Of a DNA stretch of 64,000 nt, positions 1 to 64,000 are shown piece by piece. The first letter of the stretch is position 1. Each line of letters begins with the position of its first letter. The position numbers and the translations under genes are program-made. The stretch is taken from the NCBI GenBank assembly GCA_947561395.2, contig OX387185.1, forward strand, positions 46,944,602 through 47,008,601, in the 5' to 3' direction. Origin of the DNA: Buxus sempervirens (lineage: Eukaryota; Streptophyta; Magnoliopsida; Buxales; Buxaceae). Below the pieces are notes generated by a model. It ran no database searches, was not told where the DNA came from, and saw nothing but the letters and a program-made list of their open reading frames with translations.

Positions 1-344
1 TTCTTCCATGGTTTACTCAAAGGAAGCCCGTTGTTCTTTATCTTAGTGAGTGATGCTGGGTAATGAGTGGTTTCCACTTTCCAGGGCATTTCTAAGAGGG
101 TGCAAGTGTCATAACAATAGTTTGCAGAAGACAAGATGATATGCCTAGTGGCACCTGAGGAGCAAGGCTTTATGACTAGTTGTATTCTTAGATTCTTCAA
201 GATGGTGTTGAGTTTTAATACTATACCGTTTCAAGAATTTGTTGTAGTGTGGATTTAACGATGTAATGTGCTTAGGTTCTAAGCTGCAAATTTACAAATT
301 GGCCCTTCACATATCTCAGCTTGCCTCATGGAGGTAATGCTCGG

Positions 345-640
345 TCAATAAGAGAGCATGCCTTGTAAAAAGGTATTTGCTAAGCAAATGTTCAATTCTC
401 TTTTGGAAAAAGGTATTTAACAAGGTCATAAGCTATTGCAAACTCAAGAACTAATCTTCCCATTTCATTCCTTTGACCAAAGCCTCTTCCTCCATGAATG
501 TTATTACAACCATCCTCCCATCTCTTACATGACCATTTAAATCACCTCCTATGAACGTTCTTTCACTTTCAGATATGCCTTGTATCAAGCCATCCATTTC
601 TTCCCAAAAACATTTTTCAATGCTTTTACTTACTGGAGCT
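345..640 (-). mobile_element. LINE endonuclease fragment (non-LTR retrotransposon)
   Basis: Read on the minus strand, this piece encodes part of an exonuclease-endonuclease-phosphatase domain of the kind annotated in plants as craniofacial development protein 2-like, which are LINE ORF2 endonucleases. The strings FWEEMDGLIQGI, FIGGDLNGHV and LEFAIAYDLV are visible, the second being the GDxN catalytic-site motif of the family. At least two frame changes break it, one after the GDLNGHV block and one after AYDLV, so it is a dead fragment. It lies in the RSA1-like gene's territory, downstream of the last exon seen, in the same strand orientation. Confidence 0.75.
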
Positions 641-1238
641 TAGAGCACTAAGAAAAAAAAAATTCATCATCGTTTCACAGGGAATGAAATAATGAACTGC
701 TTTTGGCTTTTTGCCTAACAACCCAGCTGTGCTACTGTACAATTTCATCATCAGAAGAACCAAGTGAAAGATAGGAACCTTATTATCTATGTTTTCCTGT
801 AGCTTATTCTCATAACTGTGGTGGCAGAAGGGACAGAATCTATTAGATGACAACAGGGGCAGAAATTGAGTATTGGGGAAAGAGGAAGGAGAAGAATAAC
901 ACTATGCAGAAGAGAGTTATATCATTTACTAAAGAAATGTAAGGCTGTTCTCTTCATTAATGTTGACAACTAGTTACTAAATTATTGAAACTTAAACCGT
1001 AGGACTTTTTCTTTTTTCTCTCCATTTTTTTTTTTTGAGGGGGCGGGTGTTGTTGTTTTCAAAAGGAGAACTCCATAAACTTTATGAGTATGCTGAATGC
1101 AGGAGTATTGTTGCAAATTATATGCACAAAACATGGGTATGGATGCCGATAATTAAAATAAAGGTAAAAATTTTCAAATAAATCAAAACACAGGGGTATG
1201 AATGCAAAAATGCCTTCAGAATATCCGTAGAAACATAC

Positions 1239-4200
1239 CTTCGCATTCCACAAAGTAATTCCAGATTTTTGTTTTCCAGTATCCTTAGGTGACAATTCAG
1301 TGGATGGCCCCTTCAGATCATCTCCACTATCCATTTCAACAAGATCATGCTCAAAGCTGTCTCGGTAAAGACACAATTGAAATTCTCACTTAGATTGGTT
1401 CATACTATAGTAAATTACAGAAAATTACAGGTTTAACAGCAGAGAGCAGAAATAATCAGGAACAAGAAACTTTGATAGGGAATTATAAACAAGTAAATCT
1501 TTGAGGTATGAGCAAGTACAGTACCTCACAGGTGTATGAAGGGAAAGCTTTAGGTTCTCTTTTGGCCAGTGCACAACCATCTACAGACAAGTCAAGGGTG
1601 TAAGGTAATAATTGAAGTTGAATCAAAATACTGTTATTACCTCTTTAAAGGTAAAGAAACAAAGATTGCATGCCTTGGAGAATTCTGGAGATATTGAGAG
1701 CTTGGGATATCGTTTATTTATGGACAGATAATCCCTTTCAGTGTCCACCATACAATATGGATAAACCTGCAAAGACAACATCCACTATCACAGAGAATAA
1801 ACTAGAAATCTGATTCGCAAATGGGTCATTAGTACTGTACATAGAAAGCAGCTGGATTTGAATAGTGCGTTGCCATAAAGTGAATATTTGTACTACCATT
1901 GAGTTTAAACCATTTTAAGTTCCCAATCCTCTCTCTCTTTCTTGAATGTAATTCCTCCTTGTCATTGGGTAAATGGCATGATAAATAGCAACCACCAATT
2001 GATTGGAACTAGGACCGGCACACAAAAATAAAGATTTCTGGAGATTGAGACCCAAGCACAAAAAACTCTAAGACACGTACAATTAACGAAACTAAAATAA
2101 GAAGTTTGCGACAACTCAGAAAGGGGCATGAAAGGAATTGAAACACAGTGAACAACGAATTTCTCGGGATGTAAGGAATTGAAACACAATGAACTATGAA
2201 TGGCCAAAGGATAAGACAACAGCAAAGAGTTCCTATGAAATACGGTCTGATGAAACGAAATTAGAGATATTATAGAGGGATTCCCAGTTCCAGAGTAATG
2301 GAATAATAAGAAACAAGATAACTAAGCGCCCAAGCCATTAAGAAAAAGAACCACGCTAGATTTTGTGAAGGTGCTTTGGCTCTAGACATCACAGAGGAAC
2401 AAGCTCTGAATATCACTGAACGACTGAGTTATTGAATGGGTTTACCTTGCAGACATAATCTCTCCTTTTTTCTCTAACAGGTGTGTGACGCCTTCAGCAT
2501 AACAGAGCAGAATGTTAGTTAGGAAGGCTGCATGATATACCAAGCAGCAATCTACCCAGAACTATAGCAAGACTCAAAATTAAAACATCAAAATCCACCT
2601 ATGCGAAGCGTCATGACGTGGGGAAATGTGTCGTAAAGGTTTATCATCCCTCGTCAAAGAGGAACCATATTGATCTCTAGAGATTCTTGGTGGCGTTCGT
2701 TCACGCCTAATTTCAGGGCCACGTTTGCGTTCTCTTTCTCTCTCCTTGTCTCGACGCTCCAGAAGGCGGTCCCTTTCGCGCTCTCTTTCTCGTTCCCGTT
2801 CTTTCTCCCTTTCTCGTTCTTTTTCCCTCTCACGCAAACGTTCTCTACGACGCTCCACATCCCGTATCTCCAGCTCCCGACGAAACCCTCCCCTATCATC
2901 TTTGCGCTCATCAATCCTGGATCCTCCAATGCTTGGATGCACACCAAACGACAGCATGCTACCTGGATAATCAGATTCAAGTGATGGACCACGAAGTCCT
3001 TTTCCAGCGCCATAGTCCCGACCAGGAGGAAGGCTCACCCCATAACCTGGATTAGAGGAACCTTGAGCATAAACGAGATCATCAACATTTCTCCGTGGAG
3101 CTGCCCCTAAAATGGATTGCGCATGTTGTCCACCATATGAAGAACCACTAAGCATTGATAAATTGCGAGGATCAACATCCATTCTTCCACCATAGGTGCT
3201 AAGATCTTGGGTTGCATGATGAATGGTAGAACCACGTGCTGTAAGATAATCAGCTTGTCTGCCAGAAATGCTTTTGCTACTCAGTGTGGTAAGAGAGAAG
3301 AACAAAAGTTGTGCACATGGCTAACAATGTTTCCATTGACGAAGAAATGTGTATGTACCGAACAATAGGGAAAAGGACTCCATGATGAAGTTGTTTGCCA
3401 GTAACTAAAAAAAGGCCACCCGACAGAAAAATTTATAGAGAACAACATCTGGCATTGTGATCATCAAGAAAATACCTGGCACCCCCATCGAAAGAAGAAG
3501 CAGATTGAAGCGATTGAGCTTTCAGCAGTTGTTGTTGTCGAAGCACCGAGGCCTGGTAAACATTTTACCAACAATTTTATTCTAACTGCGACAGATGAAT
3601 GATAAGAAAAATAAAAAAGGGGGACCTTAGCCAGGTGCAGATCCTACCAATGCAGGGGCCCGAAAGGGATGGACAGACAACAAACCTAACCTTTGACATT
3701 TCTATGCTAAGTGGCTTTGCTCAGACATAAACACACATTCTCATACTCTCAATCCAAGGCACTTACCAGTTACAATCACACCAAACAATGGTCCCTCACA
3801 GATAACAATACTCAACTAAATTATTCACATTTGCTTATGTGCCAATAAAAATGAATGTCTGTTCTATGCATATATAACCAAACTGATACCTGATCAATGT
3901 GATCGTACATCTCAGGCTGCTGCAGACAGAAACCACAACAAACAAAACGAAAATCAGAGGACATGCAAAAGAGCAGATGGAGAAATTATAAGCAACATGA
4001 TGACAAACAAAGAGAAATAATGGGAACACAAACCTGATGTTGATGACTAAGACCAACAGAATCAGCATATCGTCTAGTTGATTCACTTCGCAAATCCCTC
4101 CCAATATAGGTACTCTGATGTTCACCATATTGACGACTGTCTATCGCAGGATAATCAGAAATCTTCGCTGAAGAGAATTGATCACCCTTGTTACTATATC

Positions 4201-5954
4201 CATGGCTTGATGATGACACGTAGTCACCAGATGCAAACTTTGGTGAATCTGCCATAGCTGAAGCATAACTGCTACGACCTTGCAGAGCTGATGAACCAGA
4301 CCCCTTGCCACTCATTGCAGCAACCTGTACAGGGAACATATACTACCAAATGAAGTCAAAGGTGCAATAAACCAGTACTTGGATTCATGCTTAAATGGTA
4401 ACAATCCTTCTGAGTCCTGCTCATGATGAAGAGAATAATAACAACAAACAACAATTATAATAATAAGAAATAAAACTTCTGGAGCCTGACATCTGTAATA
4501 AAAATGCTAGCTTAAGGTCTGAACTATTTTGTCAAAACAGTGGATGATTGGAAATAATTTCTATACGAGTAATAGAAAGGTTAACACATTTCCTTCAAAG
4601 AGACATAAACACCAGTTCTACCCACAGATCTTGAGCACTAGAGCTAGAGAAGAAAGCAACAAGGAAGCATCTGCAGCATGTTCTCTCACAAATGAATTCA
4701 TTTTCTGTAAGTAAGAATTTGCTTCATACAAACAGAAAAACAGGAGACATTGTAGGCATGTTTCTCTTAAATGGAATATCTTAAAGTCATCACAATGTCC
4801 ATTCCATAAATATACACTACAAACTGAGCAATAATAGTTTGCAGTAGATCTCCTTGGTTATAAACCGTGATTGCAATTAATGCTGCCAGTTTCAACTTTT
4901 TTATTTCAACCTTGTTCATGCCCTAGGACAGAAAATTTCCCACATTGAACCAATGACATTATCAAAATAAAGATTTAATTGATGTACTCTGAATGAAAAA
5001 AAAAATAATCAGAGAAAATTTAGTAATTTAAAAATAATGTTTTTGTCCAACCAGTTGACTAAAAACATATCCCATTCAACATTTATACTGGTACAAAACA
5101 TTAATCCTAAAAAACAAGAGCATCGCTAGATAGAATTTGAGAACTTCAGTTTTAAAAGAATGCCACATTTAATTGAAGCAAATTGATTGGCACTACTAAT
5201 TTGGTTCCCAATCATGATGCCAGATATAATGCATAGTCTATTCATTTTCCTGTGCCAAATTCAACTTATGAAGATGCACGTGGAAATTGAGTAGGAGGTT
5301 GATATAATGGATACTAATTTGGTCCATCTTGTATTGGAAGTAAACATCTCTAGATTCTTGTTGAAACTTGGCAACAAGCATGGTTCAACTAAAAAAAGAT
5401 AATTTATAATTCTGTAAATATTAGAGGAAATTAAATGCAAAATATAGAAGCTATTGAAGCTCATACGGAAAGAAAAAAAAAATCAAATCTTTGACCTGTT
5501 GAGTGCTGCCTAAAGTAGATGAGCCATAAACAGTTCCATATTGTCCCCCATAATGAGCTGCTGCTGAAGTATGAGCTCTATATCCACCAACATCTGTCTC
5601 TTGAGAACCGCCTAGCATCGATGAATGTCGGGAAGGCATGGAGAGTTGGGAGCCTCCATCAGGTCCTCCAACAGAACTCCCGGAATAAGCAGGCCCCGAC
5701 TACAAAGATCCAAACAAGTAAGATAACAGATATATATGCCATAAAAAATTTATGGATGCCTTAATAAACAAATATTACATAATTCTGGCCCAAAGCCCAA
5801 AGCATTGTCCAGTAATTCTTTAAGAGCAGATTAAAATGGTTATATTGTAATAGATCTGTGTTGTATTAAGGTCTGAACTTACATTTTGTCCATATACCTG
5901 CTGTGTAGCATATGACTGCTGCCCATACGCATTATTCCCCCTGGAGGAGTACAT
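1239..5954 (-). CDS. RSA1: SHORT ROOT IN SALT MEDIUM 1-like (plant CCAR1 homologue), 3' end outside window
   Basis: Nuclear protein related to animal CCAR1/DBC1; the Arabidopsis protein acts in salt-stress transcription. Coding exons on the minus strand: 5954-5883 (start; MYSSRGNNAYGQQSYA), 5699-5496, 4324-4034, 3919-3890, 3552-3476, 3279-2599, 2491-2456, 1766-1674, 1580-1525 and 1356-1239; phases agree across all joins. The N-terminal part is low-complexity, rich in S, G, Y and Q. The 681-nt exon ends in a long Arg/Glu repeat (about residues 300-370), followed by the conserved VCKVYPYCMVDTERDYLS and VVHWPKENLKLSLHTPV blocks, as in the S1-like/DBC1 start of the family. The exon ending at 1674 uses a GC donor, or an in-frame GT donor 33 nt downstream. 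The family is about 1,400 residues, so roughly two-thirds lies beyond the left edge. Confidence 0.88.
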
Positions 5955-6064
5955 TTCTGTCTCAAAAATAAGGAAAAACCTGCACGAAATCAAGAATATG
6001 ATAGATGGTATAGATTAGAATTAGGAATTAATGTGTGTAAATCATTCTTCCCTTTATAGATAAA

Positions 6065-8160
6065 AAAATATACTGCATTCTAAAGTATCCAAAAATGATT
6101 TTGAGCAAGTGATTCTGAAGATTTTTGCAGAAAAGGAGTCAAGGAAGAAGGATTATAGCAATAAAATATCAATGCAGACTGAATGAAGAGGCTTTACAAT
6201 CTAATGTTGGCACTCATGGTAAGGGTTTTTGGAAAGAAAAATGTAATACAATTAAAAATTTTGTATAGGGCACTTGATTTGACATTGAAATTGGCAAAGG
6301 GTGAGATATTGGAAGACTAAAGTGAGTATAATGAGTTATTGTTGGAAGATCAAGCACATTAAGTACTTGGGATTTCCTCTCGGTGGAAGATCAAGCACAA
6401 TGAGTTTTTGGGATGCGGTTTTGGAGAAAGTAGGTAAGCGATTGGAAGGGTGGAAGAGACGATATCTATCTTTTGGGGTCGAATGACTCTAATTAGATCA
6501 TCCCTCATGAGCATTCCAGTATATTACCTGTCCTTGTTTAAAGCCCCTATGAAGATTTGCCTAGCTATTGAGAAATTGCAAAGGGACTTTCTTTGGGAAG
6601 GAAGCCAAAAAAAGAAGTGCCACCTCGTCAAATGGGAAGTTGTGTCAAGACATCATAGTCAAGGGAGGATAGAAATTGGCAACACTCACACTAAAAATGT
6701 ATCTCTTCTTGGCAAATGGGTGTGGAGAATGGGGAAAGAAAGAGGTTCGTTATGGCACAGGATTGTTTCAAGTAAGTGGGGTACAAGTACAACAAGGAAT
6801 ATAAGAGATATGAAAACACTTTGTAGAGGTACATATATGTGCCCATGGAAGTCCATATCTTCAATTGCTAAAGAAGTGCTTCCTTTTCTGAAGACAAAGC
6901 TCAAATCAGGAGACAAGACCCTGTTTTGGATAGATGAATGGCATGGAGGAGTATCATTGGCAATCCAATTCCCTCGTCTCTACTCTAACAGAACTATTAC
7001 AAGGCCATACGTTATGGACATATTGCAGTATTCGTCACATGGATTACAATGGAATCTGTTATTCAGAAGGGATCTGAGGCTTTCGGAGATTGAAGATCTA
7101 GGGAAGTTGATTGAGTCTCTCAAGGAAGTGTGTTTGGACTCGGCAGTGGAGGATTCATACACAGGGACGATTGGTCCTTCAGGTAGGTACTCTCCCAAAT
7201 CCTTTTACGAGCATACATTTTGCTGGGGAGCTCTTTCTCTCCTACCTTTCCTTCGAAGTTATTGTGGAAAGGTCCTAACCAGTTGAAGATACAAGCATTA
7301 ATGTGGACAGCTTTACTGTATAAAATCAACACAGCAGACCTGCTGCAACGCAGATGGAAGAATATGTTAAGGTCTCCCTCGGTTTGTGTATTGTGCTTAC
7401 AGAGTGATGAAACGGTTGATCATTTTTTTATTCACTGCAACTTTGTTAAGAATATCTGGCAGCATTTTCTTCAAATGATAGAAGCATCATGGGTAATGCC
7501 AAAGCAATTAGATAACTTATCTTACCAGTGGAGATTTCCTTTCCTAGGGAAGAAAGGAAGACTCGTGTATTGGGCATTGTTTTTTTTCTGTTGGATGGAA
7601 TACTTGGAGGGCTAGGAACAGATGTATCTTTGACAACATTCAACCAAGACTACAAGGGGTGATAGAAGATATAACAGTTATGTTTGGATTAGTGTGGGTC
7701 CAGCCAGAGAACTTTGCCATGGTCTTACAATCGTGGGGGCATAGATCAGAAAAATCCTCGAGAGCTTTATTGTGGAATATAGCTCTAGCAGCTATAGCAT
7801 GAGGGATTTGGGCTGGGCTGAAAGAAACCGGAGGACTTTTAAATATCAAGAAAGTAGTGTAGGAGCTCTGCAGAAAAAAATTCTGTACATGGTGTATGGT
7901 TGGGCCTCCATTAAGAATCTGATGGATAATGGTCAGATTCATGAGTTGTTATTTGGAGATGCACCACCCCCCCCCCCCCCCCCCCCCCCCGCGCGCTGAT
8001 TAAGGGGGCATAGGATGTTCTAGGGAATATCCTATTTTTCAATCTTTTTCTTTTTGTAGTCTTTGGTACACTATCTATGTACCAAGACACTGTCTGTTGT
8101 TTCCTCTATACATATATATCATATTATTTACTGATAAAAAAAAAAAAGATAAAACAGTTA
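6065..8160 (+). mobile_element. 5'-truncated L1-type LINE, antisense in RSA1 intron 1
   Basis: The plus strand encodes the C-terminal part of a plant LINE ORF2 in several pieces between about 6350 and 7950. Visible are the post-RT block (YLGFPLGGRSS, WKRRYLSFGGRMTLIRS, LQRDFLWEG, LLGKWVWR), then FWIDEW, and a zinc-binding reverse-transcriptase domain (LKIQALMWTALL, CVLCLQSDETVDHFFIHC). At least three frame breaks separate the pieces, for example near 6480 and 7265, so it is inactive. It ends in an A-rich tail at 8138-8149. The flanks share agataaaa (about 6057 and 8149), a possible target duplication, though A-rich. The catalytic RT core is missing. Confidence 0.85.
7967..7990 (+). repeat. 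Poly-C tract (24 C) inside the LINE 3' end
   Basis: An uninterrupted run of C, followed by gcgcgc, sits just after the last readable LINE codons. Long poly-C is rare in plant DNA; the true length may vary between individuals or be a sequencing artefact. Confidence 0.9.
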
Positions 8161-8495
8161 TGGTCTGTAGGCAATTGTCAATGCATAAAGCTTTCTTTGG
8201 TGTGTTTTCAACTGAAATCTGAAATCTGAAATCTTAACAGGATGGAGTGCTTTGGCCAAACAACATGGTTAATGGGGAGTTGTTATGCTGGTTATATTGT
8301 TTTCTTTTGAATGCTTGTGGTTGTTGGGTTCTTTTGCTAGGTGGGTTTATGTTAACGAGCAGTTTGTGTTATGGAGTTTTTGTGCCTGACTATACTACAC
8401 ATTTCTCATGGGTTTTGTAGTCAGGTTATGTTGTTTTTCTGCATCTTTTTCATCTAATGAATTTTCATCATTCATCCAAAAAAAAAAAAAGTGAG
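8161..8495 (+). repeat. Second A-tailed segment next to the LINE
   Basis: This T/G-rich stretch ends in a 13-A run at about 8479-8491, like a second retroposon tail directly after the LINE. No coding potential is visible. It could be a separate short retroposed 3' end or ordinary intron sequence. Confidence 0.35.
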
Positions 8496-9270
8496 TATAA
8501 CTTATGGTTTAAAATTGCTTGTGATTTTCATTGAAAAAACAAAAGAACTAAAAATAGGGTTTAATTTGAGCCTCAATTAAGCAATAAATAAGTTTTGCAA
8601 ACAACTTAAAAATCAGAAATTGGAAATCTTCTAATACAAAAGATTCCACCACCACTTAAGTTCCTAAAAATTCATATTAAAATTTTACAACGAACTGTTT
8701 ATGAGTAAAACTTAGACTTCACATAACTAAAAACTACATACTTGACAAAGGTTCACGCTTGGTATAAGTGGGATTTCAGTGGATCAGTAACCAACGTTTG
8801 GAATTTTTCAATATTCTTTCCCTCGGGTTCCTAGAAGCTCAGCCATTGAATAATTGGTCAAACTACTTAGTGCAAATGACGTTTTCACTAAAGCCCATCC
8901 AATAAGTGCGCCAATTTTCAACAGTTACTATCATATAAACCAACTGCACAGCATACAAATAGGCCCTAACATTCCGAATCATGGCTCGTACCCAATTCTA
9001 ACCCAACCCAGATCTTGAAAATTCAAGAAATGGCACCACTAATGTCGTTCTTTAAAATTTTCAACAGAGATGTCGAGGAAACAACGAAAGCATCCACTTA
9101 GGAACTGTTATTAGCCGAGAATAATTACTACTGGCAGTTAAGGTTCGAAAACCCCAATTTTGAAGCATTTAAGGTTCAAAATGCTAGGATATAGAAGAAA
9201 CTGTTCCCTGGTTTCATTAAAGGACAGAGCAGTCTAGATAAAATTCAAACTAACAACAGACCAGACATAC

Positions 9271-9660
9271 CTCTTGAGTGTAATCTGAGCTTATATAGAG
9301 GATGCGTCGGTCTGGTAATCTGAGAGTAGCATATTTGTGTTGGCGAGGTGATGCAGATAACAAAAGTACACGAGCGATTACGATGAAACCCTAGTCCCTC
9401 CTCTGAGCATCTCTCTGCAAACCCATCTTATAAAGACTCGTCTGATGAGGGCTAACGGGTGTACAATAGGACAAATGGGAACCGCCCGCCTTAATGGATC
9501 GGGTTCTCGCGATTTCGAATCGGGTCGCTACCTTCCAGGAGTACAAGTAGATTTCGTTTAGAGAAAGAGACGTAGACAGAGAGGAAGAGAGATAGAGGCA
9601 ACGACGGTAGACGAACAAAGTTGCAGCGGCTGCCACTGCCTTTAGGGTTTGGAGACGATG
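9271..9660 (-). other. RSA1: 5' untranslated first exon of the RSA1-like gene
   Basis: A GC-richer stretch with no useful open frame ends at a good donor (AAGAG then gtatgt, at 9271/9270). The second exon begins near 5979 after a cag and runs 25 nt to the start codon at 5954. The first intron is therefore about 3.3 kb and carries the antisense LINE. The 5' limit of the exon is a guess from base composition; no clear TATA box was seen. Confidence 0.5.
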
Positions 9661-9922
9661 CTGTGATCGTTTGACGAGAACTTCAAAAGAGGAAAAACGA
9701 AATGTAAATTTCCGTCAATGAAATGCCATCTATATTCGAATTTTCGGTTCGCTTTTTCAGACACCTGAACCGACCAAATGACACCCGCTATAAGTACACT
9801 CGCGGTTTTACCCGGGTATTGCCAACCACGAACCAAACAGCCTTCTTCTTTCTTTTGTTTTTTTCCTTTTTTATTTGTGGGCAGGATTTGTTTAATTCAA
9901 TCGGTTTTGAGTTTACACCAAT

Positions 9923-10519
9923 TAGGGGTGGCAATGGATCGGCTCGGGTTGATGAAGTAGTTAACCAGGTTATGGCTCACCCTGAACCCACCCATTTACT
10001 AAATGTTAAAACAATTTCAATTACTAATAAAATTGAAAATTACTACAAACCAAAAAAACCCAAAACAACAAAGCCTTTGGCATCTTGAACTCCCAAGTCA
10101 AGTAAATTTTATTTTTCAATTTATTCTAGTATCAAAGCACCCCTAACAAGCACAATAAAACAACAATCACAAAGATATAACTAGATTAACATGAAGAAAA
10201 AGAATTAAAACATAACATTGCCATTAAGACCTCAATTTACATCATTAAAGGCCAAGAAATCTAAAATATTTATATATAGAAAGTCTTCCTTAACTTCACC
10301 CCTCCTTTTTTATATTAAAAATGCAAAAATTGAGTAGCCATAATTATTGTTAATGTAATATTCAAGTACATGGAAATTATTTTCAAGTTGTAATCGGGTC
10401 ATTTCGGGTTGAGGGGTCAAACCTGGGTTTGTGACCTTAACTCGACCCACGGGTTGAAACAATCAACCCAAACCTCGCCTTAGACCAAGTGGGTTGGCGG
10501 GTCACAATTGCCACCCCTA
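9923..10519. mobile_element. hAT-type non-autonomous element 1
   Basis: The ends are inverted (TAGGGGTGGCAAT on the left, ATTGCCACCCCTA on the right) and the GGGTT/AACCC-rich subterminal blocks mirror each other around an AT-rich centre of about 300 bp. Both flanks contain ccaatt, but the 8-bp duplication is not clean. No transposase. It is a copy of the element at 10751-11397 in the opposite orientation. Confidence 0.75.
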
Positions 10520-10750
10520 CCCAATTGGCACCCTTTAAAGGACACTAATACTATATTTATCAAACTTAATAATGCCCAAATTGTCAAAATTGGGTGCATC
10601 AAAATTACTAATATTTAATTTCTAATTGCATAATTTATTTTGTTTTCCAAAATGCCTTCAATATTATTTCAACGAGAGTGAACCATTTATGGTTGGACTT
10701 GTAAAATGGTTTAATTGTATCCAATGCCATGTACCCATATGGCCCTGCAT

Positions 10751-11397
10751 TAGAGGTGGCAATTGTGACCCGCCAACCCACCCGGTCTTAGGCGGGTTAT
10801 GGTTGACTGTTTCAACCCACGGGTTAGGTTTGGGTCATAAATTCTCAACCCGATTATAAACAGGTTGGGTTAGGGTTTGACCCCTCAACCCGAAATGACC
10901 CGATTACAATCCGTTTAGTTTTTTTTGTGTAATAAAAGTTTGGAATATTATAATAACAATACTTGTGGCTACTCAACCTTTCTTCTTTTAATATAAATAA
11001 TGACAAAGGATAAAATGAAGAAAAACTTTTTACATTTAAATATTTCAAATTTCTTAGCCTCTACTAATATAAATTAAGACATTGATGACAAGTAAAGTCT
11101 TTTAAGACTTTATTATTATGTTTTAGTTCTTTTCTTCATGTTATTTTAATTCTATCTTAATGATTGTTGTGTTATTATGCTTGTTAGGTGTCCTTTGATA
11201 TTAAAATGAATTAAATTTTTTATTTTTAATAGTAATTTAAATTATTTAAACGGGTTGGCGGGTTGAAATGGGTTAGAGCGAGTTGGGATATTCCAACCCG
11301 TTTATTAAATGGGCGGGTTCGGGTCGAGCCTTGGCTTGTTAACCCCATACATCAATCCGACCCTAACCCACCCGAACCCGACCCATTGCCAACTCTA
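10751..11397. mobile_element. hAT-type non-autonomous element 2, inverted copy of element 1
   Basis: Termini are TAGAGGTGGCAAT and ATTGCCAACTCTA. The 8-bp flanks ccctgcat (10743-10750) and ctctgcat (11398-11405) match at 7 of 8 positions, the hAT hallmark. The left end is the reverse complement of the right end of the element at 9923-10519, so two relatives lie 231 bp apart in opposite orientation. Confidence 0.8.
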
Positions 11398-11699
11398 CTC
11401 TGCATGGTAGGCACAAACCTAACCCATTTTACAGGCCTGTATAGGATTCAATTCATATTTCTTAATCTATTTTAAATAAAATTTTAATATTTTATAAAAT
11501 ACTCATTATCCTTGGTATGCAATTCAGTTTTGAAAACAATTTTTTAAATATTAGAAAGCTTTATGATTTGATTCGACATTAAGGTTGCATTTGCATAGTA
11601 GGAGAATGTGAGAGATGATGCGAAACACATGCCTATAAAGCCTTTTGAGAGATAATTTTTATTTTTTTTTAGTGTAATTTAGCATGTTGCTTCTATGGC

Positions 11700-11890
11700 C
11701 AAGGCAAGGGTGGCAATGGGCCCGGTGACCCATATGGCTTAGCTTGATATTTGACCGAGTTTGGGCAAGGTTTTTGAGCCCATAGGGCCAGGTTAGGCCT
11801 CATATTTGAGGGTCATATAAAGTATTGGCCAAGCTTGGGTTAAGTATTCTATGGCCTAGCTCGGACTGCTCCAAAGATTTAGTTATTTGT
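11700..11890. repeat. Partial hAT-like end sequence
   Basis: It begins with aagggtggcaatgggcccgg, like the hAT termini nearby, and continues with GGCC/GGGCC-rich subterminal sequence for about 190 bp. No matching right end is found, so it appears to be a truncated relic next to the Helitron starting at 11911. Confidence 0.4.
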
Positions 11891-11910
11891 TTAGGAATAT
11901 TTTTACATTA

Positions 11911-13067
11911 CTAGTAAAAGGGCACGTGCGTTGTTGCATGTGGAGCCACTTCAATATATTTTGGAGTTATAAAAAGTGACCGCCGTACCTCTTCAAAACT
12001 TGATATGGCAATGTGCCTAATTTTTCTGTTAGTATCTATCATTGTTCAACATGAATGCTTCTCACATTCTCCATCTCTATCTATTATCGTTTGATTCCTT
12101 CTACAAGCCTAACATCTTTTGTTGTTCGATTCCAAAATCCTAACATCTCTTGTTGATTGATTTAGGATCCAAACCCCTAACATATCTTGCCGATTAATGC
12201 TTCTTCTCACAATTTTCTTCTTTGTTATAGATTCAATTCCTTTTAAGAGACGTTTTGTGCATGATCAAAAGACTGTACATCCCTAGCTTTGAAAAATAAT
12301 GTTAAAATACGAGAATATTGTTTTGTTCTAAGAGACGTTTTGTTGCCTATTAACGCTTTGTTCGAAGAATCATGTATGAAACCTGTTCAAATATATTTTA
12401 TTAGTTTCTTTTATTTTTGGATCACCAATAGGTTAAAAGCACAAGCCTTATGCATCCAATATAAAAGCAATATCACGATTACTTTTTCAACTAATAGGAC
12501 ACATGGTGACTTGGAAAAAAAACCCAGAATTGTAAAATAATTATAATTATTGTTAGAAGCACATTTTACGTATCTATTTTTTAATTATCGTTAATTGGAG
12601 AAAAATAGGATTTTAATAGATTCACTTAAATAGTTATAAAAAAATATAACCTTGAAATTAGATATCTTAAAACTATTAGTAAATGTACAAAACCTAATAG
12701 ATAAGTATAAGTATCAGGGAAAAAGTTTGATTTAATATGATAATAATTAAAACCTAGATATTTGAAAACTATTTGTGAATATTAAATTTTGAATTCAAGT
12801 TTTGTAAATATTTGAAAACTATTTGTAAATATTAAATATTAAATATTGAAGTCACGTTTTGTGGATTCCTACGTTTTGCTAATTGTTGGAGAATAGTTGT
12901 AATGTGGTAGGATTTTATTAGAGAAAGACTCTACACGACAATAATAATGAAGTTTAGACGTTTAATTGATGTTCAATATGTGGAATTAAAGATTTAGGGA
13001 AGGACATTTTAGGTATGTGAAAATTGAAAACACTTAAGGTAGTTCGTGCTTTTAATAGTAGTATAAA
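11911..13067 (-). mobile_element. Non-autonomous Helitron candidate (minus strand)
   Basis: Read on the minus strand, the 3' end is CTAG (11914-11911) followed by T. It is preceded by a GC-rich hairpin (CACATGC, loop, GCACGTG) about 10 nt upstream, which is the Helitron 3' architecture. The 5' end shares TACTACTAT and the block AAAGCACGAACT with the next Helitron, although its terminal TC appears mutated to TT. The interior is AT-rich and shows no RepHel protein. Confidence 0.55.
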
Positions 13068-13289
13068 TTCATATAGATTCTTAAATGTATATTCTCCGTA
13101 AAAGGTGGCTGCAATAGTGTTTTAATATTTTTTATGACTAGTAGTAAACATGCACGTGAGAGGTTTTTTTAATAAATAAATAAATATAGAAGCAACAGAT
13201 GTAATGGTTATCTAAATAGATGTTAAGGAATAATAAGACATTCAAAACATCTGATTATCCAACTAAGAAGCACGGTTGACTTTATTTGT

Positions 13290-13760
13290 TTTCCTCAACA
13301 GAGGCTTTATTCATCTTATCAATAGATGTTAAGGAATTCGTATCTTACTGAAATATAAGTTTTTGAAATATTAGACGTTATTGAAAATAACTTTGAATTA
13401 TATTAGTGATTATTGCGATAAAAATATTGATTTTTGGCTTTTTTTCTATTTTTATTTTATAGTTTTGGCGTATATATAAATAATTTATAGTATTTTTCTT
13501 CACTAAAATATCTTTTTAAGAATTTATATGTTTTAATGTCATGGTTACTTGTAATACTTTTAAAGGATGTTATTGAAATTTAACTATTTATAAGCTTTAT
13601 TAATCTTTATCAATAGAGATGTAATAGTTGGCTTTATTCATCTTATCAATAGATCTTAAGGAATTCGAGTCTTATCCAAATATATGTTTTTTGAATTGAT
13701 AGACTTTATTAAAAATAACTTTAAATTATATTAGTGAATAAAAATATTATCTTTTGATTT
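13290..13760. repeat. Diverged local direct repeat
   Basis: A block beginning ttaaggaattcg (about 13330) and running through gaaaataactttgaattatat recurs about 340 bp later (from about 13667), clearly diverged. It is a degenerate internal duplication in the AT-rich part of the Helitron. Confidence 0.5.
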
Positions 13761-13936
13761 TTTTTTTGGTGGATAAAAATAATATCCTTTAACAGATATT
13801 ATTGAAATTTTATTAATTATAATGTTGTTTGAATTGACGTTATATCTTTAAAGGTTAAAAAGTATCCTATCACCAATTAATTAATATCAATACTTATACT
13901 AATATAAATATCTAAAATTTAGGATTTATCTATTTT

Positions 13937-14278
13937 TATTGATACCATAAAATTAAATTCTTTATCTATATATAGTTAGATCCTAATTTAATATTATCAC
14001 ATCAATATTGAAAAAAGAGTAGAAGCAATAAGAGAAAGATGAATTAAATACATGAGATAACAACAACACGCTAACACCTTTTAAAACACTAATCGTCCAA
14101 CACATATCATTTATTGATACCATGAAATTAAATTCTTTATCTATAGTTATATTCTAATTTAATATTATCACATAAATATTAAAAAAGAGTAAAAATAATA
14201 AGATAAAGATGAATTAAATACATGAGATGACAATAACATGCTAACACCTTTTAAAACACTAATCGTCAAACACATATG
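13937..14278. repeat. Tandem duplication, unit about 174 bp
   Basis: The unit starting ttattgataccat runs to cgtccaacacatat and is repeated immediately (second copy from 14111) with only scattered substitutions and a short indel. It is non-coding and AT-rich. Confidence 0.8.
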
Positions 14279-14615
14279 CATTAAGATACTAACCGAAAGA
14301 TAAAATGAATTGAACCACAAAAAAAAGGAAAAAAAAAATAACCGGTTGATCTTTATTTCTATTTGGAGATTTGAGATGCAGGATAGATTTTCTTGGAGAG
14401 TTAGGACATAAAGAAGACAAATTGCATCATTTTATTTATACATTTGGAAAGAGATAATGTTTGGAACATGACGTTTGGAGAAAACTATTCCAAAGATAAA
14501 TAAACTAACCAGAGATTTTTCATTTGTCTTCGGAGAGTTGGGACACAAAGATGCCAAAGGGAGTTAACGTTTGGATACAATGTTTAGAGATAATGTTTTG
14601 TTTAGCGATAAAGAA

Positions 14616-16014
14616 GAGGCCATTTGGTAACGTTTTTTTTAAAACCAGTTTGAAAACTAAAAACAGTTTCAACTGTTTTTGGATTTTTGAAAACAGATGA
14701 CAAGAAACTCGTTTGGTAACAATCACTGTTTTTTGGGTTTTTGAAAACAGGTGACAAGAAACCCGTTTGGTAACAATTGATAAAAAAAACGATTCAAGTT
14801 TTCAAAATCAACAAATATGCATTGCTATACAACCTGCAAGCCCAATGAACTAAAAAAATTTTGATATGAAAAAAAAAAAAAGAAATCAAAATTCCATTCC
14901 TTAAATTGTAAAAGATAAATCCCATCAACTTCTTCCCTAATTACATTCTAAGCAACAATAACAATTGCATAGTAAAATAGTAATTATAAAAATTTAAAAA
15001 GCTAACAACAATATTCTTAAAAACATAATTCTTCAAAATAAAGCATCAGTAGAATAGAAAAGTATTAGTATAGCCTAAAAACGTATAAGGATTGTCATAG
15101 TGTTGTGTAGGAGTTTAGGCATGGCCAGTAATTACTTCAATTTGACAATTATGACAGAAAGGAAAAAGGGATAAAGGGCCGGTCTTTTACCCCGAGATAG
15201 GAAAGGGCATGAAACATGTCCAGAAACTGTGGAGGCAGACGCAAAAGTACCATGAGAGACGGCAGCAAGCTGGCCACCTACCCTAGTTCCTGTGACGAGT
15301 GTCCAACACTCATAAATTTCAGTTTCGTGTACGACAAAGTATTGTAAAGAGAAGACCACTCCTTTCCGTGGGTAGATCTGAGCGCTTTTCCATCATCGTC
15401 GGTTCATGACGGTTGATAGGAAAAACTTTGATTCTTCCCTCAACACAAGCCTTCATTTGCTTCGTCTACTAAGTAGCCATAGCGGTGGAAATTGCCAAGC
15501 TTTGTCGAGGTTCTCGTCGAAGAAAAGGCATCGAAGGATCTCTCCAGGTGTCTTCGCTCCGAGTCAGTTAAAATGGGGTTGGAGAATTTCTGTTTGATCC
15601 TCCGACAAGGAATTGAGGAGGTTGGAGAAGGAAAATTAGGGCTTCAAAGTTGGAATGAGTTGCAGATTCAGGCCGTGGTGATGATTGCGAAGTCAATTAT
15701 TTTTGCTTTTCGATCTTTTTCAGGTATTTTATTTCGTTCTCGTGATGTTTAGAGGAGCGCTTGTTGCTTCTGTGCGAAGAAGAGAGACCCGAGGTTCCCT
15801 ATTGAAGTGGGAATAAATTAATTATTACAAAAATGCCATTTAAAAAAGCGGTTCATTGTTTTTAGAAATGAAAAAATTCGGTTTTTGAAAACGGGACTGT
15901 TTTTGAACCGTTTTTATAAAAAATAGTTCAAAAAATTTTTCAACCAAACATGTTTCCGATTTTTTGTTATCAAAAACCAAAAAACCGTGTTCAAATATGT
16001 TACCAAACACCCTC
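14616..16014. mobile_element. TIR DNA transposon (MULE- or hAT-like), possibly gene-carrying
   Basis: Inverted termini GAGGCCATTTGGTAACGT and, read inward from the right, GAGGGTGTTTGGTAACAT are followed on both sides by long T- and A-rich, gtttttgaaaac-like subterminal repeats (about 150 bp each). The central part at 15370-15780 is GC-richer and exon-like. No convincing 9-bp or 8-bp duplication was found, so the superfamily is unsure. Confidence 0.55.
15492..15724 (+). pseudogene. Exon-like captured fragment inside the TIR element
   Basis: An open frame (LENFCLILRQGIEEVGEG, then WNELQIQAVVMIAKSI) stays open into a donor-like ttcag|gtattt at 15724. Base composition differs from the AT-rich element around it, as in Pack-type elements that carry host exons. 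The parent gene is not recognised and the real reading frame is unproven. Confidence 0.35.
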
Positions 16015-16350
16015 GAAGATAACGGTTGGAAGTGAAAGGGGGTGGATATATGACGCTTGATAGTGGGCAGATGGTAAGGCCCTTTGGAAAAGGGCATTGA
16101 GGGGTAATATGAAAAAAAATGAAGGATAGCATGGAAAGTAAAAGTAGACAAACACTAAGTTCGTGTTTTTTTATAGTAGTAAAGATTGTAGAATAAGGTT
16201 AATGTAATCATAAGTGTATTTTGTACTATTTACAATTTATTAAATTAGTGTGTATATTCACATGATTTATTAAGTTTATTAAAATTAGAAAATAAACGAT
16301 TATTATTAAGCAACATATAATTTTGTTATTAAAAAGAAATAGAGAAGGGA

Positions 16351-16565
16351 TGGACTTGGGCTTAATAAAAATTTATAAGGCCGGGTGAGGACAATCACTC
16401 CTAGGCCCGACGTAGGGAGGCCAGGGCCCGGCATAAGTTGTGTTATATCAATTCGGTGGACTTGGGTTTAATAAAAATTTATAGGACTGAGCGTGGACAA
16501 GCACTCCTAGGCCCGATGTAGGGTGGCCGGGGCTTGGACCCGCATAAGTTGTGTTATATCAATTC
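16351..16565. repeat. Tandem duplication, unit about 106 bp
   Basis: The unit tggacttgggcttaataaa through gttgtgttatatcaattc occurs twice in a row (second copy from 16457). The copies differ at several sites and by a short insertion. GGCCC-rich; function unknown. Confidence 0.8.
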
Positions 16566-16750
16566 CTTACCACGACGAAAACCCAAGCCCGCCCATTCCC
16601 ACCCAGGCCCATGCACCCCCAAGAAAAAAAAACCATTTTTTACCACGTCAGCAACCAAATTTGGTGAGATAGAACGAGTAAAAGTAAAAGCAAGAAAATG
16701 AAAGAAGAAGGAAGATACAGGGCGGCCGAATCTGCTGATTTGGCTGAAGC

Positions 16751-17599
16751 TAGGCATGCGCGGCGGGCCGGCCCGGCACGCCTCAGGCGTGCTCGGGCGG
16801 GCCGCGGGCCAGCCGTGCCGCGGGCCCGCCTAAAACCCCAGCCCGGCGGGCCAGGTATTAAACTTGATTTTTTTTAAAAAAAAAAGAAAAATTCAAAAAA
16901 ATCACCAAAAAATCCAAAAAAATCATTAAAAAATTCTGAAAAATATTTTTATTATTCACAAAATTGTTTTATACATATTTAGATAGATTTTGCTCAAAAA
17001 AAATATAAATTACACCAATTAAAGATTTAAAGTAGTCTAATTAAAAACCATGGATTTAACAAATATATTTAATTAGAGATTTTATAACAGTTTTTTCGGC
17101 TTATTTATACTTAGTTATTTTCTTAGCTTTAAATGATTATATAAGAGTTTCAACAATCATGGAAATCCTTAATTTTTAGGTAAAATATTTTAATTATGAT
17201 ATTATTGTTTCAAGAAATCAATTTGTCCTGGTGGTTAAAGAGATAGGTTTTCAGCCTGTTGGGCAAGGTTCAAGTCTTGTTATTAACAATTTTTGGGTTA
17301 TTTAAATTAATTGGGCTTGCTGGCACGTGGGCCTGCCATTGGAGCGTGCCCAGCGGGCCCGCACGCGGGCCAGCCCGTCTGGGCGCGCGGGCCAGCCCGC
17401 TTAGGCACGCGCAGCCCGCGCCGTGCGCGGGCCCGGGCCAGCACGCGAGCCCGCGTGCCCTGGCGGGCCGTGCCCCCAGGGCCCTAGGCCCGGCACGGCA
17501 CGCCCCAGTGGGCGGGCCGTGCCGTGCCCGGGCCAGCCCAGGCACGTCACAGGCGTGCCGGGCCGTGCCGTGCTCGGCACGGCCCGTTGCTCATCCCTA
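16751..17599. mobile_element. hAT-type non-autonomous element 3 with very GC-rich ends
   Basis: Termini are TAGGCATGCGC and GCTCATCCCTA. The 8-bp flanks gctgaagc (16743-16750) and gctcaagc (17600-17607) match at 7 of 8. About 110 bp on the left and 280 bp on the right are packed with GGGCC, GGCCCG and CGTGCC repeats. The centre is AT-rich and holds a tRNA-like Pol III promoter. No transposase; the open frames in the GC-rich ends are composition artefacts. Confidence 0.85.
17224..17292 (+). repeat. tRNA-like segment inside hAT element 3
   Basis: A box-A-like TGGTGGTTAAAGA and a box-B-like GGTTCAAGTC lie about 35 nt apart. Between them an AGG/CCT stem encloses a seven-base loop with TTC at the anticodon place. 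No full acceptor stem was seen, so it is a tRNA-derived or tRNA-mimicking relic, not a functional tRNA gene. Confidence 0.45.
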
Positions 17600-17964
17600 G
17601 CTCAAGCCTATGGTCTAGGATTAGGAAAATTGGTTTTTAGTGATAATTTTTTAAAATAATTCAGATTCAGTCGATCAATTCTTAAAACTTGAGAATTAAT
17701 GATATTTTTTTAATATAATTGGATATTAGTGTCATTTTATTATTAATAAAGAATTTCTTCCAAAAAAAAAATATACCTTCAAAATACTTGGAAACTTTAC
17801 TTTTACGACGTTTTTATGAAATACTGATTTTCAATTAGTTTAAAAATATCATTAATTCTTAATTTTTAAGAAATTACCGACTGAATATGAATTATTTTGA
17901 AAAGTTTGGATTAAAAACCAATTTCCCCGTCTGAGATTCGTAGGATATCCGCCTATCTTTTGAT

Positions 17965-18379
17965 CACACCTGACGTCACATCATCTCTTAACGAAAGATT
18001 CCACGTAGTCACTTGGTCCTTATCATCACAAAGAAAAATCGAACACGTGTCTTAGAAAAATCTTGCATTAGTATACTAGTGCAGTTCCTGATCCGACCAA
18101 TAAGGATCCAGGAGGTGAGGTGGCGGGATAAGAACCGCAAATGGGCTCCGACGCATTTCTCTCTTCGTGCTTATCCTCGTCTACTCCTCCGGACAAGCCC
18201 ACGTGTCGCTCAATAAAAGCGGAATGACGACCTCATCATCTATTCGTACAAGTCAAACGAACAACCAATCAGGACAATAGAGTTTCACTAGACGACAAAA
18301 GAACACCCTCCTCTTAATTTTATTATAAACCCTTCACACTTCTCCATTCCAACCTTATATCCTTTTGAAGAATTTCAAA
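17965..18379 (+). promoter_or_regulatory. Promoter region of the NAP-type NAC gene
   Basis: A TATA box (TATAAA, 18324-18329) lies 51 bp before the start codon. Upstream are a TGACGTCA (17971-17978) and two ACGT-core CACGTG boxes (18044-18049 and 18200-18205). Such ABRE/G-box and TGACG elements are bound by bZIP factors in abscisic-acid and stress responses, which fits the senescence and ABA role of NAP-type NAC genes. The regulatory reading is inference. Confidence 0.6.
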
Positions 18380-19395
18380 ATGGAGGGAAGTAATGTTAAG
18401 ATCTCTCAGCTTCCTCCTGGCTTCAGATTCCACCCAACTGATGAAGAACTGATCACGCATTATCTTCTGAATCAAGCACAATCCAGGCCTTGTCCTGTCT
18501 CCATAATCCCAGAAATCGATATTTACAAGGTCGATCCATGGGAGTTGCCTGGTTTGTGCTTCAAAACACTTAATTAATTACTTGTTGGGTTTTTAGTTTT
18601 TAAAAACTACTGATGGTTTCATTGTTTGGAATTGATTCTGGGTTGCAGTAAACGCAGAGCTTGGCCTTGGGGAGAACGAATGGTATTTCTTTAGCCCAAG
18701 AGAACGGAAATACCCAAATGGGGTGCGACCGAATCGAGCCGCCGTGTCGGGTTACTGGAAAGCTACAGGCACAGATAAGGCAATCCACAGTGGGTCTAAG
18801 TGCGTGGGGGTGAAGAAGGCTCTTGTCTTTTATAAGGGTCGGCCTCCCAAGGGCACCAAGACGGATTGGATCATGCACGAATATCGCTTGGGAAATTCAG
18901 GAACAAATACTAAAAAGCAGAAATATGGGACGTCCATGACAGTAAGCTTAAACTGTTGCCTCCATAACCAAATCGGTGGCATGATCATTAACCTTACATT
19001 AAGAATATCTTTGTGCATTTCAGTTGGACGATTGGGTTCTCTGCAGAATCTACAAGAAGAGGCATTTGGTGAGCGTTGTGGAGGAGAAGGAAGAAGATTC
19101 ATGCTTGCAAGTTCCTACAGTGACGACCGGTGGACGTTCGAGTGATCAGCAGCAAAGCTTGATGTTTCCGAGGACGGTTTCGCTATCTTATCTGTTGGAA
19201 CTGGAGTACTTTTCGAGTTCTAACGTTTTAAGTGATACTTCATTAATGAATTCTACGATTGGGTTTCAAACGTCGAGAAAGGACATGGAGAAAATACAGC
19301 CAGACAACATGTTTAATTCGACAAAACTAGTTACAGAGATGTCAACCCAGCACTTGAATTTATGTGATCTGGGTGTGTTTAAACATGAGAATTGA
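18380..19395 (+). CDS. NAC-domain transcription factor, NAP/NAC029-like
   Basis: Plant-specific DNA-binding transcription factor. Exons 18380-18551, 18649-18941 and 19024-19395 give 278 residues with phases 1 and 0. The NAC domain fills residues 8 to about 165. Subdomain A is [16 protein letters not shown] covers [17 protein letters not shown] contains [17 protein letters not shown] and [11 protein letters not shown] has [17 protein letters not shown] and [10 protein letters not shown], and E is [12 protein letters not shown]. The intron positions are those usual in NAC genes. The wording of B-D matches the NAP (ANAC029) subfamily, known for leaf senescence and ABA signalling. The C-terminal half is short, rich in Ser and Thr, and would be the activation region. 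ATG 18380 was chosen because the family starts 6-10 residues before LPPGF. The clade call is less certain than the family. Confidence 0.92.
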
Positions 19396-19822
19396 CGGGT
19401 TTGTCACCAACAACTGGAATGTTTAAAAAGCGCTCAAAGACTTGATCACAGTTCCTAGGAAAAATATCACTACCAAATACCAACTATTTAGTTAGGAGTT
19501 TGCAAAGTTTTCATTTGTTTCTGTGTTTGCAATTTGCACTCGTCAATACACAATTCAAATTGATAATAGTATTTTTAAGACAAGAAGGGTGCACGTCGTG
19601 GAAGGGAACAGTTTCAAAATTGATTGTTCGGTTTTAGAAGATTTGAGGGAGTTTTGACTATTCTATCTTTCTAATCTTAACGTTGTTGAGTAAGGGTTTG
19701 TGGAAAGTTGGACGTTTTATTTGACACGCTTCCCGAGGTACCTTCTCGCATTAAATATAGCATAGAAGTATAGATGGATTGGGTGTGGACTTTGGATGCT
19801 TAAGCCCAGAGCAACATCTGCC

Positions 19823-20125
19823 AAGAATTGGTCTCAATTAATACTAGAACATATTCAGATGGGTCCATGAGAAATCAGCCCAAGTCAAAAAATAAAAAAA
19901 AGAGAGAAATCAACCCAAATCAAAGCTACATCAAACAGCTTGTTGGACAATGATGGGTGGGGCAGCCTATGTATCCTCTTTTATTGGTTATAAGAATTGG
20001 TCTCAATTAATACTGTAACATATTCGGATGGGTCCATCAGAAGTCAGCCCAAATCAAAGCTACATCAAACAGCTTGTTGGACAATGATGGGTGGGGCAGC
20101 CTCTGTACCTCTTTTATTGGTTGGC
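19823..20125. repeat. Tandem duplication, unit about 169 bp
   Basis: aagaattggtctcaattaat through gggtggggcagcct is present twice in direct repeat (from 19823 and from 19992). Copy 1 has an A-rich insertion that copy 2 lacks. It lies just downstream of the NAC gene and is non-coding. Confidence 0.8.
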
Positions 20126-20466
20126 CCAATGCTAAGGCCCCATCATCTAATAATGGTTTCTTTCACTGATTGGCGACCCTAGCTAGCTAGCTAAGAACAT
20201 CAATTCATTATGCCATTCGTGGACAAGAAAAAGACATGCAAATTACTTTCAAGTCTTCTACAAATGAGAAAGTCTATGTGCTCAAAACTTTGAAATTGCA
20301 AACTTTATTCACAATAGAGTCATACTCACACTATGTGTAGAGCATTTTTCAAGACTGTGATATGATATGCCATCCACTGAGTAATCAAATTAAGCCCCAT
20401 TTGAAAACTTTGACAGGAATGGCAAGTTCAGTAAAACCAAACTACCTTGTAATTGCAAAATTTGTT

Positions 20467-20601
20467 ACAAATGCACGTATTATACGATATTTAATGCGGA
20501 TTATTGCGTTTACGCATGTCTAATACTTAATATCGGTTAACTCGATTACGTATTGGTAGGTGATGATGCACGATATATTGGCGTATTATACGTGCATTTG
20601 T
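20467..20601. mobile_element. Short foldback/MITE-like inverted repeat (135 bp)
   Basis: acaaatgcacgtattatacg at the left end and its inverse at the right end match at 18 of 20 positions. The middle also has GATATT/AATATC-like partial symmetry. No target duplication could be called, so family is unknown. Confidence 0.55.
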
Positions 20602-21834
20602 CTCACAATTAACATAATATTGCCAATTAGTGTATTGGCTTCTTATTAGGCTTATAGTGACAGAAATATCCAAAATCATACAAGTTCATTAATAAGAAAA
20701 TTCTAAAAATATGATTTGCTTACTGGTTGTCTCTCTTCTTTCTCAACAGTTTTAATTAGTGAGTGTGTGGGAGAGAGAGAGATATTTGGAAGATAACATG
20801 CATCAAAGAAGAAGATCATGCAATGGATCTGGTCTTCGATCTTGCATCAAATAAAAGACGAATTGGGACCGCTATAGCTATAGGCTATAGCTAGTTTCAA
20901 GGGTTGGCAACTCTCATGCTCAAAATATAGTACCCCAAGAGAATAAAAAGATAGCTAGAAAGAGAAGCGAGAGGAAGGAATTAAGCAGCTAATAAACTGA
21001 TTACACGTGTTGATGCAATCCCAATCAAATTTTCGGTGGAGATGATGAAGACATTGATGGGGTATTGATTGCTTGATTGTGCTTTGATCTCTATTGAACT
21101 TTAGCTCCTTTCATTAAAAAAGTGGAAGAAAAGAATTGACACGTGTGACCATGAATTTAGGGCGTGTGTAATGGACCATACCATAACATAGCCATGATGT
21201 TGTCCGGTTATACCAAAAATGGAAAGATTATCTACTAAGGATTGCCATAAATGGTATGTGCGTGCATGGTGAGGATGGAGTTCGTGTCACATTAATAGCA
21301 AACATCATATTCCACATCCTTTCTTTGTGAGGAAAGGAGGAATGACGCTAATTGCACTACATTCTCCATGTTCCGTCTACGTCGACGCTTGGAAAGTCAT
21401 GTGAAAAAACAAGGGTCTTACATAAAAGAAGGAATTAAGGATGAGATTGAAACCAAATAAGGAATTGAGAAAGTTTTATTTCCTTCTTTTTTTTCTTTGA
21501 TATAATTTTTTGGTTGAAGTAAAATCTTTGCAATGTTAGGTGTGTGATGTCTCTTGTCACACCAATCAAATGGCGCCATGCATAGTGGGACATATGCATG
21601 TAATTGTTTCTTGGTAGACAAAGAACCCGCACAATGGCAAGCAAGTGTTTAGAACTCAACCATTTGTGTATATCTCCCAGTAGCACATGATTGGACTCAA
21701 AAAATTTGTAAGCTAGCTAAGATAAAAAGCAATATAAACCCTTTTTTTTTTTTAACTTATATATTAAAATTACTAGTTCACATCACTTATGATGCTTGCT
21801 ATGGCACCGATCATGTGAGGATTCTTAGCCATTG
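20602..21834. other. Intergenic stretch, nothing recognised
   Basis: AT-rich sequence between the foldback element and the CACTA element. It holds a short GA run near 20775, a T run near 21741 and scattered short frames with no family resemblance. I see no gene here. Confidence 0.6.
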
Positions 21835-23207
21835 CACTACAAAAATGAAGAGAATTAGCGGCACCTTTTAGCGGCGGTAACCTAATTCCCGCCTCTAAAG
21901 GCACTATTACCGGCGGTAAAAGCACTTTCCGCCCCTAAAAATTCTTTCACCATTTTTTTCGCGCGGAAATTTTATGGCGCGCATTTTTTTAGCGCGAAAT
22001 AGCCTTTAGCGGCGGTAAGTACCGCCGCTATAGTACATTTTACCGGCGGAAACATATCTACCGCCGGTAACAAGTTGGCGGGAAGGTCCTGCCAATAAAA
22101 GTGTTATTACCGGCGGACTGCTACCGCCGGTAATAACACTTTTAGAGGCGGTAAGCTCATTACCGCCCCGAAAAGCCATATATTAGAGGCGGTATATGCC
22201 TTGCCGCCGTTAAAAGACCCTTTAGGGGCGGTAAGCCAATTACCGCCCCTAAAAGCGGGTTTTTCAGAGGCGGTATTGTCTTTACCGCCTCAGAAGAGAC
22301 GTTTTAGCGGCGGTAATATCCTTACCGCCGCTAAAAGTCCATTTTACGGGCTCTGAATCGCTTACCGTCGTAAAGAAATTTGTTGTGGGTGAAATAGTGT
22401 GCAAGTTTTACCGGCGGTTTTGAGAACCGCCGGTAAAACCCTGTTTTCACGTCCTTTACCGGCGGCTTAACCGCCGGTAAAGGACTTTTTTCATTTTTAA
22501 AAAAAAGCTCGATTGTTACTGTGTTGGACCTTTAGAGGCGGTATCTACAGCCGCTAAAACTCAATTTTTAGAGGCGGTAAACCAATTACTGCCCCTAAAA
22601 ATGTGTTTTCAGAGGCGGTACTGTCCTTACCGCCCCAGAAGAGATGTTTTAGCGGCGGTAATCTCTTTACCGCCCTTAAAAGTCCCTTTTAGCCCCTAAA
22701 AGGGACTTTTACCGCCCTTAAAAGTCCCTTTTAGGGGCTCTCTCTGGCTAAACCGCCGGTAAAGGATTTTTTTCATTTTTTTTAAAAAACTCGACTGCTA
22801 TTGTGTTGGACCTTTAGAGGCGGTATCTAGCGCCGCGAAAACTACATTTTTAGGGGCGGTAAGTTATGTACCGCCCCTAAAAGCCGGTTTTCAGAGGCGG
22901 TAATATCTTTACCGCCCCAAAAAAATGTAGTTTTAGCGGCGGTAAACGTATTACCGCCGCTAAAAGACATTTATTAAAAAACCATAAATTACTTTTAGCG
23001 GCAGTAAGCAAGGTACCGCCGCTAAAAGACCATTTCTAATTATACAAGCGGGACTTTTCCCCGCGTTTCAATTTTGAATGTACATTTAGGGGCGGTTATT
23101 ATCGCCGCTAAAAGTTTAAGCGCGATTTTCAAATTCAATTCAACTCGTGGGCGCGGAAATGTAAGGTTTAGCGGCGGTAATCTATGTGCCGCCGCTAAAA
23201 CTCCACT

Positions 23208-23222
23208 CTATAAAAACCCGCC
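23208..23222 (+). promoter_or_regulatory. Possible relic promoter inside the CACTA element
   Basis: CTCTATAAAAACCCG is a good TATA-box context, followed by about 50 bp of leader-like sequence and then the TC tract. In an autonomous relative this could be the transposase or passenger promoter. That is inference; no gene follows it here. Confidence 0.3.
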
Positions 23223-23268
23223 GAATCTCTTCTTTTCTTCAAGGTATGTTTTCTTTCTCTTCAACTTT

Positions 23269-23276
23269 TCTCTCTA

Positions 23277-23338
<62 letters not shown>

Positions 23339-23433
23339 TCTATCTCTCTTTCTCTCCCTCTCCATCTCTCTCTCTCTCTCTTTCTTTCCCTCTCTACTTC
23401 TCTCTCTCTCTCTCTTTCTCTCCCTCTCTACTT

Positions 23434-23507
<74 letters not shown>

Positions 23508-23560
23508 CCTCTCCATCTCTCTCTCTCTTTCTCTCCTTCTCTATCTCTCTCTCCCCTCTC
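23269..23560 (+). repeat. Long (TC)n microsatellite
   Basis: About 290 bp of nearly pure CT dinucleotides with a few ccat, ctac and ttct interruptions that themselves recur, showing internal slippage or duplication. It lies within the CACTA element. Ser/Leu frames over it are artefacts. Confidence 0.97.
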
Positions 23561-24167
23561 GGTTATGCTGCTGAAGGAAAGCAGCAAATTTTTTTTATTT
23601 TTTAATATGATTTTTAGCGGCGGTATTTCCCGCCGCTAAAAACATGATCTCATTTTTTTTATTTTTTAAAATGAGTTTTAGCGGCGGGAAATACCGCCGC
23701 TAAAAGCCGGAAATACCGCCGGTAATGAGTGATAACAATAGCGGCGGTAATCGACCGCCGGTAATGAATGGGCAATAGCGGCGGGAACGTACCGCCGGTA
23801 ATGAGTGATACCAATAGAGGCGGTAATCTACCGCCGGTAATGAATGGGCAATAGCGGCGGGAACGTTACCGCCGCTAATGAGTGAGCAATAGCGGCGGTA
23901 AGTTTTTTACCGCCGCTAAAAGCTTTAGTGACGGCATCTTTTACGGCAAGACTAGTTACCGCCGGAAATGTTTTTAGCGGCGGTAATTGTTGTTTTAGCG
24001 GCGGTATCTTACCGCCGCTAAAAGTGTCCTTTTTTGTAGTGTTGTGAAAATAAGTTATTGGTTAGTGTCTGTCCGATTCCAAAGGTTTGAATGTTTCTGT
24101 TCTCTATGGTTTGTATTCATCCAATATAGGTTTTTTGGATAGGAGTACCTTTGTAATGGGGGCATCA

Positions 24168-24378
24168 TCTATACTAATAATAAAGAGAAGAGGGGAGAAT
24201 ATTCCCCTCAGATTCTGGCCCCCTCTTTTTTTCTTTCCAAATATTGCTCTCTCTAAACAAAACAATTAATCCCCAACTATACCACTATTGCTCTTCTCAT
24301 GTTCAAATTTAAACATATTGTAACTACTTATTTAGAGTGAGCTGTTTATCTAAGTGAGCCCCACAAATATGCTACTAG
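24168..24378 (+). mobile_element. Small Helitron-like element candidate
   Basis: A|TCTATACTAATAATAAAG at 24168 resembles a plant Helitron 5' end and closely matches the minus-strand end at 30421 for over 40 bp, including GAAGAGGGGAGAATATT. A CTAG|T follows at 24375-24378. I do not see a good 3' hairpin, so the right boundary is weak. Confidence 0.35.
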
Positions 24379-24405
24379 TAGAAGGTCTTTTTTTTTTTTA
24401 ATTAA

Positions 24406-24767
24406 CTAGGGGAGGCACTGGACGTTGATATAGGTGCTTAAAGCGAGACCCTGATAGTTTTTTAAGCATAGACATATGTGGTTATTTGATAAGTTAAGAA
24501 TGTTTAAGTGGATGGCAAATTCGTCTTTCTTTGATAAAAATTGATACAATCTTTATAAGATTCCTCCTCTGAATGAAATCCAATAGGGTCCATAGAGAAT
24601 CAGAAATCATGTTTTCATCCATAGGATCTGGTTTTGATTGGATTTGAATGCGTATGTTTTCGGGATCAATATTGATTGGTTTCTTGACACGAGGAAGGAA
24701 ATTTTTGGAGGAAAAAAAAACAAAAGGAGGGGCGGAAATATTCCCCAAATTTTGCTTGTAGTATAGA
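24406..24767 (-). mobile_element. Small Helitron-like element candidate, minus strand
   Basis: On the minus strand it runs from A|TCTATACTACAAGC (24767) to TGCCTCCCCTAG|T (24406). Both ends resemble those of the element at 30045-30421. With the element at 24168 it forms a head-to-head pair of related 5' ends facing outward, 600 bp apart. No coding sequence. Confidence 0.45.
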
Positions 24768-26291
24768 TATTTTGTAATCTTATTTTTTCGGATGCAACGA
24801 AGGAACTCCCAACGCCACGTAAATTGTGTGTTTTTGTTTACTTTAATTTTTCTTTGATTGATTTACTAGTTGAGGTGGCGTCTCCTGGTTGTTGAAAAAG
24901 CGTAGTCCAATATCACAAGAGAAACACCCGATCGAAACTGGCAGAAGCTTCCACGCCTTCCCCATCTCTAATGACGTTGTCTTGACGTCACAAGCTCTGT
25001 ACCGGACGTTGATGACGCCAGCAAAAACCCGAAATTATCGTCGATTTGCGCGGGAGAATGGGAGGAGCGCAAATCCTTACGTGCCCACCGCGTAGAGGCC
25101 TAACGCTATCGATTGCGTGTAAAATTTAATGACCTTAGTAGTTAGTACCCTTAAACCATATCCTTAATTACTCATCCTCCCGCGAGCGAACTTTTACGCA
25201 CACGAAGCTACGCCATGCAGGGTATCACTTGGAATCGTACCTAGTACCCACTGGTCGATAAATCTGGTTCGTTCAATCTTTGATCGACGGCTTCAAGAGA
25301 TGAAATCATTTCTGCTTATTTCTATGCGAGAGCGGCTGTAATCTGAAGTGCAAAAAACTTAATGTAGAAGCTAAAACTATTCCCGTTTATGACAGAAAAT
25401 GAAAGCTTCTTTGAGTGATCAGTTATCACCTAAGAAAAACCTAATAATACGACAGCGCCTTTGGTCAGAAGATTCGTTGGTCCAACAGTAAATTGTGTGT
25501 ACACGTCTGTGAGTGAAGCTAACGTGTGCACATAATTCACTGTTGGACTAGCAAATATTCCAGCCCCACGCTCTAGCTAATCCGGTGGAACAAATGGTGG
25601 AAGAGGAGAGAGAGAGAGAATCCTTAAAGTATAGAAGCTTACACGACCACCTGAATTTCTTTCCTCAGAGATGATGGATGCAGTATCTTTCACCGTGTAA
25701 TTTGTCAGCAGTAAGTAGGTGGCCTAACACATAACTTTTAACGCATTATCTCTGACTAATATCTATATTATATTATATGTGCCAATATGTACACACACAC
25801 ATATACAAGAATATGAATAATGTTTTACAATCAAGAACACAAACTCTCATATGCTTTGTGTAAAGTGTAAACTAGTTGCAACCTCAAAACAGGATGGAAG
25901 AGAGGAAAAAAAAATTTGAAGTAAAACTCATGATATATACTGCTGTGTCACTCAGCATTTAACATTAAATAACTTCACACTAAATTCAGTTAGCCACCAA
26001 GATGATCAAGTCTCCCATGCCTGGCATTCTGAATAGAAGCTAGTGGACAGATACCAAATCATGACAGAAACCCAAAAAAGGAGGAGGGAGATGGGTGGAT
26101 GGGGTTTCCAGTTTCTTATAGTACATGATATGTTCTTCTTTTTCCCTTTAACTTATTTGGGTTCTGTAAAAATATACACACAAGCATCAATTTTAGATAG
26201 TAATAATAACTCAAGCTCATTCATCATCATCATCATCTTCTTCTTCTTCTTCTCCTCTATAGGGTTCTATAGTTTTGTTGATTTCTTTCAT
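24768..26291. other. Intergenic region downstream of the second NAC gene
   Basis: It contains a GC-richer block at 24880-25100 with several TGACG and GACGTCA motifs but no gene I recognise. A hairpin MITE lies at 25455-25566, and a TCA/TTC microsatellite at about 26219-26258 sits in the likely 3' UTR of the NAC gene. Confidence 0.5.
25455..25566. mobile_element. Hairpin MITE family 1, copy a
   Basis: Nearly palindromic: ttcgttggtccaacagtaaatt on the left pairs with aattcactgttggactagcaaa on the right around a loop with gtgtgtacac/gtgtgcacat arms. The same core (GATCTGnTGGTCCAAC, then TGTGTACACA) recurs at 46630 and 48005, which defines the family. Confidence 0.65.
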
Positions 26292-27630
26292 TCAGTAGCT
26301 CCAAAGACAGCCAAGGTCAACTGGTCCAGCTGAAGTGGATGGGTCCACTTGATCCTCGAAAGACCTCTGACCCAATTCATGATTCGACACAACCGAAGAT
26401 ATTTCGGTGTTCATTTCAGTAGTTAGGCCTGTCTCCTGTGAGATGCTAATCATCTCTCTTTCTGCTTTGCAATTCTGCTTGATGCCTGATCCATGGTTTT
26501 CAAATAAAGCCCTCAAGATGGCATCATCTTGCATCAAGAAAGAACCCGGGCATTGCCAATTGCTTATGTTTGAAGAACCCTGAGGGGTGTAGAGTGAGTT
26601 TGGAAGAGACATTTTGGAGAAAATCATTGACGCAGGGGAGATTTCACAAGGGTTTGAAGAACCAGACTTGAAAAGAGGAGAATTGAAGGAACCAACCATC
26701 TCTTCCTGGATTTTCTCACTCTCTGTTGGGTTGGAGAAGCAGGTCACGTGAGCAGTCTCAGAGGCGTCAGGTTTTGTTCTGCCACTGTAGGGAGAAGAGT
26801 CCATTAATGGTGGCAAAAGAGAGGGCCCCAGTTCGTCTCCAAATGAGCTCAATCTCATCAGGCCTGGAAGAGGGATTTTCTTTCCGCAAGAACTCTTCTG
26901 AAAGATCCTGCAAATCACCCACTCGTTCTGTAAAAGAACGAAAAGAAAGCAAAAGAAAATCCCATCAACACCCCTTAAAACAAAAGACCATAAAACGAAA
27001 CAGAGGACCGGAGTACAAAAAACAGAGGAAGAACTCTACCTTAGCTGTTTTCGGCAGATTATGGAGGGAGTATCTTCCCTCTAGTCTATATTCATGCATG
27101 ACCCAGTTGGTCTTCTCTCCTCTTGGAGCTCTTCCTCTGTAGAAAACCAGAGTTTTCTTCATACCCACAAGAGCTTTTCCTCTGAAAATCTCTTTATCCT
27201 TCCCCGTGGCTTTCCAGTATCCAGCTTCGGTAGCCCTGTTAGTCCTCAAACCAGTTGGGTATTTTCTGTCTCTCACACAAAAGAAATACCACTCCTTCTC
27301 TCCCATTTTAGCTTTCCCTTCATTCACAAAAACAAAACACAAAGGTCAAATTAAGAGAATTTTTGAATTGATGAAATTAAAGCTATCATGAACCATAGCT
27401 TGTTCGCAGAACACGAACCATAGCTTGTTCGCAGAACACTTACTTGGCAAATCCCAGGGCTCACACTTGTTCAAATCCACATCTCCAATTGCTCTACAGT
27501 AGAAGCTGGAATCGAAAACCTTCTTGGATAGGTAGTGGCTTATAAGCTCTTCATCGGTTGGGTGGAAGCGAAACCCCGGAGGCAAATCCATCTTCTCGTT
27601 TCCTGTACTAAACCCAGACATGTTTTCCAT
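26292..27630 (-). CDS. NAC-domain transcription factor, miR164-targeted (NAC100/ORE1/CUC clade)
   Basis: Exons 27630-27444, 27317-27040 and 26927-26292 encode 366 residues. The NAC domain covers residues 16 to about 170: [19 protein letters not shown], then [63 protein letters not shown] and [11 protein letters not shown]. The last exon carries AHVTCFSNP, the peptide over the miR164 site typical of CUC1/2, NAC1, ORE1 and NAC100, so its mRNA should be cleaved by miR164. Roles in this clade are organ boundary formation, senescence and cell expansion; the exact member is unclear, though KKVFDSSF and length favour NAC100/NAC79. The C-terminus ends in LGCLWSY, a conserved Trp-containing activation motif of the clade. 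At the first join the usual Gly or Trp is Arg ([12 protein letters not shown]). Confidence 0.93.
26732..26752 (-). promoter_or_regulatory. miR164 target site in the NAC mRNA
   Basis: The plus strand here reads TGGAGAAGCAGGTCACGTGAG, nearly identical to miR164 (differences at its position 13 and the last two bases), so the mRNA, made from the minus strand, is complementary to the microRNA. The paired seed and positions 10-11 are intact. It encodes AHVTCFSN in the last exon, the usual place in this clade. Confidence 0.9.
27390..27439. repeat. 25-bp perfect tandem duplication at the NAC intron 1 donor
   Basis: gaaccatagcttgttcgcag plus aacac occurs twice without a mismatch, in the first intron only a few bases beyond the donor at 27443. 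The exon and the GTAAGT donor are intact. It is a recent slippage-type duplication. Confidence 0.95.
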
Positions 27631-28059
27631 TTCTGAAAAACGAGAAGTACTCGGCTGTAGAAACCAAGCTCGGAAAATCTCTGCAAATCTGAAGTGGGTT
27701 CTGTCCTATTTCCACTGCTCAACAAGATAGAAATAGAACAGCCCACAGATTCTGTAAATTTCAAATGGGTTTCCAACCAAATAACTCCGAATTATCTCTT
27801 TTTCAGGTTAATCCAACATAGGAAACTAACCCCACAAGGATTTCAATTAGAACAGCATCATAATTAATAATGGAAGGATAGATTACAAGAAACCAGAGCT
27901 AATTGAAACAAAATGGTAGAAATTGAGAGATACAAAGAAGAGATAATCCATGAACTGAAAAGTTTCCAGCCTGTGAGAGATTCAAAGATGCTGTTAAGAA
28001 AGAAAAAAGGTGTTCTCAGGAACAGAACCCCCTAAATACTGGTTTTTTGAGAGAGAAAC

Positions 28060-30044
28060 GTGGTTTGTAAGGAAACTTAGGAAGGTTTAGTTTCAGCCCT
28101 ATTTAACTTTTCAGTAATGACCTTTCCTCAGCAAATTGACCAGATTCATCTCATCTTCTCCATACACTGCCTGTAATTTGCAAATGTTATGTAACAGCCC
28201 ATTGGTTAATATTTCAGTTCTGTTGTTATAAGATTAGTTAAAGAAAGAAGATATGTAGAAATTCTCAAAGTCACTTTTTTAGTTGTCATCTATCTAACTA
28301 GAGTCATCCCCTTTGAAATACAATAAGATGTAAAGATGAAGAGAAGAAAAGAAGCTTTTTCTTTTTTTTTTTTGGGTTTCTTTTAATGCACAAAAGGGCA
28401 TCCCAACCAACTTCTTGTCATAGCCACAACGGTCAAAATTCAAATAAGATTACAAATTCCCACACTCAAAATCTTTCATGGATCATCAGTAGTTTCCTTT
28501 GCAATATTTCAAAATGACTGATATGTCCCCACATTCTTTTCTTGCTCTATAGCTCCTCTTTTTCTTCTTTCCCTTTGGGTGGGAAAAGAAAATTTTATTT
28601 TTTTATTAGCATATTTTGGCTCACTCCATATTCATTCGACACGCGTTGTTTTGTACGGATATATCGATGTCGGAAGAATAGCTTAAAATTGAAGTAATGT
28701 AGTTGAGTCTGATAAGAATTAAGCAAATGACATGGACATATTTTAGCAACTAAACCAATAATTATAAGAATACAAATTGGATAATCGTAGTTTTGAAATT
28801 CTTATTATATTAATTTTTTTATCTTCAATAATAAGCTAAAACGATTTTTTAAATGCAAGTCGCCTAAACCTACTACCGTTGCGACAGATACAACTGTCTA
28901 ATCTAGCTAGTATTTCTTGTAGTTATAATGCATTAATTAATGAAAAGCCTAAAATTGAGCCATGGCTTACAAAATGTGGTTCTTGTGCTTAATCCATGTG
29001 TTTAAACGAATGAACAAGCACACGCAAGACATCTCTTTCATTAATCCCTACTTAAGGATACCTTATAAATTATAAAATCTAAATTACTTGGCAACCACTA
29101 ACCTAGTGCTATATATATATATATATAGGTTACTATTTTGGTTTTATTATTATTTGTGATTACATATAAGAACAAAATTTGCTAGATCTAAGAATTTCTT
29201 AAAAGAAATCCCTTTGAAAGGATGTTTATAATAATTTATGGACAATGCTTACCACCTAAGGGACCTAAGGGTCAAGAAAGTCATGTAATTGTCATCATCA
29301 AGAGGACTAAAACATCCTTCATCACACTCTTTGGAATGACAAAGTAGGCAAGGGTATAATGGTCATTCCGGGGGTCGTTATTTGTCCATTCGAAAGCAAG
29401 AAAGGACGAAAAATGAAAAAAAAAAAAACCAAAAAAAGAGAGTCGCCGTCATTTTATGCAAAAGTAGGGAGAGATGAGTAATTGGGCGCGTCGCAATTAA
29501 TTCCAAATTAAACGTTCCATTTCCCTTAATAATGGTGTTTGGATTCCAGAAGCAATTCCATTTCTGGAAACCGAATCAAATAATAGGTGGACGCGTGGCA
29601 GGCGTGGCTCCTATGAGGAATTTCAATCGTGTCGTTAACCTCCCCAGTCGACGGCTCGGATTTGTTTAACCAGTCAACGAGCACATTTGCCACGTAAGCA
29701 CCGAGAAAATATCGGAGATGACAGTGCCGCCGCTGTTCCAAGTTCCAACTTCTGTTTCGTTTAATCTAACCCCTGGGTTGACAATTAACACCAGGTGATG
29801 CCATGCTGGCAATGTGGGCCCTGTTTCTGCTGCTCCGACATGAGTCACAACAGGAGACAATACGTGGCGAGCTATGGTTCGTTAAAAAATCCGGGAACTA
29901 GGGCGGCGCCGATGAGGAAGGGAATTAGGCCACCGGCCATCCAGTTTGAATTCGCTTAAATTTGGCTTTGATTTGAAAAATCATTCAATGGCATTTTTTT
30001 TTTGGCATCATAAAAGCTAAGGCTTAGTTGGCATTTATTCTGTA
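28060..30044. other. Upstream intergenic region of the second NAC gene
   Basis: AT-rich with an AT microsatellite at about 29110-29127 and A/T runs. A GC-richer patch at 29520-29960 holds short frames without family resemblance. The proximal part, up to about 28100, probably includes the NAC promoter and 5' UTR, but no TATA box was called. Confidence 0.5.
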
Positions 30045-30421
30045 CTAGGGGCGCACGTGCTACGAGCAGTTTTCAGGGAAGCAAACTGTGGGGCGAATAG
30101 TCTTGCGAACTATGCAATTTCGAATTCCTCATGTTTTTGGTTGAAAAACCTCCCCCCTTCTATTTTTGACTGTATTGGGGAAGACTTTGTGGGTCGGTCA
30201 AGACTTAGAATAGTCCCCCAAGGCGAACTATGGTTAATTATTTATGTGAACTTGATTATCAAAAAAAAAAAAAAAAAAAGGACAGAGGTGTTACGCGTAG
30301 AAAATGTGACCCACTTAGATAGGGGATTATTTTGTTTGGTGAGGGCAATGTTTGGAAAAAAAAAAAAAAGCCAAAATCTGGAGGAAATATTCTCCCCTCT
30401 TCTTGTTATTAATAGTATAGA
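30045..30421 (-). mobile_element. Small Helitron (377 bp) carrying a LINE tail
   Basis: On the minus strand the 5' end is A|TCTATACTATTAATAAC (30421) and the 3' end is GCGCCCCTAG|T (30045). An imperfect hairpin GCTCG-tagca-CGTGC lies just upstream of the 3' end. Insertion between A and T fits Helitrons. The interior is mostly a LINE RNase H fragment in the opposite orientation. Confidence 0.6.
30058..30280 (+). mobile_element. LINE 3'-end fragment (RNase H tail, poly-A)
   Basis: The plus-strand peptide FREANCGANSLANYA and the downstream PPSIFDCIGED match the C-terminal RNase H region of plant LINEs (REANxxADxLANYA). It ends in a run of about 18 A at 30262-30279. Only about 60 codons remain. 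It sits inside the Helitron at 30045-30421, so it was either captured or inserted there. Confidence 0.7.
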
Positions 30422-32740
30422 TATAGATTAAGGATATAATGTTTCCAAATAAGTTTGCATAAGTTGAAAAAATATTAAGTTTGATTTTTTGGTGATGGAG
30501 GGTTGATTTTTGTAGAGCTTGTAAATATTATAAGTTTGTTATTATTTTAAGCTAAAAGAAGGTTTCATAAATGATAAGTCTCTCTTTTTTCATATAAAAG
30601 AGTCTTTCAATAACTTTCAAGTATATCTTTTACAATTTATAGAAATTTCAAGTATGCCATTGCATTTTTGCAAAAATTCTGAAAATCTAGAAATGGATCT
30701 TGGGGTGGCTTTGGGGATTGTAGTATATTTTTAAAACTCATTCATTCCTCAAATGGAACCAAACACCCATTTAACCCCTTAAATTCATTCTAATCCTTTC
30801 CTAAAATGACGCCAAGTGTTTGAATTTTTCATGCTAGAAGCTAAGGCCAATATTTGTAATTTGATTTTACAAAGTGCAAATGCTTATCTAACTTAATTGG
30901 GAAAAACAATAATTTATTTGCATCGTGACTCTTCCCTGATCACTTGATCAAAGATTAATCCATATGTGGTTTGTAATTAGTCTTTTTTTTTTTTTTTTGG
31001 CGATGAAGCGGAGAAATGATCAAACTCGAAAGATTAATTTGGATGATTTGTGTGGAATTAGGTGAAATAATTAGCGCACATACGCATTGATTCGGACTTA
31101 TGATTTAATTAAAACAGAGTTCATGGAGACAACAAACAAATCATTTTAGTTTTCCTATGGGTTGTTGAGACATTGAACACAATATGGTTTAGTGGAATGA
31201 TTAAGATAAAGCAATTGGAAATTAATGCATAATTTTTTCAAAGAATTACGTCAATAGAGATAATATTGAAAATAACCAGTGATTTGTCTCTTTGTGCCAT
31301 TTCTTCATCTGAATTTAATATAATAAATTACTTTTATTCTTGAGATGTCATGAGGTACATAACTCAAGATATAAAAATTGGGCTTGAAGTAGGGAGTTGC
31401 AACCAACTAAGTTCTGATATGGGTGTCTGTTTCAGCCTTTCAGGTGGTAGATCCTGGTGGGGCTGTTTTATAACAACCCCACATCTAAAGTCTAAACATG
31501 CCCATTTTGTTTTAAAAATAATTATTTTTATTAAAATATGAGTGTACATGTTAAGCACAGGAAGATCCTGATCACAGATCTGAACCATGCCCATTTTGTT
31601 TTAAAAATCCCTATTTATTAAATGTTTTTATTAAAATACGAGTGTGTTAAGCATGTCAAGATCCTTATTTTTTTTGGTAAAAAGAAAAAAAAGAAAAAAA
31701 GAAGGCAACTATCAATTTATGAACAGGAGTTTGGAAAACGGCTGAAGACCAACCAACATTGTAATCGTACAAAAAATTATTTAGCTCACTAGCTTTGTTT
31801 TCCACCTATTAGAGCAATTCCCACCCTTATCAAACGTGCGCGTGAGTCCCGGCTATGTGCTGGTCCCCCTACCCCTAAAACCCCGGCTATGTGCTGGCCC
31901 TACCCCTAAAACCCGATTCCTACCAATAAAAATTATTGTCCCGGTCACACTCATCATCTGAATATGTTATTTCTTTGCTGCCAGATATTTTATTTTTATT
32001 TTTTTCGTAGAAGACACCTTGTACACTCCTTTTGGGGGTTCTTTCCAAAATTATATGATCATTTTGGCCTCCATGCTTGATCTGGAGAGGTGTGCTTTCC
32101 TCAACAATATCGCAAGGCCAAAGGGAGTGGAATTGATTTATGAGATTTACCACTTTTTTCACATTAGGGCAGTTGTGGTTTAGGCAATAACTTGGGAGTT
32201 CATTGTTTTTAGGGATCCATGAAAAGCCTTGAACGTCAATGGAGTTGCCATTCACAATTATCCAACCCGACCCAGCCTTAAAATCATGGTTGATTTTTCT
32301 TGATCAGGGAAGGGCTGTGTTGGCTTGAGTTTAGTCCAGCTGTGAATTTAAAATCCAACATTGATTTCAAAAGATCAGGCAATTTGGCTGCAAATTGTAT
32401 ATCTTTAGGTTTCTTGATGGATTCAAACAATTAAAGTCTGGAGGTATGATCCTCCCTTTTTGCAAACAGATGTAACTTAATTTGCAATAAAATCATGAGA
32501 GGAACAATAAGAAGCAACAGACTTGGTGCAATACAGCTTTCAACATATTCAATTCCAGCAAAAAATCAACAAAAACATGTTTATAAATGACCATGAGGCA
32601 TTAAAACTCTAAATCATGTTTATAATGTGTTACCTTCAAGATAGAGTGGTGCAGGCCCACTTCTTGTTCTGTTTTTATTTACAGTAAGTTCTAGGACAGC
32701 CACACCATCTCAATGGAACAAATACCAGCTCAGGCTCAAA
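30422..32740. other. Intergenic region with small direct repeats
   Basis: No gene recognised. Two direct repeats are visible: 31498-31670 (atgcccattttgttttaaaa, period 89) and 31848-31915 (cccggctatgtgctgg, period about 34). The last part is presumably the 3' flank of the Mpo1-like gene. Confidence 0.6.
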
Positions 32741-35700
32741 CTAAGCAATTTTCTTTTGCTTTTTATCTTGCCATTCTTTGATTTCTGCATCTATCTTTGC
32801 TTGAACGTTTGCATGAAACCCAGGGTACGGTTCATAACCACAGAACATATGCAGTGCCTGAACCAAATAACAATATCAAAATATAACTTATCCCTTCAAA
32901 CACAAAAACCATTTTATTTTCGTTTTTAAGTCCTAGACAAATTTACCTCAAGCAAGACAAAGAAAGGAGCCATTAGGAAGGCTTGAGAGAGATTGTCCAA
33001 AAGTGCTGGTGCACGTTTCTGCAGAATAATAGATTCAGGATATAAATGTGATAAGAAATGATAAATAATATTTCAAATTATAAGAATGCTTACCTCAAAA
33101 ACCCCATGGCCAATAAACTGTCCGGTCCAACAGATCAGCTGAGCTGCCAGAACAACCTGATTATGAAATTTCAGCAAGCAATAAAATTTAATTAGAAACA
33201 AGGTTGAGATTCTGCAACCTTTCTACTCTTACTTGGAATCTTCAGCAAGAAAAATTGGACATCATTCGATTCCATAAATTGAACACAATTGGAAATCAGT
33301 TCTGAAGAATTAAAATACAACCCAGGTTGAATCAGACCTTGATGTTGTATTTTGTCACACTAAGAATGTGTTGAGTTGAATTTGTTGAGTTTTATATGCA
33401 TCTGGCAAAGAATTGGTTTTGTACCTTTTACTGAACAGTGGCTGAACCTCAGTGTAGTATTGCATAATGTTGGAATTATCAGGATAACTCGGCCCTTGGA
33501 GAGTTGTTGTGATTCAAAATTGTAATGATAAAAGTTACTTGACAAAATCGTGTCAATAATGTGTAACTTGATGAAAAAAGAAACACAACTACCAGAATAG
33601 AGCAATCTCTTCACAGGGTTGATGATATACAATGCACTGACATAACTTGGGCAGGTCAATGAGGGCATATACTTTCATCTGAAAGTGCAGCACTGACTTT
33701 GAATTCATGCCACCTAAATGCTTTCTTTCAAGAGGATGGCTTATTTTCTACTTATATTACGTCTTTTCATATACTCCTGCTCAACAGATCTAGAGTATAA
33801 TTGTGATGCAAAACCTAGAAACTTGTCTAGAACTGTCATATTTGCTCTAATATCATCGGACAAAAAGGCTGTACACTACAAGTTGCCCAAAAACTCTATG
33901 TTGGCCTCGTGTTCCTCCATCATGAATCTAGAGGAAGACATGCTTCTATCCATGCATATCAAACTGGGAGATGATCATGATACCAGCAATTTTAGTCAGA
34001 ATACTTGTTCAATTGTTAGAATATATGCAGCCCAATTTCAACTTTCCCATCAACTTAATCCAGTCAAGCTCCACAATAAGAAGATCAATGTCCAAGTTGA
34101 TTCCAAAATTAATGTTGGTTGAAGGCTATGTTTGGCTTCCATTCTAAGAATAAGTTCCACTTTTTATTAGCCTTGGAATTCATTCCGTGGCTTAAAAAGG
34201 TTCTCAGTTAGCTAAGGGTGGAACTCACCCCAAGGCTGGGGTTCTACCCTAATTCCATTAAGGGGTGCCCATACAACAGAGCGTCTCCTGCAGGCTGGCT
34301 CCTCCCTCTGGGGAGGTGTTCGTGGAGGTAAAAAAAGGCACAAAAACAGAAGGTGGAATTTATTTGCAAAGGAGAACAAAGAAAACACCAGGGGGTGTTT
34401 TTCAAATTCAAAACCTCATTCGCATTTGTGAGATTGCACACTTGTAATGTTATCAACTATCAAATTTCATATCTGACAAAAGATATGGTTTTTGACAGAT
34501 TGGGATAGCTCCACTTCAATAGTTATTGCCAAGCTAAAAAAGGATTTTAGCTAACAAAAGGGTGGGATTCATTCATAAGGAATGAGAATGGAAAATTTTC
34601 ATTCCTACCAAAATACTAGGGTTTGTTTTTAAATTCAAAAACTCATTTTACTTGTGTTCTTGCATATTTTTAATGCTGCAAACTTATAAAGTGCATATTA
34701 TAGTTTTTGATAGACTGGAATGGAAAACATGATTCATTTTGCCGATCCCAATAAATTGGGATAAGACATGCTGTTGTTGTTATTTGCCATAGGGTCCTCT
34801 ATTAAATTCTGGGACATACTCATCATATCAACTGTATGCTTACTTAACTCAAATAATTGGGGTAGTCTAAAACTGTTCCAGGCATTCCAACCTATTAATA
34901 AACCATATATTTGGTTAACCTATATACCTGCGGATCTTCTCTAACCAGTGCCATCCAAATCCACTTGGTCTTCCTTACCAGTTCAACAAGCACCATCTAA
35001 CACTTCCTCACGGTTGCCTAGAAAGGTCGCCATTTAACATTATTCAAATCATCTCAACTTACTCCTATATTTCATCACCTATATCATATATCATTTAAAA
35101 TTTTTTTCTCTGGTCTTCCAAAACAAATTCAATGACTGCATTCATGGAATTTATTCCCCAGGACCAGAAGAAAAAACCAACAAAGACCTACATTACTTAT
35201 GTTCAGGGCAGATGTATCTAGAGCAAATTTGTTTTTGAAAAGTGGATTCAGACAGGAGTCAATTTGTCTTTGTGGTTGGCATAGTATACAATATGATTGC
35301 GTAGTATCCATCCAGCTTAAGAAATAAATGGCCATGTCTTGATACATAGGATCTCCAGCGACAACTAAATATAGGTAAAGCATTCATTTGAAAGGAGGTG
35401 CTGCAAATCAAATAATTCCTTTTTAGCATTCCTTTAGTTCCTTATATGCTAGTTACTTCTATACTTCACACTTTTTCCTTATTTCAACATTCCTTCAGTT
35501 CTTGCAACATTGTTTGAAAGGCATTCAAAGACTAGAACAATACAGCTATGGGTTGCTATATGTATTTATTAATCAGATATATTCATGCTGTTTGGAGAAG
35601 GCCCCCTTCAAAATATAGGTCAAAACTATGCCTCGAAGAATGAAACACTGATTTCAGTTGCTGGAAATTTAAACAGAACCCAGGAAGAGTAGTTGCATGG

Positions 35701-36911
35701 ACAAAACAAATATTATCAAAACTACAACTAAGTATTTGGACAAGTGAACATATAAGAAATATGAACTGGTCTAATCATGTTCTGCAGTCTATGATATCAT
35801 ATAACAACCAGAACAGTTAGAAAGCACAATATGATAGCCACAAGGAACCAAATCCAACTGAAATGTGTTAAAAGCTTACTTTCAAATGCAAGAGGAATGT
35901 GCACTTAGGATCCATTCTAGAGAGGCAAAAGCTTTTCTTGTGTAAGACCATAACCGTAATGTGTTAAAGAAAGAAGATAAAAAGGAAGGAACAAGCTAAC
36001 TAATTTTATCTGTCCATTATCACAAGAAGAAGAATATGCATATGGTACATCTACATCATCTCTTTGACCTCCATTAAAAAGATGATTCATCAATACAATA
36101 TAAATAATTACATGCAAAGCCTAAAAGAAGATGAGTGAAAAAAAGGTTATAGACAATACCGGAAGGGAAATCATGGTATAAGAAACACAAAAATACTAAT
36201 TTCTAGAACAATAAGCAAAACCCATATCGATTTTGATATTGAATTTATTAAACTACTAACTAGTATATTTACATACTGTGATAACTGAAAATGATTCTCC
36301 TATAATTCCAAAATACATTAAGACTAGGATTAATTACTTTGGAGCAGTTAATTACATCAAACAGAAAGATGCGCCCAACCAAATTTCTAATTCACACGAT
36401 ATAGAAATCCAATTTACGGATAGCACAACAGTACAACAGAGCAAACACGTAACTTCGATTCAAACTACAAACCAAAAGCTAATTCCACAACAATTACTAA
36501 AACCCAGATCAAATTCATGAAATAAAAGGAAAAGAAACAGTAAAAACCCAACAATACCTTCCATGCCAGAGAAAAGCCAAGACGAACCGCAAGGGAGCTT
36601 CCACCCAACCAACAGAGAAAGCACATAAGGGCAGCCAAAGAACCAGATTTCTTATCCAAAGAGACATAAAACAAAGCGTAGATCAAAGTGAAAAGGAACC
36701 CAACATTGGAAACGAGGTTAAATGGAACTCTAGATAGGGAGAATCCAATCTGGGGCAGATTAAACAGAGGTACGAAGTAAAGAATAACAAGAGAAGTAAA
36801 GACGATTGGCCAAACAAACAACATATGTATGAACACGTTAATTGGATTGCTGTGGTAAGCCCCATAGAAGGCAAAATGCTTCTCAAGATCAAACAAACCC
36901 CTCCTCCCCAT
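32741..36911 (-). CDS. Mpo1-like (DUF962, YGL010w-type) ER membrane protein
   Basis: Exons 36911-36558, 33156-33094, 33018-32947 and 32857-32741 encode 201 residues, all joined in phase 0. Four or five hydrophobic segments are visible: about residues 27-48 (INVFIHMLFVWPIVF), 68-90, 95-118 and 120-140, with a soluble tail. The family signatures are HFAFYGAYHSNPINVFIH near the start and GQFIGHGVFEKRAPALLDNL in the middle, whose histidines are the likely metal ligands. Yeast Mpo1 is an iron-dependent dioxygenase that alpha-oxidises 2-hydroxy fatty acids from phytosphingosine breakdown in the ER; the same activity here is inferred. The end (KKQKKIA) is a Lys-rich ER-retrieval-like tail. Intron 1 is 3.4 kb and holds repeats. 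An in-frame upstream extension exists, but ATG 36911 matches the family start. Confidence 0.9.
34185..34735. repeat. Diverged internal duplication in intron 1 of the Mpo1-like gene
   Basis: Two neighbouring blocks share gctaa...gggtggnactcac, then caaattcaaaacctcatt and ttttgacagattggga-like sequence, about 225-340 bp apart with many differences. It looks like an old MITE dimer. No termini could be fixed. Confidence 0.45.
35100..36200. other. Intron 1 remainder, nothing recognised
   Basis: AT-rich intronic sequence of the Mpo1-like gene with only short accidental frames. No transposon termini or conserved protein found. Confidence 0.5.
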
Positions 36912-37093
36912 TAGTAAAGCTTCCGGATAGTCGAAGAAATCAAACAAAAGAAAAATACTTACAAAACAGAAAAGAAAACCTTTCTTAAAAAAAAAATTTC
37001 CTTTTTCTGGGTTTGGGTGAGAAAAGAAAGCGTAGAACAAAGAACCCTCGAGAAATCAGTTAAGGCACCGAAAGTATATTCTGGATTCAGGAT

Positions 37094-37162
37094 GATATCT
37101 ACCTCTTTACCAAAAAAAAAAAAAAAAAAAAAAAGAAAGAATGATATATTGATATCTACCTC
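37094..37162. mobile_element. Poly-A insertion with 12-bp target duplication
   Basis: gatatctacctc (37094-37105) is repeated exactly at 37151-37162. Between the copies is almost only tttacc plus about 23 A and a short A-rich end. This is the footprint of a retroposed transcript truncated to its tail, just upstream of the Mpo1-like gene. Confidence 0.7.
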
Positions 37163-37584
37163 GGGAATTCCGATAACGCGGTTCCAAAAATGATTGGCCT
37201 GCATCGTTTCAAGTCCATCGTAACCGTAGGACGTACGTCATATAATCCAACGCCGTCTGATCCGGTATCGTTGATATAATTGTTTTTTTCTGACCGTCTG
37301 ATATGGAAAGCTTTTCTATCAGACGGTTGAAATTGGTTGACCCATAAAGAAATACGATTTGAAATTTTGAATGGACAAGCGTATAGCTTTAGAGAAAGAT
37401 ATGCTCAACGGCTGTTCTACCCTTCTTGGTTTCTCTACCAAGAATTATAATATAAAGAACCCAACTGTTTTCAAGACTTTTTTGCTCCTTCACACTTTTA
37501 TTCAAGTCCATGGTTTATTCAGCCTTGTGGTTGTGCCCTAAGAATTTCACTTTCTTCTTCTTTAGCAATGTCCACTAGTCTGTT

Positions 37585-37860
37585 TTTTTTTTTGTGTGGA
37601 AAACAATGAAAATGTATTAATGAACCATCCGAGTGAACGTTCTCTCTCTAGCATCATCTAGAAGAGAGATACAAGCAAAAGGAGGAGGTGAGTTAATCCA
37701 CATACAAGAGAAATGGTCTAAAGCAAAATTTGAAAAAATATCAGCCACCTGATTTGCTTCTTGGAAAGTATGACTAGTCGAAATTGGCACTAGTTGAAAT
37801 GGTTGCTTTGTTCTTGTGGATCGAAACAAATGCGAACTAGAATAGTATGCTAAGAACCAA
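37585..37860 (-). mobile_element. LINE 3'-end fragment, minus strand
   Basis: Minus-strand codons give QEANQVADIFSNFALDH and NSPPPFACISLLDDARE, the end of the LINE RNase H domain (REAN-x-ADxLANxAL). The fragment ends in an A run (T run at about 37587-37596 on the plus strand). Heavily truncated. Confidence 0.65.
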
Positions 37861-37944
37861 ATTGGATTTCAGTAAGACTCAGTGTTATTTCAATGTTAGG
37901 GGGCTATATTATTTACAGCAAGAACGAAAATCATATGCAATTCT

Positions 37945-38115
37945 TGCCTGAATTGCAGAATGTTGTTGAGGTAGGATGCTTCCATATAGAGCATTCTATG
38001 ACTAATGTTTTTCTAAGTGGGCCCACATAAAACACTTATAATTATAAGTGAAAAAAATTAGCTGTGAGATGCTCCACATGGAAACATCCTACTCAAATAG
38101 TAGTATGCAATTCTT
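37945..38115. mobile_element. Hairpin MITE family 2, copy a
   Basis: Long, imperfect palindrome: ttgaggtaggatgcttcca on the left answers gtttccatgtggagcatc read inward from the right, over about 60 bp per arm. Shares GATGCTnCCATGTAGAGCAT-type arms with copies at 45940, 47290 and 63060. It lies between two LINE tails. Confidence 0.6.
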
Positions 38116-38147
38116 ACTTCAAAGATATTGGGTACAGCCCAACACAA

Positions 38148-38580
38148 ATACTTTTTTTTGGGAAAGACAAAAAGCTCTATTATATATTAAAGCTCAACAA
38201 TGCACAAAATGGTCAGTAGATCTGCCAATATAGTCTGCATAAAGTATTTCAGAGAAGTGAGATGGAAGGGAATTTTTCCAAAAGCAATCAAAAGGATCTA
38301 ATGCAAAATAGCCAATGCATCTGCTGCACCATTGGCTTCACAAAAAATCTGCAAAATTCTGACGTCCTGAAATGACTCCATAAGCACTAGACATTCAGTG
38401 ATAATCCCATCTATAGTCCATGGTTTACTAGGACAAGGTTGGGTGAGAAAATGGATGATAGCAGACTTAGCAGTAGAGTCACACTCAATCTCAATTTGCC
38501 TCTGGTTGAGGTTTTGTGCTGGCTTGAGACCGTAGATCAAGACACATGCGTGTAGAGCCCACAAAATATTCACCGTTGGG
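38148..38580 (-). mobile_element. LINE RNase H fragment, minus strand
   Basis: The minus strand encodes IEIECDSTAKSAIIHFLTQ, then IITECLVLMESFQDV and FCEANGAADALA. These are the IExECDS and REANxxADxLA motifs of plant LINE RNase H, including catalytic acidic positions. A short A run (about 38150-38157, T on plus) marks the 3' end. The fragment begins abruptly near 38575 and lacks the reverse transcriptase. Confidence 0.75.
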
Positions 38581-38799
38581 CTCCACGATTATGTGCATTG
38601 GTGCAGGGATGTGCAGGGCTCTTTGCTGTAGGTCATACAACCCATCTATATTCGGTCATATAAAAGAAGATAACGATTGCCACATGGCAAAACTGGGAAG
38701 ATCATATCTCCCCTGTTCGAGCTAACCTTTACAGAGCACAGCCACAGGTTGTGCAAGTTTTTTCCTTACCTCTGGAAATTGAAATCAAATCAAACAGCA

Positions 38800-39746
38800 A
38801 TGGGAATCTTGGCTAAGCCCACGATTCTATGCCACCCCCACGTGTACACAACCAACAAGCAGCAGCAGCACCACCACCACCAGTGTCTGCCGGTGGCCCG
38901 AGCATCTTCCGGCGACGAACCAATTCCAACCAACAGGAGAAAAGTGCTGTCGACAGTGTTAGCGGCTTCTGTGATGTTGGGATTACAAGCAACAACCCCT
39001 CTTGCGTTAGCAGAGAACTGGGGTACTCGATCGTTCCTCAAGGAACGGTTCTTCGAGCCCGGTCTCTCCCCGGAAGACGCCGTCGCGAGAATCCGACAGA
39101 CTGCGCAAGGCCTCCATAGCATGAGAGACATGTTGGAAACGATGTCATGGAGGTATGTCATCTTCTACATTCGACTCAAGTCGGCCTACCTTTCCCAAGA
39201 TTTAAAAAATGCGTTCTCTCTCTTGCCGGAAAGTCGCCGGAAGTCTTACATCAAAACGGCCAACGAACTGGTAGATAACATGGCCGAGGTATGCTATCCA
39301 TCCACTCCATTATCTAATCTCATATCATGGCCCTGATAAAGCATTGGGAGCCTTTGACACAAAAATTAAATCAAAAGTACCTGTACCACTCAGGTCTCAG
39401 ACCTGCGACCTTAATGAGATAATAGACTGAACAATAACAATATTTATGACAAAAGTGAATACTTTAAACAACAAATCCCAGTTACCTAAAGCAAACATTT
39501 AATGGCTTTGAATTGTTTCATGAACATGGTATCTAAGTTCCCTTGTATATTGCCATGTAGAAAACAAAGAGGATAACTTGATTTGTATTGTTTGAAAAAA
39601 AAATGTCAGATCTCACTCTAAATGATTCTTGTGTCTCTGTATTTCAGTTTGATTATTATGTCCGAACACCGAAAGTATACGAGTCGTATCTGTTCTATGA
39701 GAAGACATTAAAATCACTAGATGAGATTGTAGCCTTACTGGCTTAG
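38800..39746 (+). CDS. PNSL2: Photosynthetic NDH subunit of lumenal location 2 (PsbQ-like)
   Basis: Exons 38800-39288 and 39648-39746 encode 195 residues. PsbQ-like four-helix protein of the lumenal subcomplex of chloroplast NDH, which supports cyclic electron flow around photosystem I. Residues 1 to about 45 are a Ser/Arg/His-rich chloroplast transit peptide. A twin-arginine (NRRKV) followed by a hydrophobic stretch (LSTVLAASVMLGL) and ALA forms a Tat-type thylakoid signal. The mature part has WGTRSFLKERFFEPGLSPEDA, then MSWRYVIFYIRLKSAYLSQDL, LPESRRKSY and FDYYVRTPKVYESYLFYEKTLKSLD, diagnostic for PnsL2 rather than PsbQ or PnsL3. ATG 38800 was chosen because it opens the transit peptide, although an upstream in-frame ATG exists at about 38683. 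Normal length, no lesions. Confidence 0.92.
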
Positions 39747-40256
39747 CAGGTGGATCATGATCTTCGCCGACAAATCGAGTCATCAATTGTTTCTGCATTT
39801 GCAGTTCTAGTTTCCCCAATGTGTAATATCCTTCTCTCTGTAGATTGAACATGTACAAGTTCAAAAATTTTATGGAAATAATCCTAACTCAATTTCCACA
39901 ATATTTGTATTTTGTTTTTGTTTTTGTTTTTTGCTGTTATAATACTCAGATCTATGAATTCAATTCTGAAGCCTGGTTCTACTCATGTTACCGAAATTGA
40001 TTGTAGAATAAAAATGGATTTGTAATTAAAATTTCCAATACAGTTCAAAGTAGTATTGTAAGTTCATTACATATTAGAGACTTGATCAAACACTGCCAGA
40101 GGAGGGCATACAAATAAACATATAATGATGAAATACCACACTCAATACACGAATTCACTGCAACTCTCACAAGTATAAATACTAACAGACACAAAGATTC
40201 AGGTATCACTCTGCACACATTGTTCAAATAGAATGGTTTGTGCTGTCTGTACCACC

Positions 40257-41029
40257 TCAACGTCTAGAGATGGCCACAGATGACAGAAGGATTAGCAGTA
40301 TAAACACAACTATTGCACCAAAGGATCCGATCAAAGAGCCAGAGATGCGTTGGCAGAAGGAATTGAATTGTTGGCAGATGGCGAACCAGTTAGCTCGAGC
40401 ATTCCCCTTGTGTGCCAAGTAGACAATAGCTGTCGCAGCAGAAGCTCCCGCAGTAAGGAGGGCCAGCATTGCCTTCACAAGATCACATTAGACTTCCATG
40501 AGAAAGCTAGAAACACTTGGTTTAGTTAGAAGAAAAAGAAAGTGCTAATGTGCAATAGCCAACTGTGTATCTTGTTGACTTACCGCGTCAAAGAAGATCA
40601 AGACCATCCTACTGAATTTAGCTCCCCTCCTTACAATGTTGAAGATGGATAATATAAGAGAAAGGATAAGGTATGCACTTACAACCGCATTCGCAACCAC
40701 GAAGAACCTGTTTAATGTAAATTCATAATTAAGGGTCAATCGTATCTGCCATCATGGGTTTAATTAAGAACTAAGATGTGTAAAAGCATCATCAAGAGGA
40801 CTACTTACGTGAAAGTTGGGAGATCATCGTATTGAGCTTTGAATCGGATGAACTGTGTAAAGAAAGGAAGTGTTTCATCAGTTGTACCCATGGATATTGC
40901 GCTTCCTAAGGTGCCGATAAACGCAATAATCCTCAGAATGAAATCTAGTATTGAAACCCCTCTGTTCACCCCTTTCCTTGGGGTGGAACTCTTGGATGCT
41001 TCTCCAACCTCCAAAGCTCCTGCCTTCAT
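40257..41029 (-). CDS. Casparian strip membrane domain protein (CASP type)
   Basis: Exons 41029-40809, 40707-40584 and 40472-40257 encode 186 residues. CASPs are four-span membrane scaffolds of the endodermis that mark the Casparian strip and recruit the lignin machinery. Four hydrophobic segments are seen at about residues 28-48 ([18 protein letters not shown]), 76-98, 111-135 and 158-182. The first extracellular loop has [22 protein letters not shown], the strongly conserved nine-residue CASP signature region; the second loop has [16 protein letters not shown] with two Cys. The Arg in TM1 (FILR) and Asp in TM3 (FFDA) match the MARVEL-related CASP core. The sequence resembles CASP-clade rather than distant CASPL members. 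ATG 41029 was chosen over one 42 nt upstream since CASPs start about ten residues before GVSILDF. Confidence 0.92.
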
Positions 41030-41135
41030 TTTTGTTCTATTTTTCTGATAGACCTGTTCTGAAGCTTTCAAGGCCTTATTGGGTTGTCTAGAGAAAAGTT
41101 TTAACTGCTTGATAGAGGTGGAGGGGATGCATGTA

Positions 41136-41143
41136 TATTTATA
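41136..41143 (-). promoter_or_regulatory. TATA box of the CASP gene
   Basis: TATAAATA on the minus strand lies 107 bp before the chosen start codon, a normal spacing for a plant TATA box plus a leader of about 75 nt. Confidence 0.6.
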
Positions 41144-41339
41144 AACGCAACCATGTAAGAAACATTATTTTAAGTGCATGGGAACTGCTCTTCTCTAATC
41201 GTATATGCGTGACACTGATCTCATGCATGATCTTACTTACTAAAGTTAGGATTAGGGCCCTGTTTGTTTCTTTGAGGTCAAGTTCCAACTGCTCTTGTTC
41301 TATCTTTCATTTATTTTAAGTCAGCACGTTATATTAATG

Positions 41340-42600
41340 CCTCTTCCAACTACACCAAACCTTGCCTAAATTGGTAAAAGGGGTTAAGCACCCTGTCACA
41401 ATACAGGGTCTACCAAAAATGGGGCAGTTGTTATCCAGGGCAGCTAAGTCCTGAAGACACATCAAGATTGAGTGGGTGCATGATTATTATATTTGATTCC
41501 CCTACTCCATTTAGTCATTTCTCCAATGTAGAATTTTAGTTTTCCTATTTTTGTCTAATTTTCTACAAACAAGAGATTAATTCTCAGAAACAAAAAAATT
41601 CTGTAGTTTATGACAAGGAAAACAAGAGTTCCATTCCTTTTATTGTTTTCCTTCTTGGGTTTTCATTTAGAAAAAAAAATTAATGAAAGGAAAAGAAACC
41701 TGAATCTTAACAAACGAGCTGCTAAGAAATTTATAAACATAACCTTTAATGTCTATGATGGCAAAAATTGCAGGTCAACTTTAATTTTCTTAAAAGTTCT
41801 CTGTCCTGTAACCATGCAGTTGATATGGGCTTAAATATATTAACCCCACAATCTTGTGTTTAAGAATGCAAAAAGAATGTTGTAAAGGAGTTGGTAGCCC
41901 TTTATCTGGGTTGACAACTAGCAGCACAATTTAGTATAATTAAGTACCAGAGAATATGCCTTGTTATGTGCTTGAAACCCTGAAAATAAGCGCTCAACTT
42001 TCATTATTTCTGACCTTGGACACATGGATATGAACAGTCTTGATTGTGGGGTTTTATTTCATCAATCTAGTGGTTTAATTATGGATTAAGATTGATCATA
42101 CAAGAATAACTACTCTGAAATATCTAATTCTGTGAGTCTGAAATATCAATTGATTAAGATGTGAGGATTAAATTAATTACTAGTAATTTTTAGAAAAATC
42201 TGTGAATGCCCCAGCCTAGGATATATTGGTCATTTTAGTAAGCTCCAATGGTACTTTCTGCATATTCATTTAGCTCTATCTGTGAGTCTAAGGGAGCGGT
42301 GGAGAGCAGTTGTTATCTTATCCTCTCTATTTCCCTCTTAGAAACATAAAAATAAAACAGTGATGGTTCAGACTTCGTTTCTCTTTGAACAAAACAACAT
42401 TCCCACACAAAATGGCTGAGGCAATCGTGAGCTTTGCCGCGCCAAAACTACATACGTACAGCCCTTCTCTTCAAACAACAAAATTGGACATGAACACATT
42501 GCCAAAGGTGGTAAATTCTTGTGATCCATTTTGCGGAGTTTTGTCGGTTGAATTCTGCTAGATTCTTCAGTAAACTGATATTCCACCATTTACAGTTCAG
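41340..42600. other. Intergenic region between the CASP gene and the next gene
   Basis: AT-rich, with only short accidental frames. MAEAIVSFA is readable at 42411 but soon closes and has no NBS-LRR continuation. No transposon ends seen. Confidence 0.5.
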
Positions 42601-43177
42601 GCAGTGGTCAAGCTCTAGGTTTTACAATGGCTGCTCTCAGGTAGACATCAATTATCAATTTTATGACCATAAATGTATTTTATACTATGATTCCTACTAG
42701 ATTTTTAGACTATTTTAAGGTTAACAACGAATACTATTCTTTATATCAATCATAATATCTCTTTTTTTATTTTTAGTTTCGGGTTTTTCTTACAATATCA
42801 TAGTCATAACTACAGAACTGGCAATATTTGTAATGGCTGCAAAGGTTAACCTGATTCATACTGTGTTTAGCATTTGATCTGGACATTTTTATCCATTTTT
42901 TACACATTTAGGGTTCAAAGAACCATGTTTCGAGATCCAAAAAGTGCGAATTTTTTTTATGTTTTTTCTACCCTTGCTTGCTGTCTTTGTTATAAGATTA
43001 TAACTGAAAACCTACATTTGTGACACAAGGGAAACTCTGCCATTTGTGAAGCTTATCCAAGATATAAGATTAAGATGATAATGTTATGGTCAAGTTACTA
43101 AATGGAGACCTTTACTGGGAAAGTCCAATACTAGCTATTCTAATCTGTTCTAGTGTTTGGAGTATTGTTGTAGGTAG

Positions 43178-43857
43178 ATGGCATCAGGAGCAAGAGAGCT
43201 TCCTTATGTAAAGTGAATGCTTTTCCAGACTGGCCTTTAATGGCTATTCTAGTTGAGCACATGGAAGGTCAAAGAGAAATGATAATTGAAAAGCATATCT
43301 GGCATCTGAATGATGAAACTATGAAGAATGTTTGTAAGTGACCTGTGGCACATTTCCTTCCATTATCTTCTATTTGTTACAGATAGGATAAATTCTCACT
43401 GTGGACTTCTCTATATTAGATACATTTTACATCATGTTCACTTGTTGGGGGTGTTGTTTCTTTGGATCCACAAAAGTAAGCATCTCTCATTAATTGTTTT
43501 CCTTTTGTGTTTGTTTGTAAAACATACTAAGTAAGTGCATGGTTTAGGATCCATATTATGATTCAGAACAGTACAGGAAAGATGGAGGAGATGGTACTGG
43601 ACATTGGGTATATGAGAAGGTAGCTTTTCCTTGAAACAGTGAAATAAAATCATTAATAGAACTCTTGAAGGAGATATATATGTTAATCTATTTTATAGTC
43701 TTATGGTATGATGATGATGATGCAGCAAGAAGATATTGAAGAGAATGCTCGAGCCGAGTTATGGCGCGAAGAGCTGATCGAGGAGATCGAGCAGAAAGTA
43801 GGGGGCTTGAGAGAGTTGGAAGAAGCAGTAAAGAAGGAAGAAGAACTTGTGAAGTGA
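43178..43857 (+). CDS. Small conserved plant protein with one membrane segment; 5' end ambiguous or frameshifted
   Basis: Exons about 43178-43333, 43420-43475, 43548-43619 and 43726-43857 join in phase and give KVNAFPDWPLMAILVEHMEG, a single membrane-like segment YTFYIMFTCWGCCFFGSTK, then DPYYDSEQYR and an acidic, coiled-coil-like tail (ENARAELWREELIEEIEQK). The pattern resembles small plant organellar membrane proteins of about 130 residues, perhaps a mitochondrial complex accessory subunit; I cannot name it. ATG 43178 opens MASGARELPYVK but meets a stop at 43214, one base out of phase with KVNAF, as if a base were lost. Alternatively an upstream exon (for example ATGGCTGCAAAG at 42833-42844) splices at 43174 and reads VDGIRSKRASLCKVNAF. 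Function unknown. Confidence 0.6.
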
Positions 43858-44055
43858 AGCCCAAGCCTCCAGGGAATGTATAGTATTAAATGTCTTTTGT
43901 ATATGAGTTGAAAATGAAAATTGGGAGTCTGTAATCCCTTCATGATAACTAATGCTGTAGAACCTCCGGCATGAATTAGTTCCAAGAAAAATCCAATACA
44001 TATGGTTTGTTAATGGAACGAAAGAGGAGGAAAAATCACAAATATCATTACGAAT

Positions 44056-44672
44056 TATGGGCTGCAACTTGGGTCGGTTAAAATCGAAACCAAACTGATC
44101 CAACCCGACATTGGATCGGTTTGGGTTGGGTTTTTAAGTCTTTGGTTTTAAAAAATGTAGAACCAAATTTGTTTGGTTTGCTTTTGGGTTGAAGGCTCGG
44201 TTAAACTGAACCGAAAACAGAACCAAATATCCTAAACCTAAGACCCAACCTAACCGAACTAAAATATATAATACAATATACCTAAAATATATTGTAGATA
44301 TAAGTTATATAATAATATTAAACGTATTAAATGACATTAACTCATAAGTCTTTACTCTTTAGGTTAATTCTCATAGGTCTTTTAAGGGTTCCAAAGTTTC
44401 AAAGAGATATGTTTTTCCATGTTTTACTATGTGAATATCAGGTTTTACTATTTAAAATATTTTATTTTAACAATTGACTGGTTTTTACCATCTGAATTGA
44501 CCCAAACAGAATGAATTTTCAATTCGGTTCAGATTGGGTTGGGTTGTGGGTTTCCATATATGATTGATTCGGTTTTCAGTTTGGAAACTTCGGATCGGTT
44601 TAGGTTTGGGTTTGGGTCTACCATCAACCTCGGTTTGATCTTGGGTTGAGGCTAACTTGAACAAAATCCCTA
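44056..44672. mobile_element. hAT-type non-autonomous element 5
   Basis: Flanks ttacgaat (44048-44055) and ttatgaat (44673-44680) match at 7 of 8. The ends are TATGGGCTGC and ATCCCTA (weak inverted similarity). The subterminal regions are rich in GGTTTGGGTTGGG and its inverse, with an AT-rich centre. No transposase. Confidence 0.65.
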
Positions 44673-44680
44673 TTATGAAT

Positions 44681-45939
44681 TATTCATCAAGAAGGCAATT
44701 TGGTTTTCTTTTTCTATTTGTAAGTTAGGTTGGAAGGTACTCTGCTTTGCTTCTTAGCATCGCTCATTGGAAACTTTCATGCCGGTTTTTGCACAAGGAG
44801 GCGCTTGGCCCAGTCACAGCGAGATGTGAAATGGGTCTGGTAGAGGTTTAATTGGGCTGGCTGGCCCTTCCGGTCCAAGCCCGGATCATGTGCACACGCG
44901 AGGTTACGTGATCATGTTGCCTACACCAAGCCAGACCGGAGGAGATGGTTTCCTCTCCTACGATTTCATGGTACCAGCCATCAAACGCATGGACAGCATG
45001 CCCATGTCAATAAGGGGCCCACACCCCAAAAGATAATCTCATCTGTGTGTTTTATGGATGGTACCATGAAATGCAGGATAGGAAATGCATTCAGACCGGA
45101 GGGTTACACGGTAAGCCCCCTGCATTGAAGCGTTTAAGTAAGTTGGATAAAGTAATAGACATGTTTAGGCTAAATGCTTCCTTTTTTTTGCTTCTCTTAG
45201 ATGAGTTGATGTTAGAAATATACTTTTTGTCTAGTTAAGAATATGGAAGGTAATTTGCATTTTTTTTAATTCAATTTTGAGTTAGGTTAAGTATCTGGTT
45301 ATTTATTTGCCAACTCTATTCGATCCAATCTATACAGAAGACAGAGATTTAGGTTGCACTAATTGAGTTTATGACAACATTAACAGGCTCTTTGGCATAA
45401 CTTTTCAAAGTAGAAAAGTTTCTGCTTTGAAAAGTTATACCAAACAACCTCTTAAATTGTTTTTAGTTGATTGAGTTGGAGTTGGATGATGCCAGCTTGG
45501 CTGGAGTCAAAGCCTTGTGTTAGACATAGATAAGGACTGATTGCTCGATAGCCCTACCTCTGGTTGATACATTTAAAAGTTATTCTAGTTGCGACAGTCT
45601 GCAACTCCTACGGGTTCCTTTGATATTACATTTGTGGACTAGGTAAGTGGATCTGTGCCGAGCACACAGTGCTTGTATTCAATGTAAAAAAAACAAAAAG
45701 ACAAAAAGCTTAAAACCAAAGTCATATCAATTTGAGTTATATTTATAATCTATATTATTATATAAAGCAAACATGTTATATTTTGGCCTAAATTTTTTTT
45801 TCTTCAAAAAATTAGCTCTTGTCAAGTTTTCAAGTCTTTGATACCTAGAATAATCAAATGCTTATACAAATTATATTAATTTCCATCCGTAGTTAATTAT
45901 TAACTAATTTTCATAGGGTGGAATCATATGTCGCCTTTC
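44681..45939. other. Intergenic stretch, nothing recognised
   Basis: It has a GC-richer part at 44760-45040 and then AT-rich sequence. I find no gene, RNA or bounded repeat. Confidence 0.5.
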
Positions 45940-46107
45940 CTTGAACTGGTCCATGCAATCGTGAGATGCTACCATGTAGAGCATTTTACGATCAGTGTTT
46001 TTTTATGTGGACGTCATTTGAAAACATTTAAAATAATAAAAAAAATTAACCGTAAGATGCTTCACATAACAGCATCTCATGATCGCATCAAGAACCAATT
46101 CAAAAGA
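45940..46107. mobile_element. Hairpin MITE family 2, copy b
   Basis: gtgagatgctaccatgtaga on the left corresponds, in inverse, to catctcatgatcgcatcaag on the right, with gcattttacgatcagtg matched by taaccgtaagatgc nearer the loop. The arms are about 55 bp around an A-rich centre. Confidence 0.65.
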
Positions 46108-46124
46108 AGGCGACAGACGATTTC

Positions 46125-46190
46125 ATTCCAATTTTCACCTAGTAAATGATACAGCCTATTCCAATTTTCACCTAGTAAATGATACAGCCT
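46125..46190. repeat. 33-bp perfect tandem duplication
   Basis: attccaattttcacctagta plus aatgatacagcct occurs twice without a mismatch, directly beyond hairpin MITE copy b. Confidence 0.95.
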
Positions 46191-46629
46191 ACTACCCTAG
46201 TCATTGAAGCATATGGCACGCAATAAAAAGACAAGGAATTCCGTCAACGCACTACATGAAATATTCTAGAGATGCGTGTGTCGGTGCGTTACTGCCTTTC
46301 AAGGAAGCAGAACCGTTCAAGGAGAGGGGCGAAGAAAGATGAGATTCCTCTGCCTCGGTCGACACAAAGTAGACTTGCAAGTATCAATGGGCCATCGCCA
46401 AGACCCTCAGATTCCACTTTCCAATACCGTGGGCTGTTGGTTCCGCACACGCTTTATCCAAAAATCCAATTCAAAGTAGGAGAAGATGAGAGTGAGAGAA
46501 GACACCATAAATGGTCTCACGTGACGGAGCTTTGCTAAACTGCCAGAAGCTCCACTCCAATCATTTTCATGGAAAGACCAAGACACTTCACCATTCAGCC
46601 CCTCCTTCCCGAGGCCATATCAGCTGATC

Positions 46630-46748
46630 TCTCATGCTGGAAGATCTGTTGATCCAACGATGGAAGATGTGTACACATAAGCTTCATGCACCTACGTGGA
46701 CACATATATTACCGTTGGACCAGCTGATCTTCCAGCCAAAGGCTCCAG
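46630..46748. mobile_element. Hairpin MITE family 1, copy b
   Basis: The left arm gctggaagatctgttgatcc and the right arm ggaccagctgatcttccagc are near-perfect inverse copies. Inner arms carry caacgatgg...tgtgtacaca and tgtgg...accgttg-like sequence. Same core as copies at 25455 and 48005. Confidence 0.75.
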
Positions 46749-47289
46749 CAGATTTGAAGTCCTTCTTCCCATAGAATAAATAATATATATCTCTTGTCAA
46801 ATCACCTCTCTTTGTTCCAACACATAAAATCGAGATTTGGGATTGAATTTGAATGATTCTGATTGATAGTATGTTAAAAGGAAAAATTATTGAAAATGGT
46901 GACTCTTTTTTTTTTGGCTATTATTAAAAACATGTCAAGAAAAGTCTTATTGACCAAAAAAAAAAAAAAAACTCCTTTTTAAGAGTATCTGCGAAATAGG
47001 GGAGCATGTCATATGCGGTTGTTTTCTTCCCATTTTAAATTGAAAAGAAATTTGGATATATGAAATCAGAGGATAATGCATGCATAGCAAGTAAACACCA
47101 AACTTTAATTTTAATAAGAAAGAGATGTTAGTGCCAAGTCCTTTACCCTTTTACTTTATTACTTTAGTGTATCATCAATCAAAACATAGCATGGGGCATG
47201 CTTTCATAGGTTTTTTTTTTAATTGGATCAAAGCATGCTATATTACACCTTGTAATTATTAGGGATGAAATCTTCTATCATGCTTGTCT

Positions 47290-47450
47290 GACACCTGCAA
47301 TAGTCGTGAGATATTGTCATGTGAAGCATTTCACGGTCAGTGTTTTTTAATCATTAAAAATGTTTCAAGTGAGCCCACATGAAAAAACACTAACTATGAG
47401 TTGCTCCACGTGACATCATCTCACGACCATTACAAGTACTAATTCAAGCT
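47290..47450. mobile_element. Hairpin MITE family 2, copy c
   Basis: gtcgtgagatattgtcatgt on the left answers acgtgacatcatctcacgac on the right as an inverse copy. Inner arms read gaagcatttcacggtcagtg and cactaactatgagttgctcc. Absent from the corresponding place in the second duplication copy. Confidence 0.7.
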
Positions 47451-48004
47451 AGCATGGCAAAAGATTTTTTTCCTAATTAAGAATTGACCAGACTAATAGA
47501 GGAAATAAAGGAGATGCTTATTACATGTTGACTTAAAAAAAAGGCACTAAGCACAAAGCATACGAGTGAATGCGCATTCATGTTACACATCCCGACATCA
47601 AGATAAGAACGTTTTTCTATATCTTTAGGACAGGGAATTTCAAGCCAGAATCTCTCGACCACTATATTTAAAAATTTTTAATCCACTCGAGTAGATCTTC
47701 TTAGGTAGCTAAAATGCCCTCCACAAATTTTTATCCCCTTATCCAAACTTCCCCTTCCCAATGTAAAGCTTCTGCAACAACCACCCGTTAGTTATGAAAA
47801 CGATACGCAACTATATCCTTGTAAGCTTTTGTTGCATAAATTCATAACTCTCACCAATATTGAAAAAAAGGACTTGGAACAGTTATCTGTCCATCGTCAG
47901 CGTCCGAACATCCAATGCCTTCTCACATGAGCTCCACTGTAAATAGATTCCTTCTTATCCCAACTTTTTGAATATTTTTTTAGACTTCAAATTTGCTGAA
48001 GCCC

Positions 48005-48112
48005 TTGGTTGAAAGATCTGCTGGTCCAACAGTGATGTATGTGTCCACATAGGTGCATGAAGCCTATGTGTACACACCTTCCGCCGTTGGACCAACAGAT
48101 CTTCTAGCGTGA
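48005..48112. mobile_element. Hairpin MITE family 1, copy c
   Basis: gaaagatctgctggtccaac at the left and gttggaccaacagatcttct at the right are inverse copies, with cacataggtgcatgaagcctatgtg as the tip. The homologous place in duplication copy 2 (about 50490-50530) runs straight through without it. Confidence 0.75.
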
Positions 48113-48753
48113 GGGACCAGTTGATGTAAACTTATTTTTTTACCATGTCCGCACAACGTTTCAATTATTGCCATTACATTTTTTTAATTGATATTTAACT
48201 AACAATTAAGATTTCAAAGAAAGTTGGTGTGATGATAAATATGTCTTTACTATAGGGGAAGCAAAGTATATTACAGCTATTTTACATTGCTTTCTTAAGT
48301 GACATGTAAGACTCGGGCCATTATTTGGTTTCACGGCAAGGAAATTCTTGAAGTGAATAATCCTTGAAGGCCCATGCAAGACCCAACAACTCACTTGCCT
48401 TGGTTAAGTCTAAGACATATAGACCTTATGTAGGTGGTCCCAGGAGATTGTGTCTAAGAGAGTTCAAACCTAAAACCTCAAAGGGAGCATACCTCTAGCC
48501 CCAAGTATTGAACATCAGGCCAATCCGTTGGGGTCTGTGGGCATTTGTTTATAGAAAGGAGTTTGGTCAATAGGCATATGCTGTCCTCAAAAGGCGTGAA
48601 AAACAATTTATTTAAGCCAAACAATTCCTTTGATTACGTATGCCAATAATTCGATCTTGACAAACCCTAACCAGTCCCAGTAAGAGTTTAGCCATAGTAA
48701 TTAAACTCAATCCTAAGATAATGAGGCGGATTAGGTTGACCGGTTGTATTATA

Positions 48754-48944
48754 CAGGTGCGGAGCTACATATAGGTTAAGGTGGGCTGCTGCAAATTACA
48801 AAAACCTATTGTAATCGCTTATAAATATACAGTTTGCCCCTTCTAGAATTTTTACTTTGCCCTCAATCTTTTTAATTTCAACTAGTCATTTTCCATTCTT
48901 TGTTGCACTGCCCACCTTGAATGAAAATCCTGTCTCCGCCACTG
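48754..48944. mobile_element. Small hAT MITE with perfect 8-bp target duplication
   Basis: Flanked by gtattata on both sides (48746-48753 and 48945-48952), exact. The ends are CAGGTGCGGAGC and, inverted, CAGTGGCGGAGACAGG. The 191-bp interior is AT-rich. The perfect duplication and absence from duplication copy 2 indicate a fairly recent insertion. Confidence 0.85.
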
Positions 48945-49379
48945 GTATTATAGAATGTGAAAAAATCATAAATGATATAAGTTAATAATAAGTTATTCAT
49001 AAAACATGTGTATTACATTTAATACAACTAAAAAATAATGTTTTAATGACTTAAGGTCCGGTTGCGGCAAGGTTGAGGTAAACCCTAACCTCCCTCTAAC
49101 CTAATCTATGCCATGACAAGCCCTAGGGCGTAGCAGGTGATCCATTTCTCACATCTCAAGAAACATACAATGTGAAACAAAGATTATTTTAGTCATCTCC
49201 TAAAAAGAATAATAGTTTTCTCCATGTTTACCTCAACAACCCAAAAAAAGGAAAATAAAACCTGTAGTGTGGCATAAAATATCCAAAAATCAGTTACTAA
49301 TCCTCAAACTTAATAATTTTTGAAAAGTGATCCTATAATTTAATTATGATGGATTGTTTTTATAATTATCCACAAAAAA

Positions 49380-51400
49380 TGACATTTTTTCATAATTTTT
49401 CCTTGTTTTAAATTGAAACAAGATTTGAATATATATATATATGTGAAATGAGTGGATAATGCATGCATATCAAGTAGACACTAAATCTTAACCCCAGCGA
49501 TCCACTAAGCACAACGCATACTAGTGGATATAAAAAAAAGTTCTTATAGATATTTAGGATGGAGAATTTCAAGCCACAATCTTTGAAGTACCCCTCATAT
49601 AAACTTTTAAAATTTTCTAAACCACTTGAAGAGATTATTCTAAGTAACTAAAGCGAATTTTATCTCCTTATCCATACTTCTTTATAAAATTGTTTTTAAG
49701 TTTAAAAATAAATATCTAGAACATTAGTAATACCTTTTCAAGATCTTTTGGATAATTAGTAAACTCCATTGATAAATATCCTGTGCGTATATACTTTTTC
49801 AAGATCTTTGCATAAAATCATGACTGTCACCAATAAAATAAAATAAAAAGGGATATTGATAATTTTTAAAAAATAAATCAGATTCAATGACCAAATTTTG
49901 GATAATGTTTAGTGATACCCTTTCAAGATCTTTGATAACGAGTGCTGTTTTACTGTTCATAGACAACAATGTTTTTTCTATAAAATTTTGGATAATTGAA
50001 CATTAGCGATATTTTTTCTATTAGGGACTTGTAAACTCCATTGATTGACTTATAAATCAACTCCGAATACTTGTAAAACCACTTTAGTGACTTGTAGATT
50101 AAATTGTGAGACTTGTAAATTTAATTTAGGAACTTGTAAGCCCAATTTTTAGACTTATAAATCCATTTTACAGTTTACTTTTAATAGACGTTAAATTTAA
50201 CTATAAGAGATTTGTAAATCTAGTTTACAACTTATAAGTCATGTAAATCCAATATAGGGACCTGTCGAAAAGACAATAATAAAAAATAAAATAATACTTG
50301 TTTTCAAATATTTTGAAAAGTATCACTAATATTCAATTATTTAAAATTCAGTGTCCGAATCTGAATTATATTAAAAAAATATAACCAAAAAACAATTTTG
50401 TCAAAAAAGAACAATTATCTGTCCCATCGTGTACGCCCGACCATCCGATGCCTTCTCATTTGAGCTCCAAATCAGCAGATTCCTTCTTATCCGCAATTTG
50501 GAAATTTCTTTTTTTAACCACCAGTCCACAAGATTTCAATTATTGCAATTAGGCTTTCTTAAATGGAGCTTTAACTAACGGTTATTACTTAAAACTTGGG
50601 TGCTTTCTGTAAGAAAATGAAATCAGCGTGAACAAACTCTTAATATGCCTTAATTATAGGGGAAGCAAAAGATGTTGCAGCTGTTTTGCGACTCTACGAC
50701 TCGAGCCATTATTTGGTTTGATGGCGAGGGGAATCCTCGATGCCATGGCTTGAGGAATAAAATTCTTTTTAATGAAACAACTTGGGGAAATGTGGGTTTC
50801 GTTTACACTAAGGAGTTTGGTCAAGTCTGCTGTCCTCGAAAAGGCGTGGAATACAATTTGGTCAAGTTGTGACAAAAAATCCTTGTGATTAGAGATGCCA
50901 ATAATTGGATCTGGACTAACCCTAATCCGCCTCTATAAGGGTTTAAATCTTATGAATGTTTTTAAATGAAAGATATAAGTTAATAATTATTTATTCATAA
51001 CATATGCTTTTTTATATATTTAATAAAACTAAAAAATAATGTTTTAACGGTTTAAGGTCCGGTTGGGGCAAAGTCGAGGTGGATTTATCCGGTTTGAGGT
51101 AAACCCTAACCAGCATCTAACCCAATTTATGCGATACCAAACCCTAACCATTAGGAACGGGGTAGGACAAACTGGGTTACCCATTTAACCCACCCTACTT
51201 GGAGTGCAAATATGTGAGGGATGATCCATTTCTCACATCTCAAGAAACATATAATGTGAAACAAAGATTATTTTAGTCATCATCCAGAAAGACCACCATT
51301 CTAGTAATAGTTTTCTCCATGTTTACTAGTTAAAAGCTCAAGAACCCAAAGAAAGGAAAATAAAAACCGTAGTGTAGTATTAAATATCCAAAAATCGGTT
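49380..51400. repeat. Segmental duplication, copy 2
   Basis: Partner of 47030-49300 in the same orientation. It carries its own AT-rich insertion at about 49860-50400, which contains several cttgtaaa/acttataaatc repeats, and a GGTTT-rich extra block near 51080-51200. It lacks the three small transposons of copy 1. Confidence 0.8.
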
Positions 51401-52007
51401 ACGGGGTGAATTCTGTTTAGAATATTCTCGTTTTATTTAGGAAAAAATTTTATATAGATAGGGTTTATCCGGTTTGATCTGATAAGGCAGTCAGCGACGC
51501 GGTTTAGCCGTTTAATGGAACAGCGAAGCTAACTGCCAAACGGTCCCCGAGAAGAAACAAAGCCAACTCGATACCACATCAGACATGGCCCCAATTTCGT
51601 TGTCAATAAAAGATCTAGACTGGATAAAGTTCCATTAAATACCCCACCGGCCCTTTTTGTTGCCCCATTCTCATTTCTCACTTTTCTTCTCCTTCGTTCT
51701 CGTTTGTATCGCTCCCTTTTCGACGTCTCTCTGTGTCTTTCTGTTTTTGTGTTCAAATTTCGATTTTCGATTGATTGAAGTGATATCGGTCGAGAAAGAA
51801 AAGTGGCTTTTGGTGGGGTTTCTGATTTGAAGTTTTGAAGGTTTCATCTGACGAGGAACTGCTGTGAAAAAGGGGATTCTGATTTGAACTGGCTTCGCGC
51901 TTTGAGAAACAACTCGATTTAGTTGAAGAGGAGAAGGGGGCTTTCGTGGGGTTTTGGTTCTGGGTTTTTTTTTAAAGAGCCTGAAGACCTCTGTGATTGA
52001 CGAAGCT

Positions 52008-53174
52008 ATGGCATGTTCTTTGAGGAATTGTTTCTTCGTTTCTGGGTCGAATGAGATCGAGCTCAGAAGGAGGGCATTCGCTGAATTCTCTCCATCTGTG
52101 GTTTCTCTGCAGTTTTCAGAGTCCAAATCCAGAGATCTTCCGGTCTTCAAAAGCGAATTCAAAGGAAAAAATGTTATTGTTTCGGATCATGCGGGATTAG
52201 GTTATTGGAGCATCGACGCCCCTTCGAATTTCACTGTTCATGTACGTGAGGCTTTTTCTCTGAACTTTGCTAATTTGGGCTCTCCGTTTTGTGATTTTTT
52301 TGTTGTTTCTTCTTTGTGCAATCGATTTCAGAAGCTCATTTTAGTTTCTCTGGTTGCAGGCACAAGCATCAATCTGTGTGAGCAGATCTTTGAGATGGTG
52401 GGAGAAGACCCTTACACCCAACATGGTAGAGATCAATTCAGCTCAACAACTTGTCGATTCGTTGTTAAATGCTGGGGACAAACTCGTTATAATAGATTTC
52501 TATTCCCCTGGTTGTGGGGGTTGCAAATCTCTGCATCCTAAGGTAATTTCAAGTTTTAAACCTTCTGTTAGCGAATATCACTTGTTGATGCAAAATACCC
52601 ATGAACACAAACACAAAAGCTCATATCAGATTGAAGTTGATAATCATCCTCTTGATCCAGATCTGTCAGATTGCCGAGTTGAACCCAGATGCACTGTTTC
52701 TCAAAGTTAATTATGAGCAACTCAAAACAATGTGTTACAGTCTGAACGTCCACGTCCTCCCCTTCTTCCGATTCTACAGAGGTGCTGAGGGTCGTCTCTG
52801 TAGCTTCAGCTGCACCAATGCAACTGTAAGATGCTAAACCATCTAACCAGATCAAAGTCACTTCAGTTGATTGAGAAAACCCTTTTATTATCCCTAGTTT
52901 CTAACACTAAATTCCTCATTTCCAGATCAAGAAATTCAAAGATGCATTGTCTAAGCACGGTACTGATAGGTGCAGTCTCGGACCTGCAAAAGGTCTAGAA
53001 AAATCCGAGCTGCTGAAGTTAGCTTCAAATGGTATGATATCGATAGATTTACCATTTGAAGGTCCCAAAAAGGCGGAGGATTTGGTTTTAGCAAACTCGG
53101 GTATCTCCAGTTATTCAAGAGTTGTACCTGATAAAATCAAGATTAAGGATGACAATGGTGTGTTAGTGGCATGA
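52008..53174 (+). CDS. ACHT4: Atypical Cys/His-rich thioredoxin, ACHT4-like (thioredoxin-like 1, chloroplastic)
   Basis: Exons 52008-52241, 52360-52542, 52661-52825 and 52926-53174 encode 276 residues, all in phase 0. A chloroplast transit peptide fills about residues 1-75. The thioredoxin fold runs from about residue 95 (MVEINSAQQLVDSLLNAGDKL) through VIIDFYSPGCGGCKSLHPKI, NPDALFLKVNYE and VLPFFRFYRGAEGRLCSFSCT. The redox centre is CGGC in place of the usual WCGPC, the mark of ACHT proteins; ACHT4 passes oxidising equivalents from 2-Cys peroxiredoxin to targets such as the ADP-glucose pyrophosphorylase small subunit. The cis-proline (VLPFF) is present. A C-terminal tail of about 80 residues (GLEKSELLKLASNG) follows, as in ACHT4. 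ATG 52008 is the first in-frame ATG. The 3' UTR extends to about 53430. Confidence 0.92.
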
Positions 53175-53495
53175 AGCAGGGAAGCAAAGTTGTTTTAGGT
53201 TTCAGTTTGGTATTTGGCATCTGTGAATGTAAATTTCTATTATTGGTTTTTCCACCTAGGGGCTTCTGGTTTTTTTTAGGTTAAGCCTTTGGGTTTGGTT
53301 AATCTGCAATTGGGTATTGTGATCAGTGATGACTGATCAGATTAGGGAGTTCCATACAAAATGTATTGCTTGTTTTCTTTGCATTTCATTTTGTAATAGG
53401 AAATGAGATTGATTTCTCTGTGGCTTTCTGTGACAAATTCTCAATGGTTTTTGTGATTCAAAACTTAAGTCAGTTTGAGCTTATCACGTTGTAAT

Positions 53496-53569
53496 TAACC
53501 AATATTAGCTGAATCTAACTGTTCTGGCTATGTTATAGCTAACCAATATTAGCTGAATCTAACTGTTCT
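53496..53569. repeat. 30-bp direct repeat, period 44
   Basis: taaccaatattagctgaatc plus taactgttct occurs at 53496 and again at 53540 with no mismatch. Non-coding, downstream of the thioredoxin gene. Confidence 0.9.
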
Positions 53570-54305
53570 CGATTGAATTGATTGAATTCAATCGAGCTCC
53601 ATGAATGTGGTTCAATTTATGCAGAGGTCCATGAAAGATCTGGGGACTTAACAAAAATAAATACGCCAAAAAAAATAAAGAACAAAGGAATTAAACAAAA
53701 AAAGAGAAAAAAAAATGAAGTTTGGGAGTTTGGTTTGGATTTTGGAGTTTTTGAATTTGGTGGATAATTGAAGATCTTCTTGGATTTTGATTAAGGTGAC
53801 GTTTGGGATTGCTAGTGCTTATGGATAAGCACTTATATGATAAATTATCTTATTTAAGAACTTATCCACAGCTGTGAACAATTGTTTATTTAAAGATTCA
53901 GTGCTTGGTAAATATCTGAAGTTTAAAAGCACTTTCACTTGAGAAATGTCTTTGGATGACATGTATGCCAACTTACGTCAATAAAAGAAGAAGAGGCTCA
54001 TAGGGTCTTCTTCCTTTAGGAAGTTGCAGAACGAACAGAGAAGTCCCAGATAAGGTCTTTAACGCTACTAATTGTATAGAGAAGATTATAACAGGTACGC
54101 TCCCTCCTGTCTGTGTTTCCGTCTTTCATATCTCTCTCTCAATTTCTCTTTGCTTTTTTTTTTCCTCTTTTCTTTAGATTCCGCATGAGAGCAGGACAGG
54201 TTTCTTCCCATAGCTAACTTGAGGAAACTCATGATGAATTGGAGTTTCTCTTTTCTTCAGTACCGAGCGGAACTTGACAATTTCAATGGCATGGCAAACA
54301 TTGCT

Positions 54306-54324
54306 CCCCCCCCCCCCCCCCCCC
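54306..54324 (+). repeat. Poly-C tract (19 C) in arm A
   Basis: The same place in the inverted arm A' (about 55061-55069) has only 9 G, so the run expanded in one arm or shrank in the other. Confidence 0.9.
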
Positions 54325-54373
54325 AAAATCTCTCTATTTTTTAATTCAGTTTAAAGATGTAGGAGGCGGCTCC

Positions 54374-54568
54374 ATGGGGAAATCCCTACCGCTAGTTCAA
54401 ATCAATGACCACGTTCTTAGTGTGAAACCAACGTCACTTCCGTTTCTTGAGGATAAACCAATGAGTGTTGAGAGTAGGGCTTTGTGGAGTTCGCCTTGTC
54501 CAAAGAAGTATGGGGAGATTGGAGAGAGATGGAGCAAAGAGAAGTTGATATCGAAAGGATTAACCTAA
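54374..54568 (+). pseudogene. Open frame of 64 codons in arm A of the inverted-repeat element
   Basis: It starts MGKSLPLVQINDHVLSV and ends KEKLISKGLT. The inverted copy in A' is altered and no family is recognised. It may be a fragment of a host or transposon gene carried by the element, or chance. No promoter or splice context supports expression. Confidence 0.25.
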
Positions 54569-56399
54569 TAAAATTATAAAAACGCCATCGCTTCCCGTAT
54601 AAGGCTGCATTTGGGGTTGCTTAATTAAGTGCTTATTTGAGCTTTTAGTTTAATAAAGCACTTTTTTAAGCTAAAAAATTGTTTGGTAATGAAAGTCAGA
54701 TAATTCCTTACCCATGAGCAGTAGAGGAAGAATATCCATAAGGAGAAGCTGATAACAGTAGCTTCTCTTAACGCTTATACGGGAAGCGATGGCGTTTTTG
54801 TAATTTTATTAGGTTAATCCTTTCGATATCAACTTCTCTTTGCTCCCTCTCTCTCTGATCTCCCCATATTTCTCTGGACAAGGCAAACTCCACAAAGCCC
54901 TACTCTTAACACTCACTGGTTTATCCTCAAGAAATAAAAGTGATGTTGGTTTCGTACTGAAAACGATGTGGTGTAGTCATTGATTCGAACTAGCGGTAGG
55001 GATTTCCCCGTGGAGCCGCCTCCTACATCTTTAAACTGAATAAAAAATATAGAGATTTGGGGGGGGAGAGGTGGAACAATGTTTGCCATGCCATTGAAAT
55101 TGCCAAGTTCTGCTCAGTACTGAAGAAAAGAGAAACTCCAATTTGTCATGAGTTTCCTCAAGTTAGCTATGGAAATAAACCTGTCCTGCTCTCATGCGGA
55201 ATCTAAAGAAAAGAGGAAAAAAAAAAAAGCAAAGAGAAATTGGGAGAGAGATATGAAAGACGGAAACATAGACGGGAGGGAGCGTACCTGTTATAATCTT
55301 CTCTATACAATTAGTAGCGTTAAAGACCTTATCTGGGATTTCTCTGTTCGTTCTGCAACTTCCTAAAGGAAGAAGACCCTATGAGCCTCTTCTTCTTTTA
55401 TTGACGTAAGTTGGCATACTTGTCATCCAAAGACATTTCTTAAGTTAAAAGCGCTTTAAACTTCAAATATTTACCAAACACTGAATCTTTAAATAAACAA
55501 TTGTTCACAGCTGTGGATAAGTTCTTAAATAAGATAATTTATCATATAAGTGCTTATCCATAAGCACTAGCAATCCCAAACGTCACCTAAGCGTTAAGAG
55601 AAGCTACTGTTATTAGCTTCTCCTTATGGGTATTCTTCCTCTACTGATCATGGGTAAGGAATTATCCGACTTTCATTACCAAACAATTTTTTAGCTTAAA
55701 AAAGTGTTTTATTAAACTAAAAGCTCAAATAAGCACTTAATTAAGCAACCCCAAATGCAATCTAAAATAGATCACCACTTGAGAGGGAAGTTGTCTGTAT
55801 TTTGAATCAAGGTGGGCGGGCGGGACAAAATGCCTCATGGTCCTACCTTCAATCTTTCTTTATTCCTTGCTTTTATCCTTGCAGAGTTTCGAAGAGGAGC
55901 GATGTGATTGGAGTTCTCATCCGAATTAATTCAAAAATTTTTTTTTCTTTTTGGTTGTTGAGATTCATTGAGTTCCAATTCAGAGTCAAAAAACGAGGAG
56001 AAAGAATCCTTGATTTGCTATGAGAAATGAGAAGGGGCGGGCCATTACCAGGATGGGCCCAAAGAGGGTGCGAACAGGGATGTCACAAAATGTGGCTCGC
56101 GTGTGATTGATTCATGTACTGTAGGTTGGCGTTTTTCATTTTCGCTTCACTAGCATTGAAACCCGTGCTACGCATGGGAAATACGTTTAATACATATGAT
56201 AGTTTGAGAAAACTTTTTATAAATATTAGAAAATATAGAAATCAATCCCAAAACATAAAGTAAATTTTAGAGTTGCTTATATTAATAATCATTTTTATCA
56301 TTTATTAATCATCTTAATCTCTAACAAAAAAAGCATGGGCAAGAAATAAAGCAAATTCTTATATGTTTCAAATCATTCTGTGTTACAATTCAAATATAA

Positions 56400-59300
56400 A
56401 AGAAAATTAATTAAAAAAATTTTCTTTTGATGCATGTAACTACAGGCACCTGAATTCATAAAGAAGCACCTCAATAATGTTCGCGTCAGAATTAACTCCT
56501 ATGCTCCAAAGGGATAATAAGTTCTTATTCATGTCAAACTTATCTATGTAGTCTGTCTCAAATACCAAACACTGAGCATTATTGCAGATTATCATTCTTT
56601 TATTACTTGGATCCTAAAGATTTTTCATCCTTATGTAAGCCCACAGATGTTTCGCAATCTGGATATGGAGAACAACAATGTCACTGCTTCAAGTTTCTCA
56701 TCTAAATTAAGGAGTACCATTAAGTACAGAAGTGATTTTGTTATAAAGGAGCCTATTAAAAGATGACAGTGGTCAGCAAATAATAGCCTAAGTCTTGGCA
56801 TGGTGGCTCACAAAACACCACAAACTTTGTTCAAACCACCTGTACCACCTCTCCTTTTTTCTTTTCTTTACCAATCAGAGCACTATAATAACATAGCAAA
56901 GAGAAAAATACGCGAAATCCATATATATCTTTTAAGTTTTCCTTTCTCTTCAGCCTTTTCCCCATTTAGATTTATAATGTATTCTGCTCCATAATAAATG
57001 TATATAGTCTAATCCGTAAAAACAAATGCTAGGCTAAGCAACATTGACACAATAAGCCTAGGGTTGCCAATCATCAACAAAAAACTTAGATGAGGAATCA
57101 TAACTGACAACTAAGAGACAAATAGCATGAGAAGGAAATTGGTAAACATGGATTGGGAATTCAAATGAGAAACAGATTCTTGAGAAAGTAATGTTTAGCC
57201 AATATTAAGGAAAAAAAAGAAAAAGGTTTGAAGATACAGAAGGAAAAAAAAAAAAAAGAGGCAACATTCACTTGAAATAGAAATTTCTTTTTGATGAACA
57301 CATTAAGACTTTCCAGGACCCCATCCCCCACACTGTGTTTACAAATAGTAGAAAGCAAAGAAAGACATGCAAATGCATGTAGCAACTCCAAAAAACATTA
57401 CATGGTAACAACAGGGGACAGGAAACAGTAGAATGAAAAGTCTACAATAAAATTTATTTTGTTATGTCAGGCAATAACAATCAAACACCATCTATAGAAA
57501 CATGAGTGAAGATTTTCTTGTCTATACTGACAGGTTCATTCTCCTATAAAGCATGGAAGTTTCTGCCACGAAGACAGACAGGCCAAATTTGTCCACATAA
57601 AAGCAGAATTCTTGTTGGCACCTGAAAGCAAACTCTTGTTGGGCACTTACATTTTAATTAGATTCAAACACATTCTGAAGAATAAAAATGTGAAAAAATT
57701 TAGCAAGATGTGAAACAAATTAAGATGATCCCAAAAAACAGAAATATTTTCTCAAATATGGAGAAGGTGAATTTCTAGCTTACTTCCAGGGAGTATCTCC
57801 CACCAACACCCAATCCCCTTCCTTGCCCTGGTTGGTTAACACATGGTATCTGTTGAAATGCTCTATGTTTCTAGCATTTGGAACTGCTCAAAAAATAATT
57901 ATGAAGAACGTAAATAATGAAGAATTAAACTTTGATTATTTCACGAAAAGAATTTTAGTTTTATCAAACAAATCAGCCAACCAGGACTACAATATATGTA
58001 ATAACCTAACACATCTATTTAACTACATACTTACATACAATGGTAGTACTAAACATTTGACGAAGAGCCCTCAGTAAAGAGTCATAAAAGGCAAACAGGA
58101 AGGAAGAAGAAAGCCATTAAAAAAGAGGATCCAAGTCAACCTAAACCTTGCCATCTATGTTAATGCAAGTGCAAGATCACTGTTCATATAAATGGCATAC
58201 AAACAAAAACATGAAAGTTAGAAAGACATTCCCTACAATCTAATAGCACAAAATGGTAATACACAACCTGTACAATTTGCCAAAAGCCTCCTCCTAAGCT
58301 ATCCTCCACAAAACAGTCACTGTATTCCTATATGGCAGCAACCCCCATCCTCAAACCTTGGGTGTAGAATTGGCATATAAACAAAAACATATGGCTTTCT
58401 TCTTATACTAACATAATTAGTTGCAAATTAAACCATAATTAGCTGTAAATTAAAAAATTATCTTATACTAATGTCATGCTACAAACATAAACCATAATTA
58501 GCTGCAAATTTTAAAAAAAAATTAAAAGTAAGAATGCACAGACAAATAAGAAATAAAATTTCATAGCGTATGTTTATACCAAACAACAACTGCAAAGTGT
58601 TTAAAAAAAATAGAAAAAGAGAACCCAAAGTGGATGCGGATATAAAAGATAAACAGTCTAGGTTACAAAACATTTCCATTGCTCGTAAATTTGTTTTGCT
58701 GCCTATTTACCTGAAGAAAATAAAATGTATAATCCAAATATCATCAATCAAGACTGAAAACTTGTGAGGAATTATACTAATTTACTATAGTAAGAAATTA
58801 GTGAAGAGTTGTATCAGACTCTTGACTGAAGAGTTGTCTACTAATTCTATATTTCTATCATTTGGTAGCCATAATTCTCCAAGTAATCCATGTCATTAGT
58901 AAGATTACCTGTCGCGAACGTACAGTAAAGCACATGTGTAAGAAAAAGACCAAAAATATTCTCATCATTTAATATTTAGAAAAAAAAAATTCCGAAGTAT
59001 GTATATTGCAGTGTTGTAGATAGATGGTAACGACTTTGTTTGATAGAAATTTATATCTATTTTTATAATAATTAGTCAAACTTTGTTGAAGATAGAGATA
59101 TAGAATAAAATTTATTATCTTCCAGAAGTTCATAAATTAAAATTAAGTAAAAGATCAAAAAATTCAAATAACTAAAATTGAAAATATATATCTACAACAC
59201 ATATCAGTCCATCTATTTATAGCCTAATCCATAACAGCTAAAACCCCAACAGAGGAACTCACTCTTTATTCCTTCTTGCTCTATAACACCAATTTCAAGG

Positions 59301-60290
59301 TATCTTTAATCTCAAACTATAATGATTTTTCCCATAAAAGAAAATATTATAACAGCTTTAAAGAAGAACTTCATATGAAAGGAAGCTCATGAAAGCTTCC
59401 CTAACTCCAATATAGATACTGCAAATCCAATTTTGAAAGAAGATTAAATGGCTAAAAGAAATGGGGGAAAAAACAAAATATACAAAACCAAGAAGGACAA
59501 AGCCTTCTAAAAAAAACCAATAAATGGACTAACCAACAGGATTTCCTGAGGAGTTACCAAAGAGGCTCTCAATCAAGAACTATAAAAAAAGAAGAAGCAT
59601 CAATTCAATTTTTTGTCCACAATAATTCTTTACAATGTTAAAAATTTTCTGTTAAAAAGATTTTATGCTTTAGATCACTTAAGAATTATGATGTACAAAA
59701 GGATCAAAGGTATAATTTTCTGTTAGCAGTTATTATTTAAGGATGATAAAGGGACACATTAAAACATAGCAAAATTTAAAAGCATCTTATCCTCTTTATT
59801 ATTGTTCTCTTATTTATTTTATTCAGCTCATAGCCTTATGATAAAAAAATTATTGTATCCAATTAAAATGTTATTATTACGATTCAACAAAAATGTTTTT
59901 ACACCTAATAGCAATTTGTAATTTCTTTAGCCATACAAACTAACGCACTAATTGCATATATTTTCTTCAGACTACAAACTAACAACCAACAGAGTTGATT
60001 AAAAGGAAAGTACTTAAATCACAAAAAAGAATCATCCAACAGAACTTGCAAGTAGAATACTGTGATCACAAAAGGAGGAGAGAAACAAATATAGAGAAAC
60101 TCTTACGAAAGTACGTGTCCTCATCTTCAATTAAACTTCGGAGCAGTTACAGATGCAAAGCAAATCGATCCATCACATGAAAATCTGTAGACAAAGTTCT
60201 AACATGAAAATTGAAAAAAGAGAAACAAAAAGCGAGAAAGAAAGTTTCTGTAAAAAATAACAAATCACCAATAACTTCGATATAACTCAA
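56400..60290. other. AT-rich Helitron interior, no gene recognised
   Basis: Long intron-like sequence with T- and A-runs and only short accidental frames. Some short GC-richer spots (about 57300, 57790) might be tiny exons of the captured gene, but nothing can be supported. Confidence 0.5.
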
Positions 60291-60292
60291 AC

Positions 60293-60425
60293 CTCACAAT
60301 ATAAGCGGTTTCAGGAGAAACAGATCCGAGAGGAAGAGCAAATCTCGAAGTAGCTAGGTGTTTGAGTTCTTCATTTGTGCGATTAGAATCCCGGATTTCT
60401 GCCCTATAGCAGGTGCAACAGCAAC
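60293..60425 (-). pseudogene. Captured exon-like segment in the Helitron
   Basis: Bounded by ctgcag at 60431-60426 and GTGAG|gtttga at 60293. One frame stays open (YRAEIRDSNRTNEELKHLAT, then ALPLGSVSPETAYIV). Its phase fits a second exon-like block ending at 60661 (WSEEMQVGT, then a gtaatt donor). The parent gene is not recognised. The arrangement suggests a host gene fragment with its introns. Confidence 0.4.
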
Positions 60426-61421
60426 CTGCAGAACAGAGAAAAGAACAAAGAAACAGTAATTAAGAAAACCTAGACCATGTCAATTAAGATCTAATAAAGA
60501 CAGCCAAAACAAAAATCCTAAATACAAAAACTCCTAAACCCCATTTCACATACCCTTTCTTCGAGAAGTAACTGATCATACCAACTCAAAGATCTTGCTT
60601 CTATCAATAGAACCATGGGTGAGAGAGAGAGAGACGGTTGAGAAAGGAAAGCCTAATTACCTGTACCGACTTGCATTTCTTCGCTCCAAATGTTGACAGA
60701 GCTAAATCTCTCCTTTAATGGCTTGCACTAAGGGATTTCACCAAGATTTAGAAACTTACCTCAATGGAAATTTGCAACTTCCTTGACTTGATACGTGCAA
60801 TAGGGAAAAAAAAACCCCCCAGAAAAAAAAGGGGATTGCCGAGAGGGAGTAAAAAGGGGCTTACCTGGATTCAAGGAGGTGAGAATCGTGGTATCGGCGA
60901 AATAGCAACTGCGTGGTACCGTTTGCAGCTTCCCCAACCTGAGACGTGCAATTAGGAAAAAAAAATAGAGATTTCATAAATCGGAACCCTAATATGATCT
61001 GGGAAACAAAAAAAAACGGGGTGGATAGAGAGGGAGGCAAAGGGACTTGCTTGTGTAAGAGGCGGTGTTGGATAGTTACCGGCCCCATCCGACAGTGCCG
61101 TTGTGGTGGTGGGTATGGGAGAGAGGAAAATCTCCAAGAAGGGAGGTGGTGGAAGACGGGGAAGCCGTTGTGGTGTGGGGCGAGACAGAAGAAAATCTGA
61201 CAGGAGAGAGGCGGTTAGGTTTTCTTGCTTCAACGAAGAGAAGGAGATAGGAGGGCTTCGGGAGCCTTCTCGATCCTTCGAGAATGATATTTTAATAAAT
61301 AAATAATAATAACTTCTGTCAGAGGCTCGGGCGGGCGAAGCTACGCGAGGCAGCCACGTCAGCCCGAGCCTCTTTCCCTTTATATAATAGATTTACGTCA
61401 TCATCAAACAAAAAGGAAGAT

Positions 61422-62445
61422 TAGGGATGCTTACTGGGCTGGACTGGCACAAGCACGACAGAGCCTGGGGTACCAGGAATGGGGCCCGTCTAGGCACAAT
61501 GGCCGGGGGGTAGCATGGCACGTGTGCTGGCTCGACAGCAGGTGTGGGTGTTTGTTGTTGGCGCCCGTCCTGCCGGCACGTGCGGTTACAAAAAACATGT
61601 ATAAAGTAATTTTTTGGAGGATTTTTACCAATTTACCCCAACAGCCATATTAAGAGAATATACTTGTAATTGATTATAAATGATTATTTCTACCCTTCTA
61701 ATAGCCAAATAACATTCATATTTGAGGATAGAGGTGGTAAAAAGCTACTTTTGGTTTTTTATAAATAGGCTTAACGCTTCCTACTCTAAACCACACCAAT
61801 CCTCTCATCTCTTCAACTTCTAAGAATCTTGTTGAGAGATTTTGCCAACGGGCAAAACTATTTATGTACAAAATAAGATTTCGCCCGTTAGCAAATTTCT
61901 AAACAAGACTCTTTCAAAGTTATCATTTTTTTTTCTTTCTTCATTTTCTTTTTGTCATAGTAATTAGGTTCTATTTCAAAATGGCTTTTTACGTCTAAAC
62001 AGTGTAAGGTTTTGCAGAGCATAAGGATGATAATCGAGCCGTGTTTGTTGCAAAGGTGTTACTTGCTTCAATTATTATTACATTTAGCAGTAATTGAAGC
62101 AAGTAACTCTTTCAGTCCTCCAAGTAATTGGCCCGTGTAAGTATTGTTGCATTTTCAAGGACTATTTAAATGCCATCCATGTAGGCTGCAAGAAAAAAGT
62201 AAAGAAGGTTTTACATAACATGTATGCTACGTAAAAGGTCCCCATTTTTTTGATTTTTTTTTATTTATTGCGTGTGGCCCGTTAGCCCGCCGGCCATATC
62301 CTAGCATGCCACAGCACGACACAGCCCAACATTAACCGTGCCATGGGCCGTGCCGTGCCTGGGGTATTAGCATTTAGGCCTGGCTAGGCACAAGCTAAAT
62401 GTGCCCATGCCGTGGTAGCCGGGTTGCTCCGGATAAGCAACCCTA
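61422..62445. mobile_element. hAT-type non-autonomous element 4 with GC-rich ends
   Basis: Termini are TAGGGATGCTTA and TAAGCAACCCTA, and the 8-bp flanks aggaagat (61414-61421) and gggaagat (62446-62453) match at 7 of 8. The ends are rich in GGCCCG, GGCACG and their inverses, like the element at 16751. A TATA-like tttataaata near 61768 with a short leader may be the relic transposase promoter. It lies 30 bp beyond the Helitron 5' end. Confidence 0.85.
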
Positions 62446-62453
62446 GGGAAGAT

Positions 62454-63059
62454 GAATTCTTTTCAATTCAAACGTAGAAAGATGAAAAACTTTTGTTAAC
62501 AGTATGCTTTGACTACGCGGCCGAAAGTGGGTTGAGGCCAGACAAGACCTCTTGTAACATAATCCAAACAGCCGAGCTTAGACCCTGCAAAAGTCTGATT
62601 TCCCCCATCGCCGTTCAACAGAGAGGAAGCAAACTCCTAAAGCAAAGAAGAGAGGAAATGGCCTTTGTCGGACCTATATCAGCCCAATTTGGGGTCCTTC
62701 GGGTTGATTTGAAACTCATCCCGGAGTTGAAATCTATTACAAGTCTTGGGGCTCTTGGAGCCATAGTTAAGGCCCATGACAGAATTCTAGATCCGATCAT
62801 TCGTAGTCCAACCAATTGGACCAATCAACAAGGGATCTGACCCTATTGTCAAATTTGCGTTGACGGAACAAACATGGGTTCCATTTTTAGGACCATGACT
62901 TGAGCCAATGATAGATTTCTTTTGTGGGGGAATGCGACATGGCTTTGTAACCAGCTTGAACTAAACTTAAGTGGGCTTGATTACTATAAAAATTCTCACA
63001 AGGGTATCTTTCGCTTTCTTTGAAAATGTTCCGCTGCATGTTTTGCTTTCTGCTGTAGG
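62454..63059. other. Intergenic stretch, nothing recognised
   Basis: A moderately GC-rich segment at 62500-62840 has a 115-codon plus-strand frame without similarity I recognise. I would not call it a gene on this evidence. Confidence 0.4.
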
Positions 63060-63185
63060 CGTAATTAAGATGCTGCCATGTAGAGTATCTCATGGTCACT
63101 ATTATTTCAAGTGGACTCCACGTAAAACAATTATAATAATGAAAAAAAAACAATGACCGTGAGATACCCATATTCCATATCAAAC
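63060..63185. mobile_element. Hairpin MITE family 2, copy d
   Basis: aagatgctgccatgtagagt and, nearer the other end, gaccgtgagatacccatatt form the family-2 arms (inverse copies with several mismatches) around an A-rich loop containing ccacgtaaaac. Confidence 0.55.
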
Positions 63186-63861
63186 AACATGTCAAACAAT
63201 TTGGACCCAAAGGATTTTATATGATTTCAAAAAAGAGTGAAAGTGGCACTTCGACGTATTATATAATAAATCTACCATAACAATTACAGAAAATCAATGC
63301 ATCAAGGAAAGACCAAACTTATTGTGATTCATCATCATTTCATTAGAGAGATCATGGCTACAAAAGAAGTAAAGGTATGAAATATCATACTTTGGGTCCT
63401 CTTATACACATATAGTTGCGCATTCACCTATCAGCTTAAGCTTTGAGGTGTGTAACAGCATGATATCGGAACTATAGGTCTTGTGTTCAACTCCCAGGCC
63501 GCGGTGACAGCTTTAATTGGCAATTCATTACATACAATTTGTATAATATAATTAATCTCTCCTAAAGACCAAGCGATAAAATCCTTGTGGCTTTGCTAGC
63601 ATATGCTTTTCTTAAACAGTGTAATTAAGCTACAGATGTGGAGGACTACAAAGAGACGCCATTATTATGTACAAGTACTCAACCCAAGCTCACTCACTCT
63701 ACAGGCACTCCAAGGCATATATCCCACAGGAATCCAACTTCTGCCTCCATGCTTGCAACCGACCTCAAACCAAACCATGCATGCTTTCTTCATGATAGTA
63801 ACCTGTACAATTTGAACGAACAAATCAATGAAATTTGATCTCGTAGTAGAACTCTCCCCAT

Positions 63862-64000
63862 TTAAAAGTACTGTGATATATAACTTCTTCCTGGTACGGA
63901 GGCATTCAGCACCCTGATCTGTTTGGGAAAACCTGGAAAGCTTTTATACGATGAAGACCTTCGCGAAATGAAAAACCAATCCCAAGGTTGCACAAAATAT
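63862..64000 (-). CDS. Possible last exon of a minus-strand gene, cut by the window edge
   Basis: One minus-strand frame stays open from the right edge to TAA at 63864-63862. It reads WFFISRRSSSYKSFPGFP, then QIRVLNASVPGRSYI and SQYF at the end; the other frames close. The composition is protein-like, but no family is recognised and no splice site is inside the window, so this is only a candidate. Confidence 0.3.
   Translation of the reverse strand, partial: YFVQPWDWFFISRRSSSYKSFPGFPKQIRVLNASVPGRSYISQYF

What the first reader, a model, noticed from the sequence alone, without database searches (positions are those of the whole stretch)
21835..24041. CACTA element built of dozens of hairpins whose two arms vary together
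Seen directly: the same motif exists in four flavours (AGCGGCGGTAA, AGGGGCGGTAA, AGAGGCGGTAA, ACCGGCGGTAA), and in many hairpins both arms carry the matching flavour, e.g. CCGG stems at 22097-22143, 22405-22439 and 22451-22485, GGGG at about 22222-22256, GCGG at about 22304-22340. Usual CACTA subterminal repeats lie only near the ends and need no pairing. Arm-with-arm agreement suggests whole hairpins are the unit that is copied, or that arms correct each other, and each hairpin could be a transposase docking unit or a source of small RNA.
Basis: partly seen in the sequence, partly recalled or inferred. Interest (0 to 1): 0.72.

Follow-up and report, generated by a model that had tools for sequence, protein, structure and literature searches.

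The report
CACTA transposon with flipping DNA hairpins
This is an ordinary small plant jumping gene whose many hairpin-shaped sequence motifs look like protein docking sites, but comparing copies across the genome shows that the loops of its best-paired hairpins have repeatedly been turned around, which makes the family a natural test bed for how DNA hairpins mutate.

Summary
Window 21835-24041 is a complete non-autonomous CACTA element: 11-bp terminal repeats, TTG target duplication, 64 GGCGG/CCGCC arms, 52 of them in 26 hairpins. Arm flavours match within hairpins more than chance: 15 of 26 against 6.3 expected, 8 of 13 against 3.4 after collapsing look-alikes. The other 11 are mismatched. 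Of 50 copies examined, 48 are full-length with 3-bp duplications.

Hairpin-bearing blocks are duplicated. General arm-with-arm correction is not supported: 15 restoring changes against 13.2 expected.

Flips favour well-paired stems. The window copy also carries a new perfect hairpin from a forward-inverted-forward insertion. Both fit template switching. GGCGG cores are conserved among spreading lineages (4 common to 70 singleton variants; linkers 88 to 199), as expected of binding sites. Stem-loop subterminal arrays are known from soybean Tgm elements; recurrent loop flipping in a nuclear transposon family did not turn up in eight paper searches.

The parts
21832..21834 (.). left target-site duplication TTG
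21835..24041 (+). complete non-autonomous CACTA element (orientation arbitrary)
   Evidence: full-length relatives
21835..21845 (+). left terminal inverted repeat CACTACAAAAA
21866..23204 (.). 5' hairpin array (18 of the 26 hairpins)
22003..22032 (.). hairpin whose loop (only 2 nt asymmetric) is in the minority orientation, as in 13 of 42 labelled copies
22091..22149 (.). long hairpin; loop ACTGCTA is the exact reverse complement of TAGCAGT carried by most copies (flip shared with L012 and L030)
22221..22254 (.). hairpin matched GGGG/CCCC here, where the family majority is mismatched AGC/AGG
22302..22336 (.). hairpin matched GCGG/CCGC here, where the family majority is mismatched AGC/AGG
22261..22922 (.). 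repeated multi-hairpin block (copies 22261-22346 and 22606-22691; 22464-22640 and 22746-22922)
22691..22739 (.). perfect 21-bp-stem hairpin from a forward-inverted-forward insertion, inverted piece found in 1 of 46 copies, next to a deletion
   Evidence: (I18)
23269..23553 (+). TC microsatellite between the two arrays
23612..24023 (.). 3' hairpin array (8 of the 26 hairpins), with a 76-bp tandem repeat at 23714-23865
24031..24041 (-). right terminal inverted repeat TTTTTGTAGTG
24042..24044 (.). right target-site duplication TTG

Best explanation
A non-autonomous CACTA element, moved in trans by a CACTA transposase (inferred), whose subterminal arrays are inverted pairs of a GGCGGTAA-type motif. 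The pairs most likely serve as symmetric sites for a dimeric TNPA-like binding protein (inferred). Shown: the core motif is conserved among lineages that spread, while loops and linkers drift; hairpin-bearing blocks are duplicated in tandem; loops of well-paired hairpins are inverted repeatedly. Inferred: a hairpin is born with two identical arms in one event (template switching or block duplication), afterwards its arms decay by point mutation, and while the arms are still well matched the polymerase (or a cruciform intermediate) sometimes copies the loop from the other strand, inverting it. So arms agree because of birth and youth, not because they are constantly corrected.
For: 48 of 50 copies examined are full-length, all 48 with 3-bp duplications. 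Exact reverse-complement loop haplotypes differing by 3-7 nt occur in 7 of 27 asymmetric hairpins; by mere reversal or mere complement in 0 of 32; exact ones across linkers in 0 of 29; minimum changes on a tree built without those loops 3+1+5+2+3+2+1 = 17. Flipped: 6 of 12 hairpins with at least 8 bp perfect stem against 1 of 15 others, Fisher one-sided p 0.016. At one hairpin the flip occurs in WIN, L012 and L030, and L030 sits in another clade with another left flank; a sister-subfamily member (L090) has a loop nearer the majority orientation there (by eye). A new 21-bp perfect hairpin made by a forward-inverted-forward insertion, in 1 of 46 copies. Common versus singleton variants: core 4 to 70, linker 88 to 199, p 2e-6; loop 47 to 78.
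Against: No autonomous partner or binding protein was identified, so the docking function is inferred. The selection test takes cores from the majority sequence, so decayed arms count as linker, which biases it somewhat towards conservation of cores. Flip counts from the tree are inflated if copies recombine; one per hairpin (7) is the floor. L030's right flank (AACAC) agrees with WIN and L012 rather than with its sister copies (AACCC), so a short conversion tract cannot be excluded there. In 3 of 29 linkers four copies were nearer to the inverted than to the majority sequence, none exactly (not followed up). Matched stems without observed flips exist (6 of 12). The 8-bp threshold was set after seeing the data. 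Template switching and cruciform cutting/rejoining predict nearly the same loop inversions.
Confidence: 0.7

Rival explanations
1. Arms continuously correct each other (gene-conversion-like quasipalindrome correction), which keeps flavours matched.
For: The window copy is matched at two hairpins where the family majority is C.C mismatched, by changes in opposite arms; the one at 22221-22254 did not enter the tally. Restoring C-to-G changes are seen also in L032 and L085, although C-to-G is the rarest change in linkers (8 of 218). One clade carries a three-base difference that extends the 278 stem, direction unknown.
Against: Overall restoring changes 15 against 13.2 expected, p 0.32; 162 rare changes broke matched pairs, with only 2 compensated pairs (one listed from both sides). 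Half of the hairpins of the family majority (16 of 32) are mismatched.
Confidence: 0.15
2. Pairing itself is selected: the hairpins must form as DNA or RNA (folded docking unit or small-RNA source).
For: Very stable folds (z -13.5 for the 3' part as RNA). Flavour positions show a mild deficit of common variants (10 to 48, p 0.039) and outer arm letters too (1 to 16, p 0.028).
Against: 16 of 32 hairpins of the family majority have mismatched flavours, and flavour positions are less constrained than cores, so the motif seems to matter more than pairing. No small-RNA data here.
Confidence: 0.15
3. Loop inversions come from cutting and rejoining of extruded cruciforms, or from transposase action, rather than from polymerase template switching.
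For: Needs well-matched arms and inverts the loop in place, as observed.
Against: Does not explain the forward-inverted-forward insertion. At the one mismatched-stem flip (L027) the outer A.A mismatch was left in place, so the whole hairpin was not turned.
Confidence: 0.25
4. Inverted loops are assembly or polishing errors.
For: Hairpins are difficult for some sequencing chemistries (general knowledge; no call).
Against: Minority orientations are shared by many copies at two hairpins (15 of 41 and 8 of 18 labelled copies), and the 15 lie almost all in one clade.
Confidence: 0.04

Closest known systems
Soybean Tgmt* / Tgm1 / TgmR* CACTA elements (PMC2613891 and PMC4219821, passages read)
   Same: CACTA ends, 3-bp duplication, asymmetric subterminal arrays of a GC-rich plus AT-rich motif in inverted pairs that can form stem-loops (12 in one border and 2 in the other in Tgmt*).
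   Different: Another motif (TTGGCAG/AATCTTACAG in Tgmt*); Tgmt* (20.5 kb) and TgmR* (13 kb) are coding, this one is 2.2 kb without a long frame and has 26 hairpins over most of its length; loop inversions are not mentioned in the passages I read.
En/Spm of maize with TNPA (passages of PMC2613891; shorter arrays recalled)
   Same: Subterminal repeats recognised by an element-encoded DNA-binding protein and required in cis.
   Different: 12-bp motif; shorter arrays (recalled); binding not shown here.
Template-switch mutations in RNA hairpins (PMC8794818; abstract, first of two parts of Results, and Discussion read)
   Same: Loop inversion in place, creation of perfect stems by a single event.
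   Different: There loop inversions were rare (69 loop-only cases among clusters holding 289,024 rRNA sequences); here several in one transposon family. Their enrichment of multiple corrections has no counterpart in my single-site test.
Small inversions at hairpins in plastid genomes (as cited in PMC3123225, passages read; search listing)
   Same: Recurrent, homoplastic inversion of loops between inverted repeats, linked there to hairpin stability.
   Different: Plastid DNA; here nuclear transposon copies. The bird microinversions that PMC3123225 itself reports were not associated with stem-loops.

Membership tests
CACTA (En/Spm) superfamily | Terminal inverted repeats beginning CACTA | tested here: met
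   11-bp perfect inverted termini CACTACAAAAA
CACTA (En/Spm) superfamily | 3-bp target-site duplication | tested here: met
   TTG in the window; 48 of 48 full-length copies, of 50 examined
CACTA (En/Spm) superfamily | Subterminal repeats of 10-20 bp in direct and inverted orientation | tested here: met
   64 arms, 26 hairpins
CACTA (En/Spm) superfamily | Mobilised by a CACTA transposase (Transposase_21) | tested here: inconclusive
   150 scored PF02992 matches of 520 candidates; compared by eye with the 100 of 334 listed 5' ends, none could be placed inside an element with these ends
Tgm-like stem-loop CACTA | Tgm subterminal motif | tested here: not met
   Motif here is AGCGGCGGTAA-like; Tgmt* motif from PMC2613891; compared by eye
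Template-switch mutation | Exact reverse-complement replacement between inverted repeats | tested here: met
   7 of 27 hairpins, exact controls 0
Template-switch mutation | Fold-back insertion making a new perfect hairpin | tested here: met
   One case, window copy only
Template-switch mutation | Excess of changes that restore pairing | tested here: not met
   15 against 13.2 expected

The most novel reading that the evidence does not exclude
The docking array of a CACTA family renews itself: repair synthesis that follows excision switches template at the hairpins, so that each round of transposition can create, duplicate and flip binding-site pairs, and new motif flavours arise as ready-made matched pairs on which the binding protein then selects.
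Probability: 0.25. Interest if true: 0.68.

Novelty: new member of a known kind. Interest (0 to 1): 0.48.

Why it matters
A few hundred related ends in one genome (334 left, 258 right at up to 3 mismatches) point to many near-identical copies, each with about 30 hairpins of differing stem quality at known places: a replicated natural experiment on how stem length, mismatches and loop size affect in-place inversion and hairpin birth in a nuclear genome. It also gives population-style evidence that the core of CACTA subterminal repeats is under selection while full pairing of the arms is not strictly needed. The element itself is an ordinary transposon.

Tried and rejected
Continuous arm correction: tested with rare variants on 43 copies, no excess. 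The window's change at 22221-22254 is missing from that tally, probably because a neighbouring gap failed my context filter. Compensated double changes: three listed rows, two distinct pairs. Exact flips of linkers between hairpins: 0 of 29; four copies in three linkers were nearer to the inverted sequence without being exact, not followed up. Single-base T/A changes in two palindromic loops and the 2-nt hairpin at 177 were left out of the main tally because substitutions could mimic them.

Autonomous partner: a Pfam Transposase_21 search scored 150 matches of 520 candidates. I compared their places by eye with the 100 listed of 334 5' ends. One transposase about 12.6 kb from a 5' end (G000:C3:42418603) was left unresolved: its locus L063 gave no match to the family sequence, and the start read there (L090) is a sister-subfamily copy. 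A transposase-bearing relative with a similar start (L089) shows no dense array in the 1.5 kb read. The middles of two longer family members (L091, L092) showed no long transposase-like frame; frames were listed but not scanned against families. A pattern search with a wrong spacer length found 16 ends of other families and was repeated correctly. The pairing of 5' and 3' ends used typed subsets of two listings that were themselves cut at 100 rows.

Rows dropped: L044 and L047 (rearranged or partial) and, from the aligned set, L082 and L083 (long branches). L033-L035 were first missed because my search window was too short and were added. One search failed (stop codons in the frame I gave). 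The private-insertion scan listed 5 segments and missed the window's own insertion because of how the alignment placed it. Searches in print: (no paper).

Full report
What it is. Window 21835-24041 is a complete CACTA element with 11-bp inverted termini and a TTG target duplication. It lies in an unnamed 676.5-Mb genome; a PsbQ-like frame in the window fits a plant. No stop-to-stop frame of 200 aa or more overlaps it: two hairpin arrays (21866-23204 and 23612-24023) enclose a TC microsatellite.

Copies. A DNA search of the genome scored 40 of 1069 candidates. From its listing I fetched 40 regions (one is the window's own copy) and 10 more chosen from later searches. Of these 50, 48 are full-length with a perfect 3-bp duplication; L044 and L047 are not. 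Genome-wide there are 334 matches to the 5' end and 258 to the 3' end at up to 3 mismatches, control 0. Identity of the window copy to the 34 other copies first aligned is 90-96%.

Arm agreement. Of 26 hairpins, 15 carry the same three-letter flavour on both arms, 6.3 expected; outward-facing neighbours 3 of 19, 2.9 expected. After collapsing look-alikes, 8 of 13 against 3.4. The signal sits in the 5' array; the 3' array alone is not significant. In the 35 copies tested one by one, 6 to 17 hairpins match of 24 to 35; the count exceeds the shuffled mean in all 35, though 3 (L026, L041, L046) are not significant at 0.05.

How the array grows. Tandem repeats of about 40 and 76-80 bp, a block recurring at 282-345 bp and an 81-bp direct duplication listed in L029 and L046 show that hairpins are copied as wholes, singly or several together.

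Loop inversion. In the 46-copy alignment (48 minus L082 and L083), 27 of 32 majority-sequence hairpins have loops asymmetric enough (3 or more differences) to show an inversion. Seven contain copies with exactly inverted loops. Loops merely reversed or merely complemented: 0 of 32; exact inversions of linkers: 0 of 29, though four copies in three linkers were nearer to the inverted sequence. On a tree built without those loops at least 17 changes of orientation are needed (3, 1, 5, 2, 3, 2, 1), and no fewer than 7 even if recombination among copies spread each inversion. Six of 12 hairpins with a perfect stem of 8 bp or more have flipped, 1 of 15 others (p 0.016, threshold set after inspection). 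The window copy carries the minority orientation at 22112-22128, shared with L012 and L030. L030 lies in another clade and has that clade's left flank, so its flip looks independent, but its right flank (AACAC) is that of WIN and L012 and not of its sisters, so a short conversion tract is possible. A sister-subfamily copy (L090) has a loop nearer the majority orientation there (by eye).

A hairpin born in the window copy. At 22691-22739 a piece of neighbouring sequence is present forward, inverted and forward again, giving a perfect 21-bp stem; the inverted piece occurs in 1 of 46 copies, and part of the neighbouring block that the relatives shown have is missing beside it. This is the footprint expected of template switching (PMC8794818; abstract, first part of Results and Discussion read).

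Arm correction. The window copy is matched at two hairpins where the majority is not, which made correction attractive. But across 43 copies rare changes at mismatched pairs restored pairing 15 times against 13.2 expected from the linker spectrum (p 0.32), and 162 rare changes broke matched pairs (one of the two window cases was not in this tally). I therefore do not claim correction as a rule.

Selection. Singletons, presumably mostly mutations after insertion, are about as frequent in cores (5.0 per 1000 cells) as in linkers (5.5). Variants in at least 4 copies, which were most likely inherited from source copies that transposed, are rare in cores: 4 common to 70 singletons, against 88 to 199 in linkers (p 2e-6) and 47 to 78 in loops. 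Flavour positions are intermediate, 10 to 48 (p 0.039); the outer arm letters, which also have few singletons (2.1 per 1000), give 1 to 16 (p 0.028). So the GGCGG core, more than the pairing of the flavour letters, is what spreading seems to require. The usual spacing GGCGG-N11-CCGCC (14 of 26) spans 21 bp, two helical turns, which suits a dimer (inference).

Comparison. Stem-loop subterminal arrays are known in soybean Tgm elements (PMC2613891, PMC4219821; passages read). Loop inversion at hairpins is known in plastids (as cited in PMC3123225, passages read; the bird inversions of that paper were not tied to stem-loops) and, rarely, in rRNA genes (PMC8794818). Eight searches of the held library showed me no report of recurrent loop inversion in a nuclear transposon family; I read listings for most of these, and most subscription papers are not held.

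Verdict. A new member of a known kind of element. The real interest is the mutational behaviour of its hairpins.

Noticed in passing
window 38674-39333 (+): Open frame matching PsbQ (oxygen-evolving enhancer protein 3), E 1.1e-25.
   Followed up: no
L044: Rearranged family member with its first part and its last part in opposite orientations.
   Followed up: partly
L089 with L050: Another CACTA family starting CACTACAAAAAAAATATGCTTTTAGCGGC about 4.5 kb upstream of a Transposase_21 frame; no dense hairpin array in the 1.5 kb read.
   Followed up: partly
G000:C3:55728524-55735105 and G000:C4:50054282-50059321: Two longer members (6.6 and 5.0 kb by end pairing) of the family; no long transposase-like frame in the parts read.
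   Followed up: partly
window 27390-27439 and 46125-46191: Two exact two-copy tandem repeats (25 and 33 bp).
   Followed up: no
window 12001-14000: AT-rich stretch, 24.6% G+C.
   Followed up: no
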